Shown here piece by piece: positions 1 through 40,308 of a stretch of DNA of 40,308 bases. Position numbers and translations under genes: made by a program. Under the pieces are notes generated by a model, which searched no databases, was not told where the DNA came from, and saw only the letters and a list, made by a program, of their open reading frames with translations. How positions within the stretch are numbered: the first letter of the stretch is position 1; each line of letters starts with the position of its first letter. Where the stretch lies: the NCBI GenBank assembly GCA_021813905.1, contig JAKAJH010000028.1, positions 1 through 40,308 on the forward strand, in the 5' to 3' direction. The DNA is from Bacteroidota bacterium. GTDB taxonomy: Bacteria > Bacteroidota > Ignavibacteria > UBA10030.

Positions 1-177
1 CGAGGAGGGACGAATCTTGAACTGATACGCATGCGCAGCGATGTTGTTCAGGTCGTTGATGATGGCATCTTTGTTCGCCTGAATGCTCTGGGCGCTGAAG
101 AGGCTCAGACCGACGGCGATTGCGATACCGACGATGATCACCCCGAGGATGATCAGAAGAAGTTGCTGTTGTCCCAT
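1..177 (-). CDS. Small single-helix membrane protein, pilin-like N-terminus (partial, 3' end outside window)
   Basis: Reading the minus strand from ATG at 177 gives 59 codons without a stop up to the window edge. The start is supported by a strong ribosome binding site (GGAGG about 6 nt upstream). The protein opens with a short polar MGQQQ segment, then a hydrophobic helix at roughly residues 6-28, then a helix rich in A, N, D and K that includes a run of asparagines and isoleucines (about residues 31-45). A short head, one N-terminal helix and a soluble rest is the general plan of type IV pilin-like proteins, but no prepilin peptidase site (G-F/M-E) is visible, so secretion by that route is not shown. 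From memory, similar short proteins recur in Ignavibacteria genomes as hypotheticals. Function unknown. The gene is incomplete because the window ends. Confidence 0.75.
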   Translation of the reverse strand, partial: MGQQQLLLIILGVIIVGIAIAVGLSLFSAQSIQANKDAIINDLNNIAAHAYQFKIRPSS

Positions 178-602
178 GGTGGACCTCCAAGTATTGGTTG
201 TGAATTACGACTGCGCGAAAACTCGTTTTCCGATGGCGGAGCATATTGTCCAAGTCCTGTACCACGGGCATGGACCACCGTTGTGGCGAGATATCGGCCA
301 AATCCGAGGCAAAAGCCACCCTATCGTCGTCAACGGAGGAACATTTTCCTCCCCCCCACGTCATTATTACCGGTAGAGGAATTACCATCGTTCAGTCCTC
401 GGAGAGTCCGAATCCGGCCAGAGGACCCGAAGAATATCGGGGACTCGTGAGGACGTTGGAGTGTGCTTGCCGGTATGCAATGCGGGACTGGATGCCACGA
501 CGGAAGGCGAACGTTTTCGTGTTGTCCCGATCTGAACCGAGCAACCGCGCCTGGATGCGTGAGGCGAAACGGCAGGAAGCGCAGCAGCCGGAGGGATTGC
601 GG
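178..602. other. Intergenic region upstream of the two divergent genes
   Basis: No convincing gene lies here; reading frames in this stretch have no family-like sequence. Two small dyads are visible. One is GGAGGAA-CATT-TTCCTCC at 335-352 (7-bp arms, 4-nt loop), the other an 8-bp palindrome TACCGGTA at 368-375. They may be operators or transcript hairpins for the minus-strand gene that starts at 177. No clear promoter for that gene was found with the TTG-N20-TA pattern seen elsewhere in the window. Confidence 0.4.
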
Positions 603-633
603 TTGACTCTCCCCGCACGTTCTTCTATATTAA
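603..633 (+). promoter_or_regulatory. Promoter of the TPR protein gene (TTG-N20-TATATTAA)
   Basis: TTG at 603-605 is followed after exactly 20 nt by TATATTAA at 626-633. The same spacing recurs before six other start points in this window. If transcription starts about 12 nt after the TA, the leader is near 40 nt, ending at the ATG at 677. The match lies in a locally AT-rich patch within GC-rich DNA. Confidence 0.55.
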
Positions 634-676
634 TTTTTACTTCATCATCGCCACGCCTAGATTCCGAGGATTCTCC

Positions 677-2590
677 ATGAAGAAGACCATTCTTGTGCTC
701 CTGTGCTCCGCCGTCTGCGTGTTAGGACGCCTTCCGGCTCAGGCACCATCCGTTCAGCTCAAGATCAAGGAGAAATCAGGATTTCTGGGCATGGGCGGAT
801 CGCGGATCGTCCTTCTCGGACTGGCGAACCAGAACCGCCAGAAGCCGGTCACGAGTGACAACGTCAACGCGGGGCCATACTACTATTTTCTCTGCACACC
901 GGTCGGCGATTACCAACTCGATGCGGATTTCGTCAAGGAGGATCTGGCAAACGTCCAGATCTATCAGAACGAACAGAAGTATGGTATCACCTGGAAGAGT
1001 GACATCATCGCCGACAGCGTGACGTCGATCCTTCTCGGTTTTCCGAAAGACATCAAGCTCAATCAGCTGTTCCTCTTCCAGTGTCAGGACGGCGACGCCA
1101 TCAACCAGGTGGAATTCAAGGTTCCTGAGGAGTACTGGCCCGGTTACACATTGCTTATGGACATGCTGAAACAGGGCGATGCGGCGGCTGCCGCGAAGGA
1201 TTACCGGACCGCCGCGGCGCTCTACGGACAAATTGCATCCCGGCCGGAGCTGCAGATCTTCACACAGTTCAATGAGGCACGCGAACGGCGCACACGGTGT
1301 TATTCCGCATTCCTCGGCAACGTCCTCGGCCAGTATCAGACCGTTATGGGCAACCAGCAGATCGATCTGAAGGACAAGATCGCGCAGATCGACAGCATCA
1401 GACCGTTGGTCACGTATGTGATAGATTCCCTGCCGCGGCCCGCATGGAACATCCCTCCCACCGACCCATCGGTGGCCACGATCCTCGACCGAAGCCGCAC
1501 GAGCCTTTCGCAGTTCACACTGGTCCGCGATTCACTCCAGCGCGCACTCGACGACCGGAATGTCAGCTGGATCATCGAGGGATCGGTAACCGGCACGAAC
1601 GGATATTTGTACCAGTATATGGTCGAGGCGCTGACGTACGCGTTTTCGTCGCTGAACTTTCAGGATACAGCCGCGACGGACCTGCAGGTGCGCATCCCGG
1701 AAGATCAGCGCGCTCGGCTTGTAAAGTACAATCTCACCGAGTCGTACGACACCTTCCTTCGCATCTGCAACGAGCGGTATCAGACGCATCTGCCGATCTT
1801 CCCGATCGATTTTCTGCCAAACCTTCGGAAGGACACGGCGGCATTCACGCTCCCGGTCTATCCGATGCTCAAGGCCGTGAACGACTATTATTACGGGAAC
1901 CTGGCCGCGGCGCGCGAAGAGGTGTTCCGCGTGTTCCGGACCTGCACGGAGCCGGAACTGACCGCAAAGTATGATTTCCTGCGCATCATGATCGGCATCC
2001 GCGAGCATCAGGTTTCCGCTGACGTCATGCGCATGCTGACGGACGCCGAGCAGTCGGAGCAGCAACGCGACGCGAACGCGGCGCAGGAAAAGTACCGGCA
2101 GCTGACGCTGGTCGCGCCGGACTTTGCGTACGGATTTTTCGCCCTGGGACGCTTCTACAGTCGCACTGGCGATCAGATCCGCGCCCTCTTCTCGTTCCAG
2201 CGGGCCTATCAGATCGACACACTGTATCTGACCGCGTACCGCGAGGCGTATAATCTGTACCTGAAGCAGGGCAACTATAAGCCGATGATCGAGGTGCTGA
2301 CCACCGCCCTGCAGAAAGGGAACGACTACTGGGAAGTAGACTACAATCTGGGCATCGCGTATCTCGGCGACGGCGATGCGGCCCGCGCGATTCAGAGCTT
2401 TGAGCGGGCGCTGGCCCTTAACGGTCGCAGCTACAAGACCAACATCCAGCTCGGCTTGGCCCATCAGTCGGTGAAGAACTTCCAGAAGGCGCGGGAGTAC
2501 TTCAACAGTGCCATCGGCCTCGACCCAACCCGACAGGAAGCGGTCGATTACCTCACAAAACTGAACGAACTGCAGCGAAACGCCCGCTAG
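677..2590 (+). CDS. Secreted tetratricopeptide-repeat protein
   Basis: 637-residue protein with a signal peptide (KK followed by a hydrophobic core, likely cut after AQA near residue 23), so it works in the periplasm or at the outer membrane. The N-terminal part (about 25-155) is a beta-rich domain I do not recognise. A helical region begins near residue 160, and the last ~190 residues are clear TPR units with the usual A/Y/F pattern (for example units ending in RAYQIDTLY, RALALNG and SAIGLDPTR). TPR arrays bind other proteins, so a scaffold or assembly role is likely, but no partner is indicated. It has its own promoter at 603-633 and a strong terminator at 2614-2643, so it appears to be a one-gene unit. 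The start is the first ATG and begins the signal peptide. Confidence 0.85.
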   Translation: MKKTILVLLCSAVCVLGRLPAQAPSVQLKIKEKSGFLGMGGSRIVLLGLANQNRQKPVTSDNVNAGPYYYFLCTPVGDYQLDADFVKEDLANVQIYQNEQKYGITWKSDIIADSVTSILLGFPKDIKLNQLFLFQCQDGDAINQVEFKVPEEYWPGYTLLMDMLKQGDAAAAAKDYRTAAALYGQIASRPELQIFTQFNEARERRTRCYSAFLGNVLGQYQTVMGNQQIDLKDKIAQIDSIRPLVTYVIDSLPRPAWNIPPTDPSVATILDRSRTSLSQFTLVRDSLQRALDDRNVSWIIEGSVTGTNGYLYQYMVEALTYAFSSLNFQDTAATDLQVRIPEDQRARLVKYNLTESYDTFLRICNERYQTHLPIFPIDFLPNLRKDTAAFTLPVYPMLKAVNDYYYGNLAAAREEVFRVFRTCTEPELTAKYDFLRIMIGIREHQVSADVMRMLTDAEQSEQQRDANAAQEKYRQLTLVAPDFAYGFFALGRFYSRTGDQIRALFSFQRAYQIDTLYLTAYREAYNLYLKQGNYKPMIEVLTTALQKGNDYWEVDYNLGIAYLGDGDAARAIQSFERALALNGRSYKTNIQLGLAHQSVKNFQKAREYFNSAIGLDPTRQEAVDYLTKLNELQRNAR

Positions 2591-2613
2591 AATCTCTGAT
2601 TTTGCTCAGCGGC

Positions 2614-2643
2614 AAAAGGGATTCCACGCCGGAATCCCTTTTT
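2614..2643 (+). terminator. Intrinsic terminator of the TPR protein gene
   Basis: Perfect 12-bp stem (AAAAGGGATTCC at 2614-2625 against GGAATCCCTTTT at 2631-2642) with a 5-nt loop, ending in a T-rich run that continues as TGCTTTTC. The final T run also supplies the TTG of the next promoter. Confidence 0.85.
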
Positions 2644-2671
2644 GCTTTTCCCGGGATGTGTACGTATATTG
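2642..2671 (+). promoter_or_regulatory. Promoter overlapping a terminator tail (TTG-N20-TATATTG)
   Basis: TTG at 2642-2644 and TATATTG at 2665-2671 are separated by exactly 20 nt, like the other promoters in this window. Taking a start about 12 nt after TA, transcription would begin near 2677, which is the first base of the hairpin that follows. The promoter could serve the downstream tRNA-Leu and tig genes if RNA polymerase reads through that hairpin. Confidence 0.55.
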
Positions 2672-2676
2672 AGAGC

Positions 2677-2724
2677 GCCCAACCAGGATCGGGGCGAAAT
2701 TCCTTGTCCTGATTGGGCTTTTTT
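2677..2724 (+). ncRNA. Very short hairpin transcript or leader attenuator with intrinsic terminator
   Basis: GCCCAA at 2677-2682 pairs with TTGGGC at 2713-2718, and next to it CAGGA pairs with TCCTG. A run of six T follows at 2719-2724, so this is a good intrinsic terminator. The predicted start of the promoter at 2642-2671 falls on its first base, so the product would be an RNA of about 48 nt made almost only of the hairpin. It could be a small RNA, or an attenuator that limits transcription of the tRNA-Leu/tig region. The terminator shape is certain; the RNA role is inference. Confidence 0.5.
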
Positions 2725-2959
2725 CACGCGGTTCAGGTGTCCGGCAGGCCTGGCGGCGCGGATCGTGGGCGGTTCTGCAGGCGGTATAGTACTTCCGGGC
2801 CTTGACAATTGACGGGTCTGCCCGTCGCTGCACCCGGCGCCAACATTACCGGATCGATGGCGGAATTGGTCCGACCCATTCGGGGTCGAGATCTCGTCCC
2901 ATCCCTTCGGGAGGGGACGGACAGACCTGCCCGCTGCAGTACAGTGGATGGTGTCCCTT
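2725..2959 (+). other. Non-coding region with a tRNA-Leu-like remnant and hairpins
   Basis: No gene is visible. GACGGG-TCTG-CCCGTC at 2811-2826 is a perfect small hairpin. At about 2851-2910 the text resembles the 5' end and D-arm of tRNA-Leu (ATGGCGGAATTGGT) joined almost directly to a T-arm-like part (GGGGTCGAGATC), with the anticodon and variable arms missing. A second hairpin (GTCCC/GGGAC with inner TCCC/GGGA) lies at about 2896-2918. I read this as a decayed tRNA-Leu copy, not a working gene. No promoter of the TTG-N20-TA kind sits directly before the tRNA at 2960. Confidence 0.35.
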
Positions 2960-3041
2960 GGGTAGATGGCGGAACTGGTAGACGCGCTGGCCTTAGGAGC
3001 CAGTGAGGAAACTCGTGAGGGTTCGAATCCCTCTCTGCCCA
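2960..3041 (+). tRNA. tRNA-Leu (anticodon UAG)
   Basis: Complete long-variable-arm tRNA. The acceptor stem is GGGTAGA against TCTGCCC. The D-arm reads TGGCGGAACTGGTAGACG, the anticodon stem CTGGC/GCCAG carries loop CTTAGGA (anticodon TAG at 2994-2996), and the T-arm contains GGTTCGAATCC. The discriminator is A at 3041 and CCA is not encoded, as is usual in Bacteroidota. It lies just upstream of tig. Confidence 0.93.
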
Positions 3042-3182
3042 CGCATCACCCAGACAAGAATCTGGATATTGTGGCAGGCGGGCGCGCTGGCCTTAGGAGC
3101 CAGTGAGGAAACTCGTGAGGGTTCGAATCCCTCTCTGCCCACGCATCACCCAGATGAGAGTGTAGCTGTAGTGGCAGGCACG
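2983..3182 (+). repeat. Tandem 100-bp duplication covering the 3' part of tRNA-Leu
   Basis: Bases 2983-3054 recur without change at 3083-3154, an offset of exactly 100 nt. The spacer after each copy is also related: both end in a shared GTGGCAGGC block (about 3071-3079 and 3171-3179). The duplicated piece starts inside the D-arm and so lacks the 5' acceptor strand. Confidence 0.85.
3071..3141 (+). pseudogene. tRNA-Leu(UAG) pseudogene, 5' acceptor and D-arm lost
   Basis: The anticodon arm, variable arm, T-arm and 3' acceptor strand are identical to the intact tRNA at 2960-3041. In place of the 5' acceptor strand and D-arm there is only GTGGCAGGCGGGCGCG, which is about 13 nt too short and does not pair properly with TCTGCCC. 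It should not fold as a charged tRNA. Confidence 0.75.
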
Positions 3183-3208
3183 CCTTGCCCGCTGAAGAAG
3201 GCTTGAAC

Positions 3209-3268
3209 GGGCAGGCCGCAGGAGCCAGTGGGGAAACCCGCGGGGATTCAAGTCCCCCCCTCTACCCG
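3209..3268 (+). pseudogene. Diverged tRNA-Leu 3'-half remnant
   Basis: The stretch AGGAGCCAGTGGGGAAACCC, followed by a T-arm with GATTCAAGTCC and a 3' end CTCTACCC, is a further diverged tRNA-Leu 3' half. The anticodon position would read CAG, but base 33 is G instead of the nearly invariant T, and no matching 5' half exists. It lies directly before tig and is probably part of the same decaying array. Confidence 0.5.
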
Positions 3269-3352
3269 CTGTGTGAATTCGCCGTTGCGGGAATGCGGCG
3301 ATGGTACCATCTGAACCCATTCATCAACGAACGAGTGCAAAGAGGACCCCGA

Positions 3353-4627
3353 GTGGAAGTTTCCATCCAGAATTTGACCGATGTCTCCCGCGAAGTCGCC
3401 ATTACAGCCACCCCCGATGACCTTCGGGAGCACTTCGAGCGGGCCTACCAGGAATATCGCAAGAAGATTGAGATCCGCGGCTTCCGAAAAGGCAAAGCGC
3501 CATTGGATCTCATCAAGAAGATGTACGGGGACCTGATCGAGCAGGATTCCCTGCAGGACGTCGCGTCGGAGCTCTACCGACAGGTCGTCAAGGAAAGGGA
3601 CCTGAAGCCGATCGGCGAGCCGACGCTGGTCGACATGGACTACAAGCGCGGCGAGCAATTCACGTGCAAAGTCCGGTACGACATACGGCCGACGATCACG
3701 CTGAAGGAGTACAAAGGCATTCCCGTCGAGAAGCCGGTCCATGCCGTCACGCCGGAGGAGATCGAACAGGAGCTGCGACGGCTGCAGCGCACCAATTCCA
3801 CGCTTGAACCGGCCGACGCGGTCACCGGACCCGAGTTCATTGTCACGGCAGACCTGCAGGACCTCGATGAGACGGGTACGCCGCTCATCGGCAAGAAGAC
3901 GGAGAACGTGCGGTTCTATCTGGCAGACGAACAGCTGGAGAAGCCATTCAAGGACGCGTTGGCGGCCGCCACGCCCGGTCTGCATGCGCGGATCCAGTTC
4001 GAACATCAGCACGGCGAACACACCCACACGGTGAACGCCGATGTGGAGGTGAAGAAGGTGGAGCGCGTCGTACTCCCGGATCTGGACGATGCGTTCGTGC
4101 AAAAGGTCACCAAGGACAAGTTTAAGACCTTGGAAGAGCTCCGTGCGAGCATCCACGCCGATGTCATCGCCTACTGGGAGACCCGGAGCGAACGTCAGGT
4201 GCTCAATGCGCTGACGGCCGAGATCATTCGCCGGCACGATTTCCAGGTGCCCGACTCCCTCGTCCGGAGCGTATTGGACGGCCTGCTGGAGGACATGAAG
4301 CAGGAGTATCCGAACAAGCGCCTGCCCGACGATTTCGACGAACAGAAGTTCCGGGAAGAGAACCAGGCGTACGCGCTCTACCAGGCCAAGTGGGCTTTGC
4401 TGCGGGAAGAGATCCTGCAGGCCGAGAAGCTGACGGTGGATGACGCCGACTATGAGCGCCTCGCGAACGAGGAATCGAGCCGTCTGAAGATCGATAAGGA
4501 CCGGCTGATCAAGTATTATCAGAGTTCCGAGCAGATCAAGGACCGCCTGATCGGTGACAAACTCATCAAGATGCTTGTGAATTCGGCGACAATTACCGAA
4601 GTTTCGGAGCGGTCCGAAGCGCATTGA
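3353..4627 (+). CDS. tig: Trigger factor, ribosome-associated chaperone and prolyl isomerase
   Basis: 424-residue protein, the normal length for trigger factor. It meets nascent chains at the ribosome exit tunnel and assists folding. The N-terminal ribosome-binding domain carries the signature GFRKGKAP at residues 43-50. A middle PPIase domain (about 150-235) and a helical C-terminal chaperone domain follow. I use the GTG start at 3353: it follows AGAGGA with 6-nt spacing and gives the family N-terminus MEVSIQNL. An in-frame ATG at 3185 would add 56 residues encoded by tRNA remnants and is rejected. clpP follows after 22 nt and clpX after that, the conserved tig-clpP-clpX order; an upstream tRNA-Leu is common in related genomes. 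Confidence 0.96.
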
Positions 4628-4649
4628 CGGAAGAGAAGAGAGAGCGATC

Positions 4650-5282
4650 ATGAAGAGACCCTATGAGCTGTACAATCAACTCGTTCCCATCGTTGTCGAG
4701 CAGACCGGTCGCGGCGAGCGGGCATTTGATATTTACTCCCGGCTGCTGAAGGACCGCATCGTGTTCCTCGGCACACCGGTGGACGACGGCATCGCCAGTC
4801 TGGTCATCGCGCAACTGCTGTTCCTCGAGTCGGAAGATCCCGACAAGGACATTCATCTCTACGTGAACAGCCCGGGCGGCAGCGTCTCGGCCGGCCTTGC
4901 CATTTATGATACCATGCAGTACATTCGCCCCGATGTTTCGACCATCTGCATCGGCATGGCCGCCAGCATGGCCGCCGTGCTGCTCGCCGGCGGCGCCAAA
5001 GGCAAGCGGATGGCCCTGCCGAACGCCCGGATCATGATCCATCAGCCGTGGGGCGGCGTGCAGGGAACGGCATCCGACATCAGCATCCAGGCCGAAGAGA
5101 TCCTGAAGACGAAGAAGAAGATCAACGAAATCCTCTCAAACCACTCCGGCCGAACAATGGAGCAGATCGAGAAGGATACCGACCGGGACTACTACCTGGC
5201 CGCTGCGGAGGCGAAAGAGTACGGCCTCATCGACAGCGTGCTGGTGAAACGGCCGACCGACGGCAAAAAGCCGGCGGCGTGA
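4650..5282 (+). CDS. clpP: ATP-dependent Clp protease proteolytic subunit
   Basis: 210-residue serine peptidase that forms the tetradecameric proteolytic chamber used by ClpX. The catalytic triad is visible and correctly spaced: Ser106 in GMAASMA, His131 in MIHQP and Asp180 in DRDYYL (25 and 49 residues apart, as in E. coli ClpP). The oxyanion-forming region is [10 protein letters not shown] at 73-82. The protein starts directly with the mature-type N-terminus and has little propeptide. A GA-rich ribosome binding site precedes ATG 4650. It lies 22 nt after tig and 31 nt before clpX, so the three genes are most likely co-transcribed. Confidence 0.97.
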
Positions 5283-5313
5283 CCTCCGGCGGCTGATCAG
5301 GGAACAGCATTTC

Positions 5314-6573
5314 ATGACGCAAAAGACGAAATCCGACGAAGGTATCACGTGCTCCTTCTGCGGGCGTTCGCCCGAGGAAGTGAACAGCATCATCGCGGGT
5401 CCGGACGTGTACATCTGCGACCTGTGCGTGGCCAGTTCCGTCGATATCATCAAGAACAACATTGCCGCCATCAACGCCCGGAAGGCAGGAGCGCATCGCG
5501 CCCTCACCCCGGCCGATATCAAGAACGCGTTGGACGAGCATGTCATCGGCCAGGAAACGGCCAAGCGCACGCTTGCCGTGGCGGTGTACAATCATTACAA
5601 GCGGATCGATTCCACCGAGCAGTTGCAGCATTTCGACGACGTCGAGATCGAGAAGAGCAATATCCTGCTTGTCGGTCCGACCGGCACCGGCAAGACGCTG
5701 CTCGCCCAGACGCTGGCGCGCATCCTCGACGTCCCGTTCGCCATCGCCGATGCGACGACGCTGACCGAAGCCGGCTACGTCGGCGACGACGTGGAGACCA
5801 TCCTCGTCTATCTGCTTCAGAACGCGGATTACAACATTGAGAAGGCCGAGCGCGGGATCGTCTATATCGACGAGATCGACAAGATCAGCCGCAAGAGCGA
5901 CAGCGCCTCCATCACCCGCGATGTCTCGGGCGAAGGCGTGCAGCAGGCGTTGCTGAAGATTCTCGAAGGCACGGTCGCCGGCGTTCCGCCCAAGGGCGGG
6001 CGCAAGCATCCCGAGCAGAGTCTGATCAACATCAACACGAAGAACATCCTGTTCATCTGCGGCGGTGCGTTCGAAGGACTCGAGAAGATCATCGAGCGGC
6101 GCATCACGCAGAACCCGATGGGCTTCGGGGCGGATGTGCACGGCAAGAAGAGCCGTTCGCGGGAACGCCTGCTCCAGCACATCGAACCGGATGACCTGCT
6201 GAAGTACGGCCTCATTCCGGAATTCGTCGGACGGCTCCCGGTGACCGCCACGCTCGATCCTCTCGACGAAGCGGCGCTGCTGAGCATCCTCACCGAGCCG
6301 AAGAACGCGATCGTGAAGCAGTATCAGAAGCTGCTCGCGATGGAGGGCGTGGACCTGGAGTTCGAGGAAGGGGCGCTGACGGCGGTCGTGGAAAAAGCCA
6401 TGGCGCGCGGCACCGGAGCCCGGGCGCTTCGATCCATCATCGAGAACGTGATGCTGGATGTGATGTACCAGCTGCCGTCCCGCCGGAACGTCTCGAAGTG
6501 CATCATCACCCGGGACACCATCGTCAAATCCAAAGAGCCGGTCTACCTCTACGAAGAGCGCAAGTCGGCCTGA
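5314..6573 (+). CDS. clpX: ATP-dependent Clp protease ATP-binding subunit ClpX
   Basis: 419-residue AAA+ unfoldase that feeds substrates into ClpP. The N-terminal zinc-binding domain has Cys13, Cys16, Cys35 and Cys38. Walker A is GPTGTGKT (121-128), Walker B is in IVYIDEID (182-189), the substrate-gripping pore loop is GYVG (154-157), the RKH loop is at 230-232, and the sensor-2 arginine lies in GTGAR (366-370). The ClpP-docking loop reads MGF (269-271) instead of IGF/LGF, a conservative change. It is last in the tig-clpP-clpX cluster and ends at a strong terminator shared with the converging lptD operon. Confidence 0.97.
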
Positions 6574-6595
6574 GGTCGCACCGCATCTGAAAACG

Positions 6596-6621
6596 AAAAG
6601 CCCGTCATTGGACGGGCTTTT
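6596..6621. terminator. Bidirectional intrinsic terminator between clpX and lptD
   Basis: AAAAGCCCGTC (6596-6606) pairs perfectly with GACGGGCTTTT (6611-6621) around an ATTG loop. T-rich tails exist on both strands (TTTTCTGTTTTTC on plus, CTTTTCGTTTTC on minus), so it can end both converging operons. Confidence 0.85.
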
Positions 6622-6645
6622 CTGTTTTTCTTTCGCTCGGACCGC

Positions 6646-9207
6646 CTAGTAATAGTAGCCGCGGTTGCTGCTCTGCTTCGTGAGCTTGATGTCCTGCAGT
6701 TGCGGCGCTTTCACACGGATCTCCAGCCGATATCCCGCCCGGTACCCCATCGGAAACCAGCTGAAGCGCATTTGCCAGCAGTGCAGATCCCGCGTCACGT
6801 CCACCGACGGGATGAAATGCTGATCCGCGACGAAGTCGTAGCTGCCCCCCGTGGCAATCTGCCACTTGTCGGTGAGGTTGAATGACAGCGTGAAGTTCAG
6901 CGACGAAGTGCGGAACTTGTGCCGCGGATCCTGCTGCGACTGCGAGAAAGTGTAGCTCAGCCCGATATTCCATGGGATGCTGAAGTCGGCTTCCTCCCGG
7001 TCGTAAATCGAATAGACCGTCTTCTTCTGTCCGGACGGCAGGTTCTGATTGTCCACCTTATCCTGCTCCTGACGAACGGCGTCGGGAACGCCCGTCTCGC
7101 TACGCTGCTGCTTCTTTTGTGCCTGAAAGCTCGTGCCCAGGCTGATGGAGAAGGAGGTCAAGTCCGCGATGCGGCCCTTCTCCCGGATCAGCAGACGATT
7201 GATACGACCGCCGTAGCCATAGTTGGCGTTAGGGTCGAATTGGTACAGGTTATAGCTTGCCGCACCGCTGACGTTCAGCAGACGCCCCAGGTCGGTCCGA
7301 AAGTTCAGTCCCACCTCGCTGAAGTTCATTGAATCCGCCGCAAAGTCGTACGACACCGTGCCGCCCAGGTTGAGCAGCTGGATCTTTTCCGGCTGGGCGG
7401 AATCGGCTTTCTGATATTTCATCTCAAAGACGTTGCCGATGCCGAACGTGCTGCGCAGGTTGTACTTGGGGATACGCTCGCCGTACACCTGCTTGTTGTA
7501 GAACAGGGACAGTGTCGGCGTCACTGTATGCCGAAGGGCTGTCACCCCGAACACCCGCGGCTGAAACATCCCGAAGAATCGCGTGCTGCTGCTGACGCCC
7601 GCCTGCACCGAACCCATCGTTGTCTGGCCGTGTCCCGTCCGTCGGTCGATGAGGCTGTCGGCAATGTTCCGCACCGGCCGATCCGTCTGCGTGAACTGCC
7701 GATTGTCCTGGAACGACAGCGATGGGGTGATCGTGATCCGACCGACGTGCGGTGAGATGGAAAACGACATGCTCTGCGCAATGGACTGCGTGTTGATCCG
7801 GCTGAAATCGCTTGCCTGGGCCACCGAATCCGTGCTGCCAACGCGGATCGAATCGACGAGCGTCTTCTGCTTGAGGCGATTGTTGGAGAAGTTCGCACTG
7901 TAGTTGAAGCCGAGCATGTCCAGGAAGCTCATCTGATCGGTGGAGGTGCCCGTCAGCCCCCGGGAGGCGGATTTCTTCCGGAACGGGTACACCTGGCTTT
8001 GCGTGAACGAGATCGACGGCAGGCCTTCCCGGATCTCTCCGGTCGTGAGGCTCTGGTCGCGCGAGATGTTGACCGTGAGATAGCGGTTGGACGTTTCCCA
8101 GGTCTTCGAATAAGTCGCGTTCGAGATGATGTTCTGCTGCAGGATCTCGTTCAGGTTGGTGCTGTAATTCTTGAAATAGTTCGCGCTCGCGAACGTAAAG
8201 TCCACGTCCAGGCGGGAGGATGGTGTCAGCGTTTGATGGTGCGTCAGCGCCACGCGGTAGTCGCGCGTTTCACTATAGTCCGGATCTCCCGAATCGCCGA
8301 CATGGCGGTCCGCCACGCGGGCGAAGAGCGAACCCTCGAAGTTGTACCGGAGCTTGTACCGCAGGCTGCTTTCATTCAGCCAGCCACCGCGCGCATAGTA
8401 GTCGAACGCCGTCGAGACATCCAGGTAGTCGCTGATGGCCCAGTAGTAGCCGAAATGACTGAAGTACTGTCCCAGTCGCTGATCGGAGCCGTACGCCGGC
8501 GCGATGATGCCGGAAGCGCGTCCGCCGCGACTCGGAAAAACCCCGAACGGTAGGGCGAACACGGGCACGTCGGCGATGTAGAAGTACACCGGCTCGGCCA
8601 CCACCTGATCGCGCACATAGACTTTCATGCGGGGGCTGCCAAAGTAGAAATGCGGATGCGGCAGATCGCACGTCGTGTAGCGCCCGTCCGCTACGTACAG
8701 GACGTCGGTCTCCACCTTTTTGATCTTCTCGCCCACGTAGTAGCCGTTCTGCATTTCCGTCGTGCCGACGGTGATCCGGCCTTTGCGTGTGCGGAAGTTG
8801 TAGCTCACGCGTTCGCCGTGATAATCTTCTCCGCCGTCTTTGAGGATCGGTCGTCCGAGCGTCGTATCCCGGCGCGTCGTATCCGGCACCCCGTACGCCA
8901 CGAGCGTGGAGGTATCCCAGTTGAGGTCCACTCGCTCCGCTTTGAGACCGACGGTGCGAAATTGGGTCTCACATTTGCCGTACATGTTCATGAAGCGGCT
9001 GCGAACCGAGTAGCTGATCGAGTCTTTGGCCGTGTACGTGACCACCGTATCGATGGAGGAATTGGCCGGACGCGCCGTGGAGTCAGCGGTCGATCGGATC
9101 GCAGCGGAATCCGGCATGGCCGGCGAATGAAGTGTGGAATCGACCGTTTGGCCGGCGGCACGCGCGGAGCAGGCGAGCACAAACGCTATGGTAAGCAGGT
9201 GCCGCAT
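6646..9207 (-). CDS. lptD: LptD-like lipopolysaccharide assembly outer-membrane protein
   Basis: 853-residue protein with a signal peptide (MRHLLTIAFVLACSARAAG, cut near residue 19). The region after it is rich in S, T and D. Around residues 60-200 there is an OstA/LptA-type periplasmic domain, which binds lipopolysaccharide on its way out. The remainder is a large beta-barrel with many alternating aromatic strands and a tyrosine-ending C-terminus (GYYY). The segment PVFALPFGVFPSRGGRASG is typical of the LptD family in Bacteroidota and Chlorobi. I use ATG 9207 because it starts the signal peptide; in-frame extension to 9570 runs through the upstream gene. It is the last gene of a minus-strand run that begins with corrinoid enzymes, 85 nt after the previous gene, so it may also have its own promoter. 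Confidence 0.9.
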   Translation of the reverse strand: MRHLLTIAFVLACSARAAGQTVDSTLHSPAMPDSAAIRSTADSTARPANSSIDTVVTYTAKDSISYSVRSRFMNMYGKCETQFRTVGLKAERVDLNWDTSTLVAYGVPDTTRRDTTLGRPILKDGGEDYHGERVSYNFRTRKGRITVGTTEMQNGYYVGEKIKKVETDVLYVADGRYTTCDLPHPHFYFGSPRMKVYVRDQVVAEPVYFYIADVPVFALPFGVFPSRGGRASGIIAPAYGSDQRLGQYFSHFGYYWAISDYLDVSTAFDYYARGGWLNESSLRYKLRYNFEGSLFARVADRHVGDSGDPDYSETRDYRVALTHHQTLTPSSRLDVDFTFASANYFKNYSTNLNEILQQNIISNATYSKTWETSNRYLTVNISRDQSLTTGEIREGLPSISFTQSQVYPFRKKSASRGLTGTSTDQMSFLDMLGFNYSANFSNNRLKQKTLVDSIRVGSTDSVAQASDFSRINTQSIAQSMSFSISPHVGRITITPSLSFQDNRQFTQTDRPVRNIADSLIDRRTGHGQTTMGSVQAGVSSSTRFFGMFQPRVFGVTALRHTVTPTLSLFYNKQVYGERIPKYNLRSTFGIGNVFEMKYQKADSAQPEKIQLLNLGGTVSYDFAADSMNFSEVGLNFRTDLGRLLNVSGAASYNLYQFDPNANYGYGGRINRLLIREKGRIADLTSFSISLGTSFQAQKKQQRSETGVPDAVRQEQDKVDNQNLPSGQKKTVYSIYDREEADFSIPWNIGLSYTFSQSQQDPRHKFRTSSLNFTLSFNLTDKWQIATGGSYDFVADQHFIPSVDVTRDLHCWQMRFSWFPMGYRAGYRLEIRVKAPQLQDIKLTKQSSNRGYYY

Positions 9208-9292
9208 CAACGGCTGGTGGTCATCGGACGTGACGGGAAACGATAGAAGATAGGAAAAAATGCCCTGCTTCGCACCGGCCCGGAGAACCGGT

Positions 9293-9829
9293 CTATCGGC
9301 CCGGACCGAACGAGCCGAGCTGTACGACAAGCAGGAATCCCCCGAGCGGATGGACGCCGTTGACGCTGGCGTATGCGTAGGCGCCGACACCGGCAAACGA
9401 GGTAAAGCGGCAGAAGGCCTGTGCCTCCAGAGGAAGCGAAATGCCGGACCGCGTCTCTTCGGGTCCCCCCTGGTCGGTCGTCGATCGGATGACGCCGAGC
9501 CCTGCCCCAGCCGAGAGTCGCCAATTGCCGAAGGACCAGAGCGGACCGTACAGGATCCCGTAGTCCGCAAGCTTGTACGTGGTTTGCGACGGACTGATCC
9601 GGCGGACGGTGGGATTCTCGTTGGTGGCGCCGATGATGCGTCCGGAGATGATCGAGCGGTCGAGCTGATAGCAGTAGTCCATGCCGGCGCTCATGCCCAG
9701 TACACCGCCGTGCGCAGCAGGTCCCGCGCCCATCGACACCCACCAGGGGTGGTCTGCTTGCTGGCCGAAGGCCCCGACAGGAGCAACGATGAGCAGAAGA
9801 ACGATCGAGCGCAGCCGGCGAATCGTCAT
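9293..9829 (-). CDS. Small outer-membrane beta-barrel-like protein
   Basis: 178 residues from ATG 9829: a short signal peptide (TIRRLRS then a hydrophobic core, cut after AFG near residue 22) and then alternating hydrophobic strands with many Gly and aromatic residues (for example LEAQAFCRFTSFAGVGAYAY). This is the look of an 8- to 10-strand outer-membrane barrel, but no specific family is recognised. An alternative ATG at 9847 lies 4 nt after the stop of the homocysteine methyltransferase gene and would couple translation; neither start has a good ribosome binding site. It sits between the methionine-type genes and lptD. Its link to either is unknown. Confidence 0.7.
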   Translation of the reverse strand: MTIRRLRSIVLLLIVAPVGAFGQQADHPWWVSMGAGPAAHGGVLGMSAGMDYCYQLDRSIISGRIIGATNENPTVRRISPSQTTYKLADYGILYGPLWSFGNWRLSAGAGLGVIRSTTDQGGPEETRSGISLPLEAQAFCRFTSFAGVGAYAYASVNGVHPLGGFLLVVQLGSFGPGR

Positions 9830-9851
9830 GAGCGGGAGCAATGACATACGA

Positions 9852-10739
9852 TCAGTGACGCGCATGGGCATCCACCAGTTCCCGGATCTTGTGAATGTGC
9901 GACGGACCGGTGCCACAGCAACCGCCGATGATGTTTACGCCGGCATCGACGATCCGCTGCGCTTTGGGGGCCATGACATCCGGCGTTTCCCGGTAGACAG
10001 ACCGGCCGTCATCCCACTCCGGAATGCCGGCGTTCGCCTGCGCAACAATCGGCAGCGACGTCAACGGACGCATTTCGTGAACGATCTCGATCATCTCGTC
10101 GAACCCCTTGCCGCAGTTCGCCCCGAGCGCATCCGCTCCGGCATCGGTCAGGCGCTGAACCGCCGACGCGATGTCCACGCCCCACATGGTGCGCAGGCCG
10201 GCCTTTCCTTTCTCAAATGTCATCGTTGAAACCACAGGCAAACCGGTCTTTTCTTTCGCCGCGCGAACGGCGACCTCCGCTTCCTCCAGCGCCATCATGG
10301 TTTCGACAAAGAAGACGTCCACGCCTCCTTCGGCGAGCGCGAGAGCGAGTTCGGCGAAGATGTCGTACGCCTCGTCCGCCGTGCGCGGTCCCAGTGGCTC
10401 CAGAATGTCTCCGGTCGGCCCCATCGATCCGGCGACGAACTTTCCCGCCGGCCGGACGGCGCAAGCCAGCTCGGCAGCCTTCCGTCCGAACTCCGCCACG
10501 CGATGCTCGAAGCCGTGCATAGCCAGCCGCGACCGATGACCGCCGAACGAATTCGTTTCGACGAGATCGGATCCCGCCGCATAGTACCCCGCATAAATCG
10601 ACCGGACCTCGTCCGGATGCGAGACATTGAATTCCTCCGGACATGCGCCGGAGGGCAGATTGCGCTTCTGCAACTCCGTTCCCATGGCACCGTCCGAAAC
10701 GAGCAGACGGCCCGAGCTCAGCGATTCAAGAAATGTCAT
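9852..10739 (-). CDS. Homocysteine S-methyltransferase (stand-alone MetH N-terminal-type domain)
   Basis: 295 residues forming a single homocysteine methyltransferase barrel. The three zinc-binding cysteines are present: Cys209 in GANCGKG and Cys274-Cys275 in GGCCGTGP. The N-terminus has the family motif DGAMGTELQ (16-24) and ETNSFGG (61-67). The enzyme moves a methyl group to homocysteine and so makes methionine. In MetH this is domain 1; here it is a separate protein. Its ATG overlaps the stop of the corrinoid protein gene by 4 nt (ATGA), so the two are translated together, which makes the methylated corrinoid protein the likely donor. A betaine- or S-methylmethionine-dependent enzyme would not need the neighbours and is less likely. 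Confidence 0.9.
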   Translation of the reverse strand: MTFLESLSSGRLLVSDGAMGTELQKRNLPSGACPEEFNVSHPDEVRSIYAGYYAAGSDLVETNSFGGHRSRLAMHGFEHRVAEFGRKAAELACAVRPAGKFVAGSMGPTGDILEPLGPRTADEAYDIFAELALALAEGGVDVFFVETMMALEEAEVAVRAAKEKTGLPVVSTMTFEKGKAGLRTMWGVDIASAVQRLTDAGADALGANCGKGFDEMIEIVHEMRPLTSLPIVAQANAGIPEWDDGRSVYRETPDVMAPKAQRIVDAGVNIIGGCCGTGPSHIHKIRELVDAHARH

Positions 10740-11386
10740 GACCGTTCCGTCGCTCTGATGCCGAGGAGGGCTTTCGCCTTCTCGACCGCTTCCGAAGCAT
10801 TCTTTGCATACGCGTCAGCCCCGACCGCGGTCGCAAAGGCCGCCGAGACGGGGGCGCCCCCCACCATTGTGCGCGCCGCGATACCTTCCTCTTTCAGTCG
10901 GTCGATCACCGTCCTCATGTATCCCATCGTCGTGGTCAGGAGCGCCGACATGCCGAGGATGTGCGCGCCTTCCCGCCGGATGACGTCGATGAACTTTTCC
11001 ACCCGAACGTCCACGCCGAGGTCGACCACCTTGAATCCGGCTCCACGGAGCATCATCGAAACGATATTCTTGCCGATGTCGTGGATATCGCCCTTCACGG
11101 TCCCGATGACGACAACACCTGTTTCTTTCACGTTCGCCGCCGCAAGGATCGGTTCGAGGATGGCAAGTGACGCTTTCATGGCGCGGGCGGAGATGAGCAC
11201 TTCGGGTACGAAGATGATGTTGTCGCGGAACCGCACGCCGACCACGTCCATCCCCGGCACAAGCCCCCGATCCAGCACCTCTTTCGCGCCGGCACCTTCG
11301 GCCAGCAGTTGGCGCGTGAGCTCCTCGCACCGGTCCTTGCTGCCTTCGATCACCGCCGCCGAGAGTCGGGCAAACAATTCATTCAT
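10736..11386 (-). CDS. Corrinoid (cobalamin-binding) methyl carrier protein
   Basis: 216 residues. The N-terminal half is the helical cap of methionine-synthase-like B12 proteins, including GMDVVGVRF and the family signature FVPEVLISARAM. The C-terminal half is the Rossmann B12-binding domain with the base-off ligand motif D100-x-H102-x-x-G105 in GDIHDIGKN, then SALLTTTM and GGAPV. This is the architecture of corrinoid proteins MtaC, MtbC and MttC and of MetH domains 2 and 3. The start at 11386 follows AGGAG by 7 nt. The gene overlaps both neighbours by 4 nt. It should shuttle the methyl group between the UroD-type methyltransferase and homocysteine. Confidence 0.92.
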   Translation of the reverse strand: MNELFARLSAAVIEGSKDRCEELTRQLLAEGAGAKEVLDRGLVPGMDVVGVRFRDNIIFVPEVLISARAMKASLAILEPILAAANVKETGVVVIGTVKGDIHDIGKNIVSMMLRGAGFKVVDLGVDVRVEKFIDVIRREGAHILGMSALLTTTMGYMRTVIDRLKEEGIAARTMVGGAPVSAAFATAVGADAYAKNASEAVEKAKALLGIRATERS

Positions 11387-12045
11387 CCCACCACTCCTGG
11401 CCCTTCCGTGCATTCCCGCAGGCCAAACACCCCCGACAGGGACTTCTGCGGAAGCATAAAATACGTATCCGTCAGCGAGATTCCAATCTCTTCCGCCCGG
11501 AGCATCGGCAACAGCACCGACTGGTCGCGGATCGGCCAGCGGGTGTATCCCGGCGAGAACCGGTACGCAACTTCGCAAGTCCGCTCACGCGCCCGTTGGT
11601 CCAGCTCGGTCCGAAGCGCGGCAAGCACGCCATCTGCCAGCGCCGATGCGACGCCGTCGAAAAAGTACGCTTCGGAGAAATCCTCGACCGAGCGCCGTTC
11701 CTGTTCGCGGTCCACCTCCTCGCCGAGCGTGAGCGCGAAGCAGGCCGCCCACCGGGAGGCATGGAGCAGTCGGGCGATGCCTTCGCCGTGGAATTCGGTT
11801 CCACCCTCCAGCCGTGCGGTCCCGCGCCCGAGATCAACCTGCGCCACCGGGGCGATGAGAAATCGATACCGCGGCTTGATGATTTTGCGGAGCTGTGCAA
11901 GCAATTCCCGCGTCAGCTCCTGCATGGTGGAAAACTTGTCAGACGAGCGGCGGATCTTCAGGAACCGGCAGGCGACGTCCTCGGAGAACGGCACCGCGTC
12001 CGGGGAGAGCCAGCGCGTGATGATCTCGGGCCCAGATGCGGTCAC
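11383..12045 (-). CDS. Stand-alone methionine synthase activation-domain protein
   Basis: 220 residues resembling the AdoMet-binding reactivation domain at the C-terminus of MetH. The AdoMet motif R-x-x-x-G-Y is present as RFSPGY (162-167), followed by the conserved segment IGISLTDTYFMLPQKS (188-201) and a final SGVFGL. In MetH this domain remethylates cobalamin that has become oxidised to the Co(II) form, using AdoMet and an electron donor. The start is taken as GTG 12045, which overlaps the TGA of the RACo-type gene (GTGA). The ORF upstream of it lies inside that gene in another frame. As a separate protein beside a second activator it suggests two routes of reactivation, or one combined route. 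Confidence 0.87.
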   Translation of the reverse strand: MTASGPEIITRWLSPDAVPFSEDVACRFLKIRRSSDKFSTMQELTRELLAQLRKIIKPRYRFLIAPVAQVDLGRGTARLEGGTEFHGEGIARLLHASRWAACFALTLGEEVDREQERRSVEDFSEAYFFDGVASALADGVLAALRTELDQRARERTCEVAYRFSPGYTRWPIRDQSVLLPMLRAEEIGISLTDTYFMLPQKSLSGVFGLRECTEGPGVVG

Positions 12046-13886
12046 AACCGGTCCGGAAAGAGCATCGAGTTGACGAACACGTCCTGGAAGTCCGGCTTTT
12101 CGGAGATCTCCACGTATCCGACATCGCGGCTGAGGCGCTCCGCCTTTTCCCGCGCCTGCCGGGAGAGCAGCACCGCCTCGGCCCCTGCCAGGGCGGCATT
12201 GCCGATGAACCGCACGCGCTCTTCGGGAACCGGCGGCAGGAGCCCGCAATCGACCGCATCCTTACCGCGCACGTGGTTGCCGAACGCTCCGGCGATGGAG
12301 ACGGTGGCGATCTGCCCGGCGTCGACGTTCAGCTCTTTCATCAGCATGCGGATACCGGTGGCGATGGCGCTCTTGGCGAGCTGAACTTCCCGCACATCTT
12401 TTTGGGTGAGAAGGATGGAACGGTCCGCATCGATGCGGGCAATAGCGATGTCGTTCACGCCGGTCTCGCGGGGAATAAGCCGCCGGCGAAGCGCGGGCGG
12501 AACGCTTCCCGGCAGCTGATCGGCGGCCCGGATGCGTCCCGACGGATCGATCACCCCCGCACGGTAGAACTCGCAGACAAGATCGAGGAGGCCCGAGCCG
12601 CAAATGCCGACAGGTTCCACGCCGCCGATGGTGCGGATCTGCAGGTCGCCATCCACGATCTCCGCCCGCTCGATGGCACCGCGGGCTGCGCGCATCCCCC
12701 ACTCGATGTAGGCCCCTTCCCATGCGGGACCCGCCGGCGACGAGGCACACACCATCCGCGAGCGCGAACCGAGCACCATCTCTCCGTTGGTTCCGATATC
12801 GACCGCGAGATGGATCGCATCCTTGTCATCGATATCCAGCACTGTCAGGACGCCGGTGATGTCCGCACCGACGAAGCTGGCGAGATTGGGAAGAACGTAG
12901 ACGCTTCCGCCGGGATGGATGTCGAATCCGAGTTCACGGGCGGACACCAGCGCCGGTCCCTGGAACGCCGGTGCGTACGGCTTGGAGGCGACGTTGCGCG
13001 GATCGATCTTCAGGAGAAAATGTTGCATGACGGTGTTTCCCACCGCCACGATGCGCACGATCCGATTGCGGGCGATGGCGGCCTCTTCGCACATGAGACC
13101 GATCATCGCGTTGATCTCTTTCACGATCATCCGGTGCATCAGCTCGAGGCCGCCCGGATGTTCGATTGTGTACTGAATGCGGGAGATAACGTCGGCGCCC
13201 TGCGCCTTTTGCGGATTCAGCGCCGTGCCGATGGCGCGCGTCTCTCCTGTCTGCAGGTCAAGAAGCTTTGCCGCGACCGTGGTGGTGCCGACATCCACTG
13301 CCACGCCGAAGAGTCCGGCAGCCGTCGGCGGTTCAACGGCGAGGAGCGCTTGTCCGTCCACAATGGCGGAGACGCCGAACTTCGAGTCACGGAGAACAGC
13401 CGGCGCTGCGCGGACCGCGTCCAGGTCGAACCGGTCCACCCGCGCGTGCTGTCGTGCGAGCGCATCCTGCAGCTGCTCGAAATCGAAGTACTTCTCGCTC
13501 AGCGTCGGCTCGGGGAGCTGCACGGAGACCTTCCGTACATCGGGATCGAGCGGGAAATGCCCCCGCCGCCCTTCGACCATGATCTGGTCGCCGAACGTTT
13601 GCGATCCTTCCGGAACGACGCAGACGCACGGGCCGGTGATCTGCGCCTGGCAGGAGAGTCGCGTTCCCCGGGAGCGATCACGCGCCGAAAGCAGCTCCTC
13701 CTCGACACGCGAGAGCGGCGAGAGTCCTTCATGCGCCTGGACTTTGCATTTGCCGCAGGTGCCGATGCCGGCGCAGGTGGATTCGATGACGATTCCGAGC
13801 TCCAGCGCTGCGTCGCGCAGATTGGTGCCCGTCTCGAAATGACCGGTCTTCTTGCCCGGAAGGAACAGGACCTTGTGGAGGGTCAT
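12042..13886 (-). CDS. RACo/RamA-type ATP-dependent corrinoid activator with [2Fe-2S] domain
   Basis: 614 residues. The N-terminal ferredoxin-like domain has a plant-type [2Fe-2S] pattern with Cys38, Cys44, Cys47 and Cys79 (TCAGIGTCGKC and RLSCQ). After a linker comes an ASKHA-fold ATPase (DUF4445-like): GVAVDVGTTTVAAKLLDL near 230, AVGNTVMQH near 320, AVDIGTNGEM, and SIAGAFGNH near the C-terminus. Such activators use ATP to drive one-electron reduction of inactive Co(II) corrinoid proteins to Co(I). The chosen ATG at 13886 begins the ferredoxin domain and lies 4 nt after the UroD-type gene. It is usually found next to corrinoid methyltransferases, as here. RamA-type enzymes carry 4Fe-4S clusters instead, so RACo is the closer match. 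Confidence 0.9.
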   Translation of the reverse strand: MTLHKVLFLPGKKTGHFETGTNLRDAALELGIVIESTCAGIGTCGKCKVQAHEGLSPLSRVEEELLSARDRSRGTRLSCQAQITGPCVCVVPEGSQTFGDQIMVEGRRGHFPLDPDVRKVSVQLPEPTLSEKYFDFEQLQDALARQHARVDRFDLDAVRAAPAVLRDSKFGVSAIVDGQALLAVEPPTAAGLFGVAVDVGTTTVAAKLLDLQTGETRAIGTALNPQKAQGADVISRIQYTIEHPGGLELMHRMIVKEINAMIGLMCEEAAIARNRIVRIVAVGNTVMQHFLLKIDPRNVASKPYAPAFQGPALVSARELGFDIHPGGSVYVLPNLASFVGADITGVLTVLDIDDKDAIHLAVDIGTNGEMVLGSRSRMVCASSPAGPAWEGAYIEWGMRAARGAIERAEIVDGDLQIRTIGGVEPVGICGSGLLDLVCEFYRAGVIDPSGRIRAADQLPGSVPPALRRRLIPRETGVNDIAIARIDADRSILLTQKDVREVQLAKSAIATGIRMLMKELNVDAGQIATVSIAGAFGNHVRGKDAVDCGLLPPVPEERVRFIGNAALAGAEAVLLSRQAREKAERLSRDVGYVEISEKPDFQDVFVNSMLFPDRL

Positions 13887-13890
13887 GCGG

Positions 13891-15066
13891 TCAGTACCGG
13901 CCCAGCTCTTCGGCGAGCGGAGCCAGGAGTTCGATGTTCTGCGGCGGCGTATGCGGCGCAATGGAGCAGGCCGAGCTCAGGATGTAGCCTCCGCCGGGTT
14001 TTCCGACCTCGAGCCGGTGGCGTACATCAGCCCGCACGTGCTCCAGATCGGCCTGGAGCAGCGTATTGACCGGATCGATGTTTCCTTTGATGAACGTCTT
14101 TCCGTGCAGCGTCCTCTTCGCTTCTTCCAGCTCCACGGTTCCCAGCGGCGGCGGATCCAGCGTATCGATGCCGTTGGTGCCGGTCTGCATCATCAGGTCG
14201 AGCCGGTCGCCGATGCTTCCACACGTGTGCGTGTAGACAGGGAGTTCGAATTGTTCCCGGATGCCGGTCACGATGCGACGTTCGTACGGCAGCACGAATT
14301 GCTCGTAATGCTGTCGCGAGATCAATCCCGCCCCGGCGAACGCGGACGAAATGAGGATGGCATCCACACCCAACGCCGCCTGTCGACGGCCGAGGTCGAT
14401 CGCACCGTCCGTGAGCCGGTCCAGACATGCGTGCACCTTGCCCGGATCGTCGATGATCGCCATCAGGGCGTGTTCGTAATTCAGCAATTCGAGGAATTGC
14501 GACCAGGGGGAGAACACTTCCGAATGCACCGAAATCGTGTCGCCCACCCGCCGCTTCACCGCGCGGATGGTGTCGCCGTGATACGGCGGGAAGAAGTCGC
14601 TGTCCGGACGCGAGTCCGTATCGAATCCCCACGTGTACGGATAGGTGATATCCGTCATGTCCCACGGCTCGACGTAGAACAGATGTTCAGGTTCGATCTC
14701 ACCGAACGTGGGGAAGAAACGCGTTCCGTCGGCCTGATAATAGTGGGGATTGTCATCATCCGGAACGACGGAGTAGTTGCCGTTCTTCCATCGGACGATC
14801 GTTTCCCCCTCACCCCGTTCGATCGTGCGGACGTGCCGCTCGAAATCGGGGTCGCGCCCCGGGAGATTGATCAGAATGCCGTCGAACCGGTAGCGCTGCT
14901 GGAGCCGGACGAGGGCTTCGGCGAAGGATTCCGAGCGGTACCAGATATCCACCGGCGGAATGCCGGCGTGCAGAAAGTAGTGGCCGATGGAGAGCTGCGA
15001 CATCACCGGGACGCGATCGGGCGTTCCCAGTTGCATCGCCTGTCGGATGCGTTCTTTGGAAGTCAT
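13891..15066 (-). CDS. UroD-family corrinoid-dependent methyltransferase
   Basis: 391 residues in the uroporphyrinogen decarboxylase/MtaA fold. The zinc motif of the methyltransferase branch is present: His280-x-Cys282 in HTCGSIGD and a distal Cys367 in SSACSIAP. The substrate-carboxylate arginines of true HemE near the N-terminus are not evident, so tetrapyrrole synthesis is unlikely. Members of this branch move methyl groups between corrinoid proteins and thiols, or demethylate methoxy and methyl-halide compounds. It heads the operon and should load the corrinoid protein encoded downstream. The donor cannot be read from the sequence. The start at 15066 gives the usual TSKERIRQAM N-terminus. 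No clear promoter or SAM riboswitch was found in the 146-nt gap to the divergent gene. Confidence 0.88.
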   Translation of the reverse strand: MTSKERIRQAMQLGTPDRVPVMSQLSIGHYFLHAGIPPVDIWYRSESFAEALVRLQQRYRFDGILINLPGRDPDFERHVRTIERGEGETIVRWKNGNYSVVPDDDNPHYYQADGTRFFPTFGEIEPEHLFYVEPWDMTDITYPYTWGFDTDSRPDSDFFPPYHGDTIRAVKRRVGDTISVHSEVFSPWSQFLELLNYEHALMAIIDDPGKVHACLDRLTDGAIDLGRRQAALGVDAILISSAFAGAGLISRQHYEQFVLPYERRIVTGIREQFELPVYTHTCGSIGDRLDLMMQTGTNGIDTLDPPPLGTVELEEAKRTLHGKTFIKGNIDPVNTLLQADLEHVRADVRHRLEVGKPGGGYILSSACSIAPHTPPQNIELLAPLAEELGRY

Positions 15067-15212
15067 TGGTCCAATATTGCCAACATCGGATCGAAACGCA
15101 AGGTGCCCGTCAGCATCCGCAACCTTTTTGCCGGCCGAAAGGTATACAAAGAGGGAGCGGCAAGACATGAAGCGGCCGGAGTCGCTGCACAACATTCGTC
15201 TGGAGATCAGCC

Positions 15213-15677
15213 ATGAAGTCCGGTATCCTTCTTACAGGCATCCTATTCATCAGCCTCGTCGCCTCCGCGCAACCTTCGCGGCTCGCGGACACCTCCGACC
15301 GATCGGAGCGCGCCGCGATCACGCATCTCCTCCAGGACTTCTACATTCGCGGCCTGTACGTCGATCGTGACGACGCCGTGCTGCGCGCCGACGTGCATCC
15401 GGAGTGCATCTTCGTGATGGTGGACGGTGCCCGGACGCATCGGTACGAGTGCGCGGACATGCTTCGCCGGGTTCAGGAATGCCGCAAGGTGAATCCCATT
15501 CCGCGGACCGAATCCGTCGCCGCGGATCTTCGGATGCTCGACATCGACGGCGGCAGCGCATTTGCGCGCGTGAATCTCGCAATCGGCGGCATTCCGGTCA
15601 CAAACGAACTCGTATCGCTGCTGCGCACCGCGGACGGCTGGAAGATCGTCTCGCGCGTCGCCCGCCGTCAAAGCTGA
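15213..15677 (+). CDS. Secreted NTF2-like (lumazine-binding/DUF4440-type) protein
   Basis: 154 residues with a signal peptide (MKSGILLTGILFISLVASAQ, cut after ASA). The rest matches the cone-shaped NTF2-like fold: helix with AITHLLQDFYIRGLYVDRDD, then strand pairs with HPECIFVMVDGAR, and the final strand LRTADGWKIVSRV. Proteins of this type bind small ligands or act as simple enzymes; no catalytic residue can be assigned. GGAGA lies 7 nt before the ATG. It is divergent from the corrinoid operon and converges on the alpha-mannosidase gene, so it stands alone. Confidence 0.8.
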   Translation: MKSGILLTGILFISLVASAQPSRLADTSDRSERAAITHLLQDFYIRGLYVDRDDAVLRADVHPECIFVMVDGARTHRYECADMLRRVQECRKVNPIPRTESVAADLRMLDIDGGSAFARVNLAIGGIPVTNELVSLLRTADGWKIVSRVARRQS

Positions 15678-15703
15678 ATCACCGACTGCCCAGAGTACAT
15701 GAC

Positions 15704-15736
15704 ACGGGTGCAGGACGAGGTTCATCCCGCACCCGT
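15704..15736. terminator. Possible hairpin between converging genes
   Basis: ACGGGTGC (15704-15711) pairs with GCACCCGT (15729-15736) around a 17-nt loop. It sits between the stops of two converging genes, but no run of T follows on either strand, so it would be a weak terminator at best. Confidence 0.35.
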
Positions 15737-15763
15737 GGCTCGTTTCCGACACCGACGTGGCGG

Positions 15764-18700
15764 TCAGCGCCGTCCAAGCGTGATGCGAACCGTTTCCACC
15801 GAATGCGGAGCGGTGGGCACCTCCACGCGATTCTTCTCCGGCTTCAGCGCTTTCCCTTCTTCCTCCAGGAAATTCGACTGCACCGCGCTCCGGATCGGCT
15901 CGGGCATCGTAAGCGTAGCTGTCGACGCAACGCCCAGTCCGTCGTACCACTCCACCACCCAGTCCGACCCGTCCTCGGACATCTTCATGGTCGTCAGGAC
16001 AAGATTCGCGGGCTCCAGACGGACGAACGAATACCGGACCGGCATCGATCCCGCGTGGCGCGTGGTCAGTTCCGCACGGAGCGGAATGTTGTACTCATAT
16101 CCCCGGTGCAACAGCTGCGATTTGTTCCACCGACCCGCATGCGGATAGAGGGCATAGTGAATGACGTGCTTGCCACGGTCCGCCGTCGGGTCGGGCCATT
16201 TCGGCGAACGCAGCAGCGAGAGCCGCACGTTGCTGCCTTTGATATCGTAGCCGTACTTGGACGTGTTCATGAGTGCCACGCCATAATCGTCATCCGACAG
16301 ATCGGCCCAGCGGAGCGCCGGAACCTCGAATTGTGCCTTCTCCCAGCTTGTACGGGATTGCGTGGAGCGTTGGATTGTGCCGTACGGGATCTCGTACGTC
16401 GCCACCGTGTCCTGAACCGTCAGCGGGAAGGCGACCTTCAGCATCGTCTTGTCTTCCCACCAGTCCACGCGGGTCGTAAAATCAATACGGTCGAGTCCAT
16501 TATACAGCACCACGTCCTGCGTGAAGAACGAGGAGGGGAAATCTTCGGTCGGATACTCCTTTTTCGTGCCGGGTTTCAGATAGTCCCGGAAAAGCCGTAC
16601 GACCACACGGACGGGGCCGTTCTCGACCACTTCGGCGCGGCGGAACGTGGAAGGATACTTCACGCCGGTCAGGCCGATGTTCCAGGCATCCCAGGCGCTG
16701 GGCTTGTCCTCCAGCAGCTGCAGCTCGTTCCCGGCGCCCGCGAGGAGCTCACGATTCGAGCGCTTGTCGATGATACTGCTCACCCAGCCGGTCTTGTCGT
16801 CGACGGCGATCCGGAACAGGTCGTTCTCGAGTCCCGACGGACTGACCTTCAGCGATGAGGTCGACGAAGGCTTCTGACGTCGAAGGTCGTAGGTCGCGTA
16901 GCCGAGCGATGGCACGCCGCGGGCGATGAAGAGCACTTCGCGGTGATACCGGTCCAGATCATGGATCTGCGATGGAACTTCCTTGCCGTTCGCGTCGAAG
17001 ACGGCGATCGGACCCTCATCGCCGGCGGGTACAGCCACCCGCACCAGGTCGTCGCGGTCCCACGAAAGCGAATTGAAGACAACCACCGGCGTTCCTTTGA
17101 GGGAACGCGTATTCACCTTCCCGGCGAGCGCGATGAGGCTGCGGTTGAGCTCATGGGTTCCGATAGCCTGCGCCGTGTCGTATTTCTCGTTGGCGTCGAT
17201 GTACGTCTCGCGGATGCCCGAGCCGGGCAGGATGTCGTGGAACTGGTTGAACATCACGTTCTTCCAGGCGTCGAACATGGCGCCCTTATCGTACGGCGAG
17301 CCGGCTGTCGTGGCGAGGGTGCTGTACTTTTCCGCATCGGTCATCAGCACTTCGCTCGCGCGGTTGCGCTCCTTCATCTTCGCCTGTGTCGTAAAGGTGC
17401 CCTGGTGGTACTCCAGATAAAGCTCCGATGACCAGACCGGGACACTGCTCAGGTCCTGCGACGTGAGCCACTTCAGATAGGTCGTCGCCGTCCCGTACTC
17501 GATGGTGGGATAGATGTCGAGCTGGCGCAGGCGGTCGATGCGCTGCATCATGTCGAGCGACGGTCCGCCGCCGTGGTCGCCGACGCCGAACAGCACCAGC
17601 ATCTTCGTCATCCCGGTGTTCGCCTCGAACTGCCGCGTCCAGTCCACCAGCTGGAACGGGTTCTTCACTTCATTCACATAATCGAACGGGAAGTAACTCA
17701 GCACGCGGGAACCGTCCGCCGACTGCCACCAGAAGAGGCGGTACGGGAAGACATCCGTATCATTCCACCCGATCTTCTGCGTGATGAAGGCGTCGATGCC
17801 CGCCTGCCGGTAGAACATCGGCATGTTGGCGTTGTAGCCGAACGAGTCAGGGTTCCAGCCGATCTTCACATCCACCCCCATCTTCGACCGGAAGTAGCGC
17901 TTGGCGTACAGGAGTTGCCGCGCCCACGATTCGCCGCTCGGCAGATTGCAGTCCGGCTCGATCCACATCCCTCCCACCACCTCCCAACGACCGTCCTTCA
18001 CCCGTTGCTGCATCTGCCTGAACGTGTCCGGATAGTAGCGTTCCATCCAGTCGTAGTACGCCGCGGCGCTCTGCGTGTACGTGAAGTCGGGCCGAGCGTT
18101 CATCATGTTAAAGACGGACCGGAACGTGTTGTTGCAGACTTCAATCGTTTCCTTATCGCGCCAGAGCCATGAGGCATCGATATGGGCGTTGGCGTCGAAG
18201 TAGAGAGTGAACCGCTTCGCGAAATCGGAGACCGGCTTGATGCGCGTGCGGAATGCGGCAAGTTGCGCATCGAATTTCTCTTTCGGTCCGATCGCGATCG
18301 CGCTGAGATCGAACTCGCGCGCGGTCCGTTGCAGCAGCTCCATCAGTTGCGTCTTTTCAGCCCGGTCCATCCGCGACTTGTCGGTGCCGGGGTCGACTGT
18401 ACGGTTGGAGCTTGTCTGGTACGTGTCGAAACTGAGCAGCTTCTGTCCCACCCGCAGACTCATCGCGAGATTTTCGATCGTTTGCCGGAGCCCCGCAACC
18501 GCATCCGACACCAGCGCGGCGCTGATGAGCCGCAGAGGTCCTCCCGTGTTGATGGCCTTGATCACGACGAGGAACCGCTGCCCCGGCGTGACGTTATCGG
18601 TCAGGAGAAAATCACCGTCCCAGGGAAAGCGTCCGCGGCTTTCGCCGTTTACCCAGAGATAACCGTAGTCGTCCACCGAGAGCCGGAAGCGCATGGGACC

Positions 18701-18994
18701 GGACAGCGGCGTTCCCAGGATCTGCTGCGGCACGACGATCTCCTTTCGGATCCAGCACGAATCGTAGGACAGCGACTGGTCAAGCGTCAGATCAGTCCAT
18801 TGTGAGTCGTCGAATCCCGGCTTCGTGGGATCGCCCGACGGAGCCCAGGATTTCAGGTCGGGACTCACTTTCCAGTGGTCGACGGAAGCCATGCTCAGCG
18901 AGTCGAGCGCGCGGACCAGGCGGTCGACATCGGTCTGGGCGCGGGCGATCGGTGCAAGCAGGCAGAGGAGCATCAGTATTCGCAGCGTTCGCAT
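15764..18994 (-). CDS. Secreted GH38 alpha-mannosidase
   Basis: 1076 residues with a signal peptide (MRTLRILMLLCLLAPIARAQ). A beta-sandwich region (about 50-165) precedes the GH38 catalytic domain. The zinc ligands His271 and Asp273 are in NAHIDASWLW, the nucleophile is Asp383 in GWNPDSFGYN, and a further zinc histidine is in FHDILPGS. The middle helical domain and C-terminal beta domains complete the family layout. Such enzymes remove alpha-mannose from glycans; here it acts outside the cytoplasm. GGAGGT lies 5 nt before the ATG. It follows the sugar ABC permease gene by 43 nt and is probably the last gene of that operon, which suggests that released sugars are imported by the same system. 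Confidence 0.93.
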   Translation of the reverse strand: MRTLRILMLLCLLAPIARAQTDVDRLVRALDSLSMASVDHWKVSPDLKSWAPSGDPTKPGFDDSQWTDLTLDQSLSYDSCWIRKEIVVPQQILGTPLSGPMRFRLSVDDYGYLWVNGESRGRFPWDGDFLLTDNVTPGQRFLVVIKAINTGGPLRLISAALVSDAVAGLRQTIENLAMSLRVGQKLLSFDTYQTSSNRTVDPGTDKSRMDRAEKTQLMELLQRTAREFDLSAIAIGPKEKFDAQLAAFRTRIKPVSDFAKRFTLYFDANAHIDASWLWRDKETIEVCNNTFRSVFNMMNARPDFTYTQSAAAYYDWMERYYPDTFRQMQQRVKDGRWEVVGGMWIEPDCNLPSGESWARQLLYAKRYFRSKMGVDVKIGWNPDSFGYNANMPMFYRQAGIDAFITQKIGWNDTDVFPYRLFWWQSADGSRVLSYFPFDYVNEVKNPFQLVDWTRQFEANTGMTKMLVLFGVGDHGGGPSLDMMQRIDRLRQLDIYPTIEYGTATTYLKWLTSQDLSSVPVWSSELYLEYHQGTFTTQAKMKERNRASEVLMTDAEKYSTLATTAGSPYDKGAMFDAWKNVMFNQFHDILPGSGIRETYIDANEKYDTAQAIGTHELNRSLIALAGKVNTRSLKGTPVVVFNSLSWDRDDLVRVAVPAGDEGPIAVFDANGKEVPSQIHDLDRYHREVLFIARGVPSLGYATYDLRRQKPSSTSSLKVSPSGLENDLFRIAVDDKTGWVSSIIDKRSNRELLAGAGNELQLLEDKPSAWDAWNIGLTGVKYPSTFRRAEVVENGPVRVVVRLFRDYLKPGTKKEYPTEDFPSSFFTQDVVLYNGLDRIDFTTRVDWWEDKTMLKVAFPLTVQDTVATYEIPYGTIQRSTQSRTSWEKAQFEVPALRWADLSDDDYGVALMNTSKYGYDIKGSNVRLSLLRSPKWPDPTADRGKHVIHYALYPHAGRWNKSQLLHRGYEYNIPLRAELTTRHAGSMPVRYSFVRLEPANLVLTTMKMSEDGSDWVVEWYDGLGVASTATLTMPEPIRSAVQSNFLEEEGKALKPEKNRVEVPTAPHSVETVRITLGRR

Positions 18995-19037
18995 AGGTAC
19001 CTCCGGATTGAACATTCGTTGACAACGAAGGGATGTA

Positions 19038-19970
19038 TCAGGCGCGGAGCCGGTCGAGAAGCACCGCGAGCAGAATGACGGCACCGACGATGATCTGCTG
19101 GACGTACGAGCCGACGTTCAGCAGGTTGAGTCCGTTGCGCAGAACGCCGATCAGGATCGAGCCGATGAGTGTGCCGATGACGGTGCCGCGGCCGCCGGTG
19201 AGACTCGTGCCGCCGACCACGACCGCCGCGATCACGTCGAGCTCATACATCAGTCCTGCATTCGGCTGGCCCGAATTCATGCGGGAGGCAAGCAGGATGC
19301 CGCTCACGGCCGACAGCATGCCGCTGACGATATAGACCTGGAACAGCACGCGCTTCGTATTGATCCCCGCCAGCCGCGCCGCTTCGGCGTTGCCGCCCAC
19401 CGCGTAAACATATCGCCCGAACCGGGTATAGGTCAGGATCACGTGCACCACCGCAAAGACAAGCACCATGATGATCGTCGGCGCCGGAATGCCGAGGATC
19501 CGCCCTCCGCCGAGCAACGCGAAGGCATCCGGCAGTTCCCACACCGGCCGGCCTTCCGTCAGGACAAAGGCCGATCCTCGCCAAACGGTCATCAGCGCGA
19601 GGGTCACGATGAAGGGCGTAATGTTGAAGCGTGTGATGAAGAGTCCTGCAACGCCCCCGCTGACGGCTCCGAGGAGCAGTCCGGCAGCCAACGCAAACGT
19701 CAGCGCCAGCGCGAACGACACATCGACTTTCAGCGCCATCGTGGAGAGAACGCCGGCACATGCGACGATCGATCCTACCGACAGGTCAATGCCGCCGGTC
19801 AGAATCACCAGCGTCATTCCTGCGGCAATGATGGCGGTGATCGAGATCTGGAGCGAAACGTTCAGCAGATTGTCGGGGGTGAAGAAGTACGGGGACAAGA
19901 TACCGAACAGCACCAGCTCGAGGATCAGAGCCAGCCCGATGCCGAATCGTTTCAGGAGCGAAGAAATCAC
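19038..19970 (-). CDS. Sugar ABC transporter permease (RbsC/MglC family)
   Basis: 310 residues with about ten hydrophobic segments. It carries the family motif GIDLSVGS near residue 60, which marks permeases of the ribose/galactose/xylose type, and GGTSLTGGRGTVIGTLIG near 250. The start is GTG 19970 with GGAG 7 nt upstream. It forms the membrane channel of the importer together with the ATPase encoded 15 nt upstream and the binding protein before that. Substrate is not fixed by sequence; galactose is suggested by the divergent galK. Confidence 0.92.
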   Translation of the reverse strand: MISSLLKRFGIGLALILELVLFGILSPYFFTPDNLLNVSLQISITAIIAAGMTLVILTGGIDLSVGSIVACAGVLSTMALKVDVSFALALTFALAAGLLLGAVSGGVAGLFITRFNITPFIVTLALMTVWRGSAFVLTEGRPVWELPDAFALLGGGRILGIPAPTIIMVLVFAVVHVILTYTRFGRYVYAVGGNAEAARLAGINTKRVLFQVYIVSGMLSAVSGILLASRMNSGQPNAGLMYELDVIAAVVVGGTSLTGGRGTVIGTLIGSILIGVLRNGLNLLNVGSYVQQIIVGAVILLAVLLDRLRA

Positions 19971-19985
19971 GATGGACTCCGGTTC

Positions 19986-21482
19986 TTATGCGAATGCGGT
20001 GGCGAGCGCCATCACCCGTTCGCGCGTTGCGTCGGCCCGGGGGAGCGTTCCGGTGATGCGTCCGTCGCACATGACCGCGATGCGGTCGCACACGCCCAGA
20101 AGCTCCGGGAGGTCCGACGAGATCATGATCACTCCGGCACCGTCCCGCGCCAACTCGTTCATAAGCACATAGATCTCGTACTTCACGCCGACATCGATGC
20201 CGACGGTCGGCTCGTCGAAGATCAGGACGCGCGCCTGCGTGTACAGCCAGCGCGCCAGGACGACTTTCTGCCGGTTGCCGCCGCTGAGGGTCTCGACGCC
20301 CGCCTCACGGTTGGCCGGTCGGATGCGCAGCGAATGTACAAACGTGTCCGCGGCCGCATCTTCTTTCTTCAGATCCAGGATGAACCCGCGGCGGACCTGG
20401 CCGAGATCCGCGATGGTGATGTTCTCACGAACCGTGCGCTGGAGGAAAAGGCCCTGATTGTTCCGGTCCTCGGTCAGCAGCCCGATGCCCGATCGGATGG
20501 CATCCTGCGGCGAGGTTGGAGCGATATGCTTCCCGTCGAGCAGGATCGAACCCGATTCCACCGGATCCGCGCCGAAGATCGCCCGAGCAAGGTCGGAACG
20601 TCCCGCCCCCACCAGTCCGGCGATGCCGAGGATTTCCCCCCGGTGCAATGTCAGATTCACGTCCCGGACGCGGATGGTGGTCAGGTGCTCGATGCGGAGA
20701 ATCTCATCGCCTGGCGTGCGCGGGATGGAGGGAAACTCCTGGTCCATCGTGCGCCCCACCATCCAGCGGATCAGGTCGGCGGTCGTCGCCCCCGCCGCCG
20801 GGCACGTCGTGACTACCGCCCCGTCGCGCAGCACGGTGATGCGATCCGCCACCTGAAAGATCTCTTCGAGCCGGTGGGAGATATAGATGATGCTCACGCC
20901 GTCCGCTTTGAGCGTGCGAATCACGTGAAAGAGATGCTCCGTCTCCCGGTCGGTGAGCGGCGCTGTCGGTTCATCCATGACGAGAATGCGTACGCGCCGC
21001 GAAAGCGCCTTGGCGATTTCGACCATCTGCCGCTGGGCGGTCGTCAGATCCCGCACCGGTGTGCGAACTTCAAACGACTCTCCGAGGCGCTCGAGCAATT
21101 CCCTCGCGATCGTTGCACCCGTTGCCGCGTCGAGAAACGGCGTTCCCGGCCGAAGCGGTTCATGCCCGAGAAGAATGTTCTCGGCCGCCGTGAGCTCGGG
21201 GACCAGTCGAAAATCCTGATAGATGATGCCGATCCCCTGCTCCTGCGCGGCGGCGGGCGAAGCCAGCTGCACATCGCGACCGTCGAGCTGAATTGAGCCT
21301 GCGTCTTTGGCGACGGCGCCGGCGAGGATCTTCATGAGGGTGGATTTGCCCGCGCCGTTCTCCCCCACGAGCGCGTGTACTTCGGCGGGCAGCAGATCGA
21401 ACGACACGCCGTCGAGTGCCCGGACCCCGGGGTACTGCTTGATGATGCCTTCCATCCGGAGCCGAGGGGCGGGCGGAGTCAT
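19986..21482 (-). CDS. Sugar ABC transporter ATP-binding protein (RbsA/MglA family, double ATPase)
   Basis: 498 residues with two ABC cassettes. The first has Walker A GENGAGKST (40-48), signature and Walker B (RILVMDEPTAPL). The second has the degenerate Walker A GLVGAGRSDL but an intact signature (LSGGNRQKV) and Walker B (LIFDEPTVGIDVG). One full and one degenerate site is normal for this family. The start at 21482 lies 28 nt after the binding protein gene and begins the family N-terminus. An in-frame extension to 21599 overlaps that gene and is rejected. Confidence 0.93.
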   Translation of the reverse strand: MTPPAPRLRMEGIIKQYPGVRALDGVSFDLLPAEVHALVGENGAGKSTLMKILAGAVAKDAGSIQLDGRDVQLASPAAAQEQGIGIIYQDFRLVPELTAAENILLGHEPLRPGTPFLDAATGATIARELLERLGESFEVRTPVRDLTTAQRQMVEIAKALSRRVRILVMDEPTAPLTDRETEHLFHVIRTLKADGVSIIYISHRLEEIFQVADRITVLRDGAVVTTCPAAGATTADLIRWMVGRTMDQEFPSIPRTPGDEILRIEHLTTIRVRDVNLTLHRGEILGIAGLVGAGRSDLARAIFGADPVESGSILLDGKHIAPTSPQDAIRSGIGLLTEDRNNQGLFLQRTVRENITIADLGQVRRGFILDLKKEDAAADTFVHSLRIRPANREAGVETLSGGNRQKVVLARWLYTQARVLIFDEPTVGIDVGVKYEIYVLMNELARDGAGVIMISSDLPELLGVCDRIAVMCDGRITGTLPRADATRERVMALATAFA

Positions 21483-21510
21483 TGATCCGAGCGGGTGCGA
21501 TTGATCCGGT

Positions 21511-22440
21511 TCAGGGGCGAGGCTGGTCCTTGAGGAGCGTCGCCTGATCGACGATGCCGACCTCGACCGGCACCACGGCCGGTACGGTCTCACCGGCAAA
21601 GTGCTTTGCGATCATCCGGATGGTCGTCACGCCGATCTGCTTCGGATACTGGACCACATCGGCCTTGAGCGCGGTACCTTTGCGGATCGCATCGGCGGCG
21701 GGCGGTGTCGCGTCATATCCCACGATGACGATCCCGGACCGGTTGAACTGCTGGACGGCGTCGAGCGCTCCGAGGGCGGAGTCGTCGTTGATGCCGAAGA
21801 TCGCATTGAGTTTGGGGTTGGACTGGAGAATGTCCGAGGACGCTTCGAGCGCCTTGTCGCGCACGCCCTGTCCGTTCACATCCGCCACGACGGTAATGCC
21901 CGGGTACTTCGCGATGGCTTCGCGGAAGCCCTGCACGCGGTCCAGCACGGAGGTGATCACCGGTTGATTGATGATGGCGACGGTGCCCTTGCCGTTCAGC
22001 GCTTTTGCGATGTACTCGCCCGCCAGTCGTCCACCGGCCACGTTGTCGGAGGCGATATGCGAGAGGACCGTACCTTCCTGGGCGGCGATGTCCGCCGTGA
22101 ACACCGGGATGCCGGCATCATTCGCTTCCTTGATCCCCGGTCCCACGCCTTTGGAGTCGACCGGGCAGACGATGATGGCATCCACCTTGCGCGCAACGAA
22201 ATCCTCGATCTGGGAGATTTGCTTGCCGAGGTCGAATTCCGCCGCCGTGATAATCAGCTCATAGTGGTTCTTCGCCGCTTCCGCTTTCAGTCCCTCCTCC
22301 AGGTCACGGTAGAATATGTGTCCCCGCGTCAGGAGGCTCACGCCGATAGTCTTCGTCGGCTTCTGGGATGACGATCTGCCGCAGGAACCGAGGGTGAGGG
22401 TCAGGATCGCGGCAAGGGCCAGGAGGCAAACGCGCTTCAT
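21511..22440 (-). CDS. Sugar ABC transporter substrate-binding lipoprotein (RbsB/MglB family)
   Basis: 309 residues. The signal peptide ends in a lipobox-like LGSC with Cys20, so the protein is probably a membrane-anchored lipoprotein. The rest is a periplasmic binding protein of the ribose/galactose type: TIGVSLLTRGHIFYRDLEEG at the N-terminus, IIVCPVDSKGVG, VFTADIAAQEG, SDNVAGGRLAGEYIA and GINDDSALGALDAV. The start at 22440 has AGGAAG close upstream. It is first in the importer operon, with a leader of about 100 nt from a promoter that is back-to-back with that of galK. The neighbour suggests galactose or a related hexose, but this is inference. Confidence 0.92.
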   Translation of the reverse strand: MKRVCLLALAAILTLTLGSCGRSSSQKPTKTIGVSLLTRGHIFYRDLEEGLKAEAAKNHYELIITAAEFDLGKQISQIEDFVARKVDAIIVCPVDSKGVGPGIKEANDAGIPVFTADIAAQEGTVLSHIASDNVAGGRLAGEYIAKALNGKGTVAIINQPVITSVLDRVQGFREAIAKYPGITVVADVNGQGVRDKALEASSDILQSNPKLNAIFGINDDSALGALDAVQQFNRSGIVIVGYDATPPAADAIRKGTALKADVVQYPKQIGVTTIRMIAKHFAGETVPAVVPVEVGIVDQATLLKDQPRP

Positions 22441-22492
22441 CGATCTTCCTTTCGAATCGAGCATCCGGTGGACAGGTGTTTTCAGTCGCGGC

Positions 22493-22509
22493 ACCGGCGG
22501 ACGGCCGGT
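22493..22509 (-). promoter_or_regulatory. Hairpin in the leader of the sugar importer operon
   Basis: ACCGGC (22493-22498) and GCCGGT (22504-22509) form a 6-bp GC-rich dyad with a 5-nt loop inside the predicted 104-nt leader of the binding protein gene. It may be an operator or an mRNA structure; there is no direct evidence for either. Confidence 0.3.
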
Positions 22510-22547
22510 CAGGAGCGGGACGCATGCAGGTGCGGCAAATGGTCCGA

Positions 22548-22579
22548 CAAAAGGTAGGAAGGATTGACGGTTTCTGCAA
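22548..22579 (-). promoter_or_regulatory. Promoter of the sugar importer operon (TTG-N20-TACCTTTTG)
   Basis: On the minus strand TTG (22579-22577) is followed after exactly 20 nt by TACCTTTTG (22556-22548), a near-perfect match to the Bacteroidota -7 element. Its TTG lies only 3 nt from the TTG of the divergent galK promoter. Confidence 0.6.
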
Positions 22580-22582
22580 CCG

Positions 22583-22612
22583 TTGAAATTCGTGTACGGA
22601 GTGGTTATTTTG
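22583..22612 (+). promoter_or_regulatory. Promoter of galK-pfk (TTG-N20-TATTTTG)
   Basis: TTG at 22583-22585 and TATTTTG at 22606-22612 have the same 20-nt spacing as the other promoters here. The predicted start near 22618 gives a leader of about 49 nt before the galactokinase ATG. Confidence 0.6.
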
Positions 22613-22666
22613 GAATCGCATTGCACCTCCCCGGTCGCTTCGGGCCTCCTGAAAGAATCGTCGCTC

Positions 22667-23845
22667 ATGACCGCTTCCCACGACGCACTCGTGCATGCCG
22701 CTGACGGCTTCCGCCGCATTTTCGGGAGCGCTCCGACCGTCATTGCCGCCGCTCCGGGTCGCGTCAATCTCATCGGCGAACACACCGACTACAACGACGG
22801 CTTCGTCTTTCCGGCCGCCATCGATCTCTCGATCCGGGTGGCCGCGCGTCCCCGGTCCGATGCTACGCTCGCCGCTCACGCATCGATGTTCGGCGCAACC
22901 GCTCAGGCCTCGCTCGACGCACTGGTGCCTGTCCGGGAACCCGGTTGGATGAATTATGTCGCCGGCACTGCCGCCATGCTCCTGGCGCACGGCATACGGC
23001 TGCGCGGAACCGATCTGTTCATCCAAGGCGACATTCCGGTTGGCGCAGGGCTGAGTTCGTCCGCCGCACTCGAAGTCGCCACGGCGCTTGCCCTTCTGTC
23101 GATCGCCGACGCAGCACTTTCGCCTGTCGACATCGCGCTGGCATGCCAGAAGGCGGAGCATGCGTTCGCGGGCGTGCACTGCGGCGTCATGGATCAGTTC
23201 ATTTCGGTCCTTGGAAAGCGCGATCACGCGCTCTTTGTCGACTGCCGGTCGCTCTCTTACGAGCTCGTACCGATCCCCGCCGGCGTACGCCTCGTCGTGT
23301 GCGACACGAACGTAAAGCGCGCGCTCACATCTTCCGCGTACAACGAGCGCCGCGCCGATTGCGCCGCCGGCGTCGCGGCTCTGTCGAAGCATCTGCCCGG
23401 CATCACCGCACTGCGGGATATTTCACCCGAGCAACTCGACCGATACGGATCGTCCCTCCCGCCGAACGTTCGTCGCCGTTGCCGGCATGTGGTCACGGAG
23501 AATGCGCGCGTGCAGCGATCGGTGGCCGCGCTGCGAGCGAACGATCTGTCCGAATTCGGCAAGCTGATGTACCAATCCCATCTCAGCCTCAAGAACGACT
23601 ATGAGGTCAGCTGTCCGGAACTAGACACGATCGTCGACATTTGCGCGGAAGAGGACGAAGTCTTCGGCGCGCGCATGACCGGAGCCGGATTCGGCGGATG
23701 TGCCGTGTGCCTCGTCAGCGCCGCGCACGCCGAACGTGTCGCCGAGCGCCTGAGAACCGAGTATCCTGTCAAGACCGGCCGACAGCCAACCGTTTACGTG
23801 TCCACGGTCGAAGACGGTGCCTCGGTACACCCGTTCCGGATCTGA
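22667..23845 (+). CDS. galK: Galactokinase
   Basis: 392-residue GHMP kinase, normal length for GalK. It phosphorylates galactose at C1 in the Leloir pathway. The galactokinase signature GRVNLIGEHTDYN is at 31-43, the ATP-binding glycine-rich loop PVGAGLSSSAA at 124-134, the catalytic base Asp176 is in GVMDQF, and the C-terminal GAGFGGC motif is present. I use ATG 22667; an in-frame start at 22583 would begin within the promoter. It is divergent from the sugar importer and followed 56 nt later by 6-phosphofructokinase, so import, phosphorylation and glycolysis are grouped. galT and galE are not in the window. Confidence 0.95.
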   Translation: MTASHDALVHAADGFRRIFGSAPTVIAAAPGRVNLIGEHTDYNDGFVFPAAIDLSIRVAARPRSDATLAAHASMFGATAQASLDALVPVREPGWMNYVAGTAAMLLAHGIRLRGTDLFIQGDIPVGAGLSSSAALEVATALALLSIADAALSPVDIALACQKAEHAFAGVHCGVMDQFISVLGKRDHALFVDCRSLSYELVPIPAGVRLVVCDTNVKRALTSSAYNERRADCAAGVAALSKHLPGITALRDISPEQLDRYGSSLPPNVRRRCRHVVTENARVQRSVAALRANDLSEFGKLMYQSHLSLKNDYEVSCPELDTIVDICAEEDEVFGARMTGAGFGGCAVCLVSAAHAERVAERLRTEYPVKTGRQPTVYVSTVEDGASVHPFRI

Positions 23846-23901
23846 CCGGCGAAATTGCTTCAGCGGTCGAGTCGCGCATCCTCACACGCATGGAGCCAGC
23901 C

Positions 23902-25011
23902 ATGAAACGCCCTGCAATCGAGCGTATCGCCATCAATACCGGCGGCGGAGATGCACCGGGTCTGAATGCGGTCATTCGGGCGACTGTCGTGGCCGCCACG
24001 CAGCGCGGATGGGAATGCTACGGCATCCGCGACGGATACAACGGGCTGCTGGAGCCGAAGCGGTTTCCGGACGGCGGGCTTATCCCGTTGCCGAAGTCCG
24101 CGGTCCGCGGCATCACGCATCTGGGCGGCACGATCCTCGGCACCACGAACAAAGGCAATCCGCTCAAGTGGCCGGTGAAGAAGGGGGACGGCACTGTCGT
24201 CGAGACCGACCGGTCAGATGAACTGATGAAGGCGTTTCGGAAGAACCGCATTGACGCTCTCGTAGCAATCGGCGGGGACGGCTCGCTTTCCATCGCCAAC
24301 GCGCTGGCGCAGAAGGGATTGCGCGTCGTCGGCGTTCCGAAGACCATCGACAACGATCTGGACGAAACGGTCATCACCTTCGGATTCGACACGGCCGTCT
24401 CATTCGCCACCTCCTGCATCGACCGGCTGCATTCGACGGCGGAGGCGCACCAGCGGGTAATGGTGGTGGAAGTCATGGGCCGGTACGCCGGCTGGATCGC
24501 GCTTAACAGCGGCATCTCCGGCACCGCCGACGTGATCCTGATCCCGGAGATTCCGTATGATATCGCTTCGGTCTCGCGAAAGATCGATGCACGGACGAAG
24601 AGCGGTGCGAAGTTCTCCATTGTCGTCGTGGCGGAAGGCGCGGTCCCGAAAGGCGGGGCGCGATCGGTCATTTCGAAGGAAGTCGGACGCGCCGAACGGC
24701 TGGGCGGCATCGGCGAGATCGTCGCCAAGGAGATCCAGGAGGCGACCGGCAAAGAGACGCGGTGCGTCGTGCTGGGGCACCTCCTCCGGGGCGGATCGCC
24801 GACCACCTTCGACCGGCTCATTTCATTGCGGTTTGGTGCAGCGGCCATTCGGGCGCTGGAAGCCGGCCAGAGCGGTGTCATGGTCGCGCTCGATCCGCCG
24901 ACTGTGCGGTACGTCCCCCTGGCGGCCGCCACGCACCGGATGAAAGTTGTCCCGCTGGATTGCGATACGATCCTTACGGCCCGCGACCTTGGAACCTGCT
25001 TTGGTGATTGA
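23902..25011 (+). CDS. pfkA: 6-phosphofructokinase
   Basis: 369-residue PFK. It phosphorylates fructose 6-phosphate. The nucleotide/phosphoryl region is GGDGS (124-128) and the catalytic region PKTIDND (146-152) with Asp150. The residue after the Asp of GGDGS is Gly, which fits ATP use; PPi enzymes have Asp there. The Lys in PKTIDND is instead typical of the PPi and group III (long) enzymes. The combination Gly/Lys is known from ATP-dependent actinobacterial PFKs, so ATP is the more likely donor. GGAG 7 nt before ATG 23902 sets the start; an in-frame ATG 12 nt upstream is possible. It lies between galK and a GH18 gene in the same direction. Confidence 0.93.
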   Translation: MKRPAIERIAINTGGGDAPGLNAVIRATVVAATQRGWECYGIRDGYNGLLEPKRFPDGGLIPLPKSAVRGITHLGGTILGTTNKGNPLKWPVKKGDGTVVETDRSDELMKAFRKNRIDALVAIGGDGSLSIANALAQKGLRVVGVPKTIDNDLDETVITFGFDTAVSFATSCIDRLHSTAEAHQRVMVVEVMGRYAGWIALNSGISGTADVILIPEIPYDIASVSRKIDARTKSGAKFSIVVVAEGAVPKGGARSVISKEVGRAERLGGIGEIVAKEIQEATGKETRCVVLGHLLRGGSPTTFDRLISLRFGAAAIRALEAGQSGVMVALDPPTVRYVPLAAATHRMKVVPLDCDTILTARDLGTCFGD

Positions 25012-25032
25012 TCACTACTCCGGAGAGCCCCG

Positions 25033-26061
25033 ATGACCCGCGCAATGCGTTTTCTGTTCCTGATCCTGCTGCCACTGACGCTCACCGCGCAGAAGCTGGA
25101 GCGGCTGTTCTACGTCGTCGACCGGGAAGACTGCTACCAGAGTTTTCAGCGGAACATCGGGTCGATTGACATCATCGCGCCGCAGGTGTTCGACGTGGAC
25201 CGCTCCGGCATCGTCTCGGGATCGGTCGACAAGCGCATCCTGGATCTGGCGCGGAAGCACAACATCCGGGTCATGCCGCTCGTGATGAACTCCGGATTCG
25301 ATCAGCCGACCTTCCACGCGCTGCTTATGGATACGGTCGCACAGGATCGGGCCATCCAGGGCATGCTCATGGAGTGCCGGACGCTGAAGCTGTACGGCAT
25401 CCAGTTCGACTTTGAAAACATCCACGTCACCGACAAGGACCTGTTCACAGCCTTCTATCGACGCACGGCCAAGGCGCTCCACGCCGCGGGATATGCCATC
25501 AGCGTGGCCGTGGTGCCGCGCATCAGCGACGATCCGGGCCCGACGAGCTACCACAAATGGATCTACGAGTACTGGCGCGGCGTGTATGATTACAGAGCGC
25601 TGGCGGAGGCGGGTGAATTCATTTCGCTGATGACGTACGATCAGCACACCTACCGGACTCCTCCCGGACCCGTGGCGGGACTGACCTGGATGGATCAAGT
25701 GGTGAGGTTCGTGATGAAGGACGTCCCGGCCGAGAAGATCTCACTCGGCCTGCCGTTCTACTCGTACTACTGGTATCCGTACGCGAAAGGGGACGAGACG
25801 CACGTGTGGGGGCGTGGACTCGACTACATCGAAGCGAAAGGAATTGCCGACCGATTTGGCGCATCGTGGCGTTGGGATGAGACCGAAGGCGTGTACTACA
25901 CGTGGTTCAACAATGAAAGTCTGAATGAATTCATCTTCCTGGAAGATGCGCGCTCGTTCGGCGTGAAGATGGATTACGTGAAGAAACACCAATTCCGGGG
26001 CATTTCCGTGTGGCGGCTGGGTCATGAGGATCCGGAGGTATGGAAGAAGATGGGAAGATAG
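25033..26061 (+). CDS. Secreted GH18-family protein
   Basis: 342 residues with a signal peptide (hydrophobic core up to LTLTAQ, residue 20). The rest is a GH18 barrel of the type found in spore peptidoglycan hydrolases and chitinase-like proteins: DIIAPQVFDVD near the first strand, the catalytic motif YGIQFDFENI with Asp126 and Glu128, then FISLMTYDQHT and GLPFYSYYWYPY, and FRGISVWRLGHEDPEVW at the end. The motif has its acid/base Glu, so it should be active on beta-1,4-linked GlcNAc polymers or peptidoglycan, but the substrate is not known. It follows pfk after 21 nt with a GGAG ribosome binding site. Confidence 0.87.
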   Translation: MTRAMRFLFLILLPLTLTAQKLERLFYVVDREDCYQSFQRNIGSIDIIAPQVFDVDRSGIVSGSVDKRILDLARKHNIRVMPLVMNSGFDQPTFHALLMDTVAQDRAIQGMLMECRTLKLYGIQFDFENIHVTDKDLFTAFYRRTAKALHAAGYAISVAVVPRISDDPGPTSYHKWIYEYWRGVYDYRALAEAGEFISLMTYDQHTYRTPPGPVAGLTWMDQVVRFVMKDVPAEKISLGLPFYSYYWYPYAKGDETHVWGRGLDYIEAKGIADRFGASWRWDETEGVYYTWFNNESLNEFIFLEDARSFGVKMDYVKKHQFRGISVWRLGHEDPEVWKKMGR

Positions 26062-26125
26062 GAGTCGGGGAAAAGGGGGATGTGAAGGCAGCGGGGGACA
26101 TCACGGCTGCCGGACCACGGCCGGA

Positions 26126-26412
26126 TCGGAACGGTATGTCCGGTCGAGCGGTCTTGAACCTTGCCTGCTCGAGCACATCAAGATCCGCGCCTCTCAGATC
26201 AACGGCTGCACGTACTGCCTCGACATGCACACATCGGACGCCCTGACGGAGGGCGAATCGCTACAGCGAATCGGCCGGACAACACCTGGAGGGAGACGCC
26301 GTTCTTCTCGGATCGGGAACGTGCCTCGCTTGAAGGGACGGGAACGGTCACGCGCGCGGACACGCTGATCGGCTGCCCCGCTTCGCCTTCTCTTTTCGTG
26401 CCAGGCACCTAA
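26126..26412 (+). pseudogene. Broken AhpD-family (carboxymuconolactone decarboxylase) gene
   Basis: From 26126 the sequence reads SERYVRSSGLEPCLLEH and then IKIRASQINGCTYCLDMHT, typical of AhpD-like alkylhydroperoxidases, including the redox CxxC (CTYC). The usual first ~20 residues are absent. After LQRI the frame is lost near 26270-26285; the next family segment, WRETPFFSDRERASLEGT, continues in the -1 frame. Similarity fades after about 26370, so the C-terminus is lost too. With a missing start, a frameshift and a lost end, this is a decaying gene. Flanking sequence to 26062 and 26413-26512 contains nothing else that I recognise. Confidence 0.8.
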
Positions 26413-26512
26413 GATGCGACGCACTGTCTCTTCTGCAAGTGCACAGTGCTGCAGAAATTCCGCAGCGTCGTTTGCCTGATCGTCAGGGAGCCTGCGTGGC
26501 CTCATTTTCTCC

Positions 26513-26543
26513 TTCGCACTTTGATCATCCTTTTGTACCTTTG
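26513..26543 (+). promoter_or_regulatory. Likely promoter of crcB (TTC-N20-TACCTTTG)
   Basis: TACCTTTG at 26536-26543 is an exact match to the Bacteroidota -7 consensus. At the 20-nt spacing used elsewhere the upstream element reads TTC instead of TTG. The predicted leader is about 35 nt, too short for a fluoride riboswitch, and none was recognised. Confidence 0.5.
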
Positions 26544-26582
26544 GCACGATCGGGGATTTCACGCAACCGTCAAAGGCCTGAT

Positions 26583-26957
26583 GTGAAGAACTATCTGCTC
26601 GTCCTCGCCGGTGGTGGCCTCGGCGCCGCCGCCCGCTACTGGCTCTCCGGCGTGATCCCCCGCTGGGTCGGGACCGGATTCCCGTACGGCGTCTTCAGCG
26701 TCAACCTTATCGGCTGCTTCCTGATCGGCCTGCTGATGACGGCGCTCGAAGACCGGTTCCTGGTCGACCCGTCGCTGCGCGTGTTTCTCACCATCGGCAT
26801 TCTCGGCGGCTTCACGACATTCTCGTCATTCAGCTATGAAAGCGTCATGCTCATTCAGGATGCCGAATATCTCAAAGCGATCCTCTACATCGGCGGATCG
26901 GTCGGCCTGGGCATCGGCGGAACGATCGCCGGCGCATTCCTTGGAAAATTGATCTGA
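26583..26957 (+). CDS. crcB: Fluoride channel CrcB (Fluc)
   Basis: 124 residues with four hydrophobic segments, the standard size. The family markers are GGGLGAAARYW (10-20), the conserved Asn41 in VNLIGCF, and the pore motif GGFTTFSSFS (75-84) with its phenylalanines. The protein exports fluoride as a dual-topology dimer. The start is GTG 26583 with AAAGG 6 nt upstream; an ATG two bases earlier is out of frame and runs into a stop. DUF190 follows after 16 nt, a frequent pairing. Confidence 0.93.
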   Translation: MKNYLLVLAGGGLGAAARYWLSGVIPRWVGTGFPYGVFSVNLIGCFLIGLLMTALEDRFLVDPSLRVFLTIGILGGFTTFSSFSYESVMLIQDAEYLKAILYIGGSVGLGIGGTIAGAFLGKLI

Positions 26958-26973
26958 CGGAAGGACTTTGCCG

Positions 26974-27324
26974 ATGAAACTCGAAGGCGACGGCGTACTG
27001 CTGCGGATCTTCCTCGGTGAACAGGACCAGGTGAAGCACACGCCCCTGTATGAGGTCATTGTCCGTAAGGCACGCGAGACAGGCATTGCGGGCGCCACGG
27101 TCCTCCGCGGTGTCATGGCGTTCGGGGCCGGCAGCCGCGTCATCCACACGGCCAAAATCCTGCGCCTTTCGGAGGATCTTCCGCTTGTCGTCGAGATCGT
27201 CGATACGGAAGAGAAGATCGCCGCGTTCCTTCCGGTGGTCGAGCAGCTTTTCGAAGAGGTCGGTTGCGGCGGCATGATCACGACCGAGAAGGCGCATATC
27301 CTCAAATACACGGCCGGCGCCTGA
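26974..27324 (+). CDS. DUF190 family PII-like protein
   Basis: 116 residues matching DUF190, which has a PII/GlnB-like fold: MKLEGDGVLLRIFLGEQDQ, then PLYEVIVRKARETGIAGATVLRG and a GAGSRVIHTAKILRLSEDLP segment. Its role is not established; its common position beside crcB suggests a link to ion stress or channel control. ATG 26974 follows GGAAGGA by 8 nt. It lies in the crcB transcript. Confidence 0.9.
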   Translation: MKLEGDGVLLRIFLGEQDQVKHTPLYEVIVRKARETGIAGATVLRGVMAFGAGSRVIHTAKILRLSEDLPLVVEIVDTEEKIAAFLPVVEQLFEEVGCGGMITTEKAHILKYTAGA

Positions 27325-27355
27325 TCCGGTCTCGCGCAATGGACGCTCACCCACG

Positions 27356-27757
27356 ATGAGTACCCGCCATCCCCTTCCCGAGTCCATCCACCGCAGCCTG
27401 TCCGTCACCGCCCAACGGGTGGAAGAGACCGCCCGCGAGCTTCTGCACATGCTCAATGAGAGTCAGTCGGCTGCTTCGATCGGACGCAGCTATTCCGCGG
27501 AGGAACGCCGGGACCTCTCGACGCGGCTCGAACGCATCCTCGTCTTGAACAGTGAGTTCTCCCGGACCTTTGCCCTCTCGCACCGGAAGACCGACGAACG
27601 CCAGCTGGTGCACGCGCGGCTCACGTACCTCTGGACCGTCCTCGTCGATTCCCGCTCCGCGCGGTGGAAGTCGTACGGGCAGGCCGGCGCTCCGCAGGGT
27701 CCCGAGGTGGATCGGTCACTCCAGGCCATGATCGATCTGCTCGAAGACATCGTCTAA
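27356..27757 (+). CDS. Small helical protein of unknown function
   Basis: 133 residues, no signal peptide and no membrane segment. It looks mostly helical (ESIHRSLSVTAQRVEETARE, LQAMIDLLEDIV at the end) with many Arg and Ser residues. I do not recognise a family. There is no good ribosome binding site before ATG 27356. It sits 31 nt after DUF190 and 12 nt before the permease gene, so it is probably read in the same transcript. Confidence 0.65.
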   Translation: MSTRHPLPESIHRSLSVTAQRVEETARELLHMLNESQSAASIGRSYSAEERRDLSTRLERILVLNSEFSRTFALSHRKTDERQLVHARLTYLWTVLVDSRSARWKSYGQAGAPQGPEVDRSLQAMIDLLEDIV

Positions 27758-27769
27758 CGCCGGATCCGC

Positions 27770-29089
27770 ATGACCGAACTCCGCCGCTCGCTCTCCCGCT
27801 TCGACCTCACAATGATCGCGGTCGGCTCCACGATCGGCTCGGGGATCTTCCTGACGCCCTCGCTCATCGCCCAGGCACTCCCCTCCCCCGGGTGGATCAT
27901 CGGCATTTGGATCGCCGGCGGCATCACCGCCCTGTGCGGCGCACTTACGTTTGCGGAACTCGGCGGCATGCTCCCGCAGGCCGGCGGCGTTTATGTGTTC
28001 CTATCGGAGGCATACGGAGGGCTGGCGGGATTCCTGTACGGCTGGGCATACTTCCTCGTCGTGAACACGGGCGGCATTGCGGCACTGGCGATCGCCTTCG
28101 CCACGTACTTCGGCGTCTTTGTACCGCTCTCTCAAACCGGACTCCTCCTGGTGGCCATCGCCGGCATCGTTCTCGTCACAGTCGTGAACATCCTGGGTGT
28201 CAAGGCTGGCGGCGTCTTCTCGGACATCTTCACCGTACTGAAGCTTGGCGGCATCGTCTTCCTGGTGGGGGTCGGAATCTTCGGCGGCTCATGGCAGGTC
28301 ACGGAATTCTCCCAACGGCTCATCCTCCCGTCCGGCAGTTTGTCAAGCGCGCTCACGATCGCGTTCGTGGGCGTGCTCTGGTCGTACGGCGGCTGGCAGC
28401 ACGCCACCTTTACCGCCGCCGAGGCCCGCGATCCTCGCAAAGATGTTCCGGTGTCGCTCATCGTTGGCGCCGGCATCGTCGTGGTGGTCTACGTGCTCGT
28501 GAATATCGTGTATTTGCTCTTGCTGAATCCCGTGCAAGTGGCCGGATCAGCGCACGTGGCTGCCGACGCGGTCGCCACCCGTCTGGGACCGGCCGGTGCG
28601 ACAATCATCGCGCTGACCATCTTCATCTCCACGTTCGGGACCGCCGGCATCTACACCCTCACCGCCCCGCGTATCTATTACGCCATGGCAGGAGACGGCG
28701 TCTTTTTTCGGTCCGTCGCCGCGGTGCATCCCCGTTTCCGCACGCCGGCACGGGCGATCCTTCTGCAATCGGGCTGGGCGATCGTGCTGATCCTGCTGTG
28801 GGGAACGTTCGAGAGCCTCATCTCCTATGTGGTCTTCACGGACTGGATCTTCTTCGGCCTGACGGCCTTCAGCGTATTCCTCTTCCGGCATCGGCGCCCG
28901 GACGCGGTGCGTCCATATGCAACGCTCGGATATCCCGTGACACCGGCGATATTCGTCGCTGTGGCCGCATGGTTTGTCCTGAATACGCTCCTGCAACGGC
29001 CGGCCGAGAGCGGAGTTGGACTGGGATTCCTTGCACTCGGTGTTCCTGTCTATTATTTTTGGAGGAACACCGGGGGAAACCAGCCATGA
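27770..29089 (+). CDS. APC-family amino acid permease
   Basis: 439 residues with about 12 hydrophobic helices. The first helix carries the substrate-backbone motif GSTIGSGIFLTPS (19-31), typical of the amino acid-polyamine-organocation superfamily, followed by GALTFAELGGMLPQAGGVYVF. It resembles the L-type (LAT) and serine/threonine-like branch, but the substrate cannot be fixed. Its TGA stop overlaps the ATG of the response regulator (ATGA), so the two are translationally coupled. Confidence 0.92.
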   Translation: MTELRRSLSRFDLTMIAVGSTIGSGIFLTPSLIAQALPSPGWIIGIWIAGGITALCGALTFAELGGMLPQAGGVYVFLSEAYGGLAGFLYGWAYFLVVNTGGIAALAIAFATYFGVFVPLSQTGLLLVAIAGIVLVTVVNILGVKAGGVFSDIFTVLKLGGIVFLVGVGIFGGSWQVTEFSQRLILPSGSLSSALTIAFVGVLWSYGGWQHATFTAAEARDPRKDVPVSLIVGAGIVVVVYVLVNIVYLLLLNPVQVAGSAHVAADAVATRLGPAGATIIALTIFISTFGTAGIYTLTAPRIYYAMAGDGVFFRSVAAVHPRFRTPARAILLQSGWAIVLILLWGTFESLISYVVFTDWIFFGLTAFSVFLFRHRRPDAVRPYATLGYPVTPAIFVAVAAWFVLNTLLQRPAESGVGLGFLALGVPVYYFWRNTGGNQP

Positions 29090-29445
29090 AGATCGGATCA
29101 CACATCCTTGTCGTGGACGATAACGACTCGTTCCGCGACCTGCTCCGCGACGTCCTCACCGAGCGCGGGTTCAAGATCTCCGAAGCGGTAAACGGCGAAG
29201 ACGCTCTGCAGATGATGGAGAAGGGATTCTTCGACATGGCGATCGTGGATCTGGAGATGCCGCGGTTGAACGGCCTCGAATTCACAAAGCGCGTCAAGTC
29301 GCGCTCACCCCGGTTCCCGATCGTAATGGTCACGGCGTACGCTTCGTTCTACCAGCCATCGGAAATCCTCGCCGCCGGTGTGGACGCGTTCCTGCAGAAG
29401 CCGATTCCGATGGACAAGCTCGTCCGTGTCGTCGAGCAGATTTGA
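29086..29445 (+). CDS. Receiver-only response regulator (CheY-like)
   Basis: 119 residues forming just a phosphoacceptor receiver domain. The acidic pair is Asp11-Asp12, the phosphorylation site Asp55 in AIVDLEMP, the switch residue Thr83 in VMVTAY and Lys105 in QKPIP. No output domain is present, so it works by protein contact. It is translationally coupled to the upstream permease; no kinase gene is adjacent. The nearest kinase lies at 32979-34163 on the other strand, with no proof of pairing. Confidence 0.94.
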   Translation: MKIGSHILVVDDNDSFRDLLRDVLTERGFKISEAVNGEDALQMMEKGFFDMAIVDLEMPRLNGLEFTKRVKSRSPRFPIVMVTAYASFYQPSEILAAGVDAFLQKPIPMDKLVRVVEQI

Positions 29446-29466
29446 TCCATCCCCTTCCCCGCCGCG

Positions 29467-29497
29467 TTGCCTTTGCACCCACCGCTCCGTACCTTGA
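29467..29497 (+). promoter_or_regulatory. Promoter of the class V PLP enzyme gene (TTG-N20-TACCTTGA)
   Basis: TTG at 29467-29469 is followed after exactly 20 nt by TACCTTGA at 29490-29497. The predicted start near 29502 leaves a leader of about 20 nt that contains the AAAGGA ribosome binding site. Confidence 0.55.
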
Positions 29498-29521
29498 TGC
29501 GGTTTCGTTCAAAGGATTTCC

Positions 29522-30727
29522 ATGCGGACCGATTCTTCATCCATGACTCCGACCCTCCTGAGCAACGGACGGCTTGCCGAGGCGCGAACGCTGTTTCCGC
29601 ACATCGGCACCGGCCATATCTACCTGAACCACGCGGCCACCAGCCCGCTCTCAACGCGCGTTGTGGACGCCATCCGGCGGCACCTTGAAGATCACTCGGC
29701 CGGAACGATCGACACATTCGTCAGCGACATGAAGGCGGTCGCGGCGTGCCGGAGCGCCATCGCCCGGCTGATCCATGCGGAGGCGCCGGAGCGGATCGCC
29801 TTCACGCTGAACACTTCGGATGCAATCAACATTGTCGCTGCGGGATTTCCGTGGCAGAGCGGCGACCGGGTACTCCTGAACGATCACGAGTTCCCGGCGA
29901 ATGTCCACCCCTATCTGCATCTGCGTGATCGGGGCGTGGCAATCGACGTATTGCCGACACGATACGGCGTCGTTACCCCGGAAATGGTGGAAGCCTCCCT
30001 GACTCCCCGCACGCGCATCGTCGGCCTTTCGGCGGTGCAATTTCTCACCGGCTCTCGGGCCGACCTGGCAGCCATCGGGCGATTGTGCCGGGACCGCGGC
30101 GTGCGCTTCGTCGTCGACGGCATCCAGGCGGTCGGCGCCGTGCGCCTTGACGTGCAGACGATGTGCATCGATGCACTGGCGGCCGGCGGACAGAAATGGC
30201 AGATGGCGCCTCTGGGGACGGGATACGTGTATATCACGCAGGAACTGCAGGACATGATCCGCCAGCCGTGCAAGGGCTGGCTCTCGGTGGCGGACCCATG
30301 GCAGTTCTTCAAGTACGATCAGCCGCTGGCCGCCTCCGCGCAACGATATGAGGGGGGGACATTGAATTCTCCCGGGCTCATCGGCATGCGGGCGTCGCTG
30401 GAGACGCTCCTCGAATTTGGACCGGACGCGATCGAATCCCACATCCTCGCCATCACGCGGCGGCTGATGGAGCATCTGCAATCGTTCAACGAACTGACGC
30501 TCCTCACGCCGGAGCAGGACCGGGAACGCGCCGGCATCGTCACCGTGGCGGCATCCGACGGCCGGGACCTGACGCCGGTGTTCAAGGCCCTGGAGCGTGA
30601 TCGGATCAGCTGCTCGCTCCGTGAAGGAAAGCTGCGGTTCTCTCCCCACTTCTACACGAATGTTCATGACATCGAAGCGGCGCTGGAGGTTCTTCACTCC
30701 ACGCTCGCTCATTCATCCGGAAGGTAA
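29522..30727 (+). CDS. Class V aminotransferase / cysteine desulfurase-like PLP enzyme
   Basis: 401 residues of the fold type I class V family. YLNHAATSPLS (34-44) is the N-terminal signature, LNTSDAINIV marks the cofactor-phosphate loop, Asp199 in VVDGIQAVG binds the pyridine nitrogen, and Lys225 in GGQKW is the Schiff-base lysine. The mobile loop Cys of true cysteine desulfurases (near 330-350) is not obvious, so another C-S or C-N reaction on an amino acid is equally possible. AAAGGA 6 nt upstream sets ATG 29522. The asparaginase-like gene starts 4 nt after its stop, hence one transcript. Confidence 0.88.
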   Translation: MRTDSSSMTPTLLSNGRLAEARTLFPHIGTGHIYLNHAATSPLSTRVVDAIRRHLEDHSAGTIDTFVSDMKAVAACRSAIARLIHAEAPERIAFTLNTSDAINIVAAGFPWQSGDRVLLNDHEFPANVHPYLHLRDRGVAIDVLPTRYGVVTPEMVEASLTPRTRIVGLSAVQFLTGSRADLAAIGRLCRDRGVRFVVDGIQAVGAVRLDVQTMCIDALAAGGQKWQMAPLGTGYVYITQELQDMIRQPCKGWLSVADPWQFFKYDQPLAASAQRYEGGTLNSPGLIGMRASLETLLEFGPDAIESHILAITRRLMEHLQSFNELTLLTPEQDRERAGIVTVAASDGRDLTPVFKALERDRISCSLREGKLRFSPHFYTNVHDIEAALEVLHSTLAHSSGR

Positions 30728-30731
30728 GGAA

Positions 30732-31220
30732 ATGTCGATCAGGATCTTTGTCACCGGCGGCACGTTCGACAAGGAGTATAATGAGCTGGACGGTCGCCTT
30801 TTCTTTAAGGACACGCATCTGCACGAGATGCTCAAATTGGGACGCTGCAAGGTGGGCCTGGATATCCGCACGCTCATGCTCGTGGACAGCCTCGAGATGA
30901 CCGATGCAGACCGGCAGCTGATCGTCGATCAATGCCGGAAGACGAAGGAGCCGCGGATCGTCATTACACACGGAACGGACACGATGGAGGAAACCGCCCG
31001 GACGCTCGGACAGGCGGTGACGGAAAAGACCATCGTGCTGACAGGAGCGATGATCCCCTACAAATTCGGCAGCTCAGACGGCCTGTTCAACCTGGGTAGC
31101 GCGCTGGCATTCGCTCAGACGCTTCCCGCAGGGGTTTATGTCGCAATGAACGGACGGTACTTTGCGTGGGACAACGTACGGAAGAACCGGAAGACCGGAG
31201 AATTTGAGGAAGTCGGATAG
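30732..31220 (+). CDS. Single-domain asparaginase-like protein
   Basis: 162 residues that match only the N-terminal catalytic domain of L-asparaginases (usually 320-350 residues). The first catalytic threonine is Thr11 in TGGTFD and the second motif ITHGTDTMEETA has Thr82-Asp83, so the active-site residues of this half are kept. The C-terminal domain that completes the site by dimerisation is absent. Short proteins like this exist as a family, so this is not clearly a truncation; their activity is unclear. GGAAGG lies 7 nt before the ATG. Confidence 0.8.
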   Translation: MSIRIFVTGGTFDKEYNELDGRLFFKDTHLHEMLKLGRCKVGLDIRTLMLVDSLEMTDADRQLIVDQCRKTKEPRIVITHGTDTMEETARTLGQAVTEKTIVLTGAMIPYKFGSSDGLFNLGSALAFAQTLPAGVYVAMNGRYFAWDNVRKNRKTGEFEEVG

Positions 31221-31230
31221 AGACGGGGAG

Positions 31231-31270
31231 TACGGGCGTACGAGAGTACGAAGGTACGAGAGTGCGAAGG
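31231..31270. repeat. Five imperfect tandem copies of an 8-bp unit
   Basis: The units are TACGGGCG, TACGAGAG, TACGAAGG, TACGAGAG and TGCGAAGG, without gaps. They fill the gap between the converging asparaginase-like and cNMP-binding genes. No terminator hairpin is visible there. Confidence 0.75.
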
Positions 31271-31272
31271 TG

Positions 31273-31668
31273 TTACTGCTGATGGGCGGTGAGCTGTTCT
31301 GAGGCCCACCACGCATCGGTCGTTCGGGCGATGCGCTCGGCCAGGCTGATGAGGATGCGCTTCGCGAATTCCGGGTGATCGCGGATCACGTCGTCAACGC
31401 TCATTTGCACGTAAAGAACCGACGTCGGCTCCAGGGCAGTCAGCGTCGCTGTCCGGGGTATGTTCAGGATACAGCCCATCTCGCCGAACACCGTTCCTCG
31501 ATCCGAAATCTCCGCGACGGTGAAGTCTTTCTTGAACACGCCCACCTTCCCTCTCAGGAGGATGTACCACCCCTCGGCTGGATCACCGGCGCGCACGATG
31601 GTGTCTCCGATGGAGAAATATTGCTTTTCTCCCGGGATGCCAAATTCCATGTCCTTCATTTCAGCCAT
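31273..31668 (-). CDS. Stand-alone cyclic-nucleotide-binding domain protein
   Basis: 131 residues, essentially one cNMP-binding beta-roll: FSIGDTIVRAGDPAEGWYILLRG at the front and the phosphate-binding cassette FGEMGCILNIPRTATLTA (61-78) with Glu63 and Arg72, the residues that hold the ribose and phosphate of cAMP or cGMP. It has no helix-turn-helix, so it is not a CRP-type regulator; it may regulate by protein contact. A GGTG-type ribosome binding site precedes ATG 31668. No promoter was found in the 270-nt gap upstream. Confidence 0.88.
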   Translation of the reverse strand: MAEMKDMEFGIPGEKQYFSIGDTIVRAGDPAEGWYILLRGKVGVFKKDFTVAEISDRGTVFGEMGCILNIPRTATLTALEPTSVLYVQMSVDDVIRDHPEFAKRILISLAERIARTTDAWWASEQLTAHQQ

Positions 31669-31757
31669 TCTTCACCTTTGTCTTCCGCAGCGAGCCTCAC
31701 CGCGGGCTTCCTGGGGGAAATCTTTCTGAATCTGCAAAGAATCCCTCTGAGACACAA

Positions 31758-31810
31758 GGGGGGCTCAAAACGGGCGAATTCCGACACCCGGCGGGTATTG
31801 TGAGCCCCCT
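31758..31810. repeat. Long inverted repeat in the gap between divergent genes
   Basis: GGGGGCTCA (31759-31767) pairs with TGAGCCCCC (31801-31809) around a loop of 33 nt that has its own small dyad (CGGG/CCCG). No T-run follows, so it is not a standard terminator. It lies between the divergent cNMP-binding and lipoprotein genes. The rest of 31669-31939 shows nothing I can name. Confidence 0.6.
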
Positions 31811-31939
31811 CAACCCGAAACCGCGGGAGTTCTGCCTGCATCTCCCAACTCCGATGGATGACCGGCATCACGCTCACTTTCACGAGTACTGGTGTTCTTA
31901 GATCGGGACGGCATCCATGTTCAACTTGAAAGGAGAGTT

Positions 31940-32746
31940 ATGAATTCCAGCAATCGTATCGCCAGTTTCGTATCGGTCCTCGCCCTGCTGGGGATGTTCG
32001 GATGTACAAAAGACAATGGTCCAGTCTCACCTGCCGGCAATCCTCAGGTTGCCCTTTCTGTTTCGTTCAGTTCCGGCGGATCCGGGGCAGCCCTGCTGAA
32101 GGCCGCCGTCCCCGCTTCGGTTGATTCCCTTCGGATCGACAGCGCGATCGTCGTGTTCGACCGGATCAAGTTCGAATCGCATATCGACAGCGTGGCAGTC
32201 GATTCCACCGGCAGCGGCGTCGATGACGAGCGGGACGCCAACGTGACATTTCGCGGACCGTTTGTCGTTCATATCCGCGATACCGTCGCGATCAGCTTCG
32301 CCGACCAGACATTGCCGCCGGGCACGTATGACGGCATCAAATTCAAGGTCCATCGACTGCAACCCGGAGAACCCCGGGAGGACAGCGATGAACACAACGG
32401 CCGTCATCCGGGGAATACGGATTCACTGACGTACGGATCCAGCGTGATGGTGTGGGGCTCGGTGTTGAAGAACGGCGCGTGGGTGCCGTTCACGCTGACC
32501 TACGATGGCGAGTTGGAATTCAAGATCAAGGGGAACTTCGTCGTTTCGGCAGCCACCAACAATGTCAGCATCGCCCTGAATTTCAATATGGGACTGTGGT
32601 TCACCGATCCGCAGACGGGTGCGTTGCTTGATCCCACCGACACATCGATGATGAACCGCGAACTATTCCGGGAGGCGATCCGGCATTCGTTCGAAATGGG
32701 TCGCGGGGGCGACGACCGTGACCACGACGGTCATCCGGACGACTAA
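31940..32746 (+). CDS. Secreted lipoprotein, DUF4382-like
   Basis: 268 residues. The signal peptide ends in MFGC with Cys22 as the likely lipidation site. A beta-rich body follows, with SLRIDSAIVVFDRIKFES and PPGTYDGIKFKVHRL as markers that resemble DUF4382-type extracellular domains, although I cannot be sure of this family. The C-terminus ends in a D/H-rich tail (GGDDRDHDGHPDD) that could bind calcium or another metal. AAAGGAGAG lies just before ATG 31940. A strong terminator follows, so it is a single-gene unit. Confidence 0.75.
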   Translation: MNSSNRIASFVSVLALLGMFGCTKDNGPVSPAGNPQVALSVSFSSGGSGAALLKAAVPASVDSLRIDSAIVVFDRIKFESHIDSVAVDSTGSGVDDERDANVTFRGPFVVHIRDTVAISFADQTLPPGTYDGIKFKVHRLQPGEPREDSDEHNGRHPGNTDSLTYGSSVMVWGSVLKNGAWVPFTLTYDGELEFKIKGNFVVSAATNNVSIALNFNMGLWFTDPQTGALLDPTDTSMMNRELFREAIRHSFEMGRGGDDRDHDGHPDD

Positions 32747-32775
32747 TGGAGGTTTAAACGAGAGGAGATTCAGCG

Positions 32776-32808
32776 CGAAGCCCGCTTCTGGCGGGCTTCG
32801 TAGTTTTT
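32776..32808 (+). terminator. Intrinsic terminator of the lipoprotein gene
   Basis: CGAAGCCCGC (32776-32785) pairs perfectly with GCGGGCTTCG (32791-32800) around TTCTG, followed by TAGTTTTT. Confidence 0.85.
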
Positions 32809-32820
32809 CCAGGACGTGCG

Positions 32821-32895
32821 TGGACGCTGTAGGGTTCGAACCTACGACCTCCGCCTTGTAAGGGCGGCGCTCTGAACCAACTGAGCTAAGCGTCC
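32821..32895 (-). tRNA. tRNA-Val (anticodon UAC)
   Basis: On the minus strand: acceptor GGACGCT/AGCGTCC, D-arm with TAGCTCAGTTGGTT, anticodon stem CCGCC/GGCGG with loop CTTACAA (anticodon TAC), and a T-arm with GGTTCGAACC. Discriminator A, CCA not encoded. All four stems pair without mismatch. Its own promoter lies at 32922-32952. Confidence 0.93.
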
Positions 32896-32921
32896 GGACA
32901 GATGATACCACCGCTTCCTGA

Positions 32922-32952
32922 TAAAGATACGACGATAATCCCCCCGCTTCAA
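32922..32952 (-). promoter_or_regulatory. Promoter of tRNA-Val (TTG-N20-TATCTTTA)
   Basis: On the minus strand TTG (32952-32950) is followed after exactly 20 nt by TATCTTTA (32929-32922). The TA lies 34 nt before the mature tRNA 5' end, which leaves a leader of about 20 nt. Confidence 0.6.
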
Positions 32953-32978
32953 CGTCCACCCGGCAGGTGAACGGCGGC

Positions 32979-34163
32979 CTACGCCGGGGATGCTGCAGAT
33001 CGCTCCCACGGGAACATCTTCGGCAGCCAGATACGGAAGGTGGTCCCTCGATCCGCCGACGTGTCGAAGCCGACCGCTCCGTGCAAGTACCGCTCCCCAA
33101 GGAGTTTCATGCTGTACGTCCCGAGGCCACGGCCGTTCCCTTTGGTAGTGAATGACCGTTGAAAGATCTGCAGCTGTACGTCCCGGGGCATCGGCCGGAC
33201 ATTATGAACCCAGAATTCGATTCCCTCGTTGGCGGACCGGCATCCGACCGTGACTGTCGCGCCGTTCGCCGAGGCCTCGAGGGCGTTCTTGACCATGTTC
33301 CCCAACACCCGCCGCAGCAGCCGCACGTCGGTGACGAACGATAGCTGATCCGCAGACGCATCGACGGTGATGACCTTCTCGCGGGCGACATCATGTTTCC
33401 GGTAGGCGTCCGACACTTCCCGCACAAGGTTGAGCGAGTCCACGTTCGATGTGTGCAGTGCGAGCTCATTGTGCTCCGCCATCATGAGATCGCGCTGTGC
33501 CTGAATTTCCTCGACGAGTGCGGCGGAGAGATGACGGATCACCTCATGGAATTGGCCGAGGTCTTCGGGGGAAGCGGTTTGAAGAAGCTCCGCGTACGCG
33601 GTCAGTCCCCCGGCCGCGTTGAGCACATCGTGAAAGAAGATGCGTTCAAGCGCATGCCGACGCTTTTCATCGCTGATATCGGCAGCGGCAAAGATGGAGT
33701 ACACCTCATCGTGAACCGTCAATGGCGTCGCCCAGACGCGGAGGTCGAGCGGGTCGAGTCCTTCTGCGCGCGTAATGCGGCACTCCTGGGTATCCGTTTG
33801 TCCCTTCTGGGCCGCCAGGATTGCCCGCACCGCGCCACAGGTCCTGCAAAATTCCGTTGTCCCGCATCCGCCCCACGTCTCAGTCGCGTGAACGCATTGG
33901 AGCGCTTCCCCGGTCCGAAGCCCCAGCGCTGTTTCCGCCGACTTGAGGAAGCGATGAATGCCTTCGTTCGCAAAAACGATCTGGCGGTACTTGTTCAGCA
34001 CAACGACCACTTCCGGAATACTGTCCAGAATCGCGCGCACAAGGGGGATGTCGCCGAACGGCAGCGACTCCTGACGGATTGCCTCCAGAGATGTGCGCTC
34101 CGCCGGAGCGAACGCTGTCCGGTAGCCATCCGGCATCGTACCGCGGGAAACCGTCTTGTCCAT
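32979..34163 (-). CDS. PAS-domain sensor histidine kinase with a four-cysteine cluster
   Basis: 394 residues, no membrane segment, so a cytoplasmic sensor. A PAS domain (about 40-165) contains four cysteines, Cys90, Cys100, Cys106 and Cys109, in the arrangement C-x9-C-x5-C-x2-C, which looks like a metal or iron-sulfur site. The phosphoacceptor is His178 in FFHDVLNA. The ATPase domain has an N-box (LGNMVKNALEAS, 287-298) and a G-box (GNGRGLGTYS, 342-351). The H-box has HDVLN instead of HELR/HDIR, a variant seen in kinases that act on separate receivers. No response regulator is adjacent. It is transcribed from the promoter at 34215-34245. Confidence 0.9.
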   Translation of the reverse strand: MDKTVSRGTMPDGYRTAFAPAERTSLEAIRQESLPFGDIPLVRAILDSIPEVVVVLNKYRQIVFANEGIHRFLKSAETALGLRTGEALQCVHATETWGGCGTTEFCRTCGAVRAILAAQKGQTDTQECRITRAEGLDPLDLRVWATPLTVHDEVYSIFAAADISDEKRRHALERIFFHDVLNAAGGLTAYAELLQTASPEDLGQFHEVIRHLSAALVEEIQAQRDLMMAEHNELALHTSNVDSLNLVREVSDAYRKHDVAREKVITVDASADQLSFVTDVRLLRRVLGNMVKNALEASANGATVTVGCRSANEGIEFWVHNVRPMPRDVQLQIFQRSFTTKGNGRGLGTYSMKLLGERYLHGAVGFDTSADRGTTFRIWLPKMFPWERSAASPA

Positions 34164-34214
34164 CGGTCTGGTCCCAACGTTGTGTCATTTACCCAAATCT
34201 CTTGCACAGCCGAA

Positions 34215-34245
34215 TCAATCTACGAAACAGATGGCTCGCAAACAA
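34215..34245 (-). promoter_or_regulatory. Promoter of the histidine kinase gene (TTG-N20-TAGATTGA)
   Basis: On the minus strand TTG (34245-34243) is followed after exactly 20 nt by TAGATTGA (34222-34215). The TTG is the end of the T run of the terminator just upstream. The predicted leader to ATG 34163 is about 47 nt. Confidence 0.55.
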
Positions 34246-34274
34246 AAAAAGGCCCCGACGCCATCGCCGGGGCC
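34243..34274 (-). terminator. Intrinsic terminator of the cohesin-domain protein gene
   Basis: GGCCCCG (34274-34268 on the minus strand) pairs with CGGGGCC (34257-34251), followed on the minus strand by TTTTTTTG. It lies 26 nt after the stop of the gene at 34300-36648. Confidence 0.85.
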
Positions 34275-34299
34275 TGCACACACAGTCGTCATCGACATC

Positions 34300-36648
34300 T
34301 CACTTGAGCAAGATCATCTTCTGAATCCCGATGAACGAGCGATGGGAGCTGGAGGTGGCTCTCGCCTCCAACCGTGCGATGTACACGCCGCTCGGGTACT
34401 GGTCCGCATTCCATCGGACGACGTGCGTGCCGGGAGCCGCCTCACGCTGCATCAGCGTCTCGATCTCGCGCCCCAGCACATCCACGATCCGGAGCACCAC
34501 CACGCTTCGCTCCGGGAGACTGAATGAGATGCTGGTGGACGGATTGAACGGATTCGGATAGTTCGGCATCAGCGAGAAGTCCGTCGGACGGGAACCCGCC
34601 GGAGGCACATCCGCCGTCACCACTGCCCCCATCAACGGCACATGGACGGTCGGATGATACGAATCATTCGTCGAGAAGATGAGCGTGGCCGAATCGGGTT
34701 GCGCATCGTCCGGCTGGTAGTACACCCTGTACGAAACGCTGTCTCCCGGCAGCAGCGTCAACGAGGTCTGCGACACCGAAAAGGTGCTCGAACCGTTCAA
34801 AGAAATGAAGACGTTCAGCGTCCCGGTGCCGGAATTCCACACGGCGATCGCCGCACTGTCCCGCACCCCGGTGCCGGGTTCTGTGAAGTTCAGCGCCGTC
34901 GGCTGAAGATGCAGCACCGGGATGTCATTCAACTGGAAGTACCCCTGGTTCACCAGCGGACGCGGCGCACCTTCGTTGAAGGTGACATTCGACAGGTTGA
35001 CATAGATCGTGGCCGGACGGACAATGGAATCGTTCACCGAAAAGACGAGTTTGACCAGCGCACCGGCGGCCGTGACCGGCGTGACGCCCGCTCCGGCGAT
35101 CTGCACCACGCCGCCCGGATACGGGGGCGGTGAAACCGTCACACTCCAGCCGTTTGTCAGCGTTCCTGTCGTATTCAGTCCGACGAACTGAACATACGGC
35201 GATGTGCTGTACGCCGCGGTCAACTGGAACGACGTAAACGCGGTATCCGTGTGTGAGACCCACAGCGGAATCTCAACGGTCGCCGTGGGAAGCACCGTCG
35301 TATCCGGCACCGTCAGCCGGAAGTCGTAGAGTGAGATCGTACCGCTGCTTCCCGTCCCGCCGAGGGCATCCCGCGCGGAGACCACGATCTGTCCGCCTCT
35401 GAGTGCGGTCAGCATCCCGGACGAAGAGACCGACGCGCGCGAGGAATCGGACAGTGACCATATGTACGGCCCGATGCCGCCCGACACGCTGAACTGGAGC
35501 GAATCGTGCGCCATGAGCGTCTGCGAACCGCCCGGCGTGATCGTCAGCGCCTGCAGCGGCAATACCGAGACCGTCGCCGAATTGCTCGTCGCGAGAAGAC
35601 TCTCATTGAACAGTGCGTTCTGGAATGAGAACCCGGAGCCGCCGGAGGATGTCGTAGATGCCTTCATCCGGACATACAACAGGACGCCCGATCCGCTCAA
35701 CGGCGCGGCACCGCTGAATGACACCATCAGCTGATTTCCCGAGGTGTTCATGGCCACCGTCTGCACGCCGGCGCACAGGCTTCCGGCAACCACAATCTCC
35801 TGCGGTGTCCACAGTGTTGGTGAGTAACCGATCGTCAACTGCCCGGAAACGACACCCAGCCCTGACACGCTTGTCACCCGCACCGGCAGATCGAGCATCT
35901 GCCCCTGGTAGCGGGACGTATCCGGGAAACTCAACCGCATCCCGCGTACCTCAACGGTCCCGGTCGTATCAACAACGCCGCTGGTATCTGTGCAGACGAC
36001 CGCGGTCGTACCGACCGCCAGGCCGGTCAGCAGACCGGAGGCATTGATCGATGCCACGGAGGGATTGGTCGTGGTCCATGTGTACGGAGACTTGCCGCCG
36101 TACACAGAGAACTGCTGGGTCTCTCCGCGGGACAACAGCGCTGTGTTCGGTGAGACGGAGATCGTGGTCGGCGGGGTGATCGTCAGCGTCCCGTTGCGTG
36201 TGACAACGCCGGGCGTCCCTTCGTTCAGCATCGCGCTCTGGAAGTAGAAGCCCGCATACGTCCCATACGTGTAGATCTTCGTCGTGAACTGTGCGATGAC
36301 GAATTTCCCCGTTCCCGACGCCGGAGCCGCTCCCGCCGCGACGATGCGGATGCGTCCCGGACTGATCTCCGAGGCGAGCGGCGCGCCCCAGCCCGCGGTC
36401 GCCGTTGCCGTGCTCGTGACGCCGACGAAGTTCAACGCGGAGTTGTTGTAGGTGAATTCCAGCTGGTACGACACGACCCCCTTGCCGGTCAGACTGCTGT
36501 CGGCGTAGATCGGGATGTCGACCGCCGTTCCTCCCACGACGGTCGTGTCGTGGAAGGCCAGCCGGATCGTCTGCGCGAGCGCGGTGGACGCCAGGGCTCC
36601 AAGGAGCCCCAGCATCATCACCGCCCGTGCGACAATTCTCAGTTTCAT
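34300..36648 (-). CDS. T9SS-sorted multidomain protein with three cohesin-like modules
   Basis: 782 residues with a signal peptide (cut after ALA near 25). Modules in order: cohesin-like (28-157), bacterial Ig-like Big_2 (160-236, with SINASGLLTGLAVGTTAV), cohesin-like (238-362), Big_2 (366-440), cohesin-like (443-573), an ASPM/Hydin-like beta domain (577-674) and a type IX sorting domain (691-782) with NYPNPFNPSTSISF. Each cohesin-like unit has a strand such as VVSYQLEFTYN or VVSGQLTIGYS and ends in a F-x-x-A-x-[LF]-N-E segment. It should be secreted by T9SS and placed on the cell surface, as an adhesin or scaffold; binding partners with dockerins are implied but not shown. AAGGA lies before ATG 36648. 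It follows a dockerin-bearing gene by 59 nt. Confidence 0.85.
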   Translation of the reverse strand: MKLRIVARAVMMLGLLGALASTALAQTIRLAFHDTTVVGGTAVDIPIYADSSLTGKGVVSYQLEFTYNNSALNFVGVTSTATATAGWGAPLASEISPGRIRIVAAGAAPASGTGKFVIAQFTTKIYTYGTYAGFYFQSAMLNEGTPGVVTRNGTLTITPPTTISVSPNTALLSRGETQQFSVYGGKSPYTWTTTNPSVASINASGLLTGLAVGTTAVVCTDTSGVVDTTGTVEVRGMRLSFPDTSRYQGQMLDLPVRVTSVSGLGVVSGQLTIGYSPTLWTPQEIVVAGSLCAGVQTVAMNTSGNQLMVSFSGAAPLSGSGVLLYVRMKASTTSSGGSGFSFQNALFNESLLATSNSATVSVLPLQALTITPGGSQTLMAHDSLQFSVSGGIGPYIWSLSDSSRASVSSSGMLTALRGGQIVVSARDALGGTGSSGTISLYDFRLTVPDTTVLPTATVEIPLWVSHTDTAFTSFQLTAAYSTSPYVQFVGLNTTGTLTNGWSVTVSPPPYPGGVVQIAGAGVTPVTAAGALVKLVFSVNDSIVRPATIYVNLSNVTFNEGAPRPLVNQGYFQLNDIPVLHLQPTALNFTEPGTGVRDSAAIAVWNSGTGTLNVFISLNGSSTFSVSQTSLTLLPGDSVSYRVYYQPDDAQPDSATLIFSTNDSYHPTVHVPLMGAVVTADVPPAGSRPTDFSLMPNYPNPFNPSTSISFSLPERSVVVLRIVDVLGREIETLMQREAAPGTHVVRWNADQYPSGVYIARLEARATSSSHRSFIGIQKMILLK

Positions 36649-36707
36649 GTGTCAGTCCTTTCGAAGTCTGCGTGCATTGGTGAACCGGCCATCCGCCGGC
36701 TTCGGCA

Positions 36708-39700
36708 CTACTTCACCAGCAGCATCTTCCTGACACTCATGAATTTGTCGCTGAGGATCCGGTAGAAGTAGAGTCCGCTGCCGACCCTCTCACCCTGCTC
36801 ATTCGTCGCATCCCAGACCACCCGGTACTCACCGGCGCGGTGGACACCGTCGACGAGTGTTTTCACGTGCTGGCCCGTCAGGTTGAAGATGTCGATCCGC
36901 ACCATGCGGCCATCCTCCGGGACCCGGTAGGTGATCGTGGTGGACGGGTTGAATGGGTTCGGATAGTTCTGATCGAGCCCGTAACTGACCGGCTTTCCTT
37001 CGATTGCCACCTGTCCCTGGATCGCTTCGGACATCCGGGTCTCGTTCAGCATCACATTTGTGACCGTGACGGGAGCCTGAACATTCCCGCGGACATCATC
37101 CAGCGCCTCAAAGGTCAGCGTCGCGATCGTCCCGCTCCCCTTGATGGCCGCCGGCGAGGCGAACACCACGTGCAGCGAGCCCTGCGTCGGCTGCGAGAGC
37201 ATCACGGCACCCGACGTGAGCGATCCGGCCTCGGCCGAAAGCGCCTTGAGTTTTGACGCGTCAAAGGCGACCGTGAATTCGCCGGAATACAGGTTGGCAA
37301 CGTTGGCCGCGCTGAGCTGCAGGGTGACTTGCTGACCCCGCGCCGCTATGCCATCCGCCAGGGCGAACGAGCCGACGGTCGCTGACTTCCGCAGTGCAAC
37401 GACCGGCGTCGTAGCCGGCGTGCCACCGGTGCTGTTGGTCTTCAGCTCAATCGGGAACGTGCTGATGCCGCCGACCACATACTGCAGGATCAGCGATGCG
37501 TCATACGCCGTCACGGTGTCGTTGCCGCTGACGTCCGCGACCTGCAGCTGAAGCGCATTCAGCGGATTCGCCGTGCTGTCCAGCTTCCATTTCAGGATCA
37601 GCGACGCGTCGAACGCCTGGACGGTTCCGTTCAGACTCACATCACCGGCCAGTGGAGCGCTTGCACCGGTGGTCAGCCACGGCGAGTACCGCACGCTGTC
37701 GGAGACCATCTGGCCCGTGCCGCCCGGATTCCCCGCATGCGTCGGACCGGTATTGCTGCCCCACCAGTTGTACTGGGCGTTGATGTTGAACGACTTGTTG
37801 ATGTTGTTGATGCCGTAGCTCGCGTTGCCGTAGATGTCGCAGAAGTTCACGACGGGATTCGACGCGCCGTTGGCGACCACGGCGTTATAGTTGTCTTTCA
37901 GCGTCGAATACATGATCGACGGACTGGCATTCGTCGTCGTGATCGCCGCGCCGCTGTAGGATAAGCCGGCATACCGGATCACCACGTGCTTCAGCCGGCA
38001 GAGATTATCGAGCGATTCATCCGCGAAGGACAACCCGTTCCATCCGGCCCAGTAGTTGGTCGGATTGCTGAGCGTCGAGTCTGCGTTCGTATCACCGCCG
38101 TAGAAGTCGTCGCGCAGATCGGTGAAGACGATCAGGCTGTCCGCCGTCGCGCCGCCTTCCGCGATCAGTCCTTTCCGGACTGTCATCCCGCGTCCCGGGA
38201 GGAACTTAACGACGACTCCGGGCTGGATCGTCAGCACCGCATTGCTGGCGATGGTGTACGTCCCGAACAGATACGGGATGTTCTTGATACCGGCGAACGT
38301 GCGCTGCGACAGCGTCGTATCCTGCACGAGGGTCTCGTTGTCCAGGATCGCGATCGCACGGTACGTCGATCCGGTGATCGAGTCGGCGACGGTCGAGGAC
38401 GGATACGAGACCAGCGACGTGTAGAGCGGCGCGTTGCTCAGATTCCGGAAGAGACAGCTGTCGACCACCGGATTCGACACGCCGTTCAGGACGACGCCGT
38501 ACGTGGTCCGGTCGAAGACGCACCCGTTGATCGTCGGCGATGCCGTGTTCAGCGTGGCGCCGGCATCGCGGTAGCGGAAGATCGCATGCTGGACCGTGCA
38601 GGCGGTGTCCGCGCTGACGTTGTTGAAGATGATCCAGCTGTTGTAGTTGTTCGTCGGCTGCGTCGCCGAGCCGTCACCATTCGTATCCCCCGGGTGGCCG
38701 AAGCCGTCGTCGCGGTAGTCCGTGAAGACGACCGGGTTGCCCGCCTGGCCGAGCACTTTCAGGCCGCCGTTGACCGTGAAGCCCGCGCCTTTGAACGTCA
38801 GGCCGGCCGGGATCGTGATGGTCGTGCCGCTTGCGACGGTGCAGTAGTCGTAGAGATAGTAGGTGATGTTCGGATACTGGGCGAGCCCGCGCACCGGAAC
38901 GGTGGCGTCGACCGAATAGGTCTCCGGCAGGATGCCGATCGCCATCAGCCCGACATTCTGGATGTCCGCGCTGTCGATGACCGGACTGGCGAACATGCTC
39001 ATCGTCACCGGGGTCTGCGAGATGTTGTACATCTGCACGTGGCTGATCGTCGGATTCGACCGGCCGAAGATGCCGATCGCGCTGGAGGACGACTGCTCCA
39101 CCGTACAGCTGTCCATCGCGACGTGCGCGTCATACATCCGAACGAGCCCGTACTGATAGTAGTAGATGTATCCGCCGCCGCCGTACCGGAAGTCGCAGTG
39201 GCGCAGCGAGTTCAGCGAGTCGGCGCCGGAGGCCGAGAATTGCACCCAGGCCCAGTCACCCCGGGACGGGGACGGACCGTTGCCATCGCCGTTCGTGTCG
39301 CCTCCCTTGGAGTCATCCCGGAAGGACGTGAAGACGATCTGCTGCGTCGGCGTTCCGTTCGCGATGAGTGCGCCCTGAACCGTGATGTTGCTGGTGTAGC
39401 CCGCGAACTTCAGGACCACGCCGGGGTCAATCGTCAGGATCGCATTCGATCCGATCGTCAGCTGGTCGATGATGTAGGCGATGTTGTTGATGCCCGCGAC
39501 ATCCCGCCGCGCCAGTTCCGCGTTGGACGACAGCGTTCCCTCGAGGATCCGGATGCCCTGACTTCCGTCCGCGGTGAATGTGATGTTTGTGAACGTCGGG
39601 TTCGACTTCAGCGACATCGCGATCGGGTCCGCGGTGCAGTTGGCGAGCGTGACGTTGGAGATGATCGGCATCGCGGCGCCATCGCAGCGCACGCCATACG

Positions 39701-40307
39701 CAGAGCCGTCCGAGATCGTGCAGTTGGTCACCGTCGTGTTGGCATCCTGGAAGGAGACGCCGCCCCACTGGTAGTTTCCGCCGTATTTGATCAGACAGTG
39801 ATCGAGCAGACAGTAGGCATCATCGCTGGTGCCGAGGAACTGGATCGTCGCCCAGTCGCCCCGTGCCGCCGATGTCGTATTGCCGTCGCCGTTCGCGTCG
39901 CCCGGCAGCGGCAATCCCGAATTGCCGAAATTGTCATCTTTCAGCGACGTGAAGACGATCTGGCCGTTCACGGTGTCCCCGACCGCCCGGAAGCCGCCGC
40001 TGACATAGATGCCCGTCCCGGCATTGAACTTGATGACCACGCCCGGTGCGACGGAGACGTTGGTGCCGGAGTTGATGTTCAGGTTCTCCAGCATGATATA
40101 GGTGATGTTCGTTACGCCGGCGATCGTCCGGCGCTTGATCGTACCGCTTGTCCCCAGGTTCTCGCCGATGATCCCCAGCGCCCGCCACCTGACGTTCGTG
40201 AACGTGTTGCCGCTGAACACCGGATCCGCCGAAACAGACAACGCCACCGGCGTATAGACGGTGTTGATGAATGCGTTGCCCGTGAGCTTCGGTTTCGATG
40301 CCTGGAA
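36708..40307 (-). CDS. T9SS-sorted beta-helix protein with dockerin and cohesin-like module (partial, 5' end outside window)
   Basis: 1199 codons are visible and the frame stays open to the window edge, so the N-terminus is missing; a GTG at 40247 is internal, because the upstream residues continue the repeat (QASKPKLTGNAFINTVYTPV). Four repeats of about 200 residues form a right-handed parallel beta-helix, each with a FT-x2-[RK]DD segment followed by a DTNGDG-type loop. Next comes a dockerin type I pair (about 37450-37650) with Ca-binding D-V-S-L-N-G and D-V-S-G-N-D halves, each followed by DASLIL. Then a cohesin-like module, and finally a T9SS sorting domain with QNYPNPFNPSTTITY. Carbohydrate binding or a surface scaffold is plausible. 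No catalytic residues can be named. Confidence 0.85.
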   Translation of the reverse strand, partial: FQASKPKLTGNAFINTVYTPVALSVSADPVFSGNTFTNVRWRALGIIGENLGTSGTIKRRTIAGVTNITYIMLENLNINSGTNVSVAPGVVIKFNAGTGIYVSGGFRAVGDTVNGQIVFTSLKDDNFGNSGLPLPGDANGDGNTTSAARGDWATIQFLGTSDDAYCLLDHCLIKYGGNYQWGGVSFQDANTTVTNCTISDGSAYGVRCDGAAMPIISNVTLANCTADPIAMSLKSNPTFTNITFTADGSQGIRILEGTLSSNAELARRDVAGINNIAYIIDQLTIGSNAILTIDPGVVLKFAGYTSNITVQGALIANGTPTQQIVFTSFRDDSKGGDTNGDGNGPSPSRGDWAWVQFSASGADSLNSLRHCDFRYGGGGYIYYYQYGLVRMYDAHVAMDSCTVEQSSSSAIGIFGRSNPTISHVQMYNISQTPVTMSMFASPVIDSADIQNVGLMAIGILPETYSVDATVPVRGLAQYPNITYYLYDYCTVASGTTITIPAGLTFKGAGFTVNGGLKVLGQAGNPVVFTDYRDDGFGHPGDTNGDGSATQPTNNYNSWIIFNNVSADTACTVQHAIFRYRDAGATLNTASPTINGCVFDRTTYGVVLNGVSNPVVDSCLFRNLSNAPLYTSLVSYPSSTVADSITGSTYRAIAILDNETLVQDTTLSQRTFAGIKNIPYLFGTYTIASNAVLTIQPGVVVKFLPGRGMTVRKGLIAEGGATADSLIVFTDLRDDFYGGDTNADSTLSNPTNYWAGWNGLSFADESLDNLCRLKHVVIRYAGLSYSGAAITTTNASPSIMYSTLKDNYNAVVANGASNPVVNFCDIYGNASYGINNINKSFNINAQYNWWGSNTGPTHAGNPGGTGQMVSDSVRYSPWLTTGASAPLAGDVSLNGTVQAFDASLILKWKLDSTANPLNALQLQVADVSGNDTVTAYDASLILQYVVGGISTFPIELKTNSTGGTPATTPVVALRKSATVGSFALADGIAARGQQVTLQLSAANVANLYSGEFTVAFDASKLKALSAEAGSLTSGAVMLSQPTQGSLHVVFASPAAIKGSGTIATLTFEALDDVRGNVQAPVTVTNVMLNETRMSEAIQGQVAIEGKPVSYGLDQNYPNPFNPSTTITYRVPEDGRMVRIDIFNLTGQHVKTLVDGVHRAGEYRVVWDATNEQGERVGSGLYFYRILSDKFMSVRKMLLVK

Positions 40308-40308
40308 C

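Follow-up and report, generated by a model that had tools for sequence, protein, structure and literature searches.

A five-gene run in an Ignavibacteria genome is a candidate for an accessory, folate-free methyl relay to methionine

The window, the whole stretch of 40,308 nucleotides that was analyzed, holds a run of five genes encoding a UroD-type methyltransferase, a RACo-type activator, a MetH-type activation protein, a corrinoid protein and a homocysteine methyltransferase (HMT) (Table 1). An earlier note on this DNA had described this run, and all five genes are present as described, with one 4-nt gap followed by three 4-nt overlaps. The pterin-binding domain that the note had found missing is indeed absent, as Pfam detects no Pterin_bind in the five-gene run. 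A scan of the window and 18 related loci for SAM and cobalamin riboswitches gave no hit at gathering thresholds. A gene on the opposite strand separates the operon from a GH38 glycosidase gene and the genes of a ribose-type ABC transporter, which are a neighboring set by position only.

Table 1. Genes of the five-gene run and of the neighboring glycosidase and sugar-uptake set
Feature	Position in the window	Strand	Remarks
UroD-type methyltransferase	15066-13891	minus	first gene of the run
RACo-type activator	13886-12042	minus	4-nt gap after the UroD gene
MetH-type activation protein	12045-11383	minus	GTG start; overlaps the RACo gene by 4 nt (GTGA)
Corrinoid protein	11386-10736	minus	overlaps the activation protein gene by 4 nt (ATGA)
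Homocysteine methyltransferase (HMT)	10739-9852	minus	overlaps the corrinoid gene by 4 nt (ATGA)
GH38 alpha-mannosidase-type glycosidase	15764-19003	minus	start approximate; Pfam GH38 N, middle and C domains; orthologues beside UroD in L055 and L069, 59 and 66% identical
Permease of ribose-type ABC transporter	19038-19970	minus	PF02653; orthologues beside UroD in L055 and L069
ATPase of ribose-type ABC transporter	19986-21482	minus	start approximate; two ABC_tran domains; orthologue beside UroD in L055
Periplasmic substrate-binding protein of ABC transporter	21511-22440	minus	start approximate; Peripla_BP_4, 205 bits; orthologues beside UroD in L055 and L069

The product of the first gene matches Pfam URO-D with 149 bits and, judged from its sequence, is presumed to be a UroD-superfamily corrinoid methyltransferase and the donor-side enzyme of the run. 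The zinc motif proposed for it earlier, His280-x-Cys282 together with Cys367, is invariant in 48 relatives and aligns with the His, Cys and Cys ligands of the Methanosarcina methylcobalamin:CoM methyltransferase (4ay7); the three residues are presumed to be the Zn ligands. The earlier note had named grouping with true HemE as counting against its reading. The protein instead forms its own clade, separate from HemE, with tree support of 97/97 and 100/99, and it scores 62 bits on the HemE model TIGR01464 (cut-off 303), which rules out its identity as HemE; the true HemE of the genome, at C54, reaches 397 bits on the same model. The fold does not discriminate between MtaA and HemE, as the predicted model (pLDDT 95) matches 4ay7 and HemE structures equally, with Z of about 34 (34.5 vs 34.3). 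On the curated models for MtaA, MtbA and MtaA/CmuA the scores are 95, 86 and 107 bits, all under the cut-off. The placement relative to MtaA is unsure, because the MtaA sequence in the tree was incomplete, taken from a PDB alignment, and because the paralogues are long-branched; the tree was built without OdmB, MtvB, MtoB and CmuA, and without proteins of R. pomeroyi or P. inhibens.

The corrinoid protein matches Pfam B12-binding (93 bits) and B12-binding_2 (78 bits), carries a DIHDIG motif, and is the probable cobalamin-binding methyl carrier. HMT matches S-methyl_trans (Pfam, 240 bits), contains the cysteine motifs GANCG and GGCCG, finds MetH structures as its best matches in the PDB (E 1.2e-47), and is presumed to be the enzyme on the methyl acceptor side. 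Among NCBIfam models, the corrinoid protein scores highest on MtgC_2 (211 bits, curated cut-off 370, vs 151 for MetH) and HMT on PRK07534 (276 bits, cut-off 338, vs 165 for MetH). By these scores, which do not reach the cut-offs, the two proteins appear closer to MtgC and the betaine-homocysteine-methyltransferase-like family than they are to MetH. The designation of the run as a split methionine synthase is loose in view of these affinities.

The RACo-type protein is recognized by Pfam RACo_C_ter (253 bits), Raco_middle (190), RACo_linker (59) and Fer2 (33), and its top NCBIfam match is AcsV, with 428 bits, below the cut-off of 800. It is predicted to be a RACo/RACE-type ATP-dependent corrinoid activator with an N-terminal [2Fe-2S] domain. 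The next gene product has a weak match to Met_synt_B12 (Pfam, 30.5 bits, cut-off 25). We take this call to be real, because TM0269 of Thermotoga maritima (1j6r) is the closest solved structure by sequence (phmmer E 6.8e-12) and because the model predicted for the protein (mean pLDDT 93) has its best fold match in 1j6r (Foldseek E 2.6e-13, TM 0.76/0.84) and also matches the E. coli MetH structure 1msk. The protein carries an RFSPGY motif, of which PGY is invariant in eight relatives. With this motif and the predicted fold, it is probably a stand-alone TM0269-like AdoMet activation protein, which bears out its earlier recognition as a free-standing MetH-type activation domain. The pairing of an ATP-type with an AdoMet-type activator, also pointed out in the note, holds up and is seen again in a few relatives, the activation protein being found at 4 of 80 related loci.

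The content of the organism's own genome was assessed by protein family search. It contains an intact full-length MetH, in a frame of 1197 aa with HMT, pterin, B12 and activation domains, and an HMT-MetF fusion. The search detected no MetE-type protein in this genome and no pterin-binding proteins beyond a FolP-like one and MetH. A disrupted MetH was considered and rejected, as the apparent stop in the activation domain is just the gene's regular stop codon, where the profile match ends. The intact MetH and the HMT-MetF fusion rule out the operon as the sole methionine synthase, and the earlier suggestion that it is the genome's methionine route falls with this result. The note had looked to the absence of metE, metH, MetF and any separate pterin-binding methyltransferase; the first and the last are absent, while metH and MetF are not. 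Given these two proteins, the operon would be an accessory route, with no essential gap to fill. Nor does it make up a canonical or split MetH, there being no pterin module in the run or standing alone elsewhere, apart from the FolP-like protein and the full MetH.

Related loci tell how firmly the genes keep together. Of 80 related loci, 19 have HMT no more than 5 kb away from UroD, against about 0.5 expected (Poisson P 2e-23, a value that ignores shared ancestry; the cases span several phyla). A corrinoid gene lies within the same distance in 18 loci and both partners in 13, and three further UroD-corrinoid-HMT loci occur in a divergent 40% group. The earlier note had proposed a check of the co-occurrence of all five genes; it is these three that recur together across phyla. 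Over 18 loci the distances of the UroD, corrinoid and HMT proteins correlate (Mantel r 0.80-0.89, uncorrected for species phylogeny). At most of the 80 loci UroD is alone, and a position next to the corrinoid protein and HMT is thus optional for it; in several genomes where UroD stands alone (G317, G338 and G339), the corrinoid relative is found at another place, next to an HMT. Relatives are present in several phyla that have been little studied. Neither MetH nor MetE was detected in two of the genomes (G296 and G297), whose assemblies are possibly incomplete, and we do not take this as proof. No pterin-binding gene is present in the window or at any of the 80 related UroD loci, and of 27 other genomes with relatives, 24 lack an additional (third) pterin-binding protein. 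A pterin-binding methyltransferase gene that always accompanies the set, which the note had named as counting against its reading, is thus seen neither in the own genome nor in these 24. With no further pterin-binding protein in the genome or in most relatives' genomes, no acceptor other than homocysteine can be seen here.

On balance, we somewhat favor the operon as an accessory, folate-free methyl relay to methionine. From the gene content and order, the motifs and folds, the conservation of the set and the lack of a stand-alone folate methyltransferase, we infer its catalytic steps, direction of flow and donor. The UroD-type enzyme would transfer a methyl group from a small methylated compound to the Co(I) corrinoid protein, and HMT would pass it on to homocysteine, giving methionine. 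Cobalt oxidized to Co(II) would be restored by the RACo-type protein (with ATP and the [2Fe-2S] domain), by the MetH-type activation protein (with AdoMet), or by both. Of the relay from UroD through the corrinoid protein to homocysteine that had been put forward earlier, the folate-free set stands (no pterin gene; UroD is not HemE), and its role as the genome's methionine route does not.

Two kinds of donor merit consideration. Salvage of methyl groups from sulfur or selenium is a real possibility, if short of an even chance. The same relay would start from a thioether or a methyl-thiol/selenol (e.g., methanethiol, dimethyl sulfide or a methylthio-sugar), release the thiol and deliver the methyl group to homocysteine; methyl-sulfur-type salvage has been proposed for type 1 mlp clusters (PMC10418091). 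The invariant His-Cys-Cys site in UroD argues for such a donor, as this zinc site has been tied to S/Se-methyltransferases and the carboxylate type to O-demethylases (PMC10418091), although the zinc-ligand rule is general, not specific to this UroD clade, and the site alone is no proof of substrate. A Cys/Met-metabolism PLP-type protein (recognized by eye) is encoded just upstream of UroD-corrinoid-HMT-activator at L094, yet the run in the window is without a sulfur or selenium gene, and sugar genes are many of the neighbors at other loci. These neighbors would fit the demethylation of an O-methyl sugar or cyclitol, with the methyl ether taken off a sugar that is freed by the glycosidase and imported by an ABC or SSF transporter, and with methionine as the methyl sink. 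The GH38 and ribose-type ABC transporter genes adjoin the operon and have orthologues next to the UroD genes of L055 and L069, though arranged differently; SSF symporters, LacI, PMI and Gfo/Idh are found at L044 and L046, and SSF also at L082, L086, L091 and L095; paralogous UroD-corrinoid loci come with GH10 and an FGGY kinase (L132) or with GH42 (L133). We nevertheless regard this donor as rather unlikely. The GH38/ABC set is cut off from the operon by the opposite-strand gene, L055 and L069 may have it by descent, and such neighbors are common in polysaccharide-degrading bacteria. The UroD site, moreover, is not of the carboxylate type reported for O-demethylases, which also disfavors the methoxy donor suggested in the earlier note, if the rule in PMC10418091 holds.

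Two other readings would change the acceptor or the direction. Tetrahydrofolate could be the real acceptor, by way of an unrecognized enzyme or MetH's pterin domain, with HMT as a side branch. In the bacterial corrinoid demethylases known so far, the methyl group ends up on tetrahydrofolate (PMC10418091). In G224, which has a 69% identical UroD, the genes next to that of the corrinoid protein encode HMT, MTHFR and a folate-type (pterin-binding) methyltransferase, an arrangement from which folate can be an acceptor in some relatives, and in G337 the corrinoid protein, a pterin-binding protein and HMT are linked. For the present operon this seems improbable, the FolP-like protein and MetH being the only pterin-binding proteins of the genome, as in most cluster genomes, and the 80 UroD loci being without a pterin gene. 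Flow might also run in reverse, with AdoMet or methionine charging the corrinoid protein and UroD methylating a thiol or another substrate. SAM-driven corrinoid methylation has a precedent in the estrogen methylation by EmtABCD in Denitratisoma (PMC7448270), an AdoMet-type activation protein is encoded in the run, and UroD resembles CoM-methylating enzymes. Yet most relatives lack the activation protein, whereas HMT is common, and the well-known direction of the HMT family is transfer to homocysteine; we consider reverse flow very unlikely.

The folate-free relay to methionine that we favor has close precedents in the MtgBCDE system of Ruegeria pomeroyi and the split methionine synthase known from Phaeobacter inhibens (PMC12478193, PMC5764234), with which it shares a stand-alone corrinoid protein, a stand-alone HMT and a RamA-like activator; the first two score best here to the NCBIfam families of those systems, below cut-offs (211 of 370; 276 of 338). 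There, one corrinoid protein joins demethylation and methionine synthesis. The donor enzyme of MtgBCDE is MttB-type, whereas it is UroD-type here; its pterin subunit, MtgD, is absent here from run and genome; a MetH-type activation protein takes the place of DUF1638; and the genes here lie in one run. Type 1 mlp clusters (Kountz and Balskus, PMC10418091) likewise combine a UroD-superfamily methyltransferase with His-Cys-Cys, a corrinoid protein and a RACE activator, with no folate methylase, but they have at least two Mlps and no HMT described, in contrast to one UroD of a separate clade with an HMT. The O-demethylase and chloromethane systems (OdmB, VdmB, MtvB, MtoB, CdmB and CmuA; PMC13222342) also have a UroD-superfamily methyltransferase, a corrinoid protein and an ATP-dependent activator. 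Their second methyltransferase acts on folate (CoM in archaea), whereas the operon has none, and its UroD site is His-Cys-Cys, not carboxylate-substituted. Folate-free methionine formation is shared with the MesA-MesD core methionine synthases, of which MesA-MesC are thought to take the methyl group from corrinoid proteins; Mes proteins are MetE-type (COG0620), unlike the HMT here, of the MetH/BHMT-type S-methyl_trans family (PMC7857596).

Beyond this genome, we tentatively suggest that a dedicated UroD-corrinoid-HMT set may constitute an undescribed, widespread folate-free system that couples demethylation of an environmental compound directly to methionine formation. A new UroD clade would supply its donor enzyme, and some lineages would combine ATP- with AdoMet-type reactivation. 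If the relay is true, some bacteria get the methyl group of methionine straight from methylated compounds, bypassing folate, and a UroD-type, folate-free branch joins the known corrinoid methyl-transfer systems. A function would then be at hand for a UroD clade that is probably often labeled just "uroporphyrinogen decarboxylase family", and predictions of one-carbon metabolism from genomes would be corrected for Ignavibacteria, KSB1, Gemmatimonadota and others. The occurrence of ATP- and AdoMet-type reactivation in one operon offers a testable system for their division of work. TM0269 is likewise a stand-alone AdoMet activation protein; in the account of it cited in PMC7857596 (Huang 2007), its partner is a MetH without an activation domain, whereas here it would be a small corrinoid protein, with a RACo-type activator encoded adjacent.

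The UroD-type methyltransferase (UroD) opens the operon, followed by the ATP-dependent corrinoid activator (RACo), the stand-alone MetH-type AdoMet activation protein, the corrinoid protein and the homocysteine methyltransferase (HMT). UroD and RACo are separated by a 4-nt gap and the remaining three junctions are 4-nt overlaps, as the earlier note had claimed. Pfam verified the expected domains in all five proteins and, again in agreement with that note, found no pterin-binding domain in the operon. The Pfam score of the activation protein is weak; its TM0269/MetH type is clear from sequence and predicted fold. The best-supported reading is a relay from donor to corrinoid to homocysteine, each catalytic step being drawn from family knowledge. 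UroD would transfer the methyl group from the donor to the Co(I) corrinoid protein, HMT would pass it on to homocysteine, and RACo, the activation protein or both would repair the Co(II) corrinoid.

Positions of the operon and of loci discussed in the text
Feature	Position	Strand
Five-gene operon	window 15066 to 9852	minus
Small ORF (SnoaL/NTF2-like by eye) between the GH38 gene and UroD	window 15213-15677	plus
L050, second corrinoid locus of the own genome	G000:C3:10000-21000	
L132, possible mixed-acceptor locus	G224:C23:13000-28000	
L133, locus with several UroD-type proteins	G255:C21	
L134, locus with several UroD-type proteins	G093:C9	
L135, locus with MtaB-like protein	G004:C8	
L136, locus with MtaB-like protein	G196:C80	

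The possibility that UroD is HemE is ruled out. The true HemE of the genome lies elsewhere (C54) and scores 397 bits against a cut-off of 303, versus 62 bits for UroD. In a tree built on the C-terminal half only, 21 relatives form one group (support 97/97) separate from HemE. His280, Cys282 and Cys367, the predicted zinc ligands, do not vary among 48 relatives. The Methanosarcina methylcobalamin:CoM methyltransferase has its His, Cys and Cys at the matching alignment positions, where HemE lacks all three apart from an occasional Cys. MtaA-type enzymes may be the nearest known kin of UroD, a comparison that draws on long branches and a single partial sequence.

The zinc site favours a methyl-sulfur or methyl-selenium donor, His-Cys-Cys being the rule for S/Se substrates and a carboxylate for O (PMC10418091). 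The gene neighbourhoods may point to a sugar-type donor. GH38 and ribose-type ABC transporter genes adjoin the operon and recur, reordered, beside UroD in two relatives (L055, L069); other loci carry SSF symporter, PhyH, LacI, PMI and Gfo/Idh genes. These two lines conflict, and therefore no single donor is assigned.

The earlier note had proposed the operon as the candidate methionine route should MetE and MetH be absent. This did not hold: no MetE-type protein was found in the genome (3.08 Mb, estimated 100% complete), but an intact 1197-aa frame unites HMT, pterin-binding, B12 and activation domains as MetH, and the third HMT forms a fusion with a MetF-like half. The genome thus has a complete folate route, to which the operon is an accessory. 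The only other pterin-binding protein, of 307 aa, is presumably FolP. The genome encodes a second corrinoid protein (L050; 42% identical over full length, 46% in the core) and, ~4 kb away, another UroD-type protein whose site is also His-Cys-Cys, near GH3-like, LacI-like and NupC-like transporter genes (these three by eye).

The separate traits are already known. MtgBCDE and the P. inhibens split synthase use one stand-alone corrinoid protein for methionine synthesis and demethylation (PMC12478193, PMC5764234), but include a pterin subunit, which the operon lacks. Type 1 mlp clusters, like the operon, combine UroD, corrinoid protein and activator without a folate methylase (PMC10418091). Mes proteins likewise form methionine without folate (PMC7857596), but belong to a different family from HMT. 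The combination seen in the operon, in which HMT is the sole acceptor in view, was not found in the literature searched, limited in extent.

Scanning genome contigs with the UroD alignment, we kept 80 loci, in Bacteroidota, Ignavibacteriota, KSB1, Gemmatimonadota, Acidobacteriota, Planctomycetota, Sumerlaeota and others. Within 5 kb of UroD lie HMT at 19 loci (~0.5 by chance), corrinoid protein at 18, both at 13, RACo at 13 and the activation protein at 4, all lower bounds as contig ends cut some loci. The UroD-corrinoid-HMT trio also occurs in three genomes of a divergent group (~40% identical). Pairwise distances of the three proteins correlate (Mantel r 0.80-0.89, 18 loci, a statistic that ignores species phylogeny), which fits co-inheritance. 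PhyH-type dioxygenase genes near UroD (L044, Pfam-checked; L046, L069, L092 and L093, by eye) are perhaps an oxygen-dependent counterpart. At two divergent loci (L045, L094), a long pyruvate:ferredoxin oxidoreductase-like protein (by eye) near the UroD-corrinoid-HMT genes could supply reduced ferredoxin.

A pterin-binding methyltransferase always accompanying these genes would have spoken against the earlier note. No pterin-binding sequence was found at any of the 80 loci or in the window, and 24 of the 27 genomes carrying relatives have only FolP- and MetH-type pterin-binding proteins; the other three have an additional one (G224, 353 aa; G297, 330 aa; G302, 952 aa). Where UroD stands alone, a corrinoid relative occurs elsewhere in 35 of 37 genomes tested (E 1e-20), some matches being the MetH domain. 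It adjoins HMT in G317, G338 and G339, and both HMT and a pterin-binding protein in G337. A separate G224 locus encodes corrinoid protein, HMT, MTHFR, pterin-binding methyltransferase, activation protein and RACo, adjoining GH10 and FGGY kinase. On the acceptor side the broader family is therefore not uniform: the operon and most of its near kin are folate-free, but some members are not. The UroD at that G224 locus (L132) is of His-x-Asp type, and the locus is possibly an O-methyl-sugar demethylation cluster with both acceptors. Neither full-length MetH nor a MetE-type protein was detected in G296 and G297, possibly incomplete genomes with UroD-cluster genes (L052, L056). L133 and L134 each encode three UroD-type proteins differing in zinc-site residues, with corrinoid and activation proteins, and adjoin GH42/PMI-like genes or PfkB, PhyH-like and Gfo/Idh-like genes. 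At L135 and L136, the genes for UroD-type, corrinoid and MtaB-like (by eye) proteins follow one another and may form a methanol methyltransferase set in these relatives.
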